Counted from the stretch's first letter, positions 1 through 64,000 are shown. The stretch is DNA of 64,000 bases from Terriglobia bacterium (GCA_009838515.1 VXRL01000080.1:89121-153120); one strand, 5' to 3'. The notes: generated by a model not told the origin, from the sequence alone. A program made the numbers and translations.

Positions 1-1857
1 TAGCACGTCGCCTCGCGGAACCTCGTTGTACCCGGCACCGTCTTCGGTGTAGAAGGCCGGCAAGTCGGCAGGACGCGTCACTTCCCGGTCGCCGATCTTC
101 GCCGTCCCGTGGACCCGTAGGCGCGCCTGGACCCATCCTGTAGCCCCGTCTGGGCGTGACGTATCCGCGTCGTGCCGAATCTCGAGAATGCCCGACGGGT
201 CGTCCGTCCTCAATTGGAGCGCTTCGGCGACCATCCCGGGCGGCAAGCCGTCCGCACGGACATCGACCATGCCCTTGAACCCTTCCTGGGAGCGTAGTGT
301 GACCGGAATCCTTGCTACGCCTCCCAACGGTCCCCGGACGCTCTCCTGGACTACTCCGATGCGGAATCCCGGCGCCCTCTTGCGCACCTTCAGGCGATAG
401 GCGTGGTCCGGGCCACCACGCTTGGAATTGTCCCGGAGCTGCAGGACATAGTCCCCTGCCGCGTCGGCGTCGTTCGGATTCCCGGTCTGGAAATAGTGCC
501 AGAACTTCGAATCCAGCTTCTCTTTCCTGCGCACGGCATTGAAGTACTGGCCGCAGTCCGTGCAGCGGTCGTCGCCGCGATCGATCAGCTCGCCGTCGGG
601 ACGGACCAAGGTCAAGTTCGGGTCCGTAATGTGCGAGCCGAGGCCCTTGGCGTCCACTTCGAATGCCAGTTCGTCGTACTGATTCACCGTGAAGAGAATA
701 CCGTCGATATCGCCTGGGCGGTCGATCCGTCCGTTCAGGACGAGAGGCAAGGAGATCCGCTGGCCTTCGTGGAGGCCGTCGTTCGGTTCCTGCTCGACTG
801 ACTCCGGCGTGTCCCCAACCGAGAATGCCATTGGCATCAAGGTCCCAGACGGGTCTGGGAAGCTCAGGTAGTGGGTCCCCAGAGGAGTGTCTTCGGCGAT
901 GTTGACAGCGAGTTTGTAACGGCAGGCGCAGGGATCGGGAAGCGGCTCCATGGAGGCGCTCAACTTGCTGGTGCTGAATTGGGGTTCCGCCTCGGGGGGA
1001 AGAAAGTCGGCCCGGAGTTCGACTTCGACCGTTGCCCCACGCTTGCCGCCCATGGGGAACACGGACCACAGGATTGGGCTGCGCCCGATCGCGAGCTCGT
1101 ATTGCCAATTGATCTTAGTGTCGTCGGAGAGGATCGTGTAGAAATCCGAGAAGCGTCTGGGAATGACGGTAAGGATGTAGTCTCCGTTCTCCGCGAAGGT
1201 GTAGTCCAGGTAGGGGTCTGTGCCGAAGTAGGAGAGATTTCGGGACAGGACGCGGCCGGAGGCTGTCATCAGGATTGCGACTACGTGGCCGCGCACCTTA
1301 CTGCGCCCCGTGAGAACGTTGAACGCGAGCCGCTCCCCCGCGCTTGCACGAAACCGGAACATATCTGAGTCGTGGACGGTCTCGATCTTGCCTTCGACCA
1401 TTACCGGTGTCGGAACCGACTGGGCCTCTGCGTAGCTGTCGTTCGGCTCGCTCTCCAGGATGCTGGGCCAGCCCGTCACGCGGAACAGGATCCGGTTCGA
1501 GGGCCCCTTAGGGGTCTCCACGACCAGGAACCGAGGACCGGGAGTAGCGGAGGCGCCGGATTCGATCCTCGCCTTGATCTCCAGCGGGTTGCCAGACAGG
1601 ATGGTGGTTTTCAGATCCGCGCAGTCGCAGCGAATGCCCTGCACTTCGTCCAAGTAGTTCCCTCGGAAGGTGACGTCAGCAGCATGGCCGGCACGAACGC
1701 TCAGCGGAAACGCAAACGCCACGTCCGGCCGATTGATCGCCACGTCGGCCGAAGGGGGCTTCGAAGCGGTGGCCGGCAGAAACCCCAGCAGACCGCACCA
1801 AGACAGGCCCGCGATGCGAAAGAGCCGCAAATCGCGTTTGAACGCCCGTAGCGCCAC
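1..1857 (-). CDS. secreted pre-peptidase C-terminal-like domain protein, partial (3' end runs off the window)
   Basis: Continuous minus-strand reading frame from a GTG at 1857 to the window edge (VALRAFKRDLRLFRIAGLSWCGLLGFLPATASKPPSADVAINRPDVAFAFP... ESEPNDSYAEAQSVPTPVMVEGKIETVHDSDMFRFRASAGERLAFNV); the 'EPNDSYAEAQ...DxDMFRF' pattern is typical of pre-peptidase C-terminal domains. It is missing from the ORF track because it has no in-window stop. Confidence 0.7.
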   Translation of the reverse strand, partial: MALRAFKRDLRLFRIAGLSWCGLLGFLPATASKPPSADVAINRPDVAFAFPLSVRAGHAADVTFRGNYLDEVQGIRCDCADLKTTILSGNPLEIKARIESGASATPGPRFLVVETPKGPSNRILFRVTGWPSILESEPNDSYAEAQSVPTPVMVEGKIETVHDSDMFRFRASAGERLAFNVLTGRSKVRGHVVAILMTASGRVLSRNLSYFGTDPYLDYTFAENGDYILTVIPRRFSDFYTILSDDTKINWQYELAIGRSPILWSVFPMGGKRGATVEVELRADFLPPEAEPQFSTSKLSASMEPLPDPCACRYKLAVNIAEDTPLGTHYLSFPDPSGTLMPMAFSVGDTPESVEQEPNDGLHEGQRISLPLVLNGRIDRPGDIDGILFTVNQYDELAFEVDAKGLGSHITDPNLTLVRPDGELIDRGDDRCTDCGQYFNAVRRKEKLDSKFWHYFQTGNPNDADAAGDYVLQLRDNSKRGGPDHAYRLKVRKRAPGFRIGVVQESVRGPLGGVARIPVTLRSQEGFKGMVDVRADGLPPGMVAEALQLRTDDPSGILEIRHDADTSRPDGATGWVQARLRVHGTAKIGDREVTRPADLPAFYTEDGAGYNEVPRGDVL

Positions 1858-1953
1858 TGAGCCTCCAACCAGATTATACGTGTTCGATGCGTTCCTGAAG
1901 TCTTGATTGGCCTCCACGCATTCCTGGTGCCGATTGGTGCGCGCGGCCGGGCA

Positions 1954-3408
1954 CTATCCGATGAGATCGTGCACCACGCGCCCGTGGACATCCGTCAGTG
2001 AAATGTCCCGTCCGCCGAACCGGTAGGTCAGCCGCTCGTGGTCGAGCCCTGCCAAATGCAGAATTGTTGCGTGAAGATCGTGCACGGTCATCACGTCCTC
2101 GACTGCGTGCACGCCCAGCTCGTCAGTGTTGCCGTAAACCAGCCCGTTCCGGGCCCCGCCCCCGGCCAACCAGATCGTGAACCCTGTTTCGTGATGGTCC
2201 CGGCCGTCCCCGTTTCCTGTATCCGGCGTGCGGCCGAATTCCGTGGCCCAGACCACCAGCGTCTCGTCGAGCATCCCTCTGGCCTTCAGGTCGCCGACCA
2301 GCGCTGCGACAGGCCGGTCGGTAATCCTCGCGTTCCCCTCGTGCCCCTTCTTTAGGTCAGTGTGCTGGTCCCAGGTGCCGTTGTTTCCGCCGTAGACCTC
2401 GGCGCAAGTGATTTCGACGAATCGAACCCCCGCCTCGATCAGTCGACGCGCCCTTAGGCACTGCGTCCCGTAGAGCCTTGCCTCCCTTTCTTCCGCCTCG
2501 AGTCCGTAGTTCCGCTTGGTCTCGGCATTCTCGCGGCTGAGGTCCAGCACGTCGGGAAGCAGTGATTGCATGCGGTACGCGAGTTCGTAGTTCCGGATCG
2601 CCGACTCGATTGCGTCGTCGCCTCCCTGCGACCTCGCGAGCAGGCGATCCTGCTCGATGATCGCGTCGAGCTTGGCCCGCTGGACCAGATCCATGTCGGC
2701 GGGAGCCAGATTGTGGATGGGAACGCCGTCAGCGGCGACCGAAGTGGCCTGGTGGCTCGCTGGCAGGAAGCCGCTTGAGAAATTCTCGACCCCACCTGGA
2801 GGGACAGCTCCGCCATCAAGCAGCACGTAGCCCGGGAGATCCCGGTTTTCTGTGCCGAGGCCATAGGTGATCCATGATCCTAGGCTGGGATAGCCGCCGA
2901 CGTTGCGGCCTGTATGCAATTTGATGTTGCTTCGAGGGTGCAGCGGAAAGTCAGATTTCATCGATCGCACGATTGCTAGATCGTCTACGCAGGTTGCGAC
3001 GTGAGGGAAGAGTTCGCTAACCGCAGCCCCGCTCTGGCCGTGCTGCTTGAACTTCCACGGACTTCCCAGCCACTTTCGGTTGGGACCTGCCGTGTAGTTG
3101 TCGAGTGTTGCCTTGGTACCGTTTAGTTCCGCAAGCTTCGGCTTTGGGTCGAACGTGTCCATGTGCGAGACGCCGCCCGACATGAACAGGAACACCACGT
3201 TCTTGGCTGTCGGGGTGTGGTGCGGACCGGGAGTCGCAGCCAAGCCGGCGTACGCCGGATCAGCCATCAAGGCCGAAAGGGCCGTCATGCCAAAACCGGT
3301 GGACATTGTGGACAGCAATTCGCGGCGAGACAGCCCGTGAATCGTGCGTCCGCCGGGCAATCTGGTGCCCGACGGTCGCTGCTGCGGATTCGCTCCTTGG
3401 GGTCTCAT
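1954..3408 (-). CDS. DUF1501 domain-containing protein (Tat signal)
   Basis: 484 aa; twin-arginine N-terminus (GLSRRELLSTMSTGFGMTALSAL) and DUF1501 hallmarks (NVVFLFMSGGVSHMDTFDPKPKL, VVWATEFGRTPDTGNGDGRDHHETGFTIWLAGGG). Confidence 0.9.
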   Translation of the reverse strand: MRPQGANPQQRPSGTRLPGGRTIHGLSRRELLSTMSTGFGMTALSALMADPAYAGLAATPGPHHTPTAKNVVFLFMSGGVSHMDTFDPKPKLAELNGTKATLDNYTAGPNRKWLGSPWKFKQHGQSGAAVSELFPHVATCVDDLAIVRSMKSDFPLHPRSNIKLHTGRNVGGYPSLGSWITYGLGTENRDLPGYVLLDGGAVPPGGVENFSSGFLPASHQATSVAADGVPIHNLAPADMDLVQRAKLDAIIEQDRLLARSQGGDDAIESAIRNYELAYRMQSLLPDVLDLSRENAETKRNYGLEAEEREARLYGTQCLRARRLIEAGVRFVEITCAEVYGGNNGTWDQHTDLKKGHEGNARITDRPVAALVGDLKARGMLDETLVVWATEFGRTPDTGNGDGRDHHETGFTIWLAGGGARNGLVYGNTDELGVHAVEDVMTVHDLHATILHLAGLDHERLTYRFGGRDISLTDVHGRVVHDLIG

Positions 3409-3418
3409 TCCGCCTCCG

Positions 3419-6400
3419 CTATTGAATGTAGATGAATTCCTTCAGATTGAAAATGGTGTGAGCGACATCGCGCCAGACCTGGACACTGGCCAGCATGTCT
3501 TCTTGGCTTTCCTCGTGCAACGTGCCAAAGCGCGAGACGAGAGCCTGCATCCGCTTGAGTTCGCGATTCGTAGGCAGCCGACCCAGCGCAGATCGGTACA
3601 TCGTTCTGAGCCTGGCTTCAACCGACTCGCTGGATTCGGCGATCAGCGCTTGCGCCCAGAATTCCGCTTCCGCGAGTACGAAGCCGTCGTTCATCATCGT
3701 GAGCGCTTGGCGTGGGACGTTCGTGACATCCCTCCGTCCCCTCGCCATCGCCGGTGGAGGGAAGTCCAGGGCTTCGAGAAATGCCGCTCCTTCGTGACGA
3801 GTCACCTTCAGGTAAATGCTCCGCCGACCGCGTCCGTCGAGGGGGCCAGACAGGAGTTTTCTGTAGGCTTTCGGCTTCGCGCGGTAGGGATGGATGCTGG
3901 GCCCAAACATAGTCCTGTCGAGCTTGCCCGAAACCGCGAGGATGGCATCGCGGATCGACTCCGCCTCGAGCCGACGGCCGGGGTATCGATGGAAGAGCTC
4001 ATTGCTTGGATCCGCGTCACTTGCCGCCGCCCGGGCAAGGCTGGCCTGCTGGAAGGCACGCGACAGCACGATCCGCCGGATGGTCTTCTTGATCGACCAG
4101 CCCTCCTCAACGAACCGGCTAGCGAGGTAATCGAGCAGATCGGGATGCGTTGGGCGCTCCCCGAATCGTCCGAGGTTGTCGACCGTGGTGACCAAGCCGC
4201 GGCCGAAGAGGTAGTGCCAGATCCGGTTCACCATCACCCGGGCAGTGAGGGGATTGCGAGGGGTTGCGATCACCTCTGCCATTTCGCGCCGACCGCTTCC
4301 TTCGGGCCGAGCGGGATTGCTCAGGTCGTCGAGCAGTGAGAGGAACCCACGCGGAACGGTCTCTCCGAGGTCTTTGGCGTTGCCCGACCGGAAGATGGGG
4401 GTGTCCTGCCCCTCTTCCATGTCGGACATCCCTTGGATGACCCGAGGGAGGGGCAGTTTCCGCTCAAGGGCTCGGTACAGATCGACAGACTCGCGGAGTC
4501 TCGGTGTCAGGTACTTGGAGTTCGCCAGTAATCCGGTCTCGAGCAGCCACTGGAGCCAGCGCGCTTGGTCGTCGCTTGCGTCACCGTTTCCCCACGATTC
4601 GACCGCCTCGCGCGCGATCCCAGCATATCGAACGGCCATGTCCTCCAGGTCGGCGGGAGGCCCTTGTTCAAAGAGGCGTTCCAGATGGGAGAGTTCGTCC
4701 TTCGGCAACTCGTCGCAGTCATGAAGAACGGCGTGCGTGACGCCGAAGAATGAACGCGGATCTGCCACCTGCTCATCGCTAATTTCCTTCATCCGATCCG
4801 GGCGGTCGGGGAGGCGCGGGTTGTCATGCTTTGTCACGAGCTCCGCGTAGATCCGGTATTCGTCGTGCTTGTCGCGTAGCGGGATCTTGATCCAGCTGAG
4901 CCGGTCTTGATCGAGGACTTGGTATTGCTCGCTGAGCATGCAGTTGTCCAGGACCGTGCGCCAGGCCGCCAGGTTCCCGCCGACAACACGCAGACTCAGG
5001 AACTTCCTATCCCTCGGGAGATACGGGGAGCGAATTGCCCCGTTGAGCTTCTCCGACAGCAAGTGCGTGAACATGCCGGCAGGAAAGATCCCCGACACGA
5101 CTTCGGAACCGGTTGCGGCAATCGAGAACGCGCCGCCGCGGGCCCTGAGCGATTCGAAGGCTCGGCCCTCGGCATTCCAGCCCGGCATCATCCCGGCCCC
5201 GAAGTCGGCAACAGTGTCGAAGGTCTCTGCATTGAAGTCGGTGTGCAAGCGTCGCTGGCGGGCGTACCGCTCCGCAACTCCCTCCCATAATTCCGTCACC
5301 GAAAAACCTGGGCGTTCGGCGCTTGCGCGGGCAACTTCCGACCAGGGAAGCAGCGGATTGTCGAACCCCAGGTCCGGACTCTCCACGAGTTCGCGAATAC
5401 GCTCGCCGCGCTCCGGGTCGAGGACCGGGCCGGATTCGCCATCGGCCCCGGTTTCGGCCGAATGACCAAGCGATGCAAGCAGGTGGCTTGCGAGTTCCTC
5501 CGCTTCGCCCAGCCAGGCGCTGGCCAGCTCCCTGCGGACGGTCTCCTTGATCTTCCGCATCCGGTTCTTCAGGTCCTTGTTGGCATCGTGCGTGTCAACC
5601 GTCCGGGTCACCAGGCGCGAACTGTCCAGCACCCCGTAGAGACCGTAGTAGTCAGCCGTCGGGATCGGGTCCAGCTTGTGGTCGTGGCAGCGGGCGCACG
5701 AGATCGTGAGCCCTTGGAAGGCCTTGCCGAGCGCGTCGATCTGGTCATCCACCACATCGGTCCGGACTTCCCGGAACATCGTGCAGTCGTCGTGGCCCTG
5801 CTCGCCCAGCCGGAAGAAGAATGTCCCGATCAGGGATTCATTGACCCAGCCCCCTTCGTCGACCCGGGGTTCGTCCAGCAGATCCCCGGCGATGTGCTCG
5901 CGAACCAGCTGGTCGTAAGGGACGTCCGCGTTCAACGCTCGAATCATGTAGTCCCGGTACAGCCAAGCTCCGTTGTTCTCGTAGTTCCAGTCGTTTCCAA
6001 GCGTTTCACCGAATCTCACCACGTCCATCCAGTGCCGCGCCCAGTGCTCTCCAAAGTGCGGCGACTCGAGGAGGTTGTCCACGGCCTTGCCATAGGCGTT
6101 CGCCGAGCCGTCGTTCAGGAATTCCGCGACTTGGCGCGTACTCGGGGGCAGGCCGGTCAGGACAAAGCTCAGGCGACGGATGAGAGCGGCCCGCCCGGCC
6201 TGACCGTTCGGTCTCAATGATGCTTCGTCGAGGCGGGCTTGAATGAACCGGTCGATAGGGTGGTCGCTCCAGTTCTTCCGGCTCACACTTGGAAGGGGTG
6301 GATCCTCCACCGGCTGAAATGCCCAGTGCTCGCGTCGCATCGCCTCGTAGTGCTGGGAGACGTCGGACGCGGCGCCTCGCGGCCTTTCCGGCGTCCAGGG

Positions 6401-6787
6401 AAGGCCTCGGCGAACCCACTCTTCAAGGGACGCGATGTTCGCGTCGGAGAGCTTCCCGCCCAGGGGCATGCGAATCGACTCGTGCCTAACTGCTTGGATC
6501 AGGAGGCTGTCGTCCGGGTGCCCCGTTGAGACTGCAGGACCCCGATTCCCGCCCTCAAGCACCGCTTCTCGCGAGTCCAGCCTCAGGCCCGACATCGCGT
6601 TCGATTCGCTGTGGCACGAGGAGCACTGCGTCGCCAGGACGGGCCGGATGTTGCGTTCGAAGAACTCGAGATCCAGCTCGGACCATTCCGCGGCGCCTGC
6701 CAGCGGCGCGCACGACAGTGCAGTAAGCAGGCAAGCAGGGGCTCGCCAGCTCGGAGAGCGCGTTAGCAATCGACGAAATCTAGGCAC
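3419..6787 (-). CDS. PSCyt1/DUF1549/DUF1553 domain-containing protein
   Basis: 1122 aa; heme motif CSSCH, CARCHDHKLDPIPTADYYGLYGVL (DUF1549), C-terminal NPLTARVMVNRIWHYLFGRGLVTTVDNLGRFGERPTHPDLLDYLA (DUF1553); directly upstream of the DUF1501 gene. Confidence 0.92.
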   Translation of the reverse strand: MPRFRRLLTRSPSWRAPACLLTALSCAPLAGAAEWSELDLEFFERNIRPVLATQCSSCHSESNAMSGLRLDSREAVLEGGNRGPAVSTGHPDDSLLIQAVRHESIRMPLGGKLSDANIASLEEWVRRGLPWTPERPRGAASDVSQHYEAMRREHWAFQPVEDPPLPSVSRKNWSDHPIDRFIQARLDEASLRPNGQAGRAALIRRLSFVLTGLPPSTRQVAEFLNDGSANAYGKAVDNLLESPHFGEHWARHWMDVVRFGETLGNDWNYENNGAWLYRDYMIRALNADVPYDQLVREHIAGDLLDEPRVDEGGWVNESLIGTFFFRLGEQGHDDCTMFREVRTDVVDDQIDALGKAFQGLTISCARCHDHKLDPIPTADYYGLYGVLDSSRLVTRTVDTHDANKDLKNRMRKIKETVRRELASAWLGEAEELASHLLASLGHSAETGADGESGPVLDPERGERIRELVESPDLGFDNPLLPWSEVARASAERPGFSVTELWEGVAERYARQRRLHTDFNAETFDTVADFGAGMMPGWNAEGRAFESLRARGGAFSIAATGSEVVSGIFPAGMFTHLLSEKLNGAIRSPYLPRDRKFLSLRVVGGNLAAWRTVLDNCMLSEQYQVLDQDRLSWIKIPLRDKHDEYRIYAELVTKHDNPRLPDRPDRMKEISDEQVADPRSFFGVTHAVLHDCDELPKDELSHLERLFEQGPPADLEDMAVRYAGIAREAVESWGNGDASDDQARWLQWLLETGLLANSKYLTPRLRESVDLYRALERKLPLPRVIQGMSDMEEGQDTPIFRSGNAKDLGETVPRGFLSLLDDLSNPARPEGSGRREMAEVIATPRNPLTARVMVNRIWHYLFGRGLVTTVDNLGRFGERPTHPDLLDYLASRFVEEGWSIKKTIRRIVLSRAFQQASLARAAASDADPSNELFHRYPGRRLEAESIRDAILAVSGKLDRTMFGPSIHPYRAKPKAYRKLLSGPLDGRGRRSIYLKVTRHEGAAFLEALDFPPPAMARGRRDVTNVPRQALTMMNDGFVLAEAEFWAQALIAESSESVEARLRTMYRSALGRLPTNRELKRMQALVSRFGTLHEESQEDMLASVQVWRDVAHTIFNLKEFIYIQ

Positions 6788-6893
6788 TCAATTCGTCTGG
6801 GCAGTGAGCCGTGGACGCTTCTACAGTACCTGAGCCGTTGCCTTCGAACAAGTGGCCCGGCCCGCTGACGTGCACCCAGCTGTCAATCATGCA

Positions 6894-6922
6894 TTGACAT
6901 CAGCGCAAACTGGTAGTAGATT
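6894..6922 (+). promoter_or_regulatory. candidate sigma70-type promoter for the TonB receptor gene (TTGACA-N17-TAGATT)
   Basis: TTGACA at 6894-6899, 17-nt spacer, TAGATT at 6917-6922, upstream of the start at 6986. Confidence 0.4.
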
Positions 6923-6985
6923 GGCTTTGCTGATCTGTATGGGGTCAGCATAAACGACGAGGGGTCATTGTACACGGAGGCAACC

Positions 6986-9900
6986 ATGGTCTATTCAGCA
7001 GTCTCGGCCGCCCGATTGGGGGCGGCTTTACTTGTCTTGGCGATGGTTGCGTTCGCACAAACCGAACGCGGAACGGTCCGCGGCACCGTCTCGGACACGA
7101 CGGGCGCCACCATCGGTGACGTCACCGTGACGGCGACCAACCAAGACACCGGAGTGGTGTCGGAAACAGTATCAACAGCTGCGGGCATTTACCAGATCCC
7201 GCAGATCCGGCCAGGAACCTATACGGTCCAGGCCGAGTTTAGCGGGTTCAAGACGTTCGTCCGCGAGAACATCCGCGTCGCGGCGGGAGCGATTGTGCCC
7301 CTCGACCTGCAGATGGAGGTCGGTGACGTGACCGAGAGCGTCACGGTTTCGGCTGCGGCCATAACCCTGAAGACCGAAAGCACCGAAGTCAGCACCGAAG
7401 TGAATCCGAAGTCCTTCGTGGAGTTGCCCTTGCAGGTGGTTGGCGGTAGCGGAAGAGCCGTGGAATCCTTCATCTTCCTCGCCCCCGGGACGAGCGGAAA
7501 CACGTTCGATGCCCACATCAACGGCAGCCAGACCCTGAGCAAAGAGATCCAGATGGACGGGATGAGCATGACGACCGCCGAGGTGGGCGGCGATCCACGG
7601 GTGATTCTCTTGCCTCCCGAGGCAGTACAGGAGTTTTCGCTGCTGACCAACAATTACCCTGCCGAATACGGCAATAGCGGTGGCGGTGTTGAGCGACTCG
7701 TGGTGCGGTCCGGCACAAACGAATTCCACGGGAACGCGTATGAGTTCCTGCGCAACGACAAACTGGACGCGAGTGGCTTTTTCGCGCCCAAGCGATCAAT
7801 TCAGCGCAGGAACGAGTTCGGCGCCAGCTTCGGCGGCCCCATTGTCAGGAATCGCAGCTTCTTCTTCATGAACTGGCATTGGTACAAGTACCGGTCAGGA
7901 GCGCTCAACCAATCCGGGTCTGTTCCGACGCCAATGATGAAGCGGGGTGATTTCAGCGAATTGATTCCAGCAGGGGAAGGAATCATCTACGATCCGGGAA
8001 CGACCCGACCAGTTGGAACAGGATTCGAGCGCGATCCGTTTCCCGGCAACGAGATACCTTCCAGCCTACACAGCTCGATCTCCAACAAGATCTGGGCCTT
8101 GGTCCCGGATCCCGACGGGCCCGGCTTGTTCAACAACATATTCGCCCAGGGAAACTCGCGCAACGACAACCGCAACAACACGATCAAGCTGGACCACAGC
8201 CTCGCCGATGCCCACCGTCTCAGCATCATGTACACCTTCGGAAAGAACACTGACAACGGACCCTTCGCGGTGCTTCCGCAGCCAGTTTCGGACTCGAGGC
8301 AGGGAGTGCGCGGCCCGGTAGCCAACAACGGGCGGATCAACTACGACTGGATTGTCAGCCCCACGATTCTGTTCCACATGGGCGCAGGAATCAGTCGCCA
8401 GGATCAGCTCCTCGTCAACGAGGAGACCGAGGGAATGGGGTGGAACGAGCAGCTCGGGATTCGGGGCACGGATAACGGCCCGTTCCCCGAGATCATAATC
8501 GACCCCTGGAACAGCTACGCCCGTCACCAGCGGGGGCTGTCCACGGTTTCCACGACCTACCTGTACAGTCCCAGCCTGTCCTGGACCAAGGGCAAGCACA
8601 ATGTCAAGTTCGGAGCCGAGGTTCGCAAGCTGCAAAACAATCTTGCGCTTTCGCCGCACACCGGCAACTTCACGTTCAACCGCAATGAAACCGCGTTGCC
8701 GGGTGTTACGGGCACCGGCAACGTCCTGGCCAGTTTCCTTCTGGGCGATGTGGATAGCGGCTCCTTCAACATCCGAGCACGGACGGGCACTCGACATTCC
8801 TACACGGCTCTTTACGTGCAAGACGACTACAAAGTCCTGCCCAACGTAACCCTGAATCTGGGTGTGCGCTGGGACATCTTCACTCCGCTAACGGAGGTCA
8901 ACGACCAGCACTCGGTCATGGATCCCAACTTGCCGAATCCCGGTGCGGACGGCTTTCCCGGCGCGTTGGTATTTGCCGGGGATTGCGACGTCTGTACGGG
9001 GACGAAGCGATTGGTCGGCAACAACACGACCGACTTCAACAGCTTAGGCCCTCGCTTGGGCGTAGCCTGGAAGCTGAATGACAAGCTGGTCTTCCGCACA
9101 GCGTACGCGGTCAGCTACTTCCCGACCGGCGGATTGGGCGGCAGCAATGCCAAGGCCCCGTCGACCGGCTTCACATCGACAGGCCGATTCTTTTCCTCTG
9201 ACCTCGGGGTGACGCCCGGCTTCAACTGGGAGGACGGCTTTCCGCAGGACTTCAAGCGTCCCCCGCTCAGGGACCCCGCTTTCGCCAATGGCCAGAGGGC
9301 CGACCTTTGGAACACCGGCGCGAACCAGCCGATGTACACCCAGAGCTTCAACGCGGGCTTCCAGTACCAGTTGGCGCCTACCTGGCTCTTGGATATCGCG
9401 TGGGTCGGCAATAAATCGACGCGTCTTCCGACCGGAGTCTTCAACCCAATGCAGGTGGACTCGCAACACCTGAGACTGGGGAACCTCCTGACCCTGCCGA
9501 TCGACCATCCGGAAGTCGCCGCAGCGGGATTCGGCCGGCCCTACCCGAGTTTCGAGGGCACTCTCAACCAGTCCTTGAGGCTCTATCCCCAATTCACCAG
9601 CCTGAATTTCACGCAGTCCGCAAACGTTGGGAACTCCTCCTACCACGCACTGCAGGTGAAGGTGGAGAAGGAATTCGACGAAGGGCTGTGGCTCCTGGCC
9701 TCATATACGTGGCAGAAGACCCTGACCGACGCGTCTTCCGCCCTCGGCGCATTTTTCGGGAGCACCGCGCGCGACCACTACAACCGCGGTCTCGAAAAGG
9801 CTCTGGCGCGCTTCGACGTTCCCCACCGGTTCGTGACGGCGTTGAATTTCGAACTCCCGTTCGGAAAGGGGAAGGCACTCGGTGGGAACGCCGGAGGTGT

Positions 9901-10375
9901 CGTCAACGCGATCATCGGGGGATGGCAGTTCAACGCGATCGTCTCCTACCAGGGCGGTACGCCTTCGGAGATCGGGCAGGCCAACAACTCGCCGCTCTTC
10001 GCGAGCAGGCAAGTCCCGAACATTCTCTCGAGCAATATCGACATGCGCGGCGGGAACTTCGACCCGGCGACCGACAAGGCGATGAACATCGGCGCATTCG
10101 AGGAGGTGGGTCCGTTCGACTTCGGCAATGGCACGATCTTTCTGGGCAACTCGCGCAACTTCCCGATTCTGAACGAGGACTTCGGCCTGATGAAACGCGT
10201 TTATGCAACGGAGGACTTCAACGTCGAGTTCCGATTCGAGGTCTTCAATGCGTTCAACCGCGTCGTCTTCGGAGGTGCCGCCGGAAATGTCAGTAATCCG
10301 GCCGGTTTCGGAAGCGTCGGCGGGCAAGGCAACGCGCCACGGAGCGGCCAGGTCGCCCTGAAGATCAACTTCTAG
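6986..10375 (+). CDS. TonB-dependent receptor with N-terminal carboxypeptidase regulatory-like domain
   Basis: ATG at 6986 after a GGAGG-like SD; signal peptide, GTVRGTVSDTTGATIGDVTVTATNQDTG (CarboxypepD_reg-like), plug and beta-barrel, C-terminal EFRFEVFNAFNRVVFGG...KINF. Confidence 0.93.
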   Translation: MVYSAVSAARLGAALLVLAMVAFAQTERGTVRGTVSDTTGATIGDVTVTATNQDTGVVSETVSTAAGIYQIPQIRPGTYTVQAEFSGFKTFVRENIRVAAGAIVPLDLQMEVGDVTESVTVSAAAITLKTESTEVSTEVNPKSFVELPLQVVGGSGRAVESFIFLAPGTSGNTFDAHINGSQTLSKEIQMDGMSMTTAEVGGDPRVILLPPEAVQEFSLLTNNYPAEYGNSGGGVERLVVRSGTNEFHGNAYEFLRNDKLDASGFFAPKRSIQRRNEFGASFGGPIVRNRSFFFMNWHWYKYRSGALNQSGSVPTPMMKRGDFSELIPAGEGIIYDPGTTRPVGTGFERDPFPGNEIPSSLHSSISNKIWALVPDPDGPGLFNNIFAQGNSRNDNRNNTIKLDHSLADAHRLSIMYTFGKNTDNGPFAVLPQPVSDSRQGVRGPVANNGRINYDWIVSPTILFHMGAGISRQDQLLVNEETEGMGWNEQLGIRGTDNGPFPEIIIDPWNSYARHQRGLSTVSTTYLYSPSLSWTKGKHNVKFGAEVRKLQNNLALSPHTGNFTFNRNETALPGVTGTGNVLASFLLGDVDSGSFNIRARTGTRHSYTALYVQDDYKVLPNVTLNLGVRWDIFTPLTEVNDQHSVMDPNLPNPGADGFPGALVFAGDCDVCTGTKRLVGNNTTDFNSLGPRLGVAWKLNDKLVFRTAYAVSYFPTGGLGGSNAKAPSTGFTSTGRFFSSDLGVTPGFNWEDGFPQDFKRPPLRDPAFANGQRADLWNTGANQPMYTQSFNAGFQYQLAPTWLLDIAWVGNKSTRLPTGVFNPMQVDSQHLRLGNLLTLPIDHPEVAAAGFGRPYPSFEGTLNQSLRLYPQFTSLNFTQSANVGNSSYHALQVKVEKEFDEGLWLLASYTWQKTLTDASSALGAFFGSTARDHYNRGLEKALARFDVPHRFVTALNFELPFGKGKALGGNAGGVVNAIIGGWQFNAIVSYQGGTPSEIGQANNSPLFASRQVPNILSSNIDMRGGNFDPATDKAMNIGAFEEVGPFDFGNGTIFLGNSRNFPILNEDFGLMKRVYATEDFNVEFRFEVFNAFNRVVFGGAAGNVSNPAGFGSVGGQGNAPRSGQVALKINF

Positions 10376-10987
10376 CGAGGGAAGTAGGATCAGCGGTGCC
10401 GGAGGTTGCCTCGAGCGGACAGGGCGGCTTCCGGCTCCGCTCCCTGAGGCGGCGGAATCGCTGGGGTTGTGGGAGCCTGTAGGGCCCTGCAACTGGGTGC
10501 GGACAAGAGGAGCTTCGGAAATTCTGCGCCAAATCCGTGTGTGACGTCGGTTGCGAATAGGGCCTATATGGCAGTCGTTGCATTCAGGCCAATAGATCGT
10601 CTGGGGGCTTATCTACGAGAGTTTCGCGCAACGTCTCGATCAAGACCCGGTTTTCGCCAGGAGCGATCGAAGCCGAAGTAGAGCGGCCCGTGCACTCAAT
10701 TCCGCGATTACCGGGACGTTCCCTCGGGCTTGACGCGTCCTCTTCGAGATCGAATGACAGGGACGTAGAGGCCGCGAATCAACGCCCGTGAAATCGGAGG
10801 GACCCGAAGCAAGGAATCTGTCATTGCCGCGAGAGCTGCGACCCGCAAGTCACCTGTCCCAAGCTCGGCTGTATTGCGAGTCGGCCCCGTCGAGCTTGCA
10901 CCTCTGAATCCGGTTCCCGACACCGCGGGCCGGGATCTAGCTTCCCTTGCTAAGCCCCGTCCCTCGCCATTTGCGTTGCAACGACTG

Positions 10988-12607
10988 CTAGGGTGCACCC
11001 GGTCTGCGACTGGTCGGCGCTGTCAGGGGTTCACCGGATTCCAAGGCTTGCTTGGCCTGTCTTGCAAAGATGCTGTCGGGGGTGTGTTCTAGGTATCGCT
11101 CCCAGGTTTGCGCCGCCAATCCCGGCTCATCGACGCTTGCGTAGATCTGTGCCAGTACCCGGTAACTTGACTCGACCAAGGGATCTGACTCGATTGCTCG
11201 CTCAAGGGCCTGGACGGCCCCGTTGAAGTTGCCGCTGGCATGTAGGCCGTCGGCTAGGCTCTGAAGCCAGATCGGGTTCCTCGGCTCCACTCTGACAACA
11301 TGTTCGAACAGTTCGGTCGCGAGTTCGGTTCTCCCGCGCAGCAGGAACATGCGGCCCAAGGCATGAGGAATGGCCACGTCGGTTTCTGGGAAGTCCCTCA
11401 TCGCCGGAACGAGATTCCGAAGCGCTGCCTCGCTTTCCTGCTGCGGAGAGTGGCTCCGTTCTGCCAAGCGAGCATAGGCCAGGCCGAGATTCCTCTGCGC
11501 CAGAGAGCCCTGCGGTTCGCGCCACGCCTTCAGTTTCCACAAGGTCTCACCACGCGAAGGTTCTTCTCGATTGCGAGCGATGCTGTGGTCGGTGAAGGCA
11601 CTATGGCCGCTGTCGTAGGCCCGCCGGGAAGGCATGTGGCAGCCGACGCAGTCTTGCAGGGGTTCGGGATGTCGTGCCAGGGCTGTCGGAGTGTGGCATC
11701 CTTGGCATTTCTGCCGGTAGTAGTCCGACCCGTCATCTGGCTTTCCATGTGGGTCGTGACAGGTGCCACACCATAGGGAATCTCCGCTGACCTGAGCGCA
11801 ACGACTCGCTGCGAGTTGCTCGACATGGCTGACTACTTTGAATTCCGGTACGCCCGAACTCGGGCTGGGTTGCTCGTAGAGATAGACCGAGAACACCTCT
11901 TCGAGTTCCATGCCGGGCCGGAAGTCCCCGAACGTTCGATTGGGGTTCAGTATGCGCGCCTCGCCGCTCAGGTGGCACTGCTCACAAATGCTGTCCCTTG
12001 CGCGGGCTGGGAGCTCGGAGGGGCTGAGGATCGTATCGGCTGACGGATTGGCAAGATGCTCTCGTGTCGCCCCGTGGCACCTGTCGCAGGAGATTGCTTC
12101 CGCGTCAAACGACGGATTCCCGTACTGGTTGAGCGTTCCTCGAATCGGCCGGGGCCGCCCAGCGTGGCACCACACGCACTCCGCTGTCACCGGGCGTTCG
12201 AATTCAGGGTGGGCGTTGTCTTCGTATCCCGGAGCGACATCCCATAGGCCGCGTCTCGTGTAGTAGGAAATAGGGGACTGGAACAGGTGCCTGCCGCGCG
12301 CTACCAAGTAACCGAAGGCATGGTTTCCCGATCCGATCACGAACTCGACTCGATTCTCTGAGTCCCAACCGTCTCGCTCCACCCGTTGAAGCATTCCTCT
12401 TGCTGTCGACTCGACAACGAACCGGGATCCGGAGAATTCGTGACTAAACGAGGCGTCCAGCCGGTGGTGTGAGCGGCTCAACGAGCGCCCCATGCCGGTT
12501 TCCAGGTACGCTTCAACCTGCTTGGCGTGACAAGCAGTGCATGGCGAATCGTCAGCGATGCCGGAACCACTCAGAACGGTCAGCATGGCGGCCAACGCGA
12601 ATACCAA
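10988..12607 (-). CDS. secreted heptaheme cytochrome c with C-terminal TPR repeats
   Basis: Seven CxxCH motifs read directly (CTACH, CVWCH, CDRCH, CEQCH, CGTCH, CQGCH, CVGCH) followed by TPR-like repeats. The ORF-track start (13183) is too far upstream; a signal-peptide-like LVFALAAMLTVLSGSGIADD begins near 12607 (exact start uncertain). Confidence 0.82.
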   Translation of the reverse strand: MVFALAAMLTVLSGSGIADDSPCTACHAKQVEAYLETGMGRSLSRSHHRLDASFSHEFSGSRFVVESTARGMLQRVERDGWDSENRVEFVIGSGNHAFGYLVARGRHLFQSPISYYTRRGLWDVAPGYEDNAHPEFERPVTAECVWCHAGRPRPIRGTLNQYGNPSFDAEAISCDRCHGATREHLANPSADTILSPSELPARARDSICEQCHLSGEARILNPNRTFGDFRPGMELEEVFSVYLYEQPSPSSGVPEFKVVSHVEQLAASRCAQVSGDSLWCGTCHDPHGKPDDGSDYYRQKCQGCHTPTALARHPEPLQDCVGCHMPSRRAYDSGHSAFTDHSIARNREEPSRGETLWKLKAWREPQGSLAQRNLGLAYARLAERSHSPQQESEAALRNLVPAMRDFPETDVAIPHALGRMFLLRGRTELATELFEHVVRVEPRNPIWLQSLADGLHASGNFNGAVQALERAIESDPLVESSYRVLAQIYASVDEPGLAAQTWERYLEHTPDSIFARQAKQALESGEPLTAPTSRRPGAP

Positions 12608-13043
12608 CGTGCGGATCCTGGTCTTGGCTAAGTCGTAAAATCCGTGCTGGGGCTTTAGACGGCTTCGCCTTGCCGAGGCGAGCCCGGTGGGATACACTCT
12701 TGACCGGCGCGTGCACGGGGCAGCGAATCGCCATCGAACGTCCGGTCCCGCCCAACAGTCCATGCGCTGACTCTCGTGGTCGGCGTACCGAGCGTTGTCG
12801 GTGAACGCGGACGCGGATAGCCAACGATGGTGCTGATGCATTATTTTCTCCCCGCCCAGCATGGTGTGGGAGACCAAGGGTAAGCCGGGAGACGTGAGCG
12901 ACGCGAGAGCCGCAACTTCGTTTCGGTGCGGGCTCAGGCCTCGTGGACCGTCTACCCTAGCGGCCATAACCCCACCTTTCGGTCTGTGGCTCGCGCAGGG
13001 TAGTTCAAAGCGTCCCGCCTCCTGATGGCCTGTAGCCACGTAT

Positions 13044-15998
13044 TCAAGGTCGACTCCCTGCATGGGCCAGCGCCTGATCATATAATTGCTGGATTCTCGG
13101 CGAGGGGACGGGTAGGATTTCCAGCGCCCGCACCAGGACGAGAATTGCGTCCTCCCATCGTCCTTGCAGGGCATAGACTTCACCTAGGCGGCCAAGTGCC
13201 ACAGCGTGTTCCGAATGCTGTTCCACCACCTGCACCAGATGCCCCTCCACCAGTTCCCAGCGACCGTCCTCGGCGTATAGGTCGGCCAGAAGCAGACGGG
13301 GACTTGGCTCATCCGGACGGAGCCTCACAGCCATCTCGAGCAGCGTTGCGGCCCGGTCCCGATCTCCCACGGCTGCATGCAGGCGGCCAATGCTCTCAGA
13401 TGCATGGAAGTCGATGAATGCGTCTTCCGGAGCAAGCGAGCGAGCTTCGCGGAACGCCTGAAAGCCGTCTTCGGCCTGGCCGTTACCGAGGGCGAACGTG
13501 CCACGGTACAAGTGCCGCATAGCGGTTTCGCGGCGTTCGATCCGCCGGATGCTGTCGTTGACATCGGCACCGAGGGATTCAACGTTGAGCAGGGGCACGA
13601 CGCTCGTCTTCAAGCGGGCCAGCTTCTGGATCGTCTCCCAGCCGTACCGCCTGTTGGTGTAGTCGTTGCGTGGAGCCGAGAACTCGATCCTCGGCCGGTC
13701 GTCGGTGTTCAACGGTGCACCGGCAACGAATTCCGCGAGTTCCCGCCCGCGCATCAGGAACGCGCAGAGCAGGCTGGTTTCATCGTTTCCGAAGACGAGC
13801 CCGTCGGAAACTGCCTGGTCCAGCAGGCGTTGGCGCAGGCGAGCGATTTCGAGCAAGGATGAGCCGTTCCTGCCGACCAAGCCGACCACCGGGTACATCA
13901 TGTCCGGATCCCCCAGCCAGAGTTCCGCCTCGGGGAACACTTCTAGGAACGTGGCGGCTATGGTTCGGAACTCCACCTCGGTCAGCTGGTAGAGCGGAAC
14001 CCACTGGACCACGACGCCTCGGTCGGCGAGCCGAGACTTGGCGACCTCGTAGTGCTCGAGGGAATACAGGCTTCCTGTGCCGGCGTCGGCCGGAAAGAAG
14101 ATGTCGGCCACGATCACGTCGAATCGCTCGCTGGTTGTCAGCAAGAAATTGCGTCCGTCCCCGACCACGAAACGCGTTCGCTCGTCCTTCAGGATGTCGT
14201 GGTTCTGCCCGGAGAAGTACGGTGCTGTTTCCGCAAGGCTCTCGACCAGGTCAACGATCCAGATCGTTTCGACGGGATGCCTGGCGACAGCTCCGGCAGT
14301 CATCCCTGCGCCCATCCCGATCGTCAATACCTTACGGGGGTCGGGGTGCAACAGCATCGGAATGTGCCCCAGCCCCTGGGACGAGCGCGCCCCGAGCCTG
14401 CCTGCCTGGACCTTGTTGTCGATCATCAGCAGCACGTTGTCCTCTGTCTGCTCGACTCGCACGTTGGCTACCAATCCGTCCTTGTAAAAGAGGAGTTTCC
14501 TCGCGTCGGCAGACGCGCCAATGCCAACGTAGAGGTCAGTCGCGTGCCCCGCTGCGAGACCGATGGCTGCCAGAGCCACTGTCGCGGCCATCACGGATCG
14601 CTTCGCCGCCCGGCCGGCACCAGGCTCCAGCGCCAGCAAGACCAGCGCCACCGCGATACTGACGGCTGACACGAGCATCATTCCGTACTTCACCCCGATC
14701 GTCGGGATGATCACGAATCCGGCCAGGAAGGAGCCGGCAATCGCGCCGATACAGTTCACCGCGTAGACGCCGCCAACCGTCCTGCCTAATCCTTCCATCC
14801 CGGTTACGCAGATTCGGCTCACAAGCGGAAACGTGCAGCCCAGCAGTAAGGTCGGGATTAGCATGACCGCAAAGCACAGCAGCAGTTGGAGGGCGATCAT
14901 GATTCCCCAATCGGCCTCCGCGGGTTGGATGATTCCCGAAGCCAAGTTGGGCATCACGCGAAAGAAGTGAATCAGTGCCAATGCGTAGAGGCCAACTGCA
15001 GCCTGGATGGTTCCGAACAAGAAGACCGGTCGCCGAGACCGCTGCCAGTACTTTCCGTAGAGGAAGCTCCCTATGCCAATTCCGCACAGGAACGCTGCCA
15101 GGATCAAGGTGAAGCTGTAGGTCGTCGAGTGCAAGGCGACGCCGAGGTTACGAGTCCAGAGGACTTCGTACCCGAGAGCTGCCGCACCGGAGATCCCGAA
15201 CGCGCCAAGAACCAACAGGACGAGTTTCGGCGAGTACACTTCAGCGGCCGAGCCTTGTTTCGATCCGGAACGCGCCGCGCGCTGCGAGCCCCGTCCAAGG
15301 GGCCGTTCACGGCTGTCGCGTGACGACTTGACGCGAAGCCGCGAACCTTTGGGCGTCCGGGTCTCCGCGACTGCCGGGGCAGCGGTGCGGTGCAGGACCA
15401 GTGCGAAGCAGCCAACGGCGAGGTTCAGCACGATCGCCAAGGTATGGGAGGCCGAGACACCCAAGGTCTCGATCAGCAGGAAACCTGTCACCACGCAACC
15501 CAGCGCGGCCCCGATAGTGTTCACCGCGTACAGGTAGCCCAGGCCCCTGCCGATACGGTCACGGGCCTCGACAATAGATCTGCCAAGGACCGGCAGCGAG
15601 GCGCCCATGAGCGTGGTTGGCAGCAGCATCACCAGGAGACTGGCGAGAAAGCGCGCGAGCGAAACACCCAGGAACGAGTCCGGCGCGAGGTGGCTGAGAT
15701 CGGCTGCGATGCCTTGGGCGTGCGGAATCAATGACGGCAGGAAGGCGGCGTATCCGCCGATCCCCAGTTCGAGCAGGCCATAGAGAAGTAGGGGCCTCCC
15801 GAACTGGTCGACGATCCTTCCGAACACCCAGCTGCCCAAGGCCAAGCCGGCAAAATAAGCAGCCAGCACCGTGCTGACCGCCAGGACGGTGGCACCGAAG
15901 ACCACGGTGAACATGCGAGCCCACAGCAGCTCGTACACTAGCCCGGTGAAGCCGGTAACCAGGAATAGGCCTAGCAGTACCGGCTGGAGACGACGCAT
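13044..15998 (-). CDS. fused MFS-type transporter/spermidine synthase-like protein with C-terminal TPR
   Basis: MRRLQPVLLGLFLVTGFTGLVYELLWARMFTVVFGATVLAVSTVLAAYFAGLALGSWVFGRIVDQ (N-terminal membrane domain), KVLTIGMGAGMTAGAVARHPVETIWIVDLVESL...FVVGDGRNFLL (spermidine synthase SAM fold), C-terminal TPRs. An alternative start exists at 16118. Confidence 0.9.
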   Translation of the reverse strand: MRRLQPVLLGLFLVTGFTGLVYELLWARMFTVVFGATVLAVSTVLAAYFAGLALGSWVFGRIVDQFGRPLLLYGLLELGIGGYAAFLPSLIPHAQGIAADLSHLAPDSFLGVSLARFLASLLVMLLPTTLMGASLPVLGRSIVEARDRIGRGLGYLYAVNTIGAALGCVVTGFLLIETLGVSASHTLAIVLNLAVGCFALVLHRTAAPAVAETRTPKGSRLRVKSSRDSRERPLGRGSQRAARSGSKQGSAAEVYSPKLVLLVLGAFGISGAAALGYEVLWTRNLGVALHSTTYSFTLILAAFLCGIGIGSFLYGKYWQRSRRPVFLFGTIQAAVGLYALALIHFFRVMPNLASGIIQPAEADWGIMIALQLLLCFAVMLIPTLLLGCTFPLVSRICVTGMEGLGRTVGGVYAVNCIGAIAGSFLAGFVIIPTIGVKYGMMLVSAVSIAVALVLLALEPGAGRAAKRSVMAATVALAAIGLAAGHATDLYVGIGASADARKLLFYKDGLVANVRVEQTEDNVLLMIDNKVQAGRLGARSSQGLGHIPMLLHPDPRKVLTIGMGAGMTAGAVARHPVETIWIVDLVESLAETAPYFSGQNHDILKDERTRFVVGDGRNFLLTTSERFDVIVADIFFPADAGTGSLYSLEHYEVAKSRLADRGVVVQWVPLYQLTEVEFRTIAATFLEVFPEAELWLGDPDMMYPVVGLVGRNGSSLLEIARLRQRLLDQAVSDGLVFGNDETSLLCAFLMRGRELAEFVAGAPLNTDDRPRIEFSAPRNDYTNRRYGWETIQKLARLKTSVVPLLNVESLGADVNDSIRRIERRETAMRHLYRGTFALGNGQAEDGFQAFREARSLAPEDAFIDFHASESIGRLHAAVGDRDRAATLLEMAVRLRPDEPSPRLLLADLYAEDGRWELVEGHLVQVVEQHSEHAVALGRLGEVYALQGRWEDAILVLVRALEILPVPSPRIQQLYDQALAHAGSRP

Positions 15999-16470
15999 GT
16001 CGCGCGTTGCTACGGTCCGTGCCGAAGCGGAACCGTCTAAGCGACACGTTACCGTACCAATTGTTGCGGTGTCCTGCAATGAAGGCTTCGCGGCTGCAGC
16101 CATTCTCATCTGAGCCATCGCCCGATATTTCGGCGTGTAGTACCAGCCACCCGCCGCTCCCCCGCAAACCGATACATTCCGTTACAGGACGTGGGCCGGA
16201 GCGGGAATTGACCTGTTGCTACGCCTGCCGGACCGGCGTCCCTGGGCGATCGGGGTCAAGCGCGAATCGGCACCCAAGCTGAGCAAGGGATTCCGAATTG
16301 CCGCAGCTGAGCCCTAATCCTCGGAGCAGTTCGTCGTCTACGCGGGAGAGGAAGAGTTCCCGGTCGACTGCCGCGGTACCCTTGCCGGAGCTGATGAATC
16401 GTCTCCTGGCGATGGCCTTCCGCACCTTGACGGGTTCTACGAGATAGCGCCAGCCAAGGCCATGTTTCGA

Positions 16471-18186
16471 TCACTCGGGAGTCCCCCGCTCCTCAAGGGT
16501 GACCCACTGATTCGCACGGACGCTTTCAAGTTCTTGGCGCCTGCCCCGCGCCCATTCGACTGTCACGCGCCCTGGGACATCGCAGTTGCCAATGCCAACA
16601 TGCACTCGCGGATCGCTTCTGGACGCGTAGCTGCCCCCGTTACGAACCGCAACGCCTTGCACCTTTCCGCAGAATTCGACCTCCACCAGCGAGCCTATTC
16701 CTTCCCGGTTTACGCGAGTTCCCTGCAGCCTTACGCCTAGCCAGGAGTTCGGAGCAGTGGAGCGATTCCTCAGCACCGCGGGAATTCCGTCGATTGGCAG
16801 CATGAGCAGATCGATCCTGCCGTCGTTGTCGAAGTCAACGCTTGCGGCTCCCCGGTAGGAACTGGGTTCTGTTTGCTCAACCGCACCTTCAGAGACGCCG
16901 AACCGGCCCTGTATGTTCTCCAGGATGCCGATGCGCTGGTGGTAGGAGGTTGTCGCCAACTCGCCTGCCGTAGGGTAGACGTGGCCATTGGCGACCCAGA
17001 GGTCGCCATCCCCGTCGTTGTCCAGGTCCGAGAACCCACATCCCCATCCGAGATACGGCACGGTGGCGTTCCGTAGCCCGACACGGAAAGACACGTCCTC
17101 GAAAAGCCCGGGCTCCTGCTGCTGGAAGAGCGGGAAGTGGTCCTCGGAAAAGGTCGTGGTGAGAAGATCCGGGTCGCCGTCTCCGTCGTAGTCGCCGACG
17201 CAGACTCCCATGTCAGCCTGGGTCTCGCCATCGGCGTTGTAGGCGAGCCCCGCGGCTAGCGCGTCGTTCAGGAAGCTGCTCCCTCCCTGGTTGACAAACA
17301 GGAAATTCGCCGACGAGTCGTTTGACACGAAGATGTCAGGCAGCCCGTCTCCATTGAAATCGCCGATCAAGGGCGTGAATCCGTAGCCCGGCGTTTCCGC
17401 CAGGACGCCGGACTCGTCCGTGATGTCGGAGAATGTTCCATCTCCGTTGTTTCGATACAAGACATCCACCCCAGGCTCGAGCTGCATTGGCCCGCAGAAC
17501 ACGTTCAGACCCCGGTAGTCGCACACTGGTGGCTCTCCCTCGACTGGAAGCGTGTCCAGCCTCAGGTAGGCGGCCACGTAGAGATCGAGGTCGCCATCTG
17601 CGTCGATGTCGCCGAAGCTGCTCCCGGTGTGCCACGCGTGGCTATCAAGCAAGCCAGACGCCACACCGGTCTCAGTGAAGCTGCCGTCTCCATCGTTCCG
17701 AAACAGCAGGTCCCTTCCGATTGTCGTGATCAGGACGTCCACGTCGCCGTCATTGTCATAGTCTGCGGCGTTGGCACCGGTGCTCCAGTATTGGCAGGCT
17801 AGCCCTGACTCCTCAGTGACGTCTTCGAATTCGCGGCCCTCGAGATTTCGGTACAAATACACGCGGCGGGCGGACCGGGAGGGTGTGCGTCCGGCAACGA
17901 TCTCGCGAAGGTCGCTCATCGTCGCTCCGCTCACGATAAGGATGTCCATCCAGCCGTCGTTGTCGTAGTCGAGAACCGCCGTGCCACTCCCATTGGCTTC
18001 TGCGATCCAGTTCTTCTGGGGCCCGCCGTGAGCGACCTGGGGAGTCAGCCCGACCTCCCCAGCGACATTGACGAACCGCAGGGGGGCGCCCGCAGCTCCT
18101 GAATGAGCATGAGGCGCGCCCAATGCAAGCAGGGCCAGAGAGGTCAGGGCGGCACATTTTTCGGCCAGCGAGGACGATATCCTCAC
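16471..18186 (-). CDS. CRTAC1 family protein (FG-GAP/VCBS repeats, ASPIC/UnbV domain)
   Basis: Repeated DYDNDGWMDILI/DYDNDGDVDVLI/DIDADGDLDLYVA motifs; C-terminal NSWLGVRLQGTRVNREGIGSLVEVEFCGKVQGVAVRNGGSYASRSDPRVHVGIG (ASPIC/UnbV). GTG start; 4-nt overlap with the upstream gene. Confidence 0.9.
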   Translation of the reverse strand: MRISSSLAEKCAALTSLALLALGAPHAHSGAAGAPLRFVNVAGEVGLTPQVAHGGPQKNWIAEANGSGTAVLDYDNDGWMDILIVSGATMSDLREIVAGRTPSRSARRVYLYRNLEGREFEDVTEESGLACQYWSTGANAADYDNDGDVDVLITTIGRDLLFRNDGDGSFTETGVASGLLDSHAWHTGSSFGDIDADGDLDLYVAAYLRLDTLPVEGEPPVCDYRGLNVFCGPMQLEPGVDVLYRNNGDGTFSDITDESGVLAETPGYGFTPLIGDFNGDGLPDIFVSNDSSANFLFVNQGGSSFLNDALAAGLAYNADGETQADMGVCVGDYDGDGDPDLLTTTFSEDHFPLFQQQEPGLFEDVSFRVGLRNATVPYLGWGCGFSDLDNDGDGDLWVANGHVYPTAGELATTSYHQRIGILENIQGRFGVSEGAVEQTEPSSYRGAASVDFDNDGRIDLLMLPIDGIPAVLRNRSTAPNSWLGVRLQGTRVNREGIGSLVEVEFCGKVQGVAVRNGGSYASRSDPRVHVGIGNCDVPGRVTVEWARGRRQELESVRANQWVTLEERGTPE

Positions 18187-19205
18187 GGCTCGCGGAACCT
18201 TTCGAACAGCTCGAGGTGCTTCCGTCCTTCGTCCTTCAGGCCGAGCTTCATCAGGACCCGCCCCAGCTGGTAGTGGGCATCCGCATCGGTGGGCTCCTCC
18301 AGAACAACCGCGCGGAGCTGCTTTTCCGCATCCGCCAGACGGGACGCAGCGCTGTAGGCGGCGCCAAGCCTAGTTCGGGTCTGCAACGAGGACGGGTTGC
18401 GGGCGAGAGCCTCCTCGAGGAGCGTGACTGCTTTCTCGGTGTCCCCTTCGGCGAGCAATAGGGAGCCTAGGTTGTAGTACGGCCATTCGGACCGTTCCGC
18501 ACCCTCCTTTTCGACGTGGATCGCGTCCCGGTAGGCATCTTCGGCCTCCTCGAATCGCGTCAGCCCTTCCAGCGTCTGCCCTAGGTGGTTGCGAGCTTTC
18601 GCACTCCGAGGATCCAGCTCGATGGCTTTTCGAAATGCGCTCAGCGCAAGTGTGAGCTTGGAGCCCTCGAAGTAAACGCGGCCGAGGTAGTAATGCGCAT
18701 CGAAATCCTGTGGCAGCAGCCTAGCTGCCCGCTTCAGGTCGAGCTCGGCGCCGGGCCGGTCACCGAGCATGAACCGGGCCAATCCAGAGATCTTCCGAGT
18801 CTCGCCCCCATCCGGGCGCTGGTCCAGATAATGTCCAGTCCAGCCCAAGGCTTCGCTGTAGCGCCCTGCTGAGAACTCGAAATAGGCCTTGAGGTGGACT
18901 GCAGGAAGGTAGCCGGAATCCCGGGCGAGGGCGAGATCCAGGTTCGTATCGGCAGCATGTTTCCGGCCTTGTCGCGCATCGCAGAGAGCAAGGTGGTAGT
19001 AGGCTTCGGCGGGCACGTTCGACGAGTCCTGCACCAAGGTTTCCAAGATCTTCCTTGCTTCCGCAAAACGCTCTTGACGGACGAGTTCCGCCGCAATCCC
19101 GAGGGACTCCCGCTGAGCAAGCTGGCCTGTCGCGACGCCTAGGTGTAGGATCACTGCAACAAGCACCGATGCCGCGCCTCGCAGGCTTCCAGATCCGCGA
19201 TTCAT
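18183..19205 (-). CDS. TPR repeat-containing protein
   Basis: 340 aa, signal-like N-terminus, repeated TPRs (AYYHLALCDARQGRKHAADTNLDLALARDSGYLPAVHLKAYFEFSAGRYSEAL). Overlaps the CRTAC1 start. Confidence 0.87.
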   Translation of the reverse strand: MNRGSGSLRGAASVLVAVILHLGVATGQLAQRESLGIAAELVRQERFAEARKILETLVQDSSNVPAEAYYHLALCDARQGRKHAADTNLDLALARDSGYLPAVHLKAYFEFSAGRYSEALGWTGHYLDQRPDGGETRKISGLARFMLGDRPGAELDLKRAARLLPQDFDAHYYLGRVYFEGSKLTLALSAFRKAIELDPRSAKARNHLGQTLEGLTRFEEAEDAYRDAIHVEKEGAERSEWPYYNLGSLLLAEGDTEKAVTLLEEALARNPSSLQTRTRLGAAYSAASRLADAEKQLRAVVLEEPTDADAHYQLGRVLMKLGLKDEGRKHLELFERFREP

Positions 19206-19329
19206 CGATACTTCCGGGCGTCCGGCTCCATCTTACTTGAGTTCTGCGGACGCCCGGCGCGGACGAAGGCTTGCTTGCTTCCAAGGGCGTTCTCTCGGAT
19301 TTCGAGCGAGTGCTACCATCGATACCGCG

Positions 19330-20904
19330 ATGCGGGACGTTCGGGCCCAATGGCGTCCAACTGCGGATCGCCCCAAGGGTGCTGATCGCCCGCCCCAGGG
19401 GTTTTCGCACCGAGATTTCTGGATCCGTTCCAAGCCTCTTCGGGCCTTAGTCGTCATGCTTGCGGGGCTCTGGCTGTGTCCGGGCACCGCACTTGCGCAG
19501 GAGGCCCGGCTGCGCGAGCTCTACGAGAGTGCCCAGGCAGCTCAGCAGGCCGGCGACTTCCGGTCCGCGGCCAGCCACTACGAAGAACTCCTGGGCCTCG
19601 TACCGGATCTTGCCGAAGCGCACGCCAATCTCGGCTCGATCTACTACCAGATGCGAGAGGACGCAAAGGCCAAGGCGGCCCTTGAGAAGGCGCTCGAACT
19701 GAATCCGCGACTAGGTGCCGGGCCCCATTTTTTCTTGGGAGTCATCGCCGCTCGGCACCAACAGCACGAGCAATCGATTCGTCACCTGGTTACCGCGCAG
19801 GGAATCGATCCCTCCAATCTGGTTGTCGCCTACTATCTCGGGGAAGCTTACTTTGCGACCGGCCGTTACTCGGACGCAATCGGGCCTTTTCGGAAGGCAA
19901 CCGCCCAGCCTGAATTCCGCGCCGATTCCTACTACTACTTGAGCAAGTCTTACGGAACGTTATCCAGGCAAGCGATGGAAACGCTGGGCGCAAAGTACCG
20001 TCGCTCCTTTTATATTCAACTCGCTCGGGGCTATTTCGAGGAAGGGCGGAAGAACTGGCAAGAGGCAGAGGATGCGTACCGCATGGCCCTAGAGATCAAC
20101 CCGGGAGCCGCGGGCGTGGAGGAGCGGCGCCGATGGGTCAACCTCCACGTGGATTCCGACCGTCCGGCGGGTGCCCCGCCGCCGCTTCCCGACGCGGAGC
20201 CGACGATGCTGTCCATGCTGTACCGGCCGCCACCCGACCAAGCGATCGACACCCTTTTGGGCCAGTACGCGGACCGGTTGCAGCGCACGCCTGAGCTCGA
20301 CGGCACGGAGCGGGAGATCTACCGGATCGCGGAGGACTACCAGATCGTCTCCTATTTGGCGGCGCGCTGGATCAGCAAGAACGATCCCGGATCCTACCGG
20401 GCTCACCAGCTCAGAGCGCAGCTGCATGAAGCGAAGGGTGAAGTCGATGATGCGATGCGGGAATATCATGCGGCTCTCAGGATCATGCCAGACCTGCAAA
20501 ACGTCCATTTCGCAATCGGGACCATGCTCTGGGCCGCGTCGCGGCTTGAGGAGGCGAAACGCGAGTTGGAAGCCGAATTGCGGATCAACCCGAACCACGC
20601 CGAAGCGCACTATGTGCTGGGGGACATCCTGCAGGTCGACGGGCGCAAGAGCGAAGCGAAGACGCATCTTCTCGAAGCGCTGCGATTGAAGGAGGACCTC
20701 TTCGAGGCCCATCTTGCGATTGAACGGATCTATTTCGCCGAAGGACGTTTCGACAAGGCGCTTGAGGAGCTGAGGATCGCCGCGCAACTGTCGCCGGATG
20801 ACCCGACCCCTCACTATCGAATGGCGATGGTTCACCGCCGCCTGGGCAACGCGGAGGAGGCTCGAAAGGAGCTTGAGACCTTTCAGCGGCTCCAGGGCCG
20901 CTAG
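19330..20904 (+). CDS. TPR repeat-containing secreted protein
   Basis: Repeated TPRs; signal peptide VVMLAGLWLCPGTALAQ. The start is uncertain (TTG 19237, ATG 19330 or ATG 19456). Confidence 0.82.
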   Translation: MRDVRAQWRPTADRPKGADRPPQGFSHRDFWIRSKPLRALVVMLAGLWLCPGTALAQEARLRELYESAQAAQQAGDFRSAASHYEELLGLVPDLAEAHANLGSIYYQMREDAKAKAALEKALELNPRLGAGPHFFLGVIAARHQQHEQSIRHLVTAQGIDPSNLVVAYYLGEAYFATGRYSDAIGPFRKATAQPEFRADSYYYLSKSYGTLSRQAMETLGAKYRRSFYIQLARGYFEEGRKNWQEAEDAYRMALEINPGAAGVEERRRWVNLHVDSDRPAGAPPPLPDAEPTMLSMLYRPPPDQAIDTLLGQYADRLQRTPELDGTEREIYRIAEDYQIVSYLAARWISKNDPGSYRAHQLRAQLHEAKGEVDDAMREYHAALRIMPDLQNVHFAIGTMLWAASRLEEAKRELEAELRINPNHAEAHYVLGDILQVDGRKSEAKTHLLEALRLKEDLFEAHLAIERIYFAEGRFDKALEELRIAAQLSPDDPTPHYRMAMVHRRLGNAEEARKELETFQRLQGR

Positions 20905-21088
20905 GGCGGGTCAGCTTCGGAGGGCCCCGTTCCGCCTCGTCGTCGGTGGCGTGACCTGACGCGAGGCGATTTCGGGCGCCTTCGGGATTTTTCCCGGGAT
21001 TCCCCCTAAAGTTCCCCTGATGACATTGAGTTTTCGGGGTACGGTCGATTCCCAAAAGCGCTCAAATTCCACTCCCGGGAGGAGTGAG

Positions 21089-21412
21089 ATGACTCATCTC
21101 ATGTCCTTTGCTGCACGCATTGCAGTGGGAGGCCTCGGGTTGCTCTTGCCTGTTGCGGGTCTCGCGCAGACATCCACATCCGCCATTAACGGCACCATCC
21201 AGGACACATGGAGGGTCTCGGACAAGCTCACGTTCGATTGGGGCATTCGCTTCGACCACACATTGATTCCGGTCTACGGCAACGCCAGGGACAACAACGG
21301 CGAAGTAGGAAACATGGACCTCGTCTTCGGGCGATACACCCTCGAGCCCGCATATCTCACCAACTTGGTAAGGATCGGGTTGCGGCGTCTTGGTCAACCT
21401 TCGCGTGCGTGA
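21089..21412 (+). pseudogene. internally deleted TonB-dependent receptor remnant (signal peptide + first plug residues fused to a beta-barrel segment)
   Basis: MTHLMSFAARIAVGGLGLLLPVAGLAQTSTSAINGTIQDTWRVSDKLTFDWGIRFDHTLIPVYGNARDNNGEVGNMDLVFGRYTLEPAYL...: a signal peptide plus the beginning of a GTI-type plug runs directly into 'QDTWRVSDKLTFDWGIRFD', typical of mid-barrel TonB receptor sequence. SD GGAGG before ATG 21089. Confidence 0.7.
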
Positions 21413-21426
21413 GGCCCCAGCTTTTC

Positions 21427-22905
21427 CTAGCCCGCGCCCTGCCACTTGAGGATCGGCTTGCGGGCCGCCCTGGTCTCGTCCACGCGGCTCGTGCGGGTCG
21501 TGACCGGGGAACGGTGGATCAGCTCTGGGTCCCGCTCGGCCTCTTCGGCGATGGACCGCATCGCCGCGACGAACTCGTCGAGCTCGTGCCTGCTCTCAGT
21601 CTCGGTGGGCTCGATCATCAGAGCTCCCCGAACGATCAGCGGAAAGCTGACAGTATAGGGGTGGAAGCCGTAGTCAATCAACCGCTTTGCGATGTCGCCT
21701 GTCTTCACGCCATGCTTGGCTTGACGGCTATCGCTGAAGATGCACTCGTGCATCGAGGGAGCTTCGTAGGGAAGCTCGTAGTGGCCCTCGAGCCCCTTGC
21801 GGATGTAGTTTGCGTTCAAGACCGCATCCACTGTTGCGTTGCGCAAGCCGTCCCCGCCGTGCGCGAGGATGTATGCCAACGCGCGGACGAGCACCCCGAA
21901 GTTCCCGTAGAAGGCGCGAACCCGTCCGATCGAAGCGGGGCGATCCCAGTCAAAGTGCAGGCCTGATTCCGCGGCCCGAATACGCGGTAACGGCAGATGC
22001 GGCTCGAGGTGGCGCTTGACCGCCACCGGGCCTGCACCGGGGCCGCCTCCTCCGTGGGGGGTGGAGAAGGTCTTGTGCAAGTTTAGGTGCATCACGTCGA
22101 CGCCGAAATCGCCTGGCCGGGCGATGCCGACCAAGGCGTTCATGTTGGCGCCGTCCATGTAGAGCTGGGCCCCGCGCTCGTGCAGCGCTGCCGCCACTTC
22201 CGCGATGTCCTGCTCGAAGATGCCGACCGTGTTCGGATTGGTCACCATCAGGGCCGCGACCGAATCGTCGACAGCGTCGCGCAGTGTCGCCAGATCGATC
22301 ATGCCCAAGCGGTTCGAGGGGATCTCGACGACTTCGTAACCCGCGATGCTGGCTGTGGCGGGATTGGTCCCGTGAGCCGAGTCCGGGATCAAGACCACGC
22401 GGCGAGCGTCCCCTTGAGACTCGAGGTAAGCCCGGATCAGCAGCAGCCCCGTCAGCTCACCATGGGCCCCTGCTGCTGGCTGGAGAGTCACCGCATCCAT
22501 GCCGCAGATTTCCGTCAGGTACGCTTCCAGCGTGCGCTGGATCTGCAACATGCCCTGAGCCAGGCATTCGGGCTGGTAAGGGTGGGCGTCGATGATGCCG
22601 TCGATGCGAGCCACCGCCTCGTTGAGGCGGGGATTGTACTTCATCGTGCACGAGCCGAGCGGATACATCCCGGAGTCGATGGCATAGTTCCAGCTCGACA
22701 GCCGCGTGAAGTGGCGGATCACCTCGACCTCGCTGACCTCCGGGAAGCCCGGGATCTCCTCGCGTACGTGCTCGGAGCCCAAGGCCTCCTCCGGATCAAC
22801 CGACGGTACGTCTAGGCCGGGCAATTGGTAGCCGACCTTGCCCGGAGAGGAACGCTCGAACAGGAGCCGTTCTTCCAAGGCCTGGTGCTGGCGGATCCTA
22901 CCCAT
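21427..22905 (-). CDS. gcvPB: glycine dehydrogenase (decarboxylating) subunit 2
   Basis: VTLQPAAGAHGELTGLLLIRAYLESQG, DVMHLNLHKTFSTPHGGGGPGAGPVAV (PLP lysine region). ATG 22905 overlaps the gcvPA stop by 8 nt. Confidence 0.95.
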   Translation of the reverse strand: MGRIRQHQALEERLLFERSSPGKVGYQLPGLDVPSVDPEEALGSEHVREEIPGFPEVSEVEVIRHFTRLSSWNYAIDSGMYPLGSCTMKYNPRLNEAVARIDGIIDAHPYQPECLAQGMLQIQRTLEAYLTEICGMDAVTLQPAAGAHGELTGLLLIRAYLESQGDARRVVLIPDSAHGTNPATASIAGYEVVEIPSNRLGMIDLATLRDAVDDSVAALMVTNPNTVGIFEQDIAEVAAALHERGAQLYMDGANMNALVGIARPGDFGVDVMHLNLHKTFSTPHGGGGPGAGPVAVKRHLEPHLPLPRIRAAESGLHFDWDRPASIGRVRAFYGNFGVLVRALAYILAHGGDGLRNATVDAVLNANYIRKGLEGHYELPYEAPSMHECIFSDSRQAKHGVKTGDIAKRLIDYGFHPYTVSFPLIVRGALMIEPTETESRHELDEFVAAMRSIAEEAERDPELIHRSPVTTRTSRVDETRAARKPILKWQGAG

Positions 22906-24241
22906 CAGCCGCCTCCCGGAAGCAGTCGGCGTAGCCTTCGATCTGCTCGCGCTTGGCAGTCTCTGTCGCGCAGACCAGCAGCGAGCCTGCCAGCTCGGGG
23001 TAGAAGCGGCCGAGATCCAAGCCGCCGACAATCTTCCGCTCTAGGGCGAGATCGTTGACCTCGCTGGCGGAGCACCCGACGGGACGGACAGCGAATTCGT
23101 TAAAGAACGGCCCGGAAAATGGCAGCTCCGCTCCCGCCGAGCGCAGCGCGCCGGCCAGGAAGTGCGCCTTGGAGAGGTTTTGCTCGGCCAGCTCGCGCAG
23201 GCCGCGCTTGCCTAGCAGGGCCATGTAGACGGTCGCCATCAGGGCGACCAGAGCTTGGTTCGTGCAGATGTTGGAAGTTGCCTTGGCCCGCCGGATGTGT
23301 TGCTCGCGCGTTGACAGAGTCAGGCAGAAAGCGCGCCGACCATCCGCATCCAGCGTCTCGCCCACCAGTCGGCCCGGCATCTGGCGAAGGTACTTGGCCT
23401 TCGTTGCGAGGATCCCCACGTATGGCCCTCCGAAGCTGGGTGGATGGGCGAACGATTGGAACTCGCCCGCGACGATGTCAGCCTCCTCGGGAGGCTGGAG
23501 CAGTCCGAGCGAAGCCGCTTCGGAAAAGATCACGACTAGCAGCGCCCCATGCTTGTGGGCGAGTTCGGCTGCTTCGCGGACGGGCTCGACAATGCCGAAG
23601 AAATTGGGCGACTGCACCAAAACCGCCGCCACGTCGGAAGACAGCCTGGCATCGAGATCCTCTAGGTCCAACCGGCCAGTCTGCGGGTCGTATGCCACGG
23701 TTTCCGAGGGCAGTCCTTGGTAGCGGTCGTACGTGTCCATCACTTGGCGGTACTCCGGATGGAGCGAACGCGCTACTAGCAGGCGGTTGCGCCGCGTGAC
23801 GCGCGCGGCCATCATCCCGGCTTCGGGGACGGCCGTGGACCCGTCGTACATCGAGGCGTTTGCAACGTCCATGCCGGTGAGCTGGGCCACCATAGTTTGG
23901 AATTCGAAGATCGTCGTCAGGACACCTTGGGAAATCTCGGCTTGGTACGGCGTGTAAGCGGTCAGGAATTCGCCCCGCGTAGCGACCGAGTCGATCACCA
24001 CCGGTCTGTAGTGGTGGTAGGCGCCGGCGCCGAGGAAGCACGCGTAGCCGCGAGCGGCGTCTCGTGCCCGCGCCTCGAAATAGTCCCTGATCTCGTACTC
24101 GGACTGCCCTGGCGGAATCGACAGGGGGTCTTGCTGGCGCAGGTCCGCGGGGATACTCGCGAACAGGTCTTCCTCGGAAGCCAGCCCCAGCTCGGCGAAC
24201 ATCGCCGCGCGCTCGCTGGGGGACTTGGGCAGGTAGCGCAC
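22898..24241 (-). CDS. gcvPA: glycine dehydrogenase (decarboxylating) subunit 1
   Basis: MRYLPKSPSERAAMFAELGLASEEDLFASIP, FLGAGAYHHYRPVVIDSVATRGEFLTAYTPYQAEISQGVLTTIFEFQTMVAQLTGMDVANASMYDGSTA. Confidence 0.96.
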   Translation of the reverse strand: MRYLPKSPSERAAMFAELGLASEEDLFASIPADLRQQDPLSIPPGQSEYEIRDYFEARARDAARGYACFLGAGAYHHYRPVVIDSVATRGEFLTAYTPYQAEISQGVLTTIFEFQTMVAQLTGMDVANASMYDGSTAVPEAGMMAARVTRRNRLLVARSLHPEYRQVMDTYDRYQGLPSETVAYDPQTGRLDLEDLDARLSSDVAAVLVQSPNFFGIVEPVREAAELAHKHGALLVVIFSEAASLGLLQPPEEADIVAGEFQSFAHPPSFGGPYVGILATKAKYLRQMPGRLVGETLDADGRRAFCLTLSTREQHIRRAKATSNICTNQALVALMATVYMALLGKRGLRELAEQNLSKAHFLAGALRSAGAELPFSGPFFNEFAVRPVGCSASEVNDLALERKIVGGLDLGRFYPELAGSLLVCATETAKREQIEGYADCFREAADG

Positions 24242-24256
24242 GAAGTGGATCCTGGC

Positions 24257-24658
24257 CTACCCGTCGGTTTCGGCCGCGACGTATTCGGCGTACTGCTCCG
24301 CGCTCAGCAGAAGCGGGAGTTCATTGCTGTCGGCCACTGTCAGGCGCACCAGCCAGCCCTCGCCGTGGGGGTCCTCGTTGATCTTCTCAGGAGCGTCGAT
24401 CAGTGAATCGTTCACTTCGGTAACGTCACCGCTGATCGGGGCGTAGATATCCGAGACGGCCTTGACGGACTCGACCGCCCCGAACGGGCCGCCCGCCTGC
24501 AGTCTCGCGCCGATGGCCGGCAATTCGACAAAGACCACGTCGCCGAGTTGGTCTTGCGCATGGTGTGTGATGCCTACGGTGGCCGTACTACCGGTGATCT
24601 GCACCCACTCGTGCTCTCGGGTGTAGCGATATTCCGCCGGATACTCCATGAAACTCAT
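24257..24658 (-). CDS. gcvH: glycine cleavage system H protein
   Basis: YTREHEWVQITGSTATVGITHHAQDQLGDVVFVELPAIGARLQAGGPFGAVESVKAVSDIYAPISGDVTEVN (lipoyl site ESVKA). ATG 24658 overlaps the gcvT stop (ATGA). Confidence 0.96.
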   Translation of the reverse strand: MSFMEYPAEYRYTREHEWVQITGSTATVGITHHAQDQLGDVVFVELPAIGARLQAGGPFGAVESVKAVSDIYAPISGDVTEVNDSLIDAPEKINEDPHGEGWLVRLTVADSNELPLLLSAEQYAEYVAAETDG

Positions 24659-25770
24659 TGCCTCGTGCGCTTGTAGAACGGTGTGCGGACGGTCTTGGCC
24701 CCTACGGGCCGGCCCCGGATTGCGATATCGATCTCCCGGCCGGACCGCGCATGCTCCACGGGCAGCATGCAGAGGCCGATGTTCTTGTCGAGCCACGGTG
24801 CTGGAGAAGCACTCGTAACGTGGCCCAGCTCGGTGCCTTCGACTAGCACGCCGTAGCCGTCCCGGGCGATTCCGCGCTCTGTCATCTCGAAGCCGACAAG
24901 TTTGCGACTCACGCCGCGCTGCTTCTGCTCGGCCAGCACGTCGCGCCCGCAGAAGGCTGGCTTGTCCAACTTGACGATCCAGCCCAAGCCCGCCTCGTAC
25001 GGCGTGACGGTGGCATCGATTTCGTGCCCGTAGAGGGACATCGCAGCCTCGAGCCGGAGGGTGTTCCGCGCTCCGAGCCCGCAGGGACGGATCGAGTGTT
25101 CAGCGCCTGCGTCCAAGATCGCCTGCCACACGGCGACAGCGTCCCCCGGAGCCGCGTAGATTTCGAATCCGTCCTCGCCGGTGTACCCGGTGCGGGCGAC
25201 CAGGGCGGGTGCCCCGGCGAACTCGCCCGACTCAAACCAGTAGTATCGCATCGCGGCGAGGTCGAGTTCCGTTAGCTTCGAGGCCGTGGCCAGCGCTCGA
25301 GGCCCTTGGATCGCGAGCTGGGCATAGTCGGCGCTAGCAAACGTCACTTCCGCGTCGAACGAGTTGTGGTCGCTGATCCAAGCGAAGTCCCCCTCCTGGT
25401 TGGCAGCGTTGACGCACAGGAAATAGTGGTCTGAGGCGATCCGGTGGACCAGCAGGTCGTCCACGAACCCACCTTGGGGATTGAGCAGTCCGGAGTACTG
25501 GGCTTGTCCGTCTTGGAGGTCTGCGGCACGGTTGGAACACAGCGAGTCGATCAGGTCAACGCCCTGGGGGCCGCGGATCACGATCTCGCCCATGTGGCTG
25601 ACGTCGAACAGACCGACGCCCGAGCGCACGGCGTTGTGCTCGGCAACGATCCCGTCATACTCGACCGGCATGTGCCAACCGCCGAAGTCCACCATGCGGG
25701 CCTTGGCTTCGCAGTGGACGCCGTGCAGTGGCGTCTGCTTCAGCGTGGGTTGGCTTTCAGCTGTCGTCAT
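24655..25770 (-). CDS. gcvT: glycine cleavage system T protein (aminomethyltransferase)
   Basis: MTTAESQPTLKQTPLHGVHCEAKARMVDFGGWHMPVEYDGIVAEHNAVRSGVGLFDVSHMGEI; start at 25770 rather than the ORF-track 26157. Confidence 0.96.
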   Translation of the reverse strand: MTTAESQPTLKQTPLHGVHCEAKARMVDFGGWHMPVEYDGIVAEHNAVRSGVGLFDVSHMGEIVIRGPQGVDLIDSLCSNRAADLQDGQAQYSGLLNPQGGFVDDLLVHRIASDHYFLCVNAANQEGDFAWISDHNSFDAEVTFASADYAQLAIQGPRALATASKLTELDLAAMRYYWFESGEFAGAPALVARTGYTGEDGFEIYAAPGDAVAVWQAILDAGAEHSIRPCGLGARNTLRLEAAMSLYGHEIDATVTPYEAGLGWIVKLDKPAFCGRDVLAEQKQRGVSRKLVGFEMTERGIARDGYGVLVEGTELGHVTSASPAPWLDKNIGLCMLPVEHARSGREIDIAIRGRPVGAKTVRTPFYKRTRQ

Positions 25771-25970
25771 GTGGCTGGACCGCCGGAATTGAACGCGGCC
25801 CCAAGGATAGAAGCGTAACGTAGCAGCAGCGCCGAGGGGTGTCAAATCCGCGCCGCAGCGCCGCCAGCGAGGCGCGCGTCGGGGCCGAGCTGCCGCGGGT
25901 AGCGCAGCACGGGTTGAATTCGAGTGGGAACTAGCGCAGACTGTTGAATGGTGCCGGTTGGGCGCTGCCA

Positions 25971-28253
25971 ATGCAAGCCTGCCTGAGGATGGCGCTCTGC
26001 GCCGCCGCGAGTGTCGCGCTACTGGTCGCGAGCGAGTTCGAATCCAGCATCCGGCCAGTCTTGGTCGAGTATTGCGGCGCGTGCCACTCCCCCGGTACCG
26101 ACAACCGGATTCGCTTCCTGGAAGCGAGTTCGGCGGATTCCGTCTCTGCGGAGCCAAGCCTGTGGCGCAACGTTGCGATGCAGTTGCGCAACCGCACGAT
26201 GCCGCCGACCGGACCGCAGCCGTCCGAAGGAGACCGCATGCGCGTCGCTGATTGGATCGACCGCACGCTGCGCGCCGGAGCGTGCGACCTAGGAGTGTAT
26301 GCCGGCCCTGTGACCGTGCGGCGACTCAACCGAGCCGAGTACCAGAACACCGTGCGGGACCTGACCGGGCTGCCCATCGATGTCGCGGAGCTGTTTCCGG
26401 TGGATGGCTCGGGAGGGGAAGGCTTCGACAACAACGGCGAGACGCTGTTCCTCTCGCCACTGCTGGCCGAGCGTTATCTGGAAGTGGCGGACCTGATTCT
26501 GGACCAAGTGGTGATCACGCCCGACCTGACTCGATCGTTCGTAGCGACTGACCTCCTGCCTGGGCGGGAAGCGGACGAGCAAAACTCGGTCGCCATGGCC
26601 GAAGGGGACTCGGTGAGTCGGACGCTCTCGTTCTACGAGGACGGGGAGTACGCCGTCCGCGCAGTGATCAGCTCGCCCGAAGCGAACCAGGAGCCGGTGA
26701 TGGACATCTTGCTCGACGGTCGTCCCGCGGGCAAGCTTCGCTTCGCATGGTCGGCGGCAGAGGCTTCTTCTCACTCCAGGGACATTCCCGCCACCCGCGG
26801 CGAGCACACGGTCACGCTCAAGGTGGCCGACCAGAGCCCGATGCTGAGGCTCGTCACGCTGGACATCGCCCAGAAGCGCGACGATCCGGCGACTGCCAAG
26901 CGTGCAGCGCACCTGCGGCTGTTTGGCAGCGAGTCCGGGGAGGCTGTGATCTCGCCGCGCGCCGAGGCGGCCCGACTCCTGCGCCGCTTCATGACGCGGG
27001 CGTTCCGGCGACCTCTCAAGCCGGACGAGGAGGAGCCTTACCTGAGCTTGTTCGATCGCTCCGCCGAGCGCGGCGATCCATTCGAGGTGTCCGTCCGGCT
27101 GGCGCTGAAAGCGGTTCTCGTGTCGCCTGCCTTCCTGTACCGCATCGAGGAACCGGCCGCCCGGCCCGAGATCAAGCCTCTGTCCGGCCACGAATTGGCA
27201 ACTCGTCTGTCGTACTTCTTGTGGGGCACGACGCCGGATTCGGAATTGATGCACCTAGCGAGCGCAGGTCGCTTGCAGGACGACGAGGTGCTAGCGGCCC
27301 AGGTTGACCGCCTGATCGATCATCCGCGCTCGCGCTTCTTCGCGCGCACGTTCATCGGCCAGTGGCTGGGCACAAAGGATGTGGGCGGGCGTGTCGCGCC
27401 GACCCTGAACGAGATCCAGCATTTCTACACGCCGCGAATCGCAGCCGATATGCGCGAAGAGCCGGTGCTGCTATTCCAGCGAATGCTGGCCGAAGATCGG
27501 AGCATGCTCGAGTTCGTCTCGGCTGACTACACCTATCTCACGGAACGCCTGGCGCAGTTCTACGGCATCCCGGACGCCGTGCAGGGGAACGACTTCCAGC
27601 TGGTGCACGCGCTCGAGGGCCAGCGGGGCGGGCTCTTGGGCCTGGGAGCTGTGCAGGCGATGAATGCCGGCTACAAGCGGACCAGTCCAGTGCTACGCGG
27701 AGTGTGGGTGCTGGAGACGCTGCTCGGCACGAAGATTCCCACGCCGCCGCCGGACATTCCGGAACTGGAAGACGACGCAGGCAACGCCCACGGCCAGACG
27801 ATGCGCGAAATCCTGAACGGGCATCGTGCCGATCCCTCGTGCGCGGCCTGCCATGACTTGATCGATCCGATCGGATTTGGCCTCGAGAACTATGACTGGC
27901 TCGGCCGTTGGCGAGACGCTGACGAGGGAGGACGACCCGTCGATGCAACCGGCACGCTGCCTTCGGGAGAATCATTTGACGGCCCGGCAGAATTGCGGGG
28001 CGTGCTGCTGGCCAAGCAGGAACAGCTGCTGCGGCAGATCGCTCGCAAAGTCCTCGGCTACGCGCTAGGGCGGAGCTTGCTGGATCGCGACGAATGCGCG
28101 GTCGAAACCATCCTCCGCGAGTTGGAGGACTCCAACTACGGCACGCGATCGCTCATTCGGCGGATCGTGCTCAGCGTACCGTTTCGCTTCACGCAGAATG
28201 CAGAGGCCGATTCTCTCGCCTCGCGTGATACGATTGAGGCGCAAGTGAGGTAG
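25971..28253 (+). CDS. DUF1592/DUF1587/DUF1588/DUF1585/DUF1595 (planctomycete cytochrome-type) protein
   Basis: CGACHSPG heme motif; RLNRAEYQNTVRDLTGL (DUF1587), DPSCAACHDLIDPIGFGLENYDWLGRWRD (DUF1588), GRSLLDRDECAVETILRELEDSNYGTRSLIRRIVLSVPF (DUF1585). Confidence 0.9.
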   Translation: MQACLRMALCAAASVALLVASEFESSIRPVLVEYCGACHSPGTDNRIRFLEASSADSVSAEPSLWRNVAMQLRNRTMPPTGPQPSEGDRMRVADWIDRTLRAGACDLGVYAGPVTVRRLNRAEYQNTVRDLTGLPIDVAELFPVDGSGGEGFDNNGETLFLSPLLAERYLEVADLILDQVVITPDLTRSFVATDLLPGREADEQNSVAMAEGDSVSRTLSFYEDGEYAVRAVISSPEANQEPVMDILLDGRPAGKLRFAWSAAEASSHSRDIPATRGEHTVTLKVADQSPMLRLVTLDIAQKRDDPATAKRAAHLRLFGSESGEAVISPRAEAARLLRRFMTRAFRRPLKPDEEEPYLSLFDRSAERGDPFEVSVRLALKAVLVSPAFLYRIEEPAARPEIKPLSGHELATRLSYFLWGTTPDSELMHLASAGRLQDDEVLAAQVDRLIDHPRSRFFARTFIGQWLGTKDVGGRVAPTLNEIQHFYTPRIAADMREEPVLLFQRMLAEDRSMLEFVSADYTYLTERLAQFYGIPDAVQGNDFQLVHALEGQRGGLLGLGAVQAMNAGYKRTSPVLRGVWVLETLLGTKIPTPPPDIPELEDDAGNAHGQTMREILNGHRADPSCAACHDLIDPIGFGLENYDWLGRWRDADEGGRPVDATGTLPSGESFDGPAELRGVLLAKQEQLLRQIARKVLGYALGRSLLDRDECAVETILRELEDSNYGTRSLIRRIVLSVPFRFTQNAEADSLASRDTIEAQVR

Positions 28254-28257
28254 ATCA

Positions 28258-29610
28258 ATGCGACAGGCCCTCTCTCGCCGGACGATTCTGCGCGGCGCAG
28301 GTGTCAGCTTGGCGCTGCCGTGGCTGGAGGCCTTGGCGCCTGCTGCCGCGGTGGGGCCGGGCAAGCTGGCGGAGCCGCCGCTGCGCCTTGCGTTCTTGTT
28401 CATGCCGTGCGGCGTGAATCCGGACAAGTGGTTCCCGGAGGGTTCCGGGGACGACTACGCGATCAAGGAGCATCTCGAACCACTGGCGCCCTTGAAGAGC
28501 GAGATCTTGTTGCTGGAGAATCTCTGGAACGCCAATGCGGTCGGCCGCAACGGCCACTGGGCGAAGGTTCCCGCTTGGCTGTCCGGCGGATATGTCGAGC
28601 GCTCCACGGGCAGGGACATCAACACCGGGGGCACTTCTGTAGATCAACTCATCTCCAGTCGCATCGGGACGCACACCCCGCTGCCGGCCGTTCACTTTGG
28701 CGTGGATGCCCCCCGGACTGGCGTGGACAACATCGGAGGCGGATTCGCGCGGATCGTCGGATCGTACATTTCTTGGCGAGACCCGCACACGCCGGCGGCC
28801 AAGGAAATCGTCCCCGCGCTCGCGTTTGACAGGCTCTTCCGCAACGGCGCTCCGGGGGCTGACGGGACGCCTTCGTCGCACCGGCGCGACGAGGCCAGCA
28901 TCTTGGACGTGGTGCTCGACGAGGCCGCTGCTGTGCGAAGGCGCGGTAGCGGGCGTGACCGGCACAAGCTCGACGAATACATGGAATCGGTCCGCTCGGT
29001 GGAGACTCGCATCCAGGCCTCGATGAAGCCCCAGCAGCGCTGGGTCAACGAAGGCGACCTGGGAGTGAGACGACCCGATGACGGCATCCCCGAAAGCCAC
29101 GAAGAACATGTACGGCTGATGCTGGATATCCTGCTGCTGGCTTTCTGGACTGACACCACCCGAGTCGCGACGTTCATGTATGGCGACGCCCAGACCGGCC
29201 GAAACTTCTCGTTCCTGGACGGTGTAAACAGCACCTTCCACGGAATCTCGCACCATCGCGACGAGCCCGATCGGCTCGCCGAATACGAGACGATCATCAA
29301 CTGGCACGTGCGCCAGACCGCGTACTTCCTGACCCGCATGAGGGACTTGGACGAGGGCGGCTCGTCCCTGCTGGACAATTCCATGGTGATGTTCGGATCC
29401 TCGCTGCGCGACGGCAACGCCCACGATCCATCGAACCTCCCGCTAGTCTTGGCAGGGCGGGGCAAGGGCTCGCTGCGTCCGGGGCGAAGGCTGACCGCCA
29501 AGGAAGACACGCCCTTGTGCAACCTATACCTAGCTTTGACGCACCGAATGGGTCTGCACGATATCGGTTCGTTCGGGGACAGCACGGAACCGCTGGCCGG
29601 GCTGGCGTAA
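28258..29610 (+). CDS. DUF1552 domain-containing protein (Tat signal)
   Basis: SRRTILRGAGVSLALPWLEAL Tat signal; FLFMPCGVNPDKWFPEGSGDDYAIKEHLEPLAPLKSEILLLENL; immediately downstream of the DUF1592-type gene. Confidence 0.9.
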   Translation: MRQALSRRTILRGAGVSLALPWLEALAPAAAVGPGKLAEPPLRLAFLFMPCGVNPDKWFPEGSGDDYAIKEHLEPLAPLKSEILLLENLWNANAVGRNGHWAKVPAWLSGGYVERSTGRDINTGGTSVDQLISSRIGTHTPLPAVHFGVDAPRTGVDNIGGGFARIVGSYISWRDPHTPAAKEIVPALAFDRLFRNGAPGADGTPSSHRRDEASILDVVLDEAAAVRRRGSGRDRHKLDEYMESVRSVETRIQASMKPQQRWVNEGDLGVRRPDDGIPESHEEHVRLMLDILLLAFWTDTTRVATFMYGDAQTGRNFSFLDGVNSTFHGISHHRDEPDRLAEYETIINWHVRQTAYFLTRMRDLDEGGSSLLDNSMVMFGSSLRDGNAHDPSNLPLVLAGRGKGSLRPGRRLTAKEDTPLCNLYLALTHRMGLHDIGSFGDSTEPLAGLA

Positions 29611-29764
29611 CGGGCTTGCCGGCACCGGCTTCCGAGCTCAGGCCTCACCTGCGTCTCGTCTGAAGTGTCTAGGCTGGCAGGCTTGGGAATGCGATCGCAC
29701 TGTGCGTAGGCACCGCTCGTGGTTTGGGGCCGTCGCCACGGCCGCTGGCTAGAATACGAAGCTA

Positions 29765-31207
29765 ATGCCTGACTCCCGGCCGAACATCATTTTCATCATC
29801 ACCGACCAACAACGCTTCGACACGATTCGCGAACTGGGCCATGGCCACATGGACACGCCCAACCTCGACCGGCTCGTGCGCGAAGGGGTGACGTTCACCA
29901 ATTGCTACATACCTGCGGCATCTTGCGCGCCGTGCCGCGCGAGCCTCTTCACCGGCCAATACCCGCATTCTCACGGCGTCTTGCGCAATGGCGATCGCTG
30001 GAGACATTGTTGGGTCGAGAACCTGAAGCGTTCCGGTTACAACACGATCAACATCGGCAAGATGCACACCTTCCCATACAACGAACTGTTCGGGTTCCGG
30101 CAGCGCTACACGGTGGAGAACAAAGACAGGCACTTGGAAGGCCGTTACTTCTTTGACGAGTGGGACAAGGCCTTGAAGGCTCGCGGACTCAAAAAGCCCG
30201 GGCGTCTGTCCTACCGCAGCATGCCCGACTACCGCGAGCGGCTCGGAGCCTTCGAGTGGCCCATCGACGAAGACATGCATCCGGACACCTTCGTGGGCGA
30301 GACGGCCACTTGGTGGCTTGAGAACTACCCCAGGGCAGAGCCGTTGTTCTTGGAAATCGGGTTTCCCGGGCCACACCCGCCGTACGATCCGCCGACGCGC
30401 TATTCCGACTCGTACATGGACAGGGATCTGCCGCTGCTGGAGGTCACGCAAGAGGAACTGGACAGCCAGCCCGAGGCGTATCGCGGCATGATCCAGCACA
30501 ACTGCGAGGTGGATCACGACTCGGTCGTGCATCAGTGGCATCCATCGCATGAGGCGCGGCACCGCCAACGCGCCTACTATTGCGGGAACGTGACCCTGAT
30601 CGACGAACAGATCGGCAGGATCATGGCGACGCTCGAGACCACCGGATACCTCGACAACTCGATCGTGATCTTCACATCGGATCACGGGGACTGCCTGACT
30701 GACCACGGGCACAGCCAGAAATGGACGATGTATGACACCGTTACGAGAATGCCCCTGATCGTGTGGTCGCCGAAACGCTTTGGCGGAGGTCGCAGGCTGG
30801 ACGGGCTATGCTCGCTGCTAGATCTGGGGCCCACGATTCTCGAGATGGCAGGGCTGGAGCCGCCGCGCAAGATGGAGGCCGAGTCACTGCTAGGTGCGCT
30901 GCGGGGCGAGCCTTGGGAAGGCCGGGATCAGGTTTTCTGCGAGTCGGCTCGGGACGTGAACTTCACGACCAACGATTTTCAGACCATGATCCGAACGCGC
31001 GACTGGAAGCTTGTCCACTTTTTGGATGCCGAAGACGGCCAGTTGTTCGACCTGGCCAATGATCCCGATGAAGTCCGCAATCTGTGGAACGATCATGACA
31101 GCCAAGCCAAGAAGCGCGAGCTGCTCGATGCGCTGCTGACATGGCGCATTCGCAGCCAGTATGACCATGCGGGCTGGGAGGGCGAGTTTCTGGATGCCAC
31201 CCGCTGA
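29765..31207 (+). CDS. sulfatase family protein
   Basis: RPNIIFIITDQQRFDTI; formylglycine motif C-A-P-C-R in SCAPCRASLFTGQYPHSHGV; IVIFTSDHGDCLTDHG. Confidence 0.93.
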   Translation: MPDSRPNIIFIITDQQRFDTIRELGHGHMDTPNLDRLVREGVTFTNCYIPAASCAPCRASLFTGQYPHSHGVLRNGDRWRHCWVENLKRSGYNTINIGKMHTFPYNELFGFRQRYTVENKDRHLEGRYFFDEWDKALKARGLKKPGRLSYRSMPDYRERLGAFEWPIDEDMHPDTFVGETATWWLENYPRAEPLFLEIGFPGPHPPYDPPTRYSDSYMDRDLPLLEVTQEELDSQPEAYRGMIQHNCEVDHDSVVHQWHPSHEARHRQRAYYCGNVTLIDEQIGRIMATLETTGYLDNSIVIFTSDHGDCLTDHGHSQKWTMYDTVTRMPLIVWSPKRFGGGRRLDGLCSLLDLGPTILEMAGLEPPRKMEAESLLGALRGEPWEGRDQVFCESARDVNFTTNDFQTMIRTRDWKLVHFLDAEDGQLFDLANDPDEVRNLWNDHDSQAKKRELLDALLTWRIRSQYDHAGWEGEFLDATR

Positions 31208-31249
31208 AGACACGACGCGCACCAGCTCCTTCAAGAAACAACTGGAACA

Positions 31250-31636
31250 ATGCCAGAGATCGAACCTTGGGCCGTCGTCGGTGTCGTGGGGGGCTTCTAC
31301 TTGCTCTTGACCTTGAGGGACTTGAGGAACTTTCTCGTCCAGACGCTAGCATCCGAAGACCCTGAATTCTGTGAACGGTTTTTGCAGAAGTTCTACGGTC
31401 GCACCAGAAGGTACGTGGCCAAGACCAAGGCACGGCTCTACCGAGACGCGCCTCGATTTGAGGGAATGTCACACCCGCTTCCGGGCGGATGGTGGCTGGC
31501 CACACACTGCGCCAATAGCCAGAAGGTTAGGTGGATTAAGGACGCGTGCGAGGTCGCTGGCCTAGAATTCGGGACGGAGTTGGTAGCACACATTCCAAGT
31601 CGGACTGCCAACAAGCAGGAGCAGCCTGCAAGCTAG
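31250..31636 (+). CDS. hypothetical protein with N-terminal membrane anchor
   Basis: MPEIEPWAVVGVVGGFYLLLTLRDLRNFLV... 128 aa; N-terminus similar to that of the SNase gene at 32102. Confidence 0.6.
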   Translation: MPEIEPWAVVGVVGGFYLLLTLRDLRNFLVQTLASEDPEFCERFLQKFYGRTRRYVAKTKARLYRDAPRFEGMSHPLPGGWWLATHCANSQKVRWIKDACEVAGLEFGTELVAHIPSRTANKQEQPAS

Positions 31637-32101
31637 ACCAGTAATCATCCACGACTATTCCAATTGCGCGGCGGACGATTTCATGACGGTCGGTCTCGAC
31701 CCCGACGATGGAGGGAGTGGTGTTCAAATTCCTTCCGAATCTGAGATAGAGAACTGACGTGCGGGAACAGCGCAAGGATACGATATACTAGGCCGCATAA
31801 GGAGTCGGAAGAACCTCACCGTCTTGGGACCATCGCGGAAGAGCCTCGACATAACCACAGGCACGGTGCCCGGCCCTCTGCCCGACCCGCAGCGGTCGAC
31901 AGATCCACAGAAGTAGCCGAAGGCACCTAGCCTAGCTCATATTCCAAGCAGGAAACGAAACGGTGAGTCGAGTGAACGCCGCGGGGATGACTCGTGGGCG
32001 AAGAGCGATATCAGTCTGCGGCGGGGCCGCCGACTGGAAAGAAGGCCGTAGCCCCTCATCCCCCCGCCACAAGGCAGGCACCGCATCATACGATTGAAAC
32101 A

Positions 32102-32680
32102 ATGCCAGTAACCGAACTTTTGATGCTCCTTGCCGTCATGGTGAGCCTCTGTCTCTACCTGTTCTTGAAGGACTTGATGTCCCTTCGTCCCCTCCGTCTC
32201 CGAGGCTCTTCCGTCGCTGCCCGCTTGGCCAGTCTTGCGTTCTGGTGGGCCGGTCGTCCACGAACCATTTCCGGCAGAGCAAGTGTCGGTGACGGCGATG
32301 GCATACTTGTGTCCGGACAGAGAGTCCGGTTTGTCGGCCTCGATGTGCCCAGGTGGGGCCAAGTTGCCAGGGGCCGCGACGGATATTGGTTCAACCACGG
32401 AAGGCATGTCAAGAAGGCGTTGGAACGGTTGATCGAAGGGAAGTCCGTCCACGTTAAGGTTGAGGACTACGACGCCTACGGGCGCGCAGTCGGCATAGTG
32501 ACCTGCAACGGTGAAGATGTCGGGGAATGGCTAGTCCGGGAGGGGCACGCGACCGTTGCGTCCGGTGCCAGATACAAGCACGTCGAACAGGAAGCCCGGG
32601 GAACTCGACGTGGGATGTGGGACCACGGGGTGGGCCTTGACCCCCGCGCGTGGCAACACAGCACTTCAGCGCGGAATTGA
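32102..32680 (+). CDS. membrane-anchored thermonuclease (SNase)-like protein
   Basis: MPVTELLMLLAVMVSLCLYLFLKDL anchor; SNase-like ASVGDGDGILVSGQRVRFVGLDVPRWGQ...VHVKVEDYDAYGRAVGIVTCNGEDVGEWLVREGHATVASGARY...EQEARGTRRGMWDHG. Confidence 0.8.
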   Translation: MPVTELLMLLAVMVSLCLYLFLKDLMSLRPLRLRGSSVAARLASLAFWWAGRPRTISGRASVGDGDGILVSGQRVRFVGLDVPRWGQVARGRDGYWFNHGRHVKKALERLIEGKSVHVKVEDYDAYGRAVGIVTCNGEDVGEWLVREGHATVASGARYKHVEQEARGTRRGMWDHGVGLDPRAWQHSTSARN

Positions 32681-32920
32681 TTCCGCAGCACCTGCGAGCG
32701 ACCGGTCGAGCGGTCGCTCGCGCGGCGACAGAAACCGTCCGCCCACAGCTCGGGGAGCTAGGTCCTACGGTTCGAAAGCACAACGTCGGCTGCCACGGCT
32801 CAGCTCTCGGTCTAGCGGCACTACGTGGGCCGTTCAAGGATCTGGACCCACGGGATACTTGCAACAGAACGGCTTGTGCGTGTTTGAGTGGCCGAGGACC
32901 TGCGAGATACACTTGAGTTC

Positions 32921-33733
32921 ATGAGCAGTGGCCTAACGCTTGGCATTGTCGGGGTAGGAAATCTTGGCGGCGCACTGGCTGAGGGCGCCCTCGAGGCCGG
33001 TGCAGTGGCACGGATCGCTGCATTCGATGTTGCCGAGGAAAGGCTCGGGGAACTCGCCGGTCGCATCGGCCGTTCGTTCGCTCCGGCGAGTATTACCGAG
33101 GTCGCCGGTCAGGCTGACGTGCTGGTGTTCGCTGTCAAGCCACACATCCTTCCGAGAGCGCTTGCAGAGGCTCGGCCCGCGCTGTCGCGGGCCTGTCCGG
33201 TTGTGTCTGTGGCTGCTGGCGTCCAGATCGGCCGCATAGAGGCGGGGCTCCCCGACGAGTGGCCGGTCGTGCGGGCCATGCCCAACCTCGCCATGCTGGT
33301 GGGCGAAAGCGCGACGGCGATCTGCGCAAACCAATTCGCCACCTCAGAGCAGGTGTCGCAAGTCGAATCGATCTTCCGTTCCGTAGGGAGGGTCGTGCGC
33401 GTGGAAGAGCGCCAGATGCACGCTGTCACGGGCTTAACAGGTAGCGGTCCGGCCTACGTGAGCTTGATTGTGGAGGGTCTGGTAGCTGGTGCGATCAAGA
33501 AGGGACTCCAGCCCGCGCTAGCTCAGGAGCTTGCGTGCCAGCTGCTGTTCGGCTCGGCCAAGTTGCTGCTTGAGAAGGGGCTGCATCCGGCAGTGCTGAA
33601 GGATCAGGTCTCGACTCCGGGAGGAACGACCATCGCTGGGCTGCAGGAATTGGAGTCACACGCCGTGCGCGGCGCCTTGCTGGCCGCGGTAGAGGCTGCC
33701 AGCGAACGCTCGGAAGAGCTTGCCCAGGACTGA
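32921..33733 (+). CDS. proC: pyrroline-5-carboxylate reductase
   Basis: LGIVGVGNLGGALAEGAL, VRAMPNLAMLVGESATAIC, GLTGSGPAYVSLIVEGLVAGAIKKGL, DQVSTPGGTTIAGLQELE. Confidence 0.94.
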   Translation: MSSGLTLGIVGVGNLGGALAEGALEAGAVARIAAFDVAEERLGELAGRIGRSFAPASITEVAGQADVLVFAVKPHILPRALAEARPALSRACPVVSVAAGVQIGRIEAGLPDEWPVVRAMPNLAMLVGESATAICANQFATSEQVSQVESIFRSVGRVVRVEERQMHAVTGLTGSGPAYVSLIVEGLVAGAIKKGLQPALAQELACQLLFGSAKLLLEKGLHPAVLKDQVSTPGGTTIAGLQELESHAVRGALLAAVEAASERSEELAQD

Positions 33734-33740
33734 CGAGGCG

Positions 33741-35702
33741 TCACAGCAGGATCCGGCCCTTCAAGCCGAAAGGCTTGGCTATTCCGAAGAAGTCGAGGAT
33801 GGTCGTCGGCAGATCCATGATGTTCGGATGTTCGAAGTTGACCGCATGGCTGCTGAACAGGCATCCAGGCACTAGATCCCTCGCCATGGAATGATCTCCC
33901 CCCCACGCCCACGGATTGAGGTTCAGGATCTCGCTGCCGCTCTCGCCCATCACCGACTCGGAAGATGACCGGTACCCGGGAGTGTACCCGACCAGAAGCT
34001 CCGGCATCTCGCGGGAGAATTCGCCGCCGTAGACTTCTCCTTTGCGATATGCGCGGTGTACCGGGCGCTCGCCAGTGTCCGGGTCGCGGATCGCTTCGAG
34101 CTCCCCCGCGATGCGCTCTGCCAGCCGACCGGCCTCGTCATCGCCCAAGACGCCTTGGCCCTCTCTGCCCAAGCGATTGATATACAGGCCGTTGAACCCT
34201 ATGCCATAGGCTGCCGTGGCTGTCCAGTCGATATCGAGAACGCTCGCCTTGTCCTTGCTCGCGGCTTCGTCCTTGATCGCCAGGTAGCCCTGCTGACGCA
34301 GCCAGGAATTGAGGTGGAACTGGCGGCCGAACGGCGCGAAACCGTGGTCAGAGCACACCAGTAGCAGCGTGTCATCGTCCGCTGCGGGCAGGACGCGGCC
34401 GAGGAGCTTGTCCATTTCTTCGTAAAGGTGGTGGATATACCCCGAGTAGCGGACATCGCTGGCGGCATGCATCGGATGGGTATCGTCCATGTTGCGCCAC
34501 AACATGTGCGTGTCTTGGTCGGTGCTCGAGACGTAGAAAAAGAACAGGCCCTCGCGAAAGCGCTCCCACTCGTGCTCGAAAAGGCGTATGCGGTCCTTGA
34601 GGATCAGCTCGGCCTGCTTGACATAGCCCTCGTCGTCCAGGATGCGGTAGTCGAGGGCCTTGGTGTCCGACGGCAGCCCCTTGGTCCAGAACGGACCGAT
34701 CGCGCTGGCGATCTCGCCGCCGACCTCCTGTGGATGGGAGACAGGCATTGCTTGCGCTGCCGGGTCGATGTTGATGGGAGTGACGTAAAGCTGCAACTGG
34801 GGGTGCGCCTGCTTGAGGTAGAAGCGGCAGATGCCCGCGACACCCACCAGGCCCGAAGCCATTCCGAACCGCACTCTCGTCCAGTCGCTGTACTCGCCTT
34901 CTTGGAGCAGGTGCTGCTGGCCTTGGATAGCAACCAAAACGGCGCTGTTGACCGGATCGACATCAATGGTGAACGGGATCGAGGTGGCGGGCTTGTCCTT
35001 GTGAAGGGAGTCCTCCGGCCCGGCGAGTTCTGTCGTGACGCGGCCCTCGCTGAGCGTGACATGGTGCACGATCCCACCGGTCAAGCTGGGATACAGCTCC
35101 TGCCTGTCAGTCGTGAAGTAGTTGAATCGACCGAACGAGTCTGCCAAGTCTGGCGTTCCCATGCCGCTCAGGGCCCGGGTCGCGGTGTCGTCGACCGGAA
35201 AATTCGTCGGGATCTTGATCACCGTGGAGGGAATCCCGGCATCGGTGAGGTAGGTCCAGAATGGCACCCCGACGCGCTTGTTGACGATGCCCGGGCCGCC
35301 CATGGCGAGTTCGTAGTCGCCCAGGCTGAACGTGCGAGCGGGCGGGCTCGACTCCCAGATCGAGAAGTACGGTTCGTAGGTCAACGGATCGCGCATGATG
35401 AAGTCCGCGATCGTGTGGCTGCCCGGGTCCGTTCCGGTGATGAAGGTGCTCCAAGCGACAGGGCTAAGCGCCGGCATGGTCGTGCCGAGCTCGCGGAACG
35501 AGCCCATCGCTGCCAGCTTGCTAAAGTTCGGAGCCCGCCCTTCGTCCATCAGGGCTTGGATGATCTTGGGGTCAAGACCGTCTAGGCCGAGCACGACCAC
35601 CCGGCGGCCGTTTCCTGGGAGCTGGGGATTCCGACGGCAGCCCAGCCCCGCACTGGAAGCTCCGGCAAGCAGGGAAGTTGCGAACGCCCGTCGCGTGATC
35701 AT
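33741..35702 (-). CDS. alkaline phosphatase family (type I phosphodiesterase/nucleotide pyrophosphatase-like) protein, secreted
   Basis: MITRRAFATSLLAGASSAGLGC (Tat/lipobox-like), VVVLGLDGLDPKIIQALMDEGRAPNFSKLAAMG, DTLLLVCSDHGFAPFGRQFHLN. Confidence 0.88.
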   Translation of the reverse strand: MITRRAFATSLLAGASSAGLGCRRNPQLPGNGRRVVVLGLDGLDPKIIQALMDEGRAPNFSKLAAMGSFRELGTTMPALSPVAWSTFITGTDPGSHTIADFIMRDPLTYEPYFSIWESSPPARTFSLGDYELAMGGPGIVNKRVGVPFWTYLTDAGIPSTVIKIPTNFPVDDTATRALSGMGTPDLADSFGRFNYFTTDRQELYPSLTGGIVHHVTLSEGRVTTELAGPEDSLHKDKPATSIPFTIDVDPVNSAVLVAIQGQQHLLQEGEYSDWTRVRFGMASGLVGVAGICRFYLKQAHPQLQLYVTPINIDPAAQAMPVSHPQEVGGEIASAIGPFWTKGLPSDTKALDYRILDDEGYVKQAELILKDRIRLFEHEWERFREGLFFFYVSSTDQDTHMLWRNMDDTHPMHAASDVRYSGYIHHLYEEMDKLLGRVLPAADDDTLLLVCSDHGFAPFGRQFHLNSWLRQQGYLAIKDEAASKDKASVLDIDWTATAAYGIGFNGLYINRLGREGQGVLGDDEAGRLAERIAGELEAIRDPDTGERPVHRAYRKGEVYGGEFSREMPELLVGYTPGYRSSSESVMGESGSEILNLNPWAWGGDHSMARDLVPGCLFSSHAVNFEHPNIMDLPTTILDFFGIAKPFGLKGRILL

Positions 35703-35750
35703 GATCTGCCGGATCGCGACCAAGCCGCAGCCATCGCTGTCCTACGACCC

Positions 35751-37157
35751 CTAGACACCAGCGAGCGCGAGGTAGTCACGAACGTTGCTAAAGCACAACC
35801 GCCGAACCAGATCGCCCACGAGCGCTTCGTCATTGGGAATCTCACCCTTGGCCATGTCGTTGCCGAGCAGGTTGCACAGCACGCGGCGGAAGTACTCGTG
35901 GCGCGGATAGGACATGAATGAGCGCGAATCCGTCAGCATGCCCACGAAGCGGGACAGCAGGCCGACGTTGGACAGGCAGTTCAACTGCCACTCCATCGCC
36001 TCCTTCTGGTCGAGGTACCACCAGCCCGAGCCGAATTGCATCTTGCCGGGGATCTTGCCGTCCTGGAAGTTGCCCAGCATGGTCGCGAAGGTGTAGTTGT
36101 CGTTCGGGTTGTTGTTGTACAAGATGAGGCGCGGCAGCGCGTCTTCGTGGTCGAGGCGATCCAGGTACCGACCTAGGGCGTCGACCTGGGGCCAGTCTCC
36201 GACCGAATCGAAGCCCGTGTCCGCGCCGGCGGCGCGGAACCCCCGCGTGTTGTTGTTGCGGCGCGCGCCGAGATGCATCTGCTTGGTCCAGCCCCTGGCC
36301 GAATCGAGCTGGCCGAAGTACAGCATCATGAACGCGGCAAACTGGCCGTGCTCGGCTCCCGAGGCGGCAAGCCCGCTCCGCGCCGAGTCGAAGATCGTGC
36401 TGGCAGTAGACTCGGCGGGAAAATTGCAGAAGGCCTGATCCAGGCCGTGGTCTGAGAGGCGGCAGCCCATCTGGTCAAAGAAGTCGTGCCGCTGTTCCAG
36501 CGCGGACAGGAAGTCTTGGAAGGAGCTGATCTTGAGGTTGGCAGCTTGCTCGAGCTTCGCTACCCAAGCGTTAAACGTGTCCGGCTGGTTCACCGTCAAC
36601 GCCCTGTCCGGACGGAAGGCTGGATAGACCTTGGTTTCGAGGTCCGATTCGGCGATCGCTTGGTGGTGAGACAGATCATCTGTCGGATCGTCCGTGGTGC
36701 ACAGAGCCCGGACATCGAACCTGCGAAGAATACCGAACACTCTGAATTCTTCGGTCGCCAGCTTGTCGTTGCAGAGCTGCCAGACTTCTTCAGCATTCGA
36801 TTCGTCGAGCAGGCCGTCGAAGCCGAAATAGCGCTTCAGCTCAAGATGGCTCCAATGGTAAAGAGGGTTGCGCAAGGTATGCGGCATGGTCTTGGCCCAC
36901 GCTAGGAACTTGTCGTGCGGGTCAGCTTCGCCGGTGCAATAGGCTTCGCCCACACCATTGGCGCGCATGGCGCGCCATTTGTAGTGGTCGCCCTCGAGCC
37001 AGATCTCGAATAGGTTCTGGAACTGCCGGTTGGAAGCCACGTCCTGGGGCGGCAGGTGGCAGTGGTAATCGAGGATGGGCTCGTCCTTGGCATAGCCGTG
37101 GTAGAGCCGCTTGGCGTGCTCGGTCTGGAGTAAGAAGTCTTCGTGGATAAAGGACAT
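35751..37157 (-). CDS. uxaC: glucuronate isomerase
   Basis: MSFIHEDFLLQTEHAKRLYHGYAKDEPILDYHCHLPPQDVASNRQFQNLFEIWLEGDHYKWRAMRANGV; CTTDDPTDDLSHH. Confidence 0.96.
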   Translation of the reverse strand: MSFIHEDFLLQTEHAKRLYHGYAKDEPILDYHCHLPPQDVASNRQFQNLFEIWLEGDHYKWRAMRANGVGEAYCTGEADPHDKFLAWAKTMPHTLRNPLYHWSHLELKRYFGFDGLLDESNAEEVWQLCNDKLATEEFRVFGILRRFDVRALCTTDDPTDDLSHHQAIAESDLETKVYPAFRPDRALTVNQPDTFNAWVAKLEQAANLKISSFQDFLSALEQRHDFFDQMGCRLSDHGLDQAFCNFPAESTASTIFDSARSGLAASGAEHGQFAAFMMLYFGQLDSARGWTKQMHLGARRNNNTRGFRAAGADTGFDSVGDWPQVDALGRYLDRLDHEDALPRLILYNNNPNDNYTFATMLGNFQDGKIPGKMQFGSGWWYLDQKEAMEWQLNCLSNVGLLSRFVGMLTDSRSFMSYPRHEYFRRVLCNLLGNDMAKGEIPNDEALVGDLVRRLCFSNVRDYLALAGV

Positions 37158-37369
37158 CCGGCTGCTCCGGCGCAATTCCCATCATACGCACAAGGCGGCC
37201 AAGCGGGGAGGCGAGAGCAATCCGTGGCGTTCCCCTCCGACACGGTACCGCGACATCCACTTCGGGCTTGCGTGGATGGATGGCAATTCTGGAGACGAAG
37301 CGCCATTAGGCGATGTTCGCCATCTTGACAGGCGCGATTTCGTGGGGGTTCCCCATCCTTCTAAGGGTC

Positions 37370-37397
37370 TGTCAGTTTTGCGATCATATTTCTGACA
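37370..37397. promoter_or_regulatory. candidate AbiEi operator: inverted repeat TGTCAG-N16-CTGACA
   Basis: TGTCAG (37370-37375) and CTGACA (37392-37397) are perfect reverse complements, just upstream of the AbiEi-like gene. Confidence 0.4.
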
Positions 37398-37416
37398 TCA
37401 GTAGGAGCAGATCATC

Positions 37417-38013
37417 ATGCCCGGCCTACCTCGCCAGATTGAAGACTACGCGGCGACTTTGCCCGAGGGTGCACCCTTGTGCCCAAGCGCATTGTTGCAT
37501 CTAGGCACTCGCGCGGCGGTCGATCAGGCGTTGTCCCGGCTTGCTCGCCGCGGGCGGCTCATGCGTATCTGCCAGGGCGTCTACATGCGACCGATTAAGA
37601 CACGATTTGGCGAATGCTCGCCTGCAATCGAGAGAGTGATCCCATCGCTATCGAAGTTGTGGGGCGAGGTCATCGTCCCTTGCGGTGGCGGCTCTGCCAA
37701 TGTCCTCGGCCTGACGAACCAGGTGCCGGTACGGTTGGTCTTCCTGACCTCTGGACCTGATCGCAATCTCTGGATTGACGGCCAGCCGGTGGTTTTGCGA
37801 CATGCTCCACGCTGGCAGCTGGTCGCTCCGAATCGGCTTGCTGGCAATATCGTCCGGGCTCTCGCTTGGCTGGGGCCCCAAGAGGTGAATGACGGATTGG
37901 ATCGACTAGCTCCCCGGATTTCGGCTGAGGATCTTGCGGAACTCGCTAGCGTCCGTGCCGTACTGCCAGCCTGGCTCGCAGAGCCGATCAGCCGGTTGGT
38001 GGCCCATGCATAA
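37417..38013 (+). CDS. type IV TA antitoxin, AbiEi/DUF6088 family
   Basis: MPGLPRQIEDYAATLPEGAPLCPSALLHLGTRAAVDQALSRLARRGRLMRICQGVYMRPIKTRFG; wHTH-type AbiEi/DUF6088 pattern, next to an AbiEii-type nucleotidyltransferase with an 8-nt overlap. Confidence 0.85.
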   Translation: MPGLPRQIEDYAATLPEGAPLCPSALLHLGTRAAVDQALSRLARRGRLMRICQGVYMRPIKTRFGECSPAIERVIPSLSKLWGEVIVPCGGGSANVLGLTNQVPVRLVFLTSGPDRNLWIDGQPVVLRHAPRWQLVAPNRLAGNIVRALAWLGPQEVNDGLDRLAPRISAEDLAELASVRAVLPAWLAEPISRLVAHA

Positions 38014-39031
38014 GGCCTGGTTTCCATCCCTGTCGTCCAACGACCGTCAATATGCACTCAGGGTCGCTGCGCCCCGGTGCGGGCGCAGGCCATATTTGCT
38101 CGAAAAGGACATCTGGGTAGTCCAGGCCTTGAGCGTTCTGTTCTCGGCCCCATTTGCCAACGATCTGGTGTTTCAGGGAGGTACGTCGCTCTCGAAGGCC
38201 TACGACATAATCCGGCGCCTTTCGGAGGACATTGACATCACATACGATATTCGGGCCTTCGCCCCTGACTTCGCAGCCGACAGCGAGGAGCCACTACCGC
38301 CCACGCGCAGTCAGGAGAAACGCTGGACGCGGGCGATCCGAGCTCGGCTGGCGGAGTGGACAAAGGAATATGCGTTGCCCGCAGTCCAAGAGGGATTGGC
38401 AAGGAGTCGTTGCGCTGCCGACGTGCGTGCAGACGCTGACCGGATCTACATCGGCTACACACCTCTCTTTGATGGCTATGGATTCGTCAAACCGGAAGTA
38501 AAGCTCGAATTCGGCGCGCGTTCGACCGGCGAGCCGCGGAAGCGGCGTCCCGTCGTCTGCGATGCGTCATTACACCTGCCCGACCTTGCGTTTCCTGCCG
38601 CGTCCCCATCGGTCATGCTGGCCGAGCGCACCTTCTGGGAAAAGGCTACCGCCATGCACGTATTCTGTAAGCGGGAGCGCGGTCGCGGCGACCGGCTTTC
38701 TAGGCACTGGCACGACTTGGTTCGATTGGCCGATGGCGGTTACGCCGCGACCGCGTTGGCCGACCGCAAGCTCGCACGCACCGTCGCACGGAACAAATCC
38801 GTCTTCTTCCGAGAGAAGGACGCGGCGGGCGGTTGGATCGACTATCGAGCGGCGGTGACGGGTGGTTTGCAACTCGTTCCGACCGGCACGGCGCGTGGCG
38901 TGCTTGCCGACGACTATGGCAGGATGCTCCGTGACGGTATGCTCCTCGGCGATGGGGAGACGTTCGAAGACATCATGGGCCGCTGTGCCGATATAGACCT
39001 GAGAGCCAATAGCTACGAGGGCAATGCATAG
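38006..39031 (+). CDS. AbiEii-type nucleotidyltransferase toxin
   Basis: LLEKDIWVVQALSVLFSAPFANDLVFQGGTSLSKAYDIIRRLSEDIDITYD: GG-S and D-x-D motifs of the AbiEii/MNT-like fold. Confidence 0.9.
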   Translation: MHKAWFPSLSSNDRQYALRVAAPRCGRRPYLLEKDIWVVQALSVLFSAPFANDLVFQGGTSLSKAYDIIRRLSEDIDITYDIRAFAPDFAADSEEPLPPTRSQEKRWTRAIRARLAEWTKEYALPAVQEGLARSRCAADVRADADRIYIGYTPLFDGYGFVKPEVKLEFGARSTGEPRKRRPVVCDASLHLPDLAFPAASPSVMLAERTFWEKATAMHVFCKRERGRGDRLSRHWHDLVRLADGGYAATALADRKLARTVARNKSVFFREKDAAGGWIDYRAAVTGGLQLVPTGTARGVLADDYGRMLRDGMLLGDGETFEDIMGRCADIDLRANSYEGNA

Positions 39032-39289
39032 ATTCTGAGCTACGCGTCGAAGTAGGGCGCGGAGCACTCACGTCGACTACTCTTACCGGCTGTGGGGATG
39101 TGGCAAACGCGCAGACCTTGAGCTTGGAAGCCCCAACGTAGCACCACTATGCTGATGCGCACGCCCTCATCATCACGAACACGGCGAACGATGGCGAATG
39201 ACGCTATCGCCGAAGTCTCCGGCCAGTCCTTCTGGACACATGACCGCCGTACCAAACCAATGTCGAAGGACATGCACAAGCCGACACCA

Positions 39290-40852
39290 TCAGCAACAGA
39301 TCATGCTCAGCAGTGCGCGCGCCCTACTCATTCCGACATAGTGGTAAGCCCGCAGACTCTCGCTACGTCCGGGTCTAGGCATATCAACAAGAACAATTAC
39401 CTCGCTCTCAAGGCCTTTGAAATCTCCAATCTGAGCAAAACCGATTGCATTACGATTCGAGTTTCGGGGAGAGAAATGATCCAGAACTGCGATCGAATCG
39501 CGAAATTTCGCGGACAGAGAAGACGTCCAAGAATGCGCAAACACATGGGGCGAAAGTATGACTATGTCTCTCGGGTTGAATCCCTCTCGATCAACTAGCC
39601 TACGCAGCTCTCTCTCTAGAGCTTGGATCGCAGTGTCTGAGTCGGCGACATTGACTTCACGTACAGCCGGGCCATCACCAACCCCTGAATTCCCAATATC
39701 GGCGTCAAGATCACCTTGTATCCGTTGCAGGATCGGCAGAGAGTTCCGGCAATTCGTCTTGAGTGGGATGCGAACCGGGTTAAAACTCTCCAAATAATCA
39801 TAAGCGTCGGGCACATAAGAGCCGCACAAGCCGGATTGATTGTTGGCGTCATGAAAAAAGCACCAACGTCCTTCGCCTATTCCACCCTGTAGATAGTTAT
39901 CCAGCTGGGCCAAGGCATCCATGTTCAATATGTCCTGGCCTTCATCGACGATCAGTGCATCGAATTTCTCGATGCCGACACGCTTGGCTGCGACATGAAT
40001 CGACTCCGCCAAACTGACGGTCAACCCGGGCGCCACGCTACGCTCTAAGAATCCCTTGAGCCACGGCGAATGACAGGTCAGTGCGGTCTTCATTCCAGAT
40101 GCGCCCCAGCGCTTCGCCAATTCAAGCGCTAACATAGTCTTCCCCGTACCAGCACCGCCCGAGCATATCACCCGAGGGTTGGCTTCGACGACATCGATGA
40201 GCCGAAGCTGATCCGCTGTCAGCCGTGCGATGCGCGTTTCGACATTATGGGCAGAAATGTGCAACGGTACCACAGCCTCAAAATCAGGGCGCAAATGCTG
40301 CTGCAAAGCTTTCAGATGCGAAGGGATTGCGGTAGGTTTTCGAGAGTCCTTCACGCGCCAGTGACTGAAAAATATCTCCAGCCACTTCTCGAATTGTCTA
40401 AAGTCCGATCCATCTGCGAGAGTGGCACGGTCCCACTCCGCACTATCAGGAAGCCGATCGACATCTGGCATAACAACTCCGTAGCCCACCACGAACAGAT
40501 TGGCAAGAGAAGCGGGCAACTTTTCCAGTAGACCATGTAGTGCTCCCTCAGCTTGCCTGAATGGAGACTCACGCAAACGCTTGGTTTCACCGTACCGATT
40601 TGTAGTTACCCAGATGCCATCATTGCAGGATACTCCGCCACCCTTCACCTCTAGTACAAAGAGACCATGTGGTCCGCAAACAACAAAGTCGATCTCTCCG
40701 AATCGTTTATATTCATGCCGCGGAAGGTTGAGCGAGTGCATCGAAAACCAAGTAGTTTGGTCTGGGCGGGAAAAGGTTGCACGCAGCTGGTCGAACGTAC
40801 GCAATTCCGCTTGGCTGCTGGTGTTCAATGCTTGGTTAGGAATCATTCGCAT
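39290..40852 (-). CDS. NERD domain-containing SF1 (UvrD-like) helicase, gene 5 of the DISARM-like operon
   Basis: NERD: RFGEIDFVVCGPHGLFVLEVKGGGVSCNDGIW; Walker A CSGGAGTGKTMLALELA; Walker B ALIVDEGQDI; motif VI HYVGMSRARALLSM. Confidence 0.87.
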   Translation of the reverse strand: MRMIPNQALNTSSQAELRTFDQLRATFSRPDQTTWFSMHSLNLPRHEYKRFGEIDFVVCGPHGLFVLEVKGGGVSCNDGIWVTTNRYGETKRLRESPFRQAEGALHGLLEKLPASLANLFVVGYGVVMPDVDRLPDSAEWDRATLADGSDFRQFEKWLEIFFSHWRVKDSRKPTAIPSHLKALQQHLRPDFEAVVPLHISAHNVETRIARLTADQLRLIDVVEANPRVICSGGAGTGKTMLALELAKRWGASGMKTALTCHSPWLKGFLERSVAPGLTVSLAESIHVAAKRVGIEKFDALIVDEGQDILNMDALAQLDNYLQGGIGEGRWCFFHDANNQSGLCGSYVPDAYDYLESFNPVRIPLKTNCRNSLPILQRIQGDLDADIGNSGVGDGPAVREVNVADSDTAIQALERELRRLVDREGFNPRDIVILSPHVFAHSWTSSLSAKFRDSIAVLDHFSPRNSNRNAIGFAQIGDFKGLESEVIVLVDMPRPGRSESLRAYHYVGMSRARALLSMICC

Positions 40853-42471
40853 GGTTTGCTGTTCTCATTGCCCGGTTCCTCGATTCCCTCTGCGTTCATT
40901 AAGTTCGTACGGATCTCGGCCTCGATCTGAGGATCAATCAGCGGCCAACGCCCCAAGCGGCGCAGAAATTTGTCCATATCAACTTCTTCAGTAACAGCCT
41001 TTAACATACCGGGCAATACAACCTCCAGGGCGTTTCGTTCGAAACTATGCGGATAATTACCTTCCACCAGAGTGATTCGGGTTTGGATGCAATCGTTCCA
41101 CTTGCACTTCCGCGCAAGCTCCAGTGCCAAGCGCCGTCGTTGGCTGTTCCACTCACGGCCGGAGGACGTAAAGAATCCTCGTAATGGTTTCGGACCGGGA
41201 GGTATATTCACAGAAATGCTATCGCAGTGATTCAAGTGCTCTGCATTTGCCATCCAATAAGCTACGTAGGCAGACACGTCCGGATGACGTAGTTCTTTTG
41301 GAATCTGTAGCCAGCCATCGCGCACACCGAAGAGAATGCCAGCAAGTATGTGCTCAGAATCGTTCAGTAACGGATGTGAAAACTCCAGCAGATCCGTACA
41401 AGTGTCACGTAGGCAGAACAATAGCAGTGGTCTCGACAGAGATCCCTTGTGATGTTGGAGTAGCTCGGTGATTGTTCCACTTCCCAAGCCAAGACAACCG
41501 CGCATATCCACGATCAATCGCTCCAAGCGTGGCCCGATTTCCGATTTTCTTAGAAGCTTGCTCTGACCTTCCAAGTAACCAATTGCGACATCCAATGGTG
41601 TTTGCGGACGTTCCTGAAATTGCGCGGAGGAGAGCGATTGTATTACCCCCAGAAAAATCCGTGTACGCGTATCTGCTTGGGTAGATATCTCACCGCTTTT
41701 CATCCAGTTGGAGATCTCGAAAAGAATGGGATCGCTTTGAGATAGGTCATCATTTCCGTCAGGCGTTCCTTCAGTAACTGACCGGAAAACGGCGAGCCCA
41801 AGATCACTTCGATTCGCGAAGTGGTACAGCATCGCGAGCGCACCACCAAGCGCCTGTCCAAGAGCAGGGAATTCATTATGCCTATCCTCAAAAAGTTGCT
41901 CTTCCGGTTGCCTTAACGGCAACCCGACGTGCGTATCAGTGTCAAATAATGACTCCGAGACTACAAGCTGACGAGACTTTAGATCCACATTTGAAACATC
42001 GTGTGCGGCGCGCTCGAATGCTTGCATGTCGGCGGAAGAACGAAAGTTAATTCTGAGTAGCAACGTCGTCGGCAATGGCGCTCGAATCAGTATGGCAACA
42101 TCGTCCCGCCGTTTTCTTGTAGCTGGTGAGGCCACGTCCCGCGTAACGCCGTTTCGCGAGAGCATGCGAACGGGACCGGACAGGTCGCTCAAATCGAATG
42201 ACGCGATGCAGGGCAACAAGTGCTTACGCTCAACGGTTGCATGATTCACTGCGTCATCTGGAATCATCTCCTTGGCCCGGAACAACGGAATCCACCCTGG
42301 ATAAAGTTCCAAAGAATCGGAATAGTACTTACCGCGAAAACCAGCGGGGCTCATCACCATATCGGCAGCCAGCATATAGAGCATGTTGGGATGGTTGGTT
42401 ACCAGGTGCCATATGCGGGCGGTTCGCCGCCGACGTGTCGGTTTCTTCAGAGAGCCGCTTAGCGTGGTCAT
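40843..42471 (-). CDS. uncharacterised 542-aa protein, gene 4 of the DISARM-like operon
   Basis: Intact ORF, ATG 42471, 3 bp after the stop of gene 3 and overlapping the start of gene 5. No motif recognised (NMLYMLAADMVMSPAGFRGKYYSDSLELYPGWIPLFRAKEMIPD...). Confidence 0.85.
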   Translation of the reverse strand: MTTLSGSLKKPTRRRRTARIWHLVTNHPNMLYMLAADMVMSPAGFRGKYYSDSLELYPGWIPLFRAKEMIPDDAVNHATVERKHLLPCIASFDLSDLSGPVRMLSRNGVTRDVASPATRKRRDDVAILIRAPLPTTLLLRINFRSSADMQAFERAAHDVSNVDLKSRQLVVSESLFDTDTHVGLPLRQPEEQLFEDRHNEFPALGQALGGALAMLYHFANRSDLGLAVFRSVTEGTPDGNDDLSQSDPILFEISNWMKSGEISTQADTRTRIFLGVIQSLSSAQFQERPQTPLDVAIGYLEGQSKLLRKSEIGPRLERLIVDMRGCLGLGSGTITELLQHHKGSLSRPLLLFCLRDTCTDLLEFSHPLLNDSEHILAGILFGVRDGWLQIPKELRHPDVSAYVAYWMANAEHLNHCDSISVNIPPGPKPLRGFFTSSGREWNSQRRRLALELARKCKWNDCIQTRITLVEGNYPHSFERNALEVVLPGMLKAVTEEVDMDKFLRRLGRWPLIDPQIEAEIRTNLMNAEGIEEPGNENSKPCE

Positions 42472-42474
42472 GAC

Positions 42475-43659
42475 CTACTTCCTAGCAAGAATAGCGGGTT
42501 CGGTAGGTAGCAGCCCATCGACAACTGGACAGGCATCGCCGGTACGAAGGAGGATGACCTGTTCTCGGGCACGCGCCACCATCACGTAAAACCGTGCCTT
42601 GAGCGCGTGCCGGTCCTGCTTAGGTTGGTGCTGGTCTATATCGGCCAAGATGGCTGTATCAAATTCAAGGCCCTTGCAGGACTGGGCGTTGATGATCATG
42701 ATGCCACCCTGGCTAAAATTTGGTAGTTCCCGCTGGCCGGAAACGAAGGTCTGGATCGGTGGCTTGCCGTTATCGAGGTTCGGGTTGGCACGAACAAGTC
42801 CATCATTGAATTTATTTCGCACTTTATTGTCTGGGGTAATGATTCCAATTAGCCTGCGTGGGTTGCGGTCGCTCAGTTGGAGGATACGATCCGCAAGTTC
42901 GGCAAATGATTGGGTGCTTGTCTGACCATAAGTCCAAAGTTCTGGCGTCACAGCGGATGAACTGGAGTGAGGTAAGTCAGGCTTCGGGCTGGCCGGATCA
43001 GCTGGATAGAAGTGTTGCGCTAATGACGCGATTGTCCGTGTGTTTCGGTAGTTGATTTTGAGCTCTACTGTGTCGCCTTGGTCGATAGCAAGGAGGTCCT
43101 CGATATCCTGCCGTGAACTACACCTATCAGGCTGTATCTGCTGATTCTGGTCTGCCGCTACATAGAAGTTCTCGAAGCCAAGCTGGGTCAGAGTGCGATA
43201 GAAAGCGGGGGGCATATCCTGACCTTCATCGATTACCAGATATTTTCCGTTCAAATTCTTGTTAGTGAATTCTCCCTGAGCCAACTGCTCAACAGCCTCC
43301 CAATCAATTGGCCGGTAACCGCCAGCGTACTCTGGTTCGCGTGTTGGAACAGTGTCAAAAAAGTATTTGAAGATTCCTCGGAACCAAGAGTCCCAAGTCT
43401 TGGCGGAGAAAGGCTGTTTACTGCCAAACAGATGTCGGTTTGAATGATCCAGCAAGTGGTTGTAAACGAGAGTTCGGTAGGTCCTCTCGTCCTGCGCCAA
43501 GCGTCGTGCCCGCAACAGCGCCACGACTGACTTACCTGTGCCAGGGCCGCCGACTACCAAGTGTTGTCCCTCCAGTGGCAAAGCCAGGGCTTCATCTTGA
43601 TCCTTGTTCAGATCCTGAATCCCTGGCAGCGTGAATCGGCGGCTGCGGTCTACTGGCAC
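42475..43659 (-). CDS. SF1 DNA helicase/ATPase (UvrD-like), gene 3 of the DISARM-like operon
   Basis: Walker A VVGGPGTGKSVVALLRARRLA; Walker B YLVIDEGQDMPPAFYRTL; INAQSCKGLEFDTAILAD; motif VI RFYVMVARAREQVILL. Confidence 0.88.
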   Translation of the reverse strand: MPVDRSRRFTLPGIQDLNKDQDEALALPLEGQHLVVGGPGTGKSVVALLRARRLAQDERTYRTLVYNHLLDHSNRHLFGSKQPFSAKTWDSWFRGIFKYFFDTVPTREPEYAGGYRPIDWEAVEQLAQGEFTNKNLNGKYLVIDEGQDMPPAFYRTLTQLGFENFYVAADQNQQIQPDRCSSRQDIEDLLAIDQGDTVELKINYRNTRTIASLAQHFYPADPASPKPDLPHSSSSAVTPELWTYGQTSTQSFAELADRILQLSDRNPRRLIGIITPDNKVRNKFNDGLVRANPNLDNGKPPIQTFVSGQRELPNFSQGGIMIINAQSCKGLEFDTAILADIDQHQPKQDRHALKARFYVMVARAREQVILLRTGDACPVVDGLLPTEPAILARK

Positions 43660-43661
43660 GG

Positions 43662-45485
43662 TTAGGACATACCAAAGAAGGAAGGCATTCCGTTGGCGGC
43701 ATCGCCTTTGACGAAAACTCGGTCCAGCAAGGTGTTTCCGTATTCGCAGGCAGGCTCGGGTACCAGCGCGCAGGCATGGCAGGCGGCGCGGTTCAGCACG
43801 CTCGGACCCTGACCCTCATGCTCGCTGCAGACTGGATCCAGCGAACACCAGCGTGAATGCTCTAGTGCACGAGTCAGAATGCCTAGAGAGCGTCGGGGTT
43901 CGCTTAGCTCGGCCAGCCCACCCAAAGAGCCGGCAACGTCGGGAACAGCTACATGAATGAGAATTCCGGCCATGGGTTCGGGTAAGTTGGCACAATAGAT
44001 GCGTTCAATCAGCGACGCACCAGGATATCCTCCCTCAGACTCGATTTGTCGCATCAGCAGATGTGACAGCGTATGCAGTAACAGGAAGCGTGCTGTCAGT
44101 GGGATAGGGGAGTCGCGACCAGATTGTGCGAATCGGGGAAGAAGTCGATTAAGTCGCGAAGTGACTGCGGTTTCTTGCTCCCAGTCCTGGAGTCGCTCTT
44201 CGTCGAGTACGACAAATATGCCTTCGCCATACAATTCGGTGGCGGGCAACCAGTCAGATTGTCCGACGATGTCTGGCGGCACTACCTCTTTGCCGCCCAT
44301 GCGGGTGAATCCCTTAAATGCTTTCACCGCCTTAAGCCGGTCGACGCGAACGAGGTGCCGGATGCCTTGGACTATTTTCCTAGCGTGACTGTCCGATACA
44401 TCTGCGTTTCCCAGTTCACGCCACCCGGCGCTGTTATTGCGTGTGACCAAGTCCTCGTCATCGCGCTGGTCTTGCCGTACCTCCAGAAACGCCTCGAACT
44501 CGCTTTCGCGTAATTGGCCAGGCGTAAGGTTCTTACCGTACAAGGGATAGCCGCGGTTGAGCTCAGCCAAAGCGGTCTTGATATCGTCGTATGAGCAACG
44601 ATACTCCGTCGCCAGCGCATTTATCATGCCTTTTCTCGCCAATGGCGTTTTCGCCCCGTCGATTCGGGCGCGATGATCTGAATTGCGATACAGGTTATCA
44701 ACGACTGTCCCCTTTCTCACGCGGGATTCAGGTGGAACTACCAGCACGGATTCATCGATTGGCACGTAAGCCCGAGTGTCGTTGATAGCCAGCACTTGCG
44801 CGAGATCATTGCCTTCTTTCTCAACGGCCTCTCTCGGCGGTACTAGATCGTGTTCGGTCCAGGGTTGCATTCGGCCTTGACCGAAGCTCAATCGCTCATC
44901 GCCACGAAACCTGACCTCAGCGTGGCAGGCATCGCACTGTAACGTGCGTTCTTCGTAGCCGCGTTCGATCAATCGAAGTTGGTCTCTGACCTCACAGTTG
45001 GCCTGCGCAGGATTGCGTGTGTCCCTGTGCGCGAGAAAGTGCCACGGCACATCGGCAAGGAATCCACCGGGATCCGCAAGTATCCAGTTCACCTGCTCAA
45101 GAATCGGGTGGGATTCGCATTCCTTTCGAATACAAGGAGGGGAATAGTCAAGTCGATCCCGTTTCCACGGCCATCGGTACAGTGCACCGCAACTGGGGCA
45201 CCGAGCCCACGACGGAAATCGCGTTGTCGGTACACAAACACCATCCACTTGGCCATTCTTCAGTTGCGTCGCCACAGGTGGGCCACGCAGTTGCTGGTCG
45301 ATTCCCAACGCGGAGCGCACACGCTCTACGTACGGAATCACTTTGCCAGCCACGATACCCCGGCGATCCGTCCATTGACGAGTGTCCTGAACGACCACCA
45401 GCCCATTCGGCCACCGAACAATCGCCCCTACACTGCTTTGACCGAGTAGGTGGGAGAGGCGTATAGGAATCAGTCCATCGGACAC
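43662..45485 (-). CDS. drmB: DUF1998-type protein, DrmB-like
   Basis: N-terminus LLGQSSVGAIVRWPNGLVVVQD; CPSC/CDAC zinc-type motifs; C-terminus RFLLLHTLSHLLMRQIESEGGYPGASLIERIYC...NRAACHACALVPEPACEYGNTLLDRVFV, typical of DrmB/DUF1998. Confidence 0.88.
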   Translation of the reverse strand: MSDGLIPIRLSHLLGQSSVGAIVRWPNGLVVVQDTRQWTDRRGIVAGKVIPYVERVRSALGIDQQLRGPPVATQLKNGQVDGVCVPTTRFPSWARCPSCGALYRWPWKRDRLDYSPPCIRKECESHPILEQVNWILADPGGFLADVPWHFLAHRDTRNPAQANCEVRDQLRLIERGYEERTLQCDACHAEVRFRGDERLSFGQGRMQPWTEHDLVPPREAVEKEGNDLAQVLAINDTRAYVPIDESVLVVPPESRVRKGTVVDNLYRNSDHRARIDGAKTPLARKGMINALATEYRCSYDDIKTALAELNRGYPLYGKNLTPGQLRESEFEAFLEVRQDQRDDEDLVTRNNSAGWRELGNADVSDSHARKIVQGIRHLVRVDRLKAVKAFKGFTRMGGKEVVPPDIVGQSDWLPATELYGEGIFVVLDEERLQDWEQETAVTSRLNRLLPRFAQSGRDSPIPLTARFLLLHTLSHLLMRQIESEGGYPGASLIERIYCANLPEPMAGILIHVAVPDVAGSLGGLAELSEPRRSLGILTRALEHSRWCSLDPVCSEHEGQGPSVLNRAACHACALVPEPACEYGNTLLDRVFVKGDAANGMPSFFGMS

Positions 45486-45488
45486 GGT

Positions 45489-48400
45489 TCATAGCACCTT
45501 AAGCAGGGCAGTGTCCTCCACGTTGCGTAGCGACTGCAAGGTCGCCCACAGGCCGCGAATTTTGTCGTCGTGGTTGTATAGCAGGCGGTCGCGGCCGGTG
45601 TTCTGATTTGGAACCTGATACTCCAGCTTTCTTCTACCATTACAACGTTTGACCTCAGACTGCCAGTCTATCATGAGAGATGTGATATGCCGCTGTACTT
45701 CATCGGCCTGATCGGGTGCGGCCTGTGCGCAACGCCGTCCAAGACGTTCCGCGGCCTCGGCGACGCTTAGATTCTTTGGATCAAAGTCGGCAGCGGTATC
45801 ATTCCCGAGCAGCCCCAGCCTAGCATGACGCATCACGATCACCAGCGCCGCGTGCAGAGCACGATTGCGTGCCTGGTAGGTATAAGGCGTAATGCTGGTG
45901 GGCTCGACAAAGCGGTAGAAGGCCTCATGATAGGGGCGAAAACTCTCGTAATGTGACAGACTGCGCGCCTGATCGCGATAGTAGTTGGCGAACACTAGAC
46001 CGGCCACTTCGCCCCGACCCACTCGACTACTGGCCTGGATGTATTCCGCCGCGGTTAACGGCTGGCCATTGATGATCATCAGTGCAAGCCGGGCCACGTC
46101 AAGCCCGACCGAGATCATGTTGGTAGCCAGTACTGCATCGAGGCAGCCGACCTTATCGCGCTCCTTTTTCAATCGGCCGAATATTTCTGCATTCTGCTCG
46201 GCCGTCTGCGAACTGGTGAGCTGGGCAATGCTTGGCGTCGAGCGTCGTTGATTCGGCGTTCTCTCGTTTTCCTGAGATCGGGCACGCGCGACGCCGGGCA
46301 ACAACTGCATGTATTCGCGCACATCGCTGGCAAATGCCGCATGGCTGTTTGCGACGCCTTTCAGGCTTCCGTGATACACCACCTGCGTCCACCAGGCATC
46401 CAAGAGTTCTCGTGAGTCCCGTTCACCCTCGAACAAGGTAAATGGGGCCAGCAGCAGTGCTGCCGCCAAAGGGGCCATACACTGCTGACGGTTTAGCATC
46501 GGTGCCAGATAGCCGACGTAGATGCGACCCGGGCGTTGCTCCAACGGTACGGTACGAGAGAAATAGGCGTCGTCGCAGCTCAGCCCGGGTGGTGGGAACA
46601 CGGCCACTTCTCGGCCATATAGTCGTTTCACCTGTTGATCCGCCATGCGGATGGTGGCGGTCGAGGCGATGTACTTCGGGTACACGCCGCGCAGCTGCAG
46701 GACGGTGTCGATGGCGGCCTCATATAGGCCGGCCAGCGAGCCCAGGGTGCTGGAGATCAGGTGCAACTCATCTTGGATGATAAGTTCCGGCGGTCGATGT
46801 AGCTCACCGCCAAAGAACGCGTTGGCGCGCTCTTCCCAAGTGAGTCTGGCGAATTTGTCCACCGTGGCGACCAGCATGGTCGGTGCTTCGGCATACAACG
46901 CTTCGTCAACGACATTACAGGGAAGCATGCCATCTGCGGACACGCCGAAGGTACAGTTTGGGTTACGGCAGAGGAAGTGGAAGTGCTTCGCGGTGCTCTC
47001 GTAGTTGCGAGTCGAGTCAAACTCTTGCTCACACCACGGGCAACCAAATAGGACCAGCGCAGGCTTTTCACCGGTAGTGCGCGCCTTGTCTACAAGCTCG
47101 GCGGCTTTCTGGAAGCTGTTTGGGCTGATGGCCTCTCCTACCCACATGCCGATAGTGACCGGGGCCGAGCCGAGATCCGCTCGTTCACGCCGAATCAGTT
47201 CTAGTGCACAGATGAGACGGGTGGCGCGTATGAACTGATCGCGGGTCAACAGGCGAAGGGTGTAACGCATCAGGACAGCAGTTCCGCCTCCAGTATCGGG
47301 ATGACGAAGGCGCCGCAGCGCAATCTGGAATGCTACTAAGCCGAGGTAAGCCTCCGTCTTACCCCCACCCGTTGGGAACCATATCAGGTCGACCGTATCG
47401 CGGAATTCGCTGTCCTCGTTCGCCGTAGATTCCAGAGTGGTCAACAGGAAGGCCAACTGAAACGGGCGCCAGCGATAGGCATCGTCCGCACGGGACTTGC
47501 CCTGTAAACGATCGTGCTGGCGCATCTGGTCCAGCATGGCTCGATTGGCCAGAGCGAATGCCAGTCTTGCCTGTGAATTCACGTCCAGCAGGCGCAGGCT
47601 GGCTCGCATGCGCTGGACAGCCATATTCATTCGGGCGACCAAGCGGTTCCCCACCACATGATCATCAAGCTGCAGGACCGAGATTTGCCCCTGCTGCCTT
47701 GTGACCCATTCGGCGTATTCATCGACGAACGCAGCCAGCGCGGGCAGGAGGGTTGGGTACATGTCGTGGATTTCCGCCAATCGCGCCAGCGACAACACAG
47801 GTTCACCACCCGATCCGGTGTCTGCCGTCATCTGCGGAACCTCCACCAGTGGCATCGTCTCGGAGCGCAGCTCAACTACCTTGCCGCCCTTCAATTCCCA
47901 GTTGGCAGCACAGCCATGCCCGACTGCGTAGATACGCCGATCCTTATACTGGAGTTCGATTTCCTGCTCTTCAGGGTCGAGCAGACTACGATCAACACGT
48001 GGATAGACGCCAATTTCCCCGGAATCGATCACGCAGCGCAGGCTGGCCTCGAACAGGGTCTTTTTCGCGCGCTCGAAGACATAGTCTCTACCCGTCTCTT
48101 TGTCGCTCAGGTCCTGTGTATTGCATAGAGAAACCGTGACGATCCACCCACCGAAGAAATGACGCCACTGAACATCCACGCGCGCCTTTCCTTCTAGCTT
48201 GAGAAAGCTCTGGCGCTGGTCGTCTCCGGGACAACTGATGTTCTCAAACTCCTCGTCATGTCCTTGTGCTGATACTAGGCTGTGGCGGTTCCATTCGTTC
48301 TTATACCGTCCTCGTTCGTCACGTTCTGCAGGCTCATATCCCACGGCACGGCACAATACCTCAAACCGAAGATCATTGCCTTCGATGAAAAACGAGAAGC

Positions 48401-48671
48401 CCAACGATGACGGCGGGATGTATCGCCGCACGATGGCAGGTTCAGTAATGCTTTCACCCGCGACTTCGCCCGCACCTTCACTCTCATCCACGTCTTCGCC
48501 AGTGGGATCAAGGCCTTCACCCCACCGGGATGTAGGGTAGAGCGCACCGCAGGGGAACCGTTCTGTAGGCAGGACGCCACGGAGGTGTGGGCCATCATCC
48601 ACTGGCTCAGGTGGCCCGATGAGTTGCTTGCGCACCCAGTCGATCAGATTCCTACGCGGTTCAGTGAACAT
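45489..48671 (-). CDS. drmA: DISARM-type helicase, DrmA-like
   Basis: RRNLIDWVRKQLIGPPEP...LPTERFPCGALYP N-terminus; Walker A VDLIWFPTGGGKTEAYLGLVAFQIALRRL; LIIQDELHLISSTLGSLAGLYEAAID; ATNMISVGLDVARLALMIINGQPLTAAEYIQASSRVGRG. Confidence 0.9.
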   Translation of the reverse strand: MFTEPRRNLIDWVRKQLIGPPEPVDDGPHLRGVLPTERFPCGALYPTSRWGEGLDPTGEDVDESEGAGEVAGESITEPAIVRRYIPPSSLGFSFFIEGNDLRFEVLCRAVGYEPAERDERGRYKNEWNRHSLVSAQGHDEEFENISCPGDDQRQSFLKLEGKARVDVQWRHFFGGWIVTVSLCNTQDLSDKETGRDYVFERAKKTLFEASLRCVIDSGEIGVYPRVDRSLLDPEEQEIELQYKDRRIYAVGHGCAANWELKGGKVVELRSETMPLVEVPQMTADTGSGGEPVLSLARLAEIHDMYPTLLPALAAFVDEYAEWVTRQQGQISVLQLDDHVVGNRLVARMNMAVQRMRASLRLLDVNSQARLAFALANRAMLDQMRQHDRLQGKSRADDAYRWRPFQLAFLLTTLESTANEDSEFRDTVDLIWFPTGGGKTEAYLGLVAFQIALRRLRHPDTGGGTAVLMRYTLRLLTRDQFIRATRLICALELIRRERADLGSAPVTIGMWVGEAISPNSFQKAAELVDKARTTGEKPALVLFGCPWCEQEFDSTRNYESTAKHFHFLCRNPNCTFGVSADGMLPCNVVDEALYAEAPTMLVATVDKFARLTWEERANAFFGGELHRPPELIIQDELHLISSTLGSLAGLYEAAIDTVLQLRGVYPKYIASTATIRMADQQVKRLYGREVAVFPPPGLSCDDAYFSRTVPLEQRPGRIYVGYLAPMLNRQQCMAPLAAALLLAPFTLFEGERDSRELLDAWWTQVVYHGSLKGVANSHAAFASDVREYMQLLPGVARARSQENERTPNQRRSTPSIAQLTSSQTAEQNAEIFGRLKKERDKVGCLDAVLATNMISVGLDVARLALMIINGQPLTAAEYIQASSRVGRGEVAGLVFANYYRDQARSLSHYESFRPYHEAFYRFVEPTSITPYTYQARNRALHAALVIVMRHARLGLLGNDTAADFDPKNLSVAEAAERLGRRCAQAAPDQADEVQRHITSLMIDWQSEVKRCNGRRKLEYQVPNQNTGRDRLLYNHDDKIRGLWATLQSLRNVEDTALLKVL

Positions 48672-48709
48672 TCGCAACTGCCCAGGTAATCCTCAAGCGC
48701 AAGCACTGA

Positions 48710-49297
48710 TCAATGGGATGGCCGGGATTCCACTCTCGCCAGCAGGGCCGGCGGCCCTTGCAGCAAGAACTCAATACGGTTCAGACCCTGCTTCGGCGCA
48801 GTCAATAGTACGCTGCGCAGCGTGGCGAAATCTCGTGCCCCGTGCTTGGAGCGGCACCCACCCGAGATCTTCATGCCCAGATTAATCATGCGCAGATACC
48901 GTTCCGCCTGATCGTTGGTGAAGTGCACCCTGTTATCCCACGGAATGCGTAGCACCGATTCCCGCCTCTCCCTCAGCCTCAACGCCAGATTGTGACTTGG
49001 TCGGCGCATTTTGCGACCCCGTCGTCCGCTCGGCAAGGCGGTCAGCGCTTGGTAACGGGTCTGCGCTTCCCGCACCAATTGGTCGAAGCGCCGCTCGAGC
49101 CTCTCCAGCAGCGAGCGCGGCAGTGCCGTGCCCTGCTCCCACACGATCCACCCTGCCCGGTTCGCCCGCCTGAGCAGCTGTTGCATTCGCCGCGCCCAAG
49201 CTTGCCCGTCGATCTCCGCCAAGACCTCTGCATCGAGCAAATGATGGGCACTACACATCGCGTGCGAGACTCCCCCGACCTTTAAGTGGGACGCCAA
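48710..49297 (-). pseudogene. IS66 family transposase, 5'-truncated (C-terminal part only)
   Basis: SHAMCSAHHLLDAEVLAEIDGQAWARRMQQLLRRAN...RIPWDNRVHFTNDQAERYLRMINLGMKISGGCRSKHGARDFATLRSVLLTAPKQGLNRIEFL: the IS66 Tnp C-terminal DDE region; in-frame stop upstream of 49297 and no N-terminal two-thirds. Confidence 0.85.
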
Positions 49298-49625
49298 GTA
49301 GGGTGGCTACAGAACGGTAGACAGGTAGAGATGCGGCAGCAACGGTTACTCCGCAACAGACTGCATTATGATGGCCGAGTAGGCCGAAGAAGTCAACGTC
49401 ATCATCATCCCTTCTTCTCGCTTTTCCTTCCGCAGTCTTGAGGGAGGCTGCTTCAGCTAGGCGGAATAGGGCTGTTTGGGGCAAATTTGAACAGGCACGG
49501 CCACCAGAACGGGCACGTCGTGCGCCCGGCTATAGCCGGAAGAGATTAGCAGTCGACGCCGCCCCTCTCCGTAGCATATTCGTTCGCTTTCTCACCCAAT
49601 CCGTCTCGAAATAATCTGAACCGGC

Positions 49626-49960
49626 AGGATCAAGATCGGCATCACCGCATTCAAGGTGGTCGTCCAAGTCAAGTGGTATGCCAAGATCGTTCAGCGCAGC
49701 GTGCTCGAAGCTCTTAGGGGATCACTCCATCACTTCGATGCTGTCCGAAAAACGATCGTTGCTACATCCGAATCCAGATGAGGTACGGAGTGCGCTGCGT
49801 TTGAGAAGGGGCTGCTTCAATTACGCTCTTCGATGTCGATAGACTAATCGATCTGATCGAACATGGCATCGGTGTTCGCAAAGAAAGAGTCCAAGTCCTG
49901 AAGATTGATCGCCAGGCGATAGACGACTCGGTGGGGCCATCAGCGGATACCGCAGTGTGA
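49626..49960 (+). pseudogene. Mrr-like restriction endonuclease, degraded 3' part
   Basis: Frame A from 49626: RIKIGITAFKVVVQVKWYAKIVQRSVLEALRGSLHHFDAVRKTIVATSESR then TGA at 49779-49781, continuing GTECAAFEKG. Frame B from 49805: EGAASITLFDVDRLIDLIEHGIGVRKERVQVLKIDRQAIDDSVGPSADTAV*. Matches the Mrr core (QxK ... LRGSLHHFDA ... ATS ... ITLID..RLIDLIEHGIGVR). One stop and one frameshift near 49811. Confidence 0.75.
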
Positions 49961-49992
49961 CCCAGCGCCACAACCATTGGTCGCGGGCTCAG

Positions 49993-50367
49993 TCAGCCCG
50001 CCCGCAGCAGTATCCGGGTCCAGCCGAACGCCATCGCAAACAATAGCGCAGCCAGTCCGGTGGCTTGCATCCACGGCTCAGCTACGATGGCCAGTTCTAG
50101 CGGTGCGACCGCAACGTGACTCCACCAGAATGCTAGTAGTCCGGCGACGGAACTGAGCATTAGTGGACGAGTCCAAGCCAAGAGCGCGTCAGCCCCAGAG
50201 CGCCGCCGGATCTTCGCTTCGAATTGAGCGACCAGCAGAATCGAGCGGGCACTGGGGATCTGGTCCCGTTGCGCCTCGATTTCCCGAGAGAACTCGTGCG
50301 TGAGCACATCTTGTACAGCGTCCCGAGGATTCTCGTGCAGTGCACTCGCGCGGCGAACGGGTTTCAT
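49993..50367 (-). CDS. two-TM membrane protein, co-encoded with the ECF sigma factor (possible anti-sigma-like)
   Basis: MKPVRRASALHENPRDAVQDVLTHEFSREIEAQRDQIPSARSILLVAQFEAKIRRRSGADALLAWTRPLMLSSVAGLLAFWW...; ATGA overlap with the sigma gene stop. Confidence 0.55.
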   Translation of the reverse strand: MKPVRRASALHENPRDAVQDVLTHEFSREIEAQRDQIPSARSILLVAQFEAKIRRRSGADALLAWTRPLMLSSVAGLLAFWWSHVAVAPLELAIVAEPWMQATGLAALLFAMAFGWTRILLRAG

Positions 50368-50876
50368 GAACTGGTGTCCTCTCCCGGGACTAGGATGCGC
50401 TTGAGCTTCTTGCGGGCGCGAAAGGTCAACACTCGCACGCTGGCTTGACTCAGCTTCATGATACGGGCAACCTCCCTGTGCGAGAAGCCCTCCGCATAGA
50501 CGAGCCAGAGTAGCTGCTGTTCGCGCCTGGAGAGGCTGGAGAGCGCCTCGCGTAGTTCGATGCTCTCCAGCGCAGATGTCGGCCGCACTTGGGCGACGGG
50601 CTGTTGGGCAGACGCTTCGAACCGTGCCGCCCGTTGCAGCGCGCGGCCGTGGTCCGCCATGACGTTTGATGCGATCCGGTAAAGGTACGCCTTTGCTTCG
50701 ACCGCTTGCGGGGTCTTGGCCATCCGACTTGCCAGGAACTTGCTGTAGGTGGTTTGGAATAGGTCGTCGATCGAACTGCGATCTCCACAATGCCGCAACA
50801 GGTAGGCCCTAATCGAGGGTGCGGTGGCCGCATAGAACTGCTCAAAGCCTTCGACATCGGAACCCCCTAGCGGCAT
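50364..50876 (-). CDS. RNA polymerase ECF-type sigma factor
   Basis: FEQFYAATAPSIRAYLLRHCGDRSSIDDLFQTTYSKFLA...AYLYRIASNVMADHGR (region 2); LSRREQQLLWLVYAEGFSHREVARIMKLSQASVRVLTFRARKKLKRIL (region 4). Confidence 0.93.
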   Translation of the reverse strand: MPLGGSDVEGFEQFYAATAPSIRAYLLRHCGDRSSIDDLFQTTYSKFLASRMAKTPQAVEAKAYLYRIASNVMADHGRALQRAARFEASAQQPVAQVRPTSALESIELREALSSLSRREQQLLWLVYAEGFSHREVARIMKLSQASVRVLTFRARKKLKRILVPGEDTSS

Positions 50877-50905
50877 CGAACTCGTGTTCGGCGGTCGGAT
50901 TCAAG

Positions 50906-51379
50906 CTACGGGGCATCCGGGCGAGAAACACTGGATTGGGGTGGAGCGACATCGTCGCCGTCGCTACTCTCGTCTTTGTCGTCTCGGTCCACGCGCCAGG
51001 CCACATAGCTTGAAACTAGGAGGGCAACGCCTACCGAACCGATGACGACCGCAGGGATTCGATAGACCTGATCCATCATCAGTGACAGCCCGACAAATCC
51101 AAGCCCGAGGGCGGTCAGAATCGATCCGGGCACGAACAGACCAACCCACGGCCGCATGGGTGCCTCTCGTGAGAGCGACAGAGCGTCGGCAAGCTTGGAG
51201 CCTTCCGGGCTTTGCATGGCTTGGGCGAACGCCTCTCCGGTCGAGAACTTGTCGATGAGCTGCCGGATCAGTTCGGCTCTCCGGTCCGTATCCCTTCGCC
51301 GGTTTACGGTGCCCAACCAAACCACCACGGTGATCATGGCAAAGAAGGCAATTGGGATCAAGACGGATCCAAGCGGCAT
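50906..51379 (-). CDS. DUF6249-like membrane protein
   Basis: 157 aa; N-terminal TM, RRRDTDRRAELIRQLIDKFSTGEAFAQAMQSPEG, two further TMs; directly upstream of the sigma gene. Confidence 0.6.
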   Translation of the reverse strand: MPLGSVLIPIAFFAMITVVVWLGTVNRRRDTDRRAELIRQLIDKFSTGEAFAQAMQSPEGSKLADALSLSREAPMRPWVGLFVPGSILTALGLGFVGLSLMMDQVYRIPAVVIGSVGVALLVSSYVAWRVDRDDKDESSDGDDVAPPQSSVSRPDAP

Positions 51380-51574
51380 TGTCTTCGACTCTCCTTGGGA
51401 ACGGCAGGTGGCGCCAACGGTGGCTTGATGCGCTCCTCACTCAGAAAAACAGCGTTGCCGACCGGTTGGTTAACAGCAAGTTGCAGATCTTGACCCGGTT
51501 GGTCCCCCGGACGGGCCCAGTCAATTGTGTACCAGTCGGAACTGGTCAGTCCGCTCGGGGCGCCGGGACTCGCC

Positions 51575-52711
51575 CTAGACACCCGCCACGGTGGCGTCGA
51601 TCAGCCAGTCCACTACCCGCACGAGCGCCTCTTCGTGGGTAGCGCCGGAACCGATCGCCTGCCGATAGGTCTCGCGCTGTTGATGCGAGCTGGTGCCTCG
51701 GGAAACGATCGTGCGGGCGTGCTCGATCTCTCTGGCACAGTCGAAGTACTCGGAATCGTCGCCCAAGATCGTTATCAGCTCTTCCATCAGGTCCAGGAAG
51801 GGCACGATTTCGCCGCGACCGAAGTCCACCATGCCCCGATCGACGCCGTAGCGCTGCGCGCGCCAGCGATTCTCATCGACCAGCATCCGTGCGTATACCC
51901 GCCAGCGCTGGTTGTCGCGCCGCAAGCGATACAGCATGCGGCACAGGCAGCGGTAGTATGCCGCGCAGCAAATCGCGTCTTCAACCCGCGTGCACACGTC
52001 GGTGATGCGCATTTCCAAGGTGGGAAACCGAGCGCTTGGCCTGACGTCCCACCAGATCTTGGTGGCGTCTTCTAGCAAGCCCGCCGAAATCATCAAATCG
52101 ACCGCTCGGCGGTACTCTCCGTAGCTTTCGAAGCGCTCGGGCAGTCCGGTGCGCGGGAGCTCATCGAATACACACAGCCGGTAGGCGCGCAGCCCGGTGT
52201 CCGTGCCTTCCCAGAACGGGGACGAAGTGCTCAGAGCGAGCAGGTGCGGCAGGAAGTACGCGATCTGGTTGAGCGTGTCGATCCGGAGATTGTCGTCCTC
52301 AATGCCGACATGCACGTGCATGCCGCAGATCAGCAGCCTGTCCGCGACCAGCTGCATGTCCTGTTGCAGCACGTGGTAGCGTTCCTTGTCCGTGCGCTTT
52401 TGGTCCTTCCAGCGGGCGAACGGATGGGTCGACGCGGCGATCGGGGCCAGGCCGTGCTCCGCGGACAGGTCGGCCACAGTGCGCCGCAGGCGCGTGACCT
52501 CCTCGCGGACCTGCGAAATCGTGTGGCAGATCGAGGTGCCCACTTCCACCTGAGTGCGCAGCATCTCCGTGCTGAAGTGGCCCTTGAGATGGGTCTCGAA
52601 CGCTTCGACGAGCGCGGCTGGCGGTTCGTCAACCAGATTTCGGGACTCGCGGTTGACGAGGAGGTACTCCTCTTCGATTCCGATGCTGAAGCTGGGCTCG
52701 GGCAGCGGCAC
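51575..52711 (-). CDS. YbdK-type carboxylate-amine ligase (GCS2 family)
   Basis: PSFSIGIEEEYLLVNRESRNLV, LICGMHVHVGIEDDNLRIDTLNQIAYFLPHLLALSTSSPFWEGTDTGLRAYRL, FPTLEMRITDVCTRVEDA. Confidence 0.93.
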   Translation of the reverse strand: MPLPEPSFSIGIEEEYLLVNRESRNLVDEPPAALVEAFETHLKGHFSTEMLRTQVEVGTSICHTISQVREEVTRLRRTVADLSAEHGLAPIAASTHPFARWKDQKRTDKERYHVLQQDMQLVADRLLICGMHVHVGIEDDNLRIDTLNQIAYFLPHLLALSTSSPFWEGTDTGLRAYRLCVFDELPRTGLPERFESYGEYRRAVDLMISAGLLEDATKIWWDVRPSARFPTLEMRITDVCTRVEDAICCAAYYRCLCRMLYRLRRDNQRWRVYARMLVDENRWRAQRYGVDRGMVDFGRGEIVPFLDLMEELITILGDDSEYFDCAREIEHARTIVSRGTSSHQQRETYRQAIGSGATHEEALVRVVDWLIDATVAGV

Positions 52712-53536
52712 CTAGAGCCCCTGCCACTCGCACCCGGCAGCTTCAAGGGCCCGCTCCAATGCATCGCCGAGCATGTTTGAGAAATATGTGATCCTGCGTG
52801 GACTGGCCAGCAGGTCCTCGCGGATCTCCACCAAGGCGTAAGGCAGTCCCCCGGTTGAGGCGTGGTGCATCCGAGAGAAGTCGAACTTTCCTTGGGCCGA
52901 ATAGGGCTGGTTGTCGCCGACCACGATTCCGGGATTGCGCCGCAGCTCGGCGATCAGCTTGTGGGCCAGGGTGGTGTCGCGGTCCCAAAGGACGCCGAAG
53001 TGCCACGGGCGCTTGAAGCCGTTCATCCTTGGCGTGAACGTATGCATGGCGATGTAGATCGGAATCGTTCCGCCCTCGCGTATCTCTTGCAGCAGTTCGC
53101 TGATCGCGGCGTGATAGGGCTTGAACAGAGCGTCTTCCCGCCTTGCCGCCTCCGACTGCGACAGCCCTTGGTTGCCCGGGATCGTCGTGCCATCGCTAGT
53201 CTCCGCGATCGAGCCCGCGCTGCGCGGCGTGCGGTTGCAATCGATCACGAGCCTTGAATAGCGGGTCATGATCGCGGGAGCGTCGAAGCGCCTTGCGAGC
53301 CGGACGGTTGCCTCGGCCGCGCCACGGTCCCAGCCGATGTGGCGCTGCAGGTCGCTTGCTTGTAAGCCTAGGCTGTCGAGGCTCTCCGGCACCGCCCATG
53401 ACGCGTGGTCGCAGGTGAACAGCACAGGCGACCGTCCGTCGGCGTTCTCGATCCGGTAAGGCCGAGGTTCGTGCGGTGCCAGCAGCGGGCTGGTGCCTTG
53501 GGACGGCTCGCTCGCTCCGATCACGTCTTTCTGCAC
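52712..53536 (-). CDS. N-formylglutamate amidohydrolase family protein
   Basis: PVLFTCDHASWAVPESLDSLGL, HIGWDRGAAEATVRLARRFDAPAIMTRYSRLVIDCNRTP, IYIAMHTFTPRMNG. Confidence 0.92.
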   Translation of the reverse strand: MQKDVIGASEPSQGTSPLLAPHEPRPYRIENADGRSPVLFTCDHASWAVPESLDSLGLQASDLQRHIGWDRGAAEATVRLARRFDAPAIMTRYSRLVIDCNRTPRSAGSIAETSDGTTIPGNQGLSQSEAARREDALFKPYHAAISELLQEIREGGTIPIYIAMHTFTPRMNGFKRPWHFGVLWDRDTTLAHKLIAELRRNPGIVVGDNQPYSAQGKFDFSRMHHASTGGLPYALVEIREDLLASPRRITYFSNMLGDALERALEAAGCEWQGL

Positions 53537-53576
53537 TGGAGTCTCTCGGTCGGTGCGGAAGCTTGGCGTCGAGCGG

Positions 53577-54827
53577 TCAGGGCGCGAGGAACAGCGGCCT
53601 GATGTGTCTCTCGTAGAGGTTCTCGGTCACGTTCTTGGAGATCGTCTCCTCGCACTCGCCGAGCATGCGGAGGTAGCGGTCGCCCATCTTGGCCGCGATC
53701 TTGTAACCCACATGGAGCAGCTGTCGCACGTGGGGGTTGAATTGCGGGCAGCTCTGGTCGTGCCGCAGCGCCGAGGTGTATTGGGCGGCATCCCAGCCGG
53801 CGACCTCTGCTGGGGCCGGAAGCTTGCCAGCGTCGATGTCGATGACGGCCGAGTATGGGGCGCACAGTGCCTCGCGTGCCTCGTAGGCCGCCGAGTAGAC
53901 GTCCTTGGCCAGCGCCAAGCCCTCGCCGCCACCCTCGGCCAGGCCGATCAGTTCTTCGAGCCAGTTGGTGCCCGCGGTCTTGACGTGGACGCCCGCCCCG
54001 AACTTGCGGGTGCCGCTGCGAATGGCGTCGTAGATCGAGAACTTGTCCGAGCCTGAGTGGACGCTGAGCTTTAGGCCTGCGGGCAGGCCGTACGCTCGCA
54101 CCGCGTGGCGGATGACGGCCATGTCGTCCGAGAACTCCTTGTTGAACTGGCCCGTGTCGCCGACATAATCGACGCCCTTGTTGAAGCGGCCCGTGAATTT
54201 CGGCGCGATTGTCTGAATCGGGATGCCCTCATCGGCTATGGCCGCGAGGATGACCAACAGTTCGGCAGGAGTCTGCGGACTGTCGGTCTCGTCCATTGAG
54301 ACCTCGGTGATGAAGTTCCCGCTGCCCTTGGCGGATTCGATGTGCCGGTAGATTCGACCCGCCTCTTGCACGGCGAAGAGGAACTGGGCAGCAGTGCGCT
54401 CGACGCTTTCCTGTGTGGTTTCAAAGGCCTCGTCGACGCCCTCGATTTCGATCTTGCCGATGAGTTCGGGATGGCCGCCGATCAAGGTGTCGACCGCCGC
54501 CCGCTCGGCGGGCTTTCCGATGGCATACGCGACGTCGAGCGTGAAGAAGTCGCTCGTGTCAACGTAGCCATCGACCGTGTCGAGGTTGATGTGGTCGGCA
54601 TCGACGTAGTAGGCCTTGCTCCAGCCCAGTTCGCGGACGGCCTCGTCCGCCGCAGCCCGCACGCTGGGGGGCTGGGTGCCGACGATGAGGTGCTCGCGGT
54701 GGGACTTGTTCCAAGTCGGGATCACCTCGATGCCTTGCTCCGCGGCCAGCATGCAGGCCCGCAGCTGCGGTCGCGCTTGGTGAGCGAATCTGTCACCGAC
54801 TCCAAAGGTATACTTTTCGATTTGCAT
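53577..54827 (-). CDS. tagaturonate epimerase (UxaE)-like family protein
   Basis: MQIEKYTFGVGDRFAHQARPQLRACMLAAEQGIEVIPTWNKSHREH, AYYVDADHINLDTVDGY, GLKLSVHSGSDKFSIYDAI; family recognised from memory. Confidence 0.75.
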   Translation of the reverse strand: MQIEKYTFGVGDRFAHQARPQLRACMLAAEQGIEVIPTWNKSHREHLIVGTQPPSVRAAADEAVRELGWSKAYYVDADHINLDTVDGYVDTSDFFTLDVAYAIGKPAERAAVDTLIGGHPELIGKIEIEGVDEAFETTQESVERTAAQFLFAVQEAGRIYRHIESAKGSGNFITEVSMDETDSPQTPAELLVILAAIADEGIPIQTIAPKFTGRFNKGVDYVGDTGQFNKEFSDDMAVIRHAVRAYGLPAGLKLSVHSGSDKFSIYDAIRSGTRKFGAGVHVKTAGTNWLEELIGLAEGGGEGLALAKDVYSAAYEAREALCAPYSAVIDIDAGKLPAPAEVAGWDAAQYTSALRHDQSCPQFNPHVRQLLHVGYKIAAKMGDRYLRMLGECEETISKNVTENLYERHIRPLFLAP

Positions 54828-55022
54828 TGCAGGGAAACCATCCGGGGACGATATGGGACTACGAGAGCTCGTCCGAGGCGGCTAGTGCCATCTTAGCGAA
54901 CACCCCCGCTGCTAGCCGGTAGTCGCTCGGTCGGATGCAGAGTCATCAAGCACCGGAAACGAGTGGCTGGCCATCCGAAGGTAGGCTCCGAAGCAGCCCG
55001 GGCTCAGCAGCGCCGACCAAGC

Positions 55023-56279
55023 CTACGAGAACGCGCCGAGCGGCTCGAACTCACCCTTCAGGATCGAGCGCGTGTCCGCATGCCCCATCCACTCGCCGAT
55101 CATGGTTGCGTACACCCGCCGGAAGTCTGTCGTCATCTTCAGATTGCCGGCATCGGTGTCGGTCAGGCTCGGCGTTGCGCCGTAGAACCCGCCCTTGACG
55201 CTCTCGCCGACCAAGAACATCGGCCCGGCCGTGCCGTGGTCTGTGCCCTCGCTGGCGTTTTCCTCGATGCGTCGGCCGAACTCGGTGAACACCATCAGCG
55301 AGACGTCGGCCGAGCGCCCGATGCGGCCCATGTCCAGCATGAATCCCCGGATCGCGTCGGCCGTGTACATCAGCAGCCGGGTGTGCAGGTCCGCCTGATG
55401 CACGTGCGTGTCGAAGGAGTTTCCGCGGTAGGCCACGTAATACACCTGTGTCGGCAGTCCGGCAGCGATCAGAGCCGCCACCTTGCGCAGATCGCTGGAA
55501 AGACCCCCGGCGATGCCGTAATCGACCGGCGTGCGATACGAACTCCAGGCGTCACGCACCAAGGCCCCGCTGTCCGCTGCATTGCGTGCGACCGAGCGCA
55601 GGAATGCCAGTGTCGGATTCTGCGATTCAGCGTTGAGATCAAAGGCTGCGATCGAGCGCTTTTCGATTTCCGACCCGGTTCGCCGTAGCTGCGCAGGCTC
55701 GGCGAAGACCAGTGGCGGGTGCAGCCTGCCTCTCACCGCCAGCGATTGCGAACTTCCTATATTCACGATCGCGTTGCGTGTGCCGGGGGCGGAGTAGGCG
55801 TCCGCGAATCTCCCGACCCATCCCAAGGTCTCGCCGCCGTTCGGCACGCCAGTGTGCCAAAAGCTCATGGATGAGAAGTGGGACAGGCTCGGGTCGGGAT
55901 AGCCGCACCCCTCTACCACGGCCAGCTTGCCGTCCTTGTACAGCCTCTCGAAGCCCACCAGCGACGGGTGGAACCCCGCCTCGTCGCTGATCTCAATGGC
56001 ATCTTTCCTGCGAATCCCGATGCGCGGGCGCACGCGGTAATACTCATCGTTGCGGTACGGAACGACGGTGTTGAGCCCGTCGTTGCCGCCGGTCAGTTCC
56101 ACCACGACCAGAATTCGTTCCGGATTCGATCCCGGCTTGCCTTCCAGCGTGTCCGCCGCGAGCGCATCTGAGGTCCAGCGGAGCAGGGCCGGCAGGCCTA
56201 GGCCGACACCAAGCCCGTTCAGACCCTGTCGCAAGAAATCTCGCCGCCGCGGTTCCTTGGATAAGTGACGCAGGTTCAT
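55023..56279 (-). CDS. DUF1501 domain-containing protein (Tat signal)
   Basis: RRRDFLRQGLNGLGVGLGLPALLRW; ILVVVELTGGNDGLNTVVPYRNDEYYRVRPRIGI; MVFTEFGRRIEENASEGTDHGTAGPMFLVG. Confidence 0.93.
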   Translation of the reverse strand: MNLRHLSKEPRRRDFLRQGLNGLGVGLGLPALLRWTSDALAADTLEGKPGSNPERILVVVELTGGNDGLNTVVPYRNDEYYRVRPRIGIRRKDAIEISDEAGFHPSLVGFERLYKDGKLAVVEGCGYPDPSLSHFSSMSFWHTGVPNGGETLGWVGRFADAYSAPGTRNAIVNIGSSQSLAVRGRLHPPLVFAEPAQLRRTGSEIEKRSIAAFDLNAESQNPTLAFLRSVARNAADSGALVRDAWSSYRTPVDYGIAGGLSSDLRKVAALIAAGLPTQVYYVAYRGNSFDTHVHQADLHTRLLMYTADAIRGFMLDMGRIGRSADVSLMVFTEFGRRIEENASEGTDHGTAGPMFLVGESVKGGFYGATPSLTDTDAGNLKMTTDFRRVYATMIGEWMGHADTRSILKGEFEPLGAFS

Positions 56280-56283
56280 GGTA

Positions 56284-58119
56284 TTACCCCACTTGGTATT
56301 CCGGGGAGCACAGTACGACGTACAAAACGCTCCGAAGCGCGGCTTCCAGCTCCGCCCGGTCGTCTCCTAGCGCCCGCGATCCGATCTGTTCTGTCAGCAG
56401 GTCGACCAGCTCCTGTCTGTCAGCGGCCGCCAGCGGCGTGCGCAGAAAGCGCTTCACCAGATGGTCGACCGCCTCGCTGGCATTCGCCGCACCGGACCCT
56501 CGCACGATCGCCGCGAGCTTGAAGTCGGCCGAGTGACGCGGTACGAGCTTGACCCGCTCGTATGCCAGCACATAGCCCCGGTAGCCCCCGTAGCGCGTGT
56601 TGTACTCCTCGTCAGCGTCGGCCAGCATGCTCGAACCCGAATCCCCCGAGCGGGTGGCGTTGGTGATGTTCATGCCCTGTGCCAGGCGCTGGGCCACGCG
56701 CGCGTAGATGCCCGGAAGGCGTCGTTCTGGATGCCCGAACGACTCCGAATCCTGCGGGAACAGCACGTCCCGCATGGAGTTGCCCCGCTCGAGCAGGGTC
56801 GCGGGGGTGATCCACGTGCGCCCCCCGGACCAGCCAGCCACGTTGGGGGGATAGAGCAGCGCCTGGCCCAATCTTCGCGATTGCGCGTTGAAGTCCGGAA
56901 TCGTGGGAGCCCCCGAGAGTCCCAGCTTGCGGTAGGTGGAAACGAGGAGCTGGACCGGGCTCTTAATCTGAGTGGCTACCGACGGGTCGCTATAGAAGTC
57001 GCGGGAAAGGAAGATCGCCCCGAGCAGCGGCTTGAGTTCGTAGTCCGCTTCGCGGAAGACACGCGCCAGACGGGTCTTGGTGGTTGCGGACAGGTCTTCC
57101 CGCACGAAGAAGCGGTAGAGCTTCGAGGATACGAATTCCGCCGTCACGGGCTGGGCCAAGATGATGTCGACGATGTCATCCCCGCCGAAGGCACCGCGCT
57201 GCCCCAAGAATTCCTTCGTGCCGTCGTCGTGCTTGTCCCGGTCGAATCGGAATTCGACTGCGTCGTTCGTCCAGCCGGTGAATGCGCGGGAGGCTTCGCG
57301 GATGTCGCGCTCGGTGTAGTTTCCGACGCCCATGGTGAACAGTTCCAGCAACTCCCTTCCAAAGTTCTCGTTGGGATGGTCCTTGATGTTTTGCCCGTTG
57401 TCCAGGTACACCAGCATTGCTGGATCGCGCATCACCGCCATCAATAGGTCGCGGAAGTTTCCGGTGGCGTGCTCTCGCAGCGTACGGTTCTGGCGCAGGA
57501 GCTTCCGATAGTCGCGCACCTTGGTCTCCGAGGTGGCGAAGTGCCCGTGCCAGAACAGAGTCATCTTCTCTTCTAGCGGGCGTGGTGTTGCCACCATGCG
57601 ATCGCCCCACCAAAGCGCCAGGCGGCGGGTCTCTAGCGCGTTGGCGCGCAATCCGTAGAAGAACTTGTCCACCACGGGCTGCAGCCGACGGGTCGATCCC
57701 GGGGGCAGCACGTCCACGCCCAAGGCACGCCCCTCGGCCCGTGCGATCCGCACCGCTTCCGCCCGGCTCGGCGGGAACGGGTCCATGCCGCCGTCCCACA
57801 CGCTCGACTCGTCGAAGTCCTCCAGCGCCGGTGCATCGATGCCCTCGTAGTTGACGACGCGGTCTATCGCTTCGGCCACGGGCATGTCAGCCAGTGCTTG
57901 GATTTCTTGCGGGGTGCCGCCAAAGCCCGCTCGCTCCAACAAGTGCCCGGCCAGATCGTAGTTCCACTCAGCTTGGCTGATCGCGGTCAGGTCGTCGACC
58001 CAGCTGGTCGCTGGCAGGTTTTCCGATCCTGCCAGCGCAGGAATCCACAACAGAGTTCCTGCCAGACTCGCCCGAATTATTGGTGCGCAGATGCGCCGAT
58101 ACCCATCGCTGCTCTGCAT
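56284..58119 (-). CDS. DUF1800 domain-containing protein
   Basis: HLLERAGFGGTPQEIQALADMPVAEAIDRVVNYE; MTLFWHGHFATSETKVRDYRKLLRQNRTLREHATGNFRDLLMAVMRDPAMLVYLDNGQNIKDHPNENFGRELLELFTMGVGNYTERDIREASRAFTGW. Confidence 0.95.
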   Translation of the reverse strand: MQSSDGYRRICAPIIRASLAGTLLWIPALAGSENLPATSWVDDLTAISQAEWNYDLAGHLLERAGFGGTPQEIQALADMPVAEAIDRVVNYEGIDAPALEDFDESSVWDGGMDPFPPSRAEAVRIARAEGRALGVDVLPPGSTRRLQPVVDKFFYGLRANALETRRLALWWGDRMVATPRPLEEKMTLFWHGHFATSETKVRDYRKLLRQNRTLREHATGNFRDLLMAVMRDPAMLVYLDNGQNIKDHPNENFGRELLELFTMGVGNYTERDIREASRAFTGWTNDAVEFRFDRDKHDDGTKEFLGQRGAFGGDDIVDIILAQPVTAEFVSSKLYRFFVREDLSATTKTRLARVFREADYELKPLLGAIFLSRDFYSDPSVATQIKSPVQLLVSTYRKLGLSGAPTIPDFNAQSRRLGQALLYPPNVAGWSGGRTWITPATLLERGNSMRDVLFPQDSESFGHPERRLPGIYARVAQRLAQGMNITNATRSGDSGSSMLADADEEYNTRYGGYRGYVLAYERVKLVPRHSADFKLAAIVRGSGAANASEAVDHLVKRFLRTPLAAADRQELVDLLTEQIGSRALGDDRAELEAALRSVLYVVLCSPEYQVG

Positions 58120-58399
58120 GCGCGTCGCACCTAGCCGGTGGAGGAAACTTCCACCTGCTCAATCGTAGCTTAATTGTGTCGCGTTTGGATGGCTCGCAAG
58201 CCCGTTTCAGCGCTCGCTGCCCAGCGGGATTCCTTGAGCGCGGGATAGTGAAATCTGTGCCCGCGGCTTCGCGCAGTCCTCTTCCAAACGGCGGGCCAAG
58301 CATAGCGGCGAATGGGTTGGGCTTCGGTGTGGTGAGATGAATCCCAGGCGTCCCCGCTTGGCCGCACCAGATCGCCTTGAGAATGCTTGCGATCAGCTC

Positions 58400-58451
58400 T
58401 TGACAGGGACATCCATAAAAGATATTGAGTCTTGATATCAATACTTGATAT
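58400..58451 (+). promoter_or_regulatory. candidate promoter and operator of the MazEF-like pair
   Basis: TTGACA (58400-58405)-N17-TATTGA (58423-58428); palindrome TTGATATCAA (58432-58441) and CTTGATAT repeated at 58431-58438 and 58444-58451. Confidence 0.45.
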
Positions 58452-58464
58452 ATATTGGGTAGTT

Positions 58465-58701
58465 ATGCCGGCGATCTCCCTGAAGCTCTCGGAACGATTA
58501 CTCGCTACGTCCGGTGAGTGTGCCGCAGCCCTGCAGTTGTCGCGTGCCGAGTACACTCGCCAGGCGCTAGAGCGCATGAACCGCCACACGCGGGCCCACC
58601 TACGCGCACAGCGGCTTCGGGCTGCCTCTCGCCGGGTCCGCCAGGAGAGCAGCCGCATCAACGCCGAGTTCGACGCCATCGAAGGGGACGTCAATGCCTG
58701 A
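58465..58701 (+). CDS. antitoxin-like small protein (MazE/RHH-type, upstream of MazF)
   Basis: MPAISLKLSERLLATSGECAAALQLSRAEYTRQALERMNRHTRAHLRAQRLRAASRRVRQESSRINAEFDAIEGDVNA; 8-nt overlap with the toxin ORF. Confidence 0.8.
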   Translation: MPAISLKLSERLLATSGECAAALQLSRAEYTRQALERMNRHTRAHLRAQRLRAASRRVRQESSRINAEFDAIEGDVNA

Positions 58702-59044
58702 GCGCGGTGATGTGTGGATCGCGGATCTGAATCCGCGGAGCGGAACCGAGCCCGGGAAAGCCCGCCCCGTGCTGATCGTGCAGGCCCAGGCGTTGCTGGA
58801 CGCAGAGCATCCGTCGACTCTCGTGACTCCGCTTACGACTCGCTTGGTGGATGAGGCCGAGCCGCTGCGGATCAGGGTCCCGGCGGCGGGAGATCTGCGG
58901 CAGGATTCGGACGTGCTGATCGATCAACTGCGTGCGATCGACAACCGCCGACTGGTTCGTGGGCCACTCACTCAGGTGGGCGGGCACCTGATGACTAGAG
59001 TGGGAGAGGCCTTGCTCGAGGTCCTCGACTTGGCCAAGGACTGA
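58694..59044 (+). CDS. MazF/PemK-family toxin
   Basis: MPERGDVWIADLNPRSGTEPGKARPVLIVQAQALLDAEHPSTLVTPLTTRL...DSDVLIDQLRAIDNRRLV. Confidence 0.93.
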   Translation: MPERGDVWIADLNPRSGTEPGKARPVLIVQAQALLDAEHPSTLVTPLTTRLVDEAEPLRIRVPAAGDLRQDSDVLIDQLRAIDNRRLVRGPLTQVGGHLMTRVGEALLEVLDLAKD

Positions 59045-59292
59045 ACGCTGGGAACGTGCGCAGCTTGGGCGGGAGCCCGCGGATCCGAGTTTCCAAGGAC
59101 TGAGGTCTGCGGACACCTTGGTGGTCCGGCCTTCGCGCCTCTCGGATGCGTTCGGCCGAGACGTTACGGGCGGCGAGTAGCCCGTGGTCCGAACCTCGTG
59201 ACCCGTGCGCTTCGGCACCATGCGAGACAAGGCACGGCGCCCGGCGTCTGACCTGGTGCCTCGCCAACCGCGGATTGGCTCGCTCCTTCCTT

Positions 59293-60534
59293 CTATCCGT
59301 CGGTGATTTCCCGCGTGTCTGGATTGAAGACCTTGCGCGTTCCGCTCCAAAGCGAATCGGTGGCCATGATGCCTGCGATCGAATGTCCGTAGCCCGCTTC
59401 GACCGGCGCGTAGACCGCGTCGCGTTCTCGTCGCCGAATCGCGTCGAGCCAGTTGGCCATGTGGTGATCGCTTGGCTTCTCAGGGACCTCTTGTTCGTCG
59501 GGGAGCGCGTCCGGATGCTCGCTGCCGTCTCCGGACACCCGCCAGGTGTCTTCGACTTCCAGCATTCCCAACGTGCCCAGCACATGCGTGGCCCTGCCGC
59601 CCTTCGTGCTGAGGCAGACGGAGAAACTTGCCGGGAACTTCTTGTCACCGTGACCATACTCGAGAGCGACTTGAACCGTGTCGGGGTTTTCGCGGTAGTC
59701 GTGATAGCGATACAGGCCTCCGTGCGCCATGAGACTTGCCGGATAGAGTTCGCCAGTCAGCATGTGAACCACGTCGATGCCGTGGGACATCCACTGGTCG
59801 ATGATCGCGCTCGAGAAGTCCCGGAACAGCCGGAACGAGCGATAGATCTTCGGATCGAACGGCCGGTGCGGCTTCCCCATCAGGAACGCCTCCCAGTTGA
59901 TATCGCTCTCTTTCACCGAATCGAGGTCTTCCTGAGACTTGGCCCAGCGGTAAGGGCTGTACATGTTCCAGACCACGTCCGCCTTGACGATTTCTCCGAT
60001 GCGGCCTTCCCTGACAATATCGGCGGCGGACCGGTAGCGAGGGAAACTTCGCCGCTGGGTGCCCACTTGGATCACGCGGTCTGATCTCTCGGCTGTCTCG
60101 AGTGCCTCGTTGACTTCCGATAGCACGTTGCCCATAGGCTTCTCGACATAGACATCTTTGCCAGCCTTCAAGGCGGCCGTCATCATCTTGGCGTGCGTAT
60201 GATCAGGCGTGGCGATCATGACCGCGTCGAGTTCTTGGTCCGCCAGCATGTCCTCGAAATGGCCGTACGATTTCGGCTTGGCACCGTAGGACTCGCCCAC
60301 CAGCTTGGCTGCTGCCTCGAGGTGCCTGGTCCAGGTGTCGCAGACCGCTCCGACCCGGGCGTTGTACTTGCTGCCGTATTCGATGCATTGCTTGGTCAGC
60401 TGCATGCCCCGCACACCAGGGCCAATGATGCCGACCTGGATGCGATCATTGGCGCCTTGGGAGGTCGCGGGCCCTCGTGTCGTGGCGAGCGCCAAGCCGG
60501 CGGAGGAAGTTCTGAGGAAATTGCGGCGGTTCAT
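59293..60534 (-). CDS. Gfo/Idh/MocA family oxidoreductase (Tat signal)
   Basis: MNRRNFLRTSSAGLALATTRGPATSQGANDRIQVGIIGPGVRGMQL; DAVMIATPDHTHAKMMTAALKAGKDVYVEKPMGNVLSE. Confidence 0.93.
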   Translation of the reverse strand: MNRRNFLRTSSAGLALATTRGPATSQGANDRIQVGIIGPGVRGMQLTKQCIEYGSKYNARVGAVCDTWTRHLEAAAKLVGESYGAKPKSYGHFEDMLADQELDAVMIATPDHTHAKMMTAALKAGKDVYVEKPMGNVLSEVNEALETAERSDRVIQVGTQRRSFPRYRSAADIVREGRIGEIVKADVVWNMYSPYRWAKSQEDLDSVKESDINWEAFLMGKPHRPFDPKIYRSFRLFRDFSSAIIDQWMSHGIDVVHMLTGELYPASLMAHGGLYRYHDYRENPDTVQVALEYGHGDKKFPASFSVCLSTKGGRATHVLGTLGMLEVEDTWRVSGDGSEHPDALPDEQEVPEKPSDHHMANWLDAIRRRERDAVYAPVEAGYGHSIAGIMATDSLWSGTRKVFNPDTREITDG

Positions 60535-60805
60535 GGGGATTCGTGCATTATTGTGCCTGATCCGCTTCGTGGAAGCGCGCTCACAGTCGCGGCTGTGTGA
60601 TCGTATGGCGAGTAGACGCGCGTCCGGCCCGGCTGCTTCGCACCGTCCCTCGGTCATGCACGATCACTCTGCGGAAGCAACCACTTGCTAGCCGGGGGGC
60701 GTGGATCGCAATCCGGTCGCCGGCCGGATTTCGTGTGCCGTCTATAATTCTCCTTCTGAATCGCGGTAATTGGGTCGGGGCGCCAATGGCGAGGATCGGG
60801 GATTG

Positions 60806-61993
60806 ATGGCGGGTGTACTTGACGGCGTGCGCGTTGTCGACTTCGGGCGGTATATCGCCGGTCCGTGGTGTGCGGCGCTGCTGGGTGACTTCGGGGCAGA
60901 CGTGATTCGGGTCGAGAAGGTCGAGGGCGGAGAGGACCGCTTCATCAGCCAGATCAGCCGCGAGGACTGCAGCGGCGCGATGTACCTCCAAGTCAACCGC
61001 AACAAGCGCTGCCTCACTCTCGATCCCACCACCGAGGCGGGCAGGGAAGTGCAACGTCGGCTCGTGGCGACCGCCGACGTCGTGGTCGCCAACATGCCGC
61101 AGCGCGCTCTCGAGAAGCTCGGACTTGACTACGCCGCGCTAAGCGCCATCCGTCCCGATGTGATCCTAGTCTCGAACACTTGTTTCGGAAACGCCGGCCC
61201 GTACGCGGCCAAGCTCGGATTCGACGGTCTGGCCCAGGCGATGTGCGGGAACATGCATCTCAGCGGCACGCCGGAAGAGCCGATGAAATCCTACGCTCCG
61301 TGGGTCGACTTCGGCACTGCCGCGCTGTGCGCCCTCGGCACTGTCGTCGCCCTGATGGCGCGCCAACAGACCGGTCGGGGTCAGGAAGTGCAAGGTGCTC
61401 TGCTGATGACAGCGCTAACCACTGCCAGCCCGGCCCTGATCGAGCAGGCCGTCAACAAGCCTGATCGCGTGGCGACCGGTAACCGCGGCCAGCTCAATGC
61501 TCCGTCCGACGTGTTCGAGACGCAGGATGGTCGCATCATGATCTTGGTCACTGGAACGCCCATGTACGCCCGCTGGGCGAAGTTTCTCGGCGAGCCGCAT
61601 TGGCTCGACGACGAGCGTTTCCAAACGGACGATTCCAGGGGGGAGCATGGCGAGATCTTCAGTGCGCGCATGGCGGAGTGGTGCGCTAGTAGGACCACCG
61701 AGCAGGCGCTCGCGGAGTTAGAGGCAGCGCGAGTGCCAGCCGGACCCGTCTACACGCCCCAGCAGGCCTTAGACGATCCCCAGGTCAGGGCGAGTGGGTT
61801 TCTCGAGGAGTTCGCCTATCCTGGCGCCCCTGCCCCGGCGCCGCTCGTGCCGACGCCGGTGCGGCTCGCCGACACGCCGGGCGGGATTCGCCGACGCGCG
61901 CCTCAGCTGGGCGAGCATACGGGCGAGATCTTGGCGGAACTTGGCTACGCACCGGACGAAGTGGGGCGCTTGCGGGCCGTGCGCGTGGTCTAG
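60806..61993 (+). CDS. CaiB/BaiF family CoA transferase
   Basis: MAGVLDGVRVVDFGRYIAGPWCAALLGDFGADVIRVEKVEGGEDRF; NKRCLTLDPTTEAGREVQRRLVATADVVVANMPQRALEKLGLDYAAL. Confidence 0.94.
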   Translation: MAGVLDGVRVVDFGRYIAGPWCAALLGDFGADVIRVEKVEGGEDRFISQISREDCSGAMYLQVNRNKRCLTLDPTTEAGREVQRRLVATADVVVANMPQRALEKLGLDYAALSAIRPDVILVSNTCFGNAGPYAAKLGFDGLAQAMCGNMHLSGTPEEPMKSYAPWVDFGTAALCALGTVVALMARQQTGRGQEVQGALLMTALTTASPALIEQAVNKPDRVATGNRGQLNAPSDVFETQDGRIMILVTGTPMYARWAKFLGEPHWLDDERFQTDDSRGEHGEIFSARMAEWCASRTTEQALAELEAARVPAGPVYTPQQALDDPQVRASGFLEEFAYPGAPAPAPLVPTPVRLADTPGGIRRRAPQLGEHTGEILAELGYAPDEVGRLRAVRVV

Positions 61994-63402
61994 TCGCGAC
62001 CCAACAGGGAAGCGAGCGTTTGGACTATGTCCGCCCGAGCGACCTCGCGCTGGCCGAAGCGGGCTGCTTTCCAGTCCTCGTGTTGATCGATTGCGGCGCC
62101 TGCTTGGTGAGCGACCTCCATCTGCTTGAGGGTTACGACCCCCCGCTCGGCCTCGTCGCCGCCCATTAGGACCGCGTACGGGATGCCGAGTCTGTCGGCG
62201 CGCTTGAGCTGCTTTCCGAGCCTGCCGGAACCCACGTGGATCTCGGTGTGAATCCCGGCTCGGCGCAGTTCGAAGGCGAGTTGCAGGCACTCTTGCCTCA
62301 GGGCGCCGTCCATCACCGTCACTAGCACCTCGGCGGGGGTCTTGGCTGACCGGACCTTGCCGAGATGCTCCATGGCAGCCAAGATGCGGTCCACTCCTAG
62401 CGAAGCCCCGGTCGCGGGGATGGGCGGGCCTCCGAAGCGGGCGACCAAGTTGTCGTAGCGCCCCCCGCCGAAAACTGACCCGAACTGGGGCGCGTCCAGC
62501 AACACGGCCTCGAAGACCGGGCCGGTGTAGTACGCCAAGCCGCGCGCGATGCTCACGTCCAGAGCCACGCGATCACTGCCGTAACCTAGCGCGTCGAGGT
62601 CTGACGAGATGCTCTCGATCACATCGAGCTGCTCCGCGCTCGTCTCCACGTGCCGGAACAGCGAGCGCAGCTGCCGCAGGACATCCCCTCGGCTGGTGCC
62701 AGTGATCGACAGAAACTGCTCGATGGAGGCGACTTGACGGTCGCTGAGCCCTACTCCGCGGATGGTATCCCCGGACTCGTCTCGATAGCCGTGCGTGAGC
62801 TCGAGCTTGACCTTTTCGGCCCCGATCTTCTCGAGCTTGTCGAGCACGCGGAAGACGTCTTCGGCCCGGTCTGCGCCGATGGACGCGTGCTGCAGCAAGA
62901 GGTTCAGGACTTCCCGGCTGGAAAATCGCACTTGGTACGGCCCGACGTCGATGGCGCCGAGCGAGTCGCAGATGGCGGCGATGATCTCGGTGTCGGCCGT
63001 GCCGCAGGGTGCGCCGACCGCATCAAGGTCGAATTGGGTGAACTGCCGGTAGCGTCCCGGGTGGGGCTTGTCTGCCCGCCACACCTGGGCGACTTGGTAG
63101 CGCCTGAACGGCAGCGTGACCTCCGGGTACTGGCTCACAACCCTGGAAAGCGGAACCGTGAGGTCAAAGCGTAGGCCGAGTTCTTCGTCCTCGGGGTTCG
63201 AGACTCGGAAAATTGACTGCTGCGCTTCCTGGCCGGCCGAGCCCGAGAGCACTTCGAGATACTCGATCGCAGGCGTGTCGAGGGGTGCGAAACCGTAGGT
63301 TTCGTAGACTTTGCGAACCGTGTCGATCAGGCGCTGGCGTGCCAGCATCATATCGGGCAGCAAGTCGCGCAAGCCTCGCGACAGCCTTGGCTTGATGCTC
63401 AT
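61990..63402 (-). CDS. hisS: histidine--tRNA ligase
   Basis: RGLRDLLPDMMLARQRLIDTVRKVYETYGFAPLDTPAIEY; LRFDLTVPLSRVV; RRYQVAQVWRADKPHPGRYRQFTQFDLDAVG; GLAYYTGPVFEA; GGGRYDNLVARFGGPPIPATGASLGVDRI. Confidence 0.97.
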   Translation of the reverse strand: MSIKPRLSRGLRDLLPDMMLARQRLIDTVRKVYETYGFAPLDTPAIEYLEVLSGSAGQEAQQSIFRVSNPEDEELGLRFDLTVPLSRVVSQYPEVTLPFRRYQVAQVWRADKPHPGRYRQFTQFDLDAVGAPCGTADTEIIAAICDSLGAIDVGPYQVRFSSREVLNLLLQHASIGADRAEDVFRVLDKLEKIGAEKVKLELTHGYRDESGDTIRGVGLSDRQVASIEQFLSITGTSRGDVLRQLRSLFRHVETSAEQLDVIESISSDLDALGYGSDRVALDVSIARGLAYYTGPVFEAVLLDAPQFGSVFGGGRYDNLVARFGGPPIPATGASLGVDRILAAMEHLGKVRSAKTPAEVLVTVMDGALRQECLQLAFELRRAGIHTEIHVGSGRLGKQLKRADRLGIPYAVLMGGDEAERGVVTLKQMEVAHQAGAAIDQHEDWKAARFGQREVARADIVQTLASLLGRD

Positions 63403-63588
63403 GGGAAGCTAACTCCAACCATATCATGAGCTTGTCGAGTGCCACCGTGCCCCGCTAGCTTCCGGGGCCGGCTGCCACGTGGCCTGAATGTTCAGCCCTG
63501 CAACCAGCTGTCGCGCCCTTAGGCAAATCTGCATGGATTTCGTAACCTAGCGCCTACGGGTCTGCGCCATAATGGGGGGGTAAAAGCC

Positions 63589-64000
63589 ATGTCTTGCCTA
63601 ACTTCATCACGCTCCAGGCTCGTCTTGCCACTCCTGCTCGGGTTGGTGGTCCTGACCACGGCATTGTACGGTGCCGGGTTCTGGGACAAGAAGGATTTCA
63701 AGCAGTGGACGCCCAAGGAAGTGGAGAAGATGTACATGGACTCGCCGTGGTCCAAGCGCGTGAGCATCGCGATGGGCTCGCCGATGGCCGCGTTTAGCGG
63801 TGGCGGTGCCGGGGCTGGCCGTCGTGGCGGCGGTGCTCCCGGCGGCGGCGGTGGCGGTGGCGGCGCTCCGGGTGGCGGTGGCGGTGGCGGTGGGCCCCCC
63901 GGCGGGGGCGGGGGGGGGGGAGGCGGGGCGGACGGGGGGCAGGCCCGCCGGATGAAACGTCAGGTTAGGTTTGGGGCAGGCACCCCGCACAAGCCTAGCC
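63589..64000 (+). CDS. secreted protein with Gly-rich region, possibly of the acidobacterial GWxTD-type family; partial
   Basis: MSCLTSSRSRLVLPLLLGLVVLTTALYGAGFWDKKDFKQWTPKEVEKMYMDSPWSKRVSIAMGSPM then a poly-Gly run; no stop before the window end. Confidence 0.55.
   Translation, partial: MSCLTSSRSRLVLPLLLGLVVLTTALYGAGFWDKKDFKQWTPKEVEKMYMDSPWSKRVSIAMGSPMAAFSGGGAGAGRRGGGAPGGGGGGGGAPGGGGGGGGPPGGGGGGGGGADGGQARRMKRQVRFGAGTPHKPS
63798..63940 (+). repeat. GGC/GGT/GGG low-complexity (poly-glycine) tract
   Basis: Direct reading: ggcggtggcggtgccgg...ggcggcggcggtggcggtggcggc...gggggcggggggggggg. Confidence 0.9.

Follow-up and report, generated by a model that had tools for sequence, protein, structure and literature searches.

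Background

Among described defence systems, DISARM is one of the closest to the locus reported here. Its DrmAB binds 5' single-stranded DNA overhangs and is activated by them, and the operon is typically completed by DrmC and methyltransferases (PMC9142583). A survey of YprA-family systems speaks of 'many uncharacterized DISARM-like' classes within the DISARM clade, and treats NERD as a subtype of PD-(D/E)xK nuclease (PMC12458937). A second line of comparison is DarT (PF14487), the toxin of DarTG, which binds ssDNA and NAD+, and whose catalytic Glu is E152 in DarT1 and E160 in DarT2 (PMC11543638). Our literature search found no paper linking DarT, or the ADP-ribosylhydrolase family ARH/DraG (PF03747), to DISARM as a component, and we found no mention of a DarT/ARH-like protein in main-text passages of the YprA-family survey (PMC12458937).

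Results and Discussion

A DISARM-like operon of five genes

The window, namely the whole stretch of 64,000 nucleotides from a Terriglobia bacterium analysed here, carries five co-oriented genes, of which the fourth is the target of this study. In operon order, preceded by a transposase fragment, the features are as follows.

48710-49297, minus strand: IS66-family transposase fragment, just upstream of DrmA
45489..48677, minus strand: DrmA-like SF2 (YprA-family) helicase, 1062 aa, TTG start as listed
43662..45485, minus strand: DrmB-like protein with MZB/DUF1998 zinc domain, 607 aa
42475..43659, minus strand: SF1 UvrD-like ATPase (P0003), 394 aa, Pfam UvrD_C_2 and UvrD-helicase
40843-42471, minus strand: target ORF (P0001), predicted DarT-fold/ARH-like fusion, 542 aa, intact
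39290..40852, minus strand: NERD (PD-(D/E)xK) nuclease domain fused to an SF1 helicase, 520 aa, Pfam NERD 43.8 bits
40643..40696, minus strand: NERD active-site motif ExD...ExK, residues 53-70 of the preceding protein

The first four genes are separated by gaps of 2-3 nt. The SF1 stop lies 3 nt before the ATG of the target ORF, the 3' end of which overlaps the ATG of the downstream NERD-helicase by 10 nt, so that translational coupling on both sides is plausible. An earlier note on this DNA had described an intact ORF of 542 aa, coupled on both sides and embedded in a DISARM-like operon; all of this holds, with the minus strand now added, the coupling being as plausible as the spacing makes it and the SF1 and then drmAB neighbours being kept in homologous loci.

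The DrmA-like protein scores under both curated DISARM cut-offs, though DrmA is its best match (NCBIfam DrmAS, E 4e-245, 816 bits under a cut-off of 950; PADLOC DrmA, E 6e-202), while the DrmB-like protein reaches 314.8 bits with NCBIfam DrmB_fam, vs a cut-off of 240, and also matches Pfam MZB. The SF1 ATPase has both Walker motifs, A as GGPGTGKS and B as VIDEGQD. In the last gene, the NERD motif E53-x-D55...E68-x-K70 is invariant in 28 of 28 homologues, and the NERD-helicase is likely the nuclease effector of the operon. Its similarity to PADLOC RTasNERD-Hel (E 6.6e-43) runs along the entire protein, indicating an effector type shared between systems; RTasNERD-Hel itself is the helicase of a reverse-transcriptase defence system.

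On the whole, the operon shares with DISARM a DrmA-like helicase and a separate DrmB/DUF1998 gene, adjacent and co-oriented, but has the SF1 ATPase, the predicted fusion and the NERD-helicase instead of the remaining DISARM genes. The DrmC PLD nuclease is found neither in the operon nor as a conserved neighbour (a PLD-like domain occurs in 2 of 71 neighbouring ORFs), and DNA methyltransferases (DrmMI/DrmMII) are found neither in the operon nor in the flanking window genes scanned nor in the most frequent neighbour families. Since DrmC and the methyltransferases were looked for and not found, we do not class the operon as DISARM. ARMADA and TALON are likewise YprA-family helicase systems, and TALON also has a NERD nuclease, but the BrxHII and PglX homologues of the former and the TPR-CSD and TBP genes of the latter, as given in the survey, are absent from our operon (PMC12458937). 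Plausibly it is one of the uncharacterised DISARM-like classes mentioned in the survey, which may already list it (PMC12458937).

Predicted folds of the target protein

The target ORF has no significant model in Pfam, NCBIfam, PADLOC or PHROGs, and no PDB sequence match even with a 39-sequence profile. The earlier note saw no catalytic motif in it and proposed a Foldseek search on a predicted structure, which goes further and points to a DarT-fold domain fused to an ARH-like domain. The predicted parts are as follows.

41926..42426, minus strand: DarT-like ADP-ribosyltransferase-fold domain, residues 16-182 (Foldseek, hhalign)
42094..42096, minus strand: codon of A126, aligned with the DarT catalytic Glu (hhalign, column counts)
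41107..41874, minus strand: all-helical ARH-like domain, residues 200-455 (Foldseek to ARH3/DraG/PARG, hhalign)
40891..41106, minus strand: small C-terminal alpha/beta tail, residues 456-527 (AF2 secondary structure)

Two AF2 models were searched, one made from P0001 with 39 homologues (pLDDT 84.5, pTM 0.86), the other from a homologue 33% identical with 25 sequences excluding the close relatives of the window copy (pLDDT 87.7). For the first, the first eight Foldseek matches in the PDB are all DarT (best E 4e-5, prob 1.00), followed by the related Tpt1 and then by ARH3 (prob 0.54), DraG, ARH1 and one PARG. The second also gives DarT first (E 1.6e-4, prob 1.00) and PARG 5zqy with prob 0.92. 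Nothing in the viral structure library matches at E <= 0.001, and the C-terminal tail shows no match to ARH extensions. A Tpt1-like phosphotransferase was considered on account of its fold matches (prob 0.97-0.99) and rejected, as the Arg-His-Arg-Arg set that is conserved in Tpt1 is not seen.

Profile comparison with DarT and ARH alignments built from fetched genomes agrees with the models. With hhalign, residues 16-182 score 32.4 against DarT (column shuffles 12.5 +/- 2.1, reversed 10.1) and residues 183-470 score 28.8 against ARH (shuffles 13.2 +/- 2.2, reversed 18.2), with 0 of 200 shuffles as high in either case, while the crossed pairings score 14.8 and 14.4, within their nulls. For the ARH-like domain the full-length TM-scores are low and the HMM probability is 5%, yet the score lies far above the shuffles. 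On the two models together with these scores, a DarT-type fold is well supported as the prediction for residues ~16-182, and an ARH-like fold moderately supported for residues ~200-455.

The likeness to DarT extends to the T and N of [IV]T(H/N)..N at the first strand and helix, although identity in the structural alignment is ~10-14% and the Pfam and PADLOC DarT models do not match. The likeness to ARH/DraG is a weak structural and profile match, including AGxLxGxxxGxxxxP after the DTDT region, and PF03747 does not match the target ORF.

Catalytic residues

In the profile alignments, the DarT segment A-E-[FV]-L-V, which holds the catalytic Glu, falls on V125-A126-I127-L128-I129. By this sequence-profile equivalence, the Glu position is A in 17, V in 9, L in 8, G in 4 and I in 1 of the 39 homologues, and never acidic. 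Two positions before, residue 124 is D or E in 28 of the 39 and A, G, V, I or T in the other 11; this acid may be the catalytic residue, shifted by two positions. Where DarT has its Arg-bearing NAD loop, the target protein has a shorter one in which K48, Y50 and D52 are conserved, and no counterpart of the conserved DarT Arg was found. Invariant in the DarT-like domain are T25, N26, N29, M33, F45, D52, P58, G59, P132, L133, P134 and N161. In addition, the target protein differs from DarT in being fused to a helical domain, with no macrodomain or NADAR antitoxin.

The second domain is similar in this respect. GDALG (with its Asp), DDT, TH and DTDT are invariant or nearly so in our ARH reference alignment (A6), but homologues of the helical domain show no such conserved columns; close to where DTDT would fall there is only a pair of acidic residues, D/E371 and D/E373. 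By alignment, both the transferase Glu and the metal motifs are lost. The simplest reading of these columns would be that both domains are pseudo-enzymes and that the DarT side keeps a conserved pocket.

The best-conserved stretch of the target ORF is residues 20-70, with 47-80% identity to homologues whose overall identity is 30-67%, and the N-terminal segment that the earlier note took for a conserved domain falls within it. The same note had found only HHKGSLSR, lacking the Asp, in a scan for the PLD nuclease motif HxKxxxxD. This segment (residues 340-347) is no PLD remnant, since its Lys is not conserved (K in 11, D in 7 and E in 4 of the 39 homologues), and a PLD nuclease was rejected.

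Conservation of the operon

Searches of whole genomes and contigs yield 48 homologues of the target ORF besides the window copy, with hosts in Acidobacteriota, Alpha- and Gammaproteobacteria, Desulfobacterota/Deltaproteobacteria, Planctomycetota-labelled MAGs and others. A single-sequence search of the genome contigs found none, and a 9-sequence profile was needed there; searches of phage, viral-contig and plasmid collections gave no homologue.

The SF1 ATPase lies directly upstream of the homologue in each of the 45 contig loci where an ORF is called, and DrmB and DrmA precede the SF1 gene wherever the contig is long enough; this conserved position is far beyond chance. Reciprocally, the SF1 subfamily (E <= 1e-40) matches exactly 7 of 396 Acidobacteriota genomes, and all seven carry the target ORF; an eighth genome with the target ORF has it at a contig edge. 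The target ORF is thus an obligate member of the DISARM-like operon. The check suggested earlier, whether homologues always adjoin drmAB or an SF1 helicase, finds them always beside drmAB and the SF1 ATPase; the family belongs to no housekeeping family that we could detect, and its homologues do lie in defence contexts.

The NERD-helicase is less constant. Among the 40 loci with room for it, it follows the target ORF in 25 and precedes DrmA in 3, and it is undetected in 12, so that it is not always the partner nuclease. In one locus where none is detected (L005, genome G008), DrmA (12127-17760, 1877 aa) carries a fused N-terminal extension that contains a NERD-like DEID...EVK motif and protein-kinase-like sequence; by eye it resembles PglW or MAD6. 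Other neighbours differ from locus to locus, among them Type I, III and IV restriction genes, AbiE, Fic and Gabija-like helicases; neither a methyltransferase nor a PLD nuclease recurs. Some copies are apparently decaying: extra ORFs interrupt DrmB and the target homologue in L060 (7.8-12.6 kb), DrmA/DrmB are split in L017 and L048, and the target homologue is split in L036.

Evolutionary rate and transfer

Within the operon the target ORF evolves fastest, its identity being lower than that of DrmA in 99%, DrmB in 99.6%, SF1 in 98% and the NERD-helicase in 84% of 276 locus pairs. In locus L032 (9986-11623) the target homologue shares 45% identity with the window copy, against 75-80% for the four operon partners, which suggests allele replacement or very fast evolution; the overall pattern fits a recognition role or allele exchange.

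The window operon is nearest to gammaproteobacterial and desulfobacterial copies (ORF 63-68%, DrmA 75-79%), while G006 and G008, genomes of the same genus, carry a divergent version (ORF 32-35%, DrmA 49%). Together with a G+C content of 55% vs 62-64% in the flanks, and the IS66 fragment, both of which mark the operon as a recent arrival, this indicates horizontal acquisition. Directly downstream, and convergent with the operon, lies a complete AbiEi/AbiEii-type pair (37417-38013 and 37934-39031, plus strand).

Unfused helicase-DarT-ARH operons

A helicase, DarT (PF14487) and ARH (PF03747) are also encoded, in that order, in the Acidobacteriota genome G084, a Salmonella plasmid and the Streptomyces plasmid pST1, and on the chromosomes of 21 of 5,426 complete E. 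coli genomes, e.g. AR_0128. Such operons are located as follows.

L118:2585-6343
L119:2547-6318
L110:1067-4874
L121:9001-12759

Two variants occur: a Cereibacter plasmid in which an IS insertion precedes DarT, and SNF2-DarT-ARH in G086. These operons have the same gene order as SF1 followed by the predicted DarT-ARH fusion, but differ from it in being unfused, in keeping the catalytic motifs of both DarT and ARH intact, and in having no DrmA/DrmB alongside. P0003 was rejected as an ortholog of their SF1, being no closer to it than SF1s in general; common descent of the whole module is therefore only a hypothesis. PADLOC models detect the helicase and, weakly, the DarT of these operons, with none for ARH. 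Present in several phyla, the unfused operon appears to be a DarT-type defence or toxin-antitoxin module not yet described.

Proposed role of the target protein

The best reading of the target ORF would be a non-catalytic DNA- or nucleotide-recognition subunit that connects DrmAB with the SF1 motor and with the NERD nuclease. We lean towards the view that this obligate subunit of a DISARM-like, presumably anti-phage, system descends from a DarT-ARH pair which became fused, no longer carries out transferase or hydrolase chemistry, and recognises a strand or ligand. A mechanism may be drawn from the overhang binding of DrmAB, the ssDNA and NAD+ binding of DarT, and the NERD nuclease with its invariant motif. 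DrmAB would load on invading DNA with an exposed 5' single-stranded overhang, as in DISARM, and unwind it; the degenerate DarT-fold domain would read the exposed strand or a nucleotide ligand via the pocket T25-N26-H27-N29 / K48-Y50-D52; the target protein would then join DrmAB with the SF1 ATPase, the product of the preceding gene, and cleavage of the DNA would fall to the NERD-helicase. Of the roles named earlier, sensor, adaptor or effector, the first two may stand. With the catalytic Glu lost, an effector that actively ADP-ribosylates is disfavoured, and the NERD-helicase makes the better candidate for that part.

The strict pairing with SF1 in both directions and the loss of both catalytic sites would also be expected of a structural scaffold or stability factor for SF1, in which the ART and ARH folds are recycled as protein-protein interaction domains without any recognition. 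We consider this unlikely, since being the fastest-evolving gene of the operon better suits a part that faces the phage or substrate, and the invariant polar residues kept in residues 20-70 go beyond a mere surface patch.

It is quite improbable that the DarT-fold domain still has ADP-ribosyltransferase activity in a divergent form, marking exposed phage ssDNA or a protein by means of another acid (such as D/E124), with the helical domain as regulator. DarT does act on ssDNA in phage defence (PMC11543638), the cleft-side TNHxN with K48/Y50/D52/E81 is very strongly conserved, and position 124 is acidic in most homologues; against this, the Glu position is non-acidic in 39 of 39 and position 124 in 11 of 39, no counterpart of the NAD-loop Arg was found, and the operon has no fixed, separate antitoxin with intact catalytic residues. 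It is very unlikely that the DarT/ARH pair senses NAD+ depletion, ADP-ribose or ADP-ribosylated DNA, reading ADP-ribosylation products and switching the helicase-nuclease on: both ancestral domains recognise ligands of the NAD+/ADP-ribose type, and the N-terminal cleft-side residues are kept without the catalytic Glu, but the TH/DTDT pocket residues of ARH are mostly gone.

Returning to the recognition subunit, we tentatively raise a bolder version of it, in which a DISARM-like system domesticated a DarT-ARH toxin-antitoxin pair as its ligand sensor, the dead fusion reading ssDNA, NAD+ or ADP-ribosylated phage DNA and licensing the helicase-nuclease. If true, this would tie the DrmAB branch of defence to warfare by DNA ADP-ribosylation.

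Conclusions

The operon is a recurring DISARM-like system without a methyltransferase of its own, and its formerly unexplained subunit gains a testable identity. The question is thereby raised how a DISARM-like system of this kind spares the host DNA. Beyond this, the finding suggests a possible route by which a toxin-antitoxin pair may become the recognition module of a nucleic-acid defence complex.
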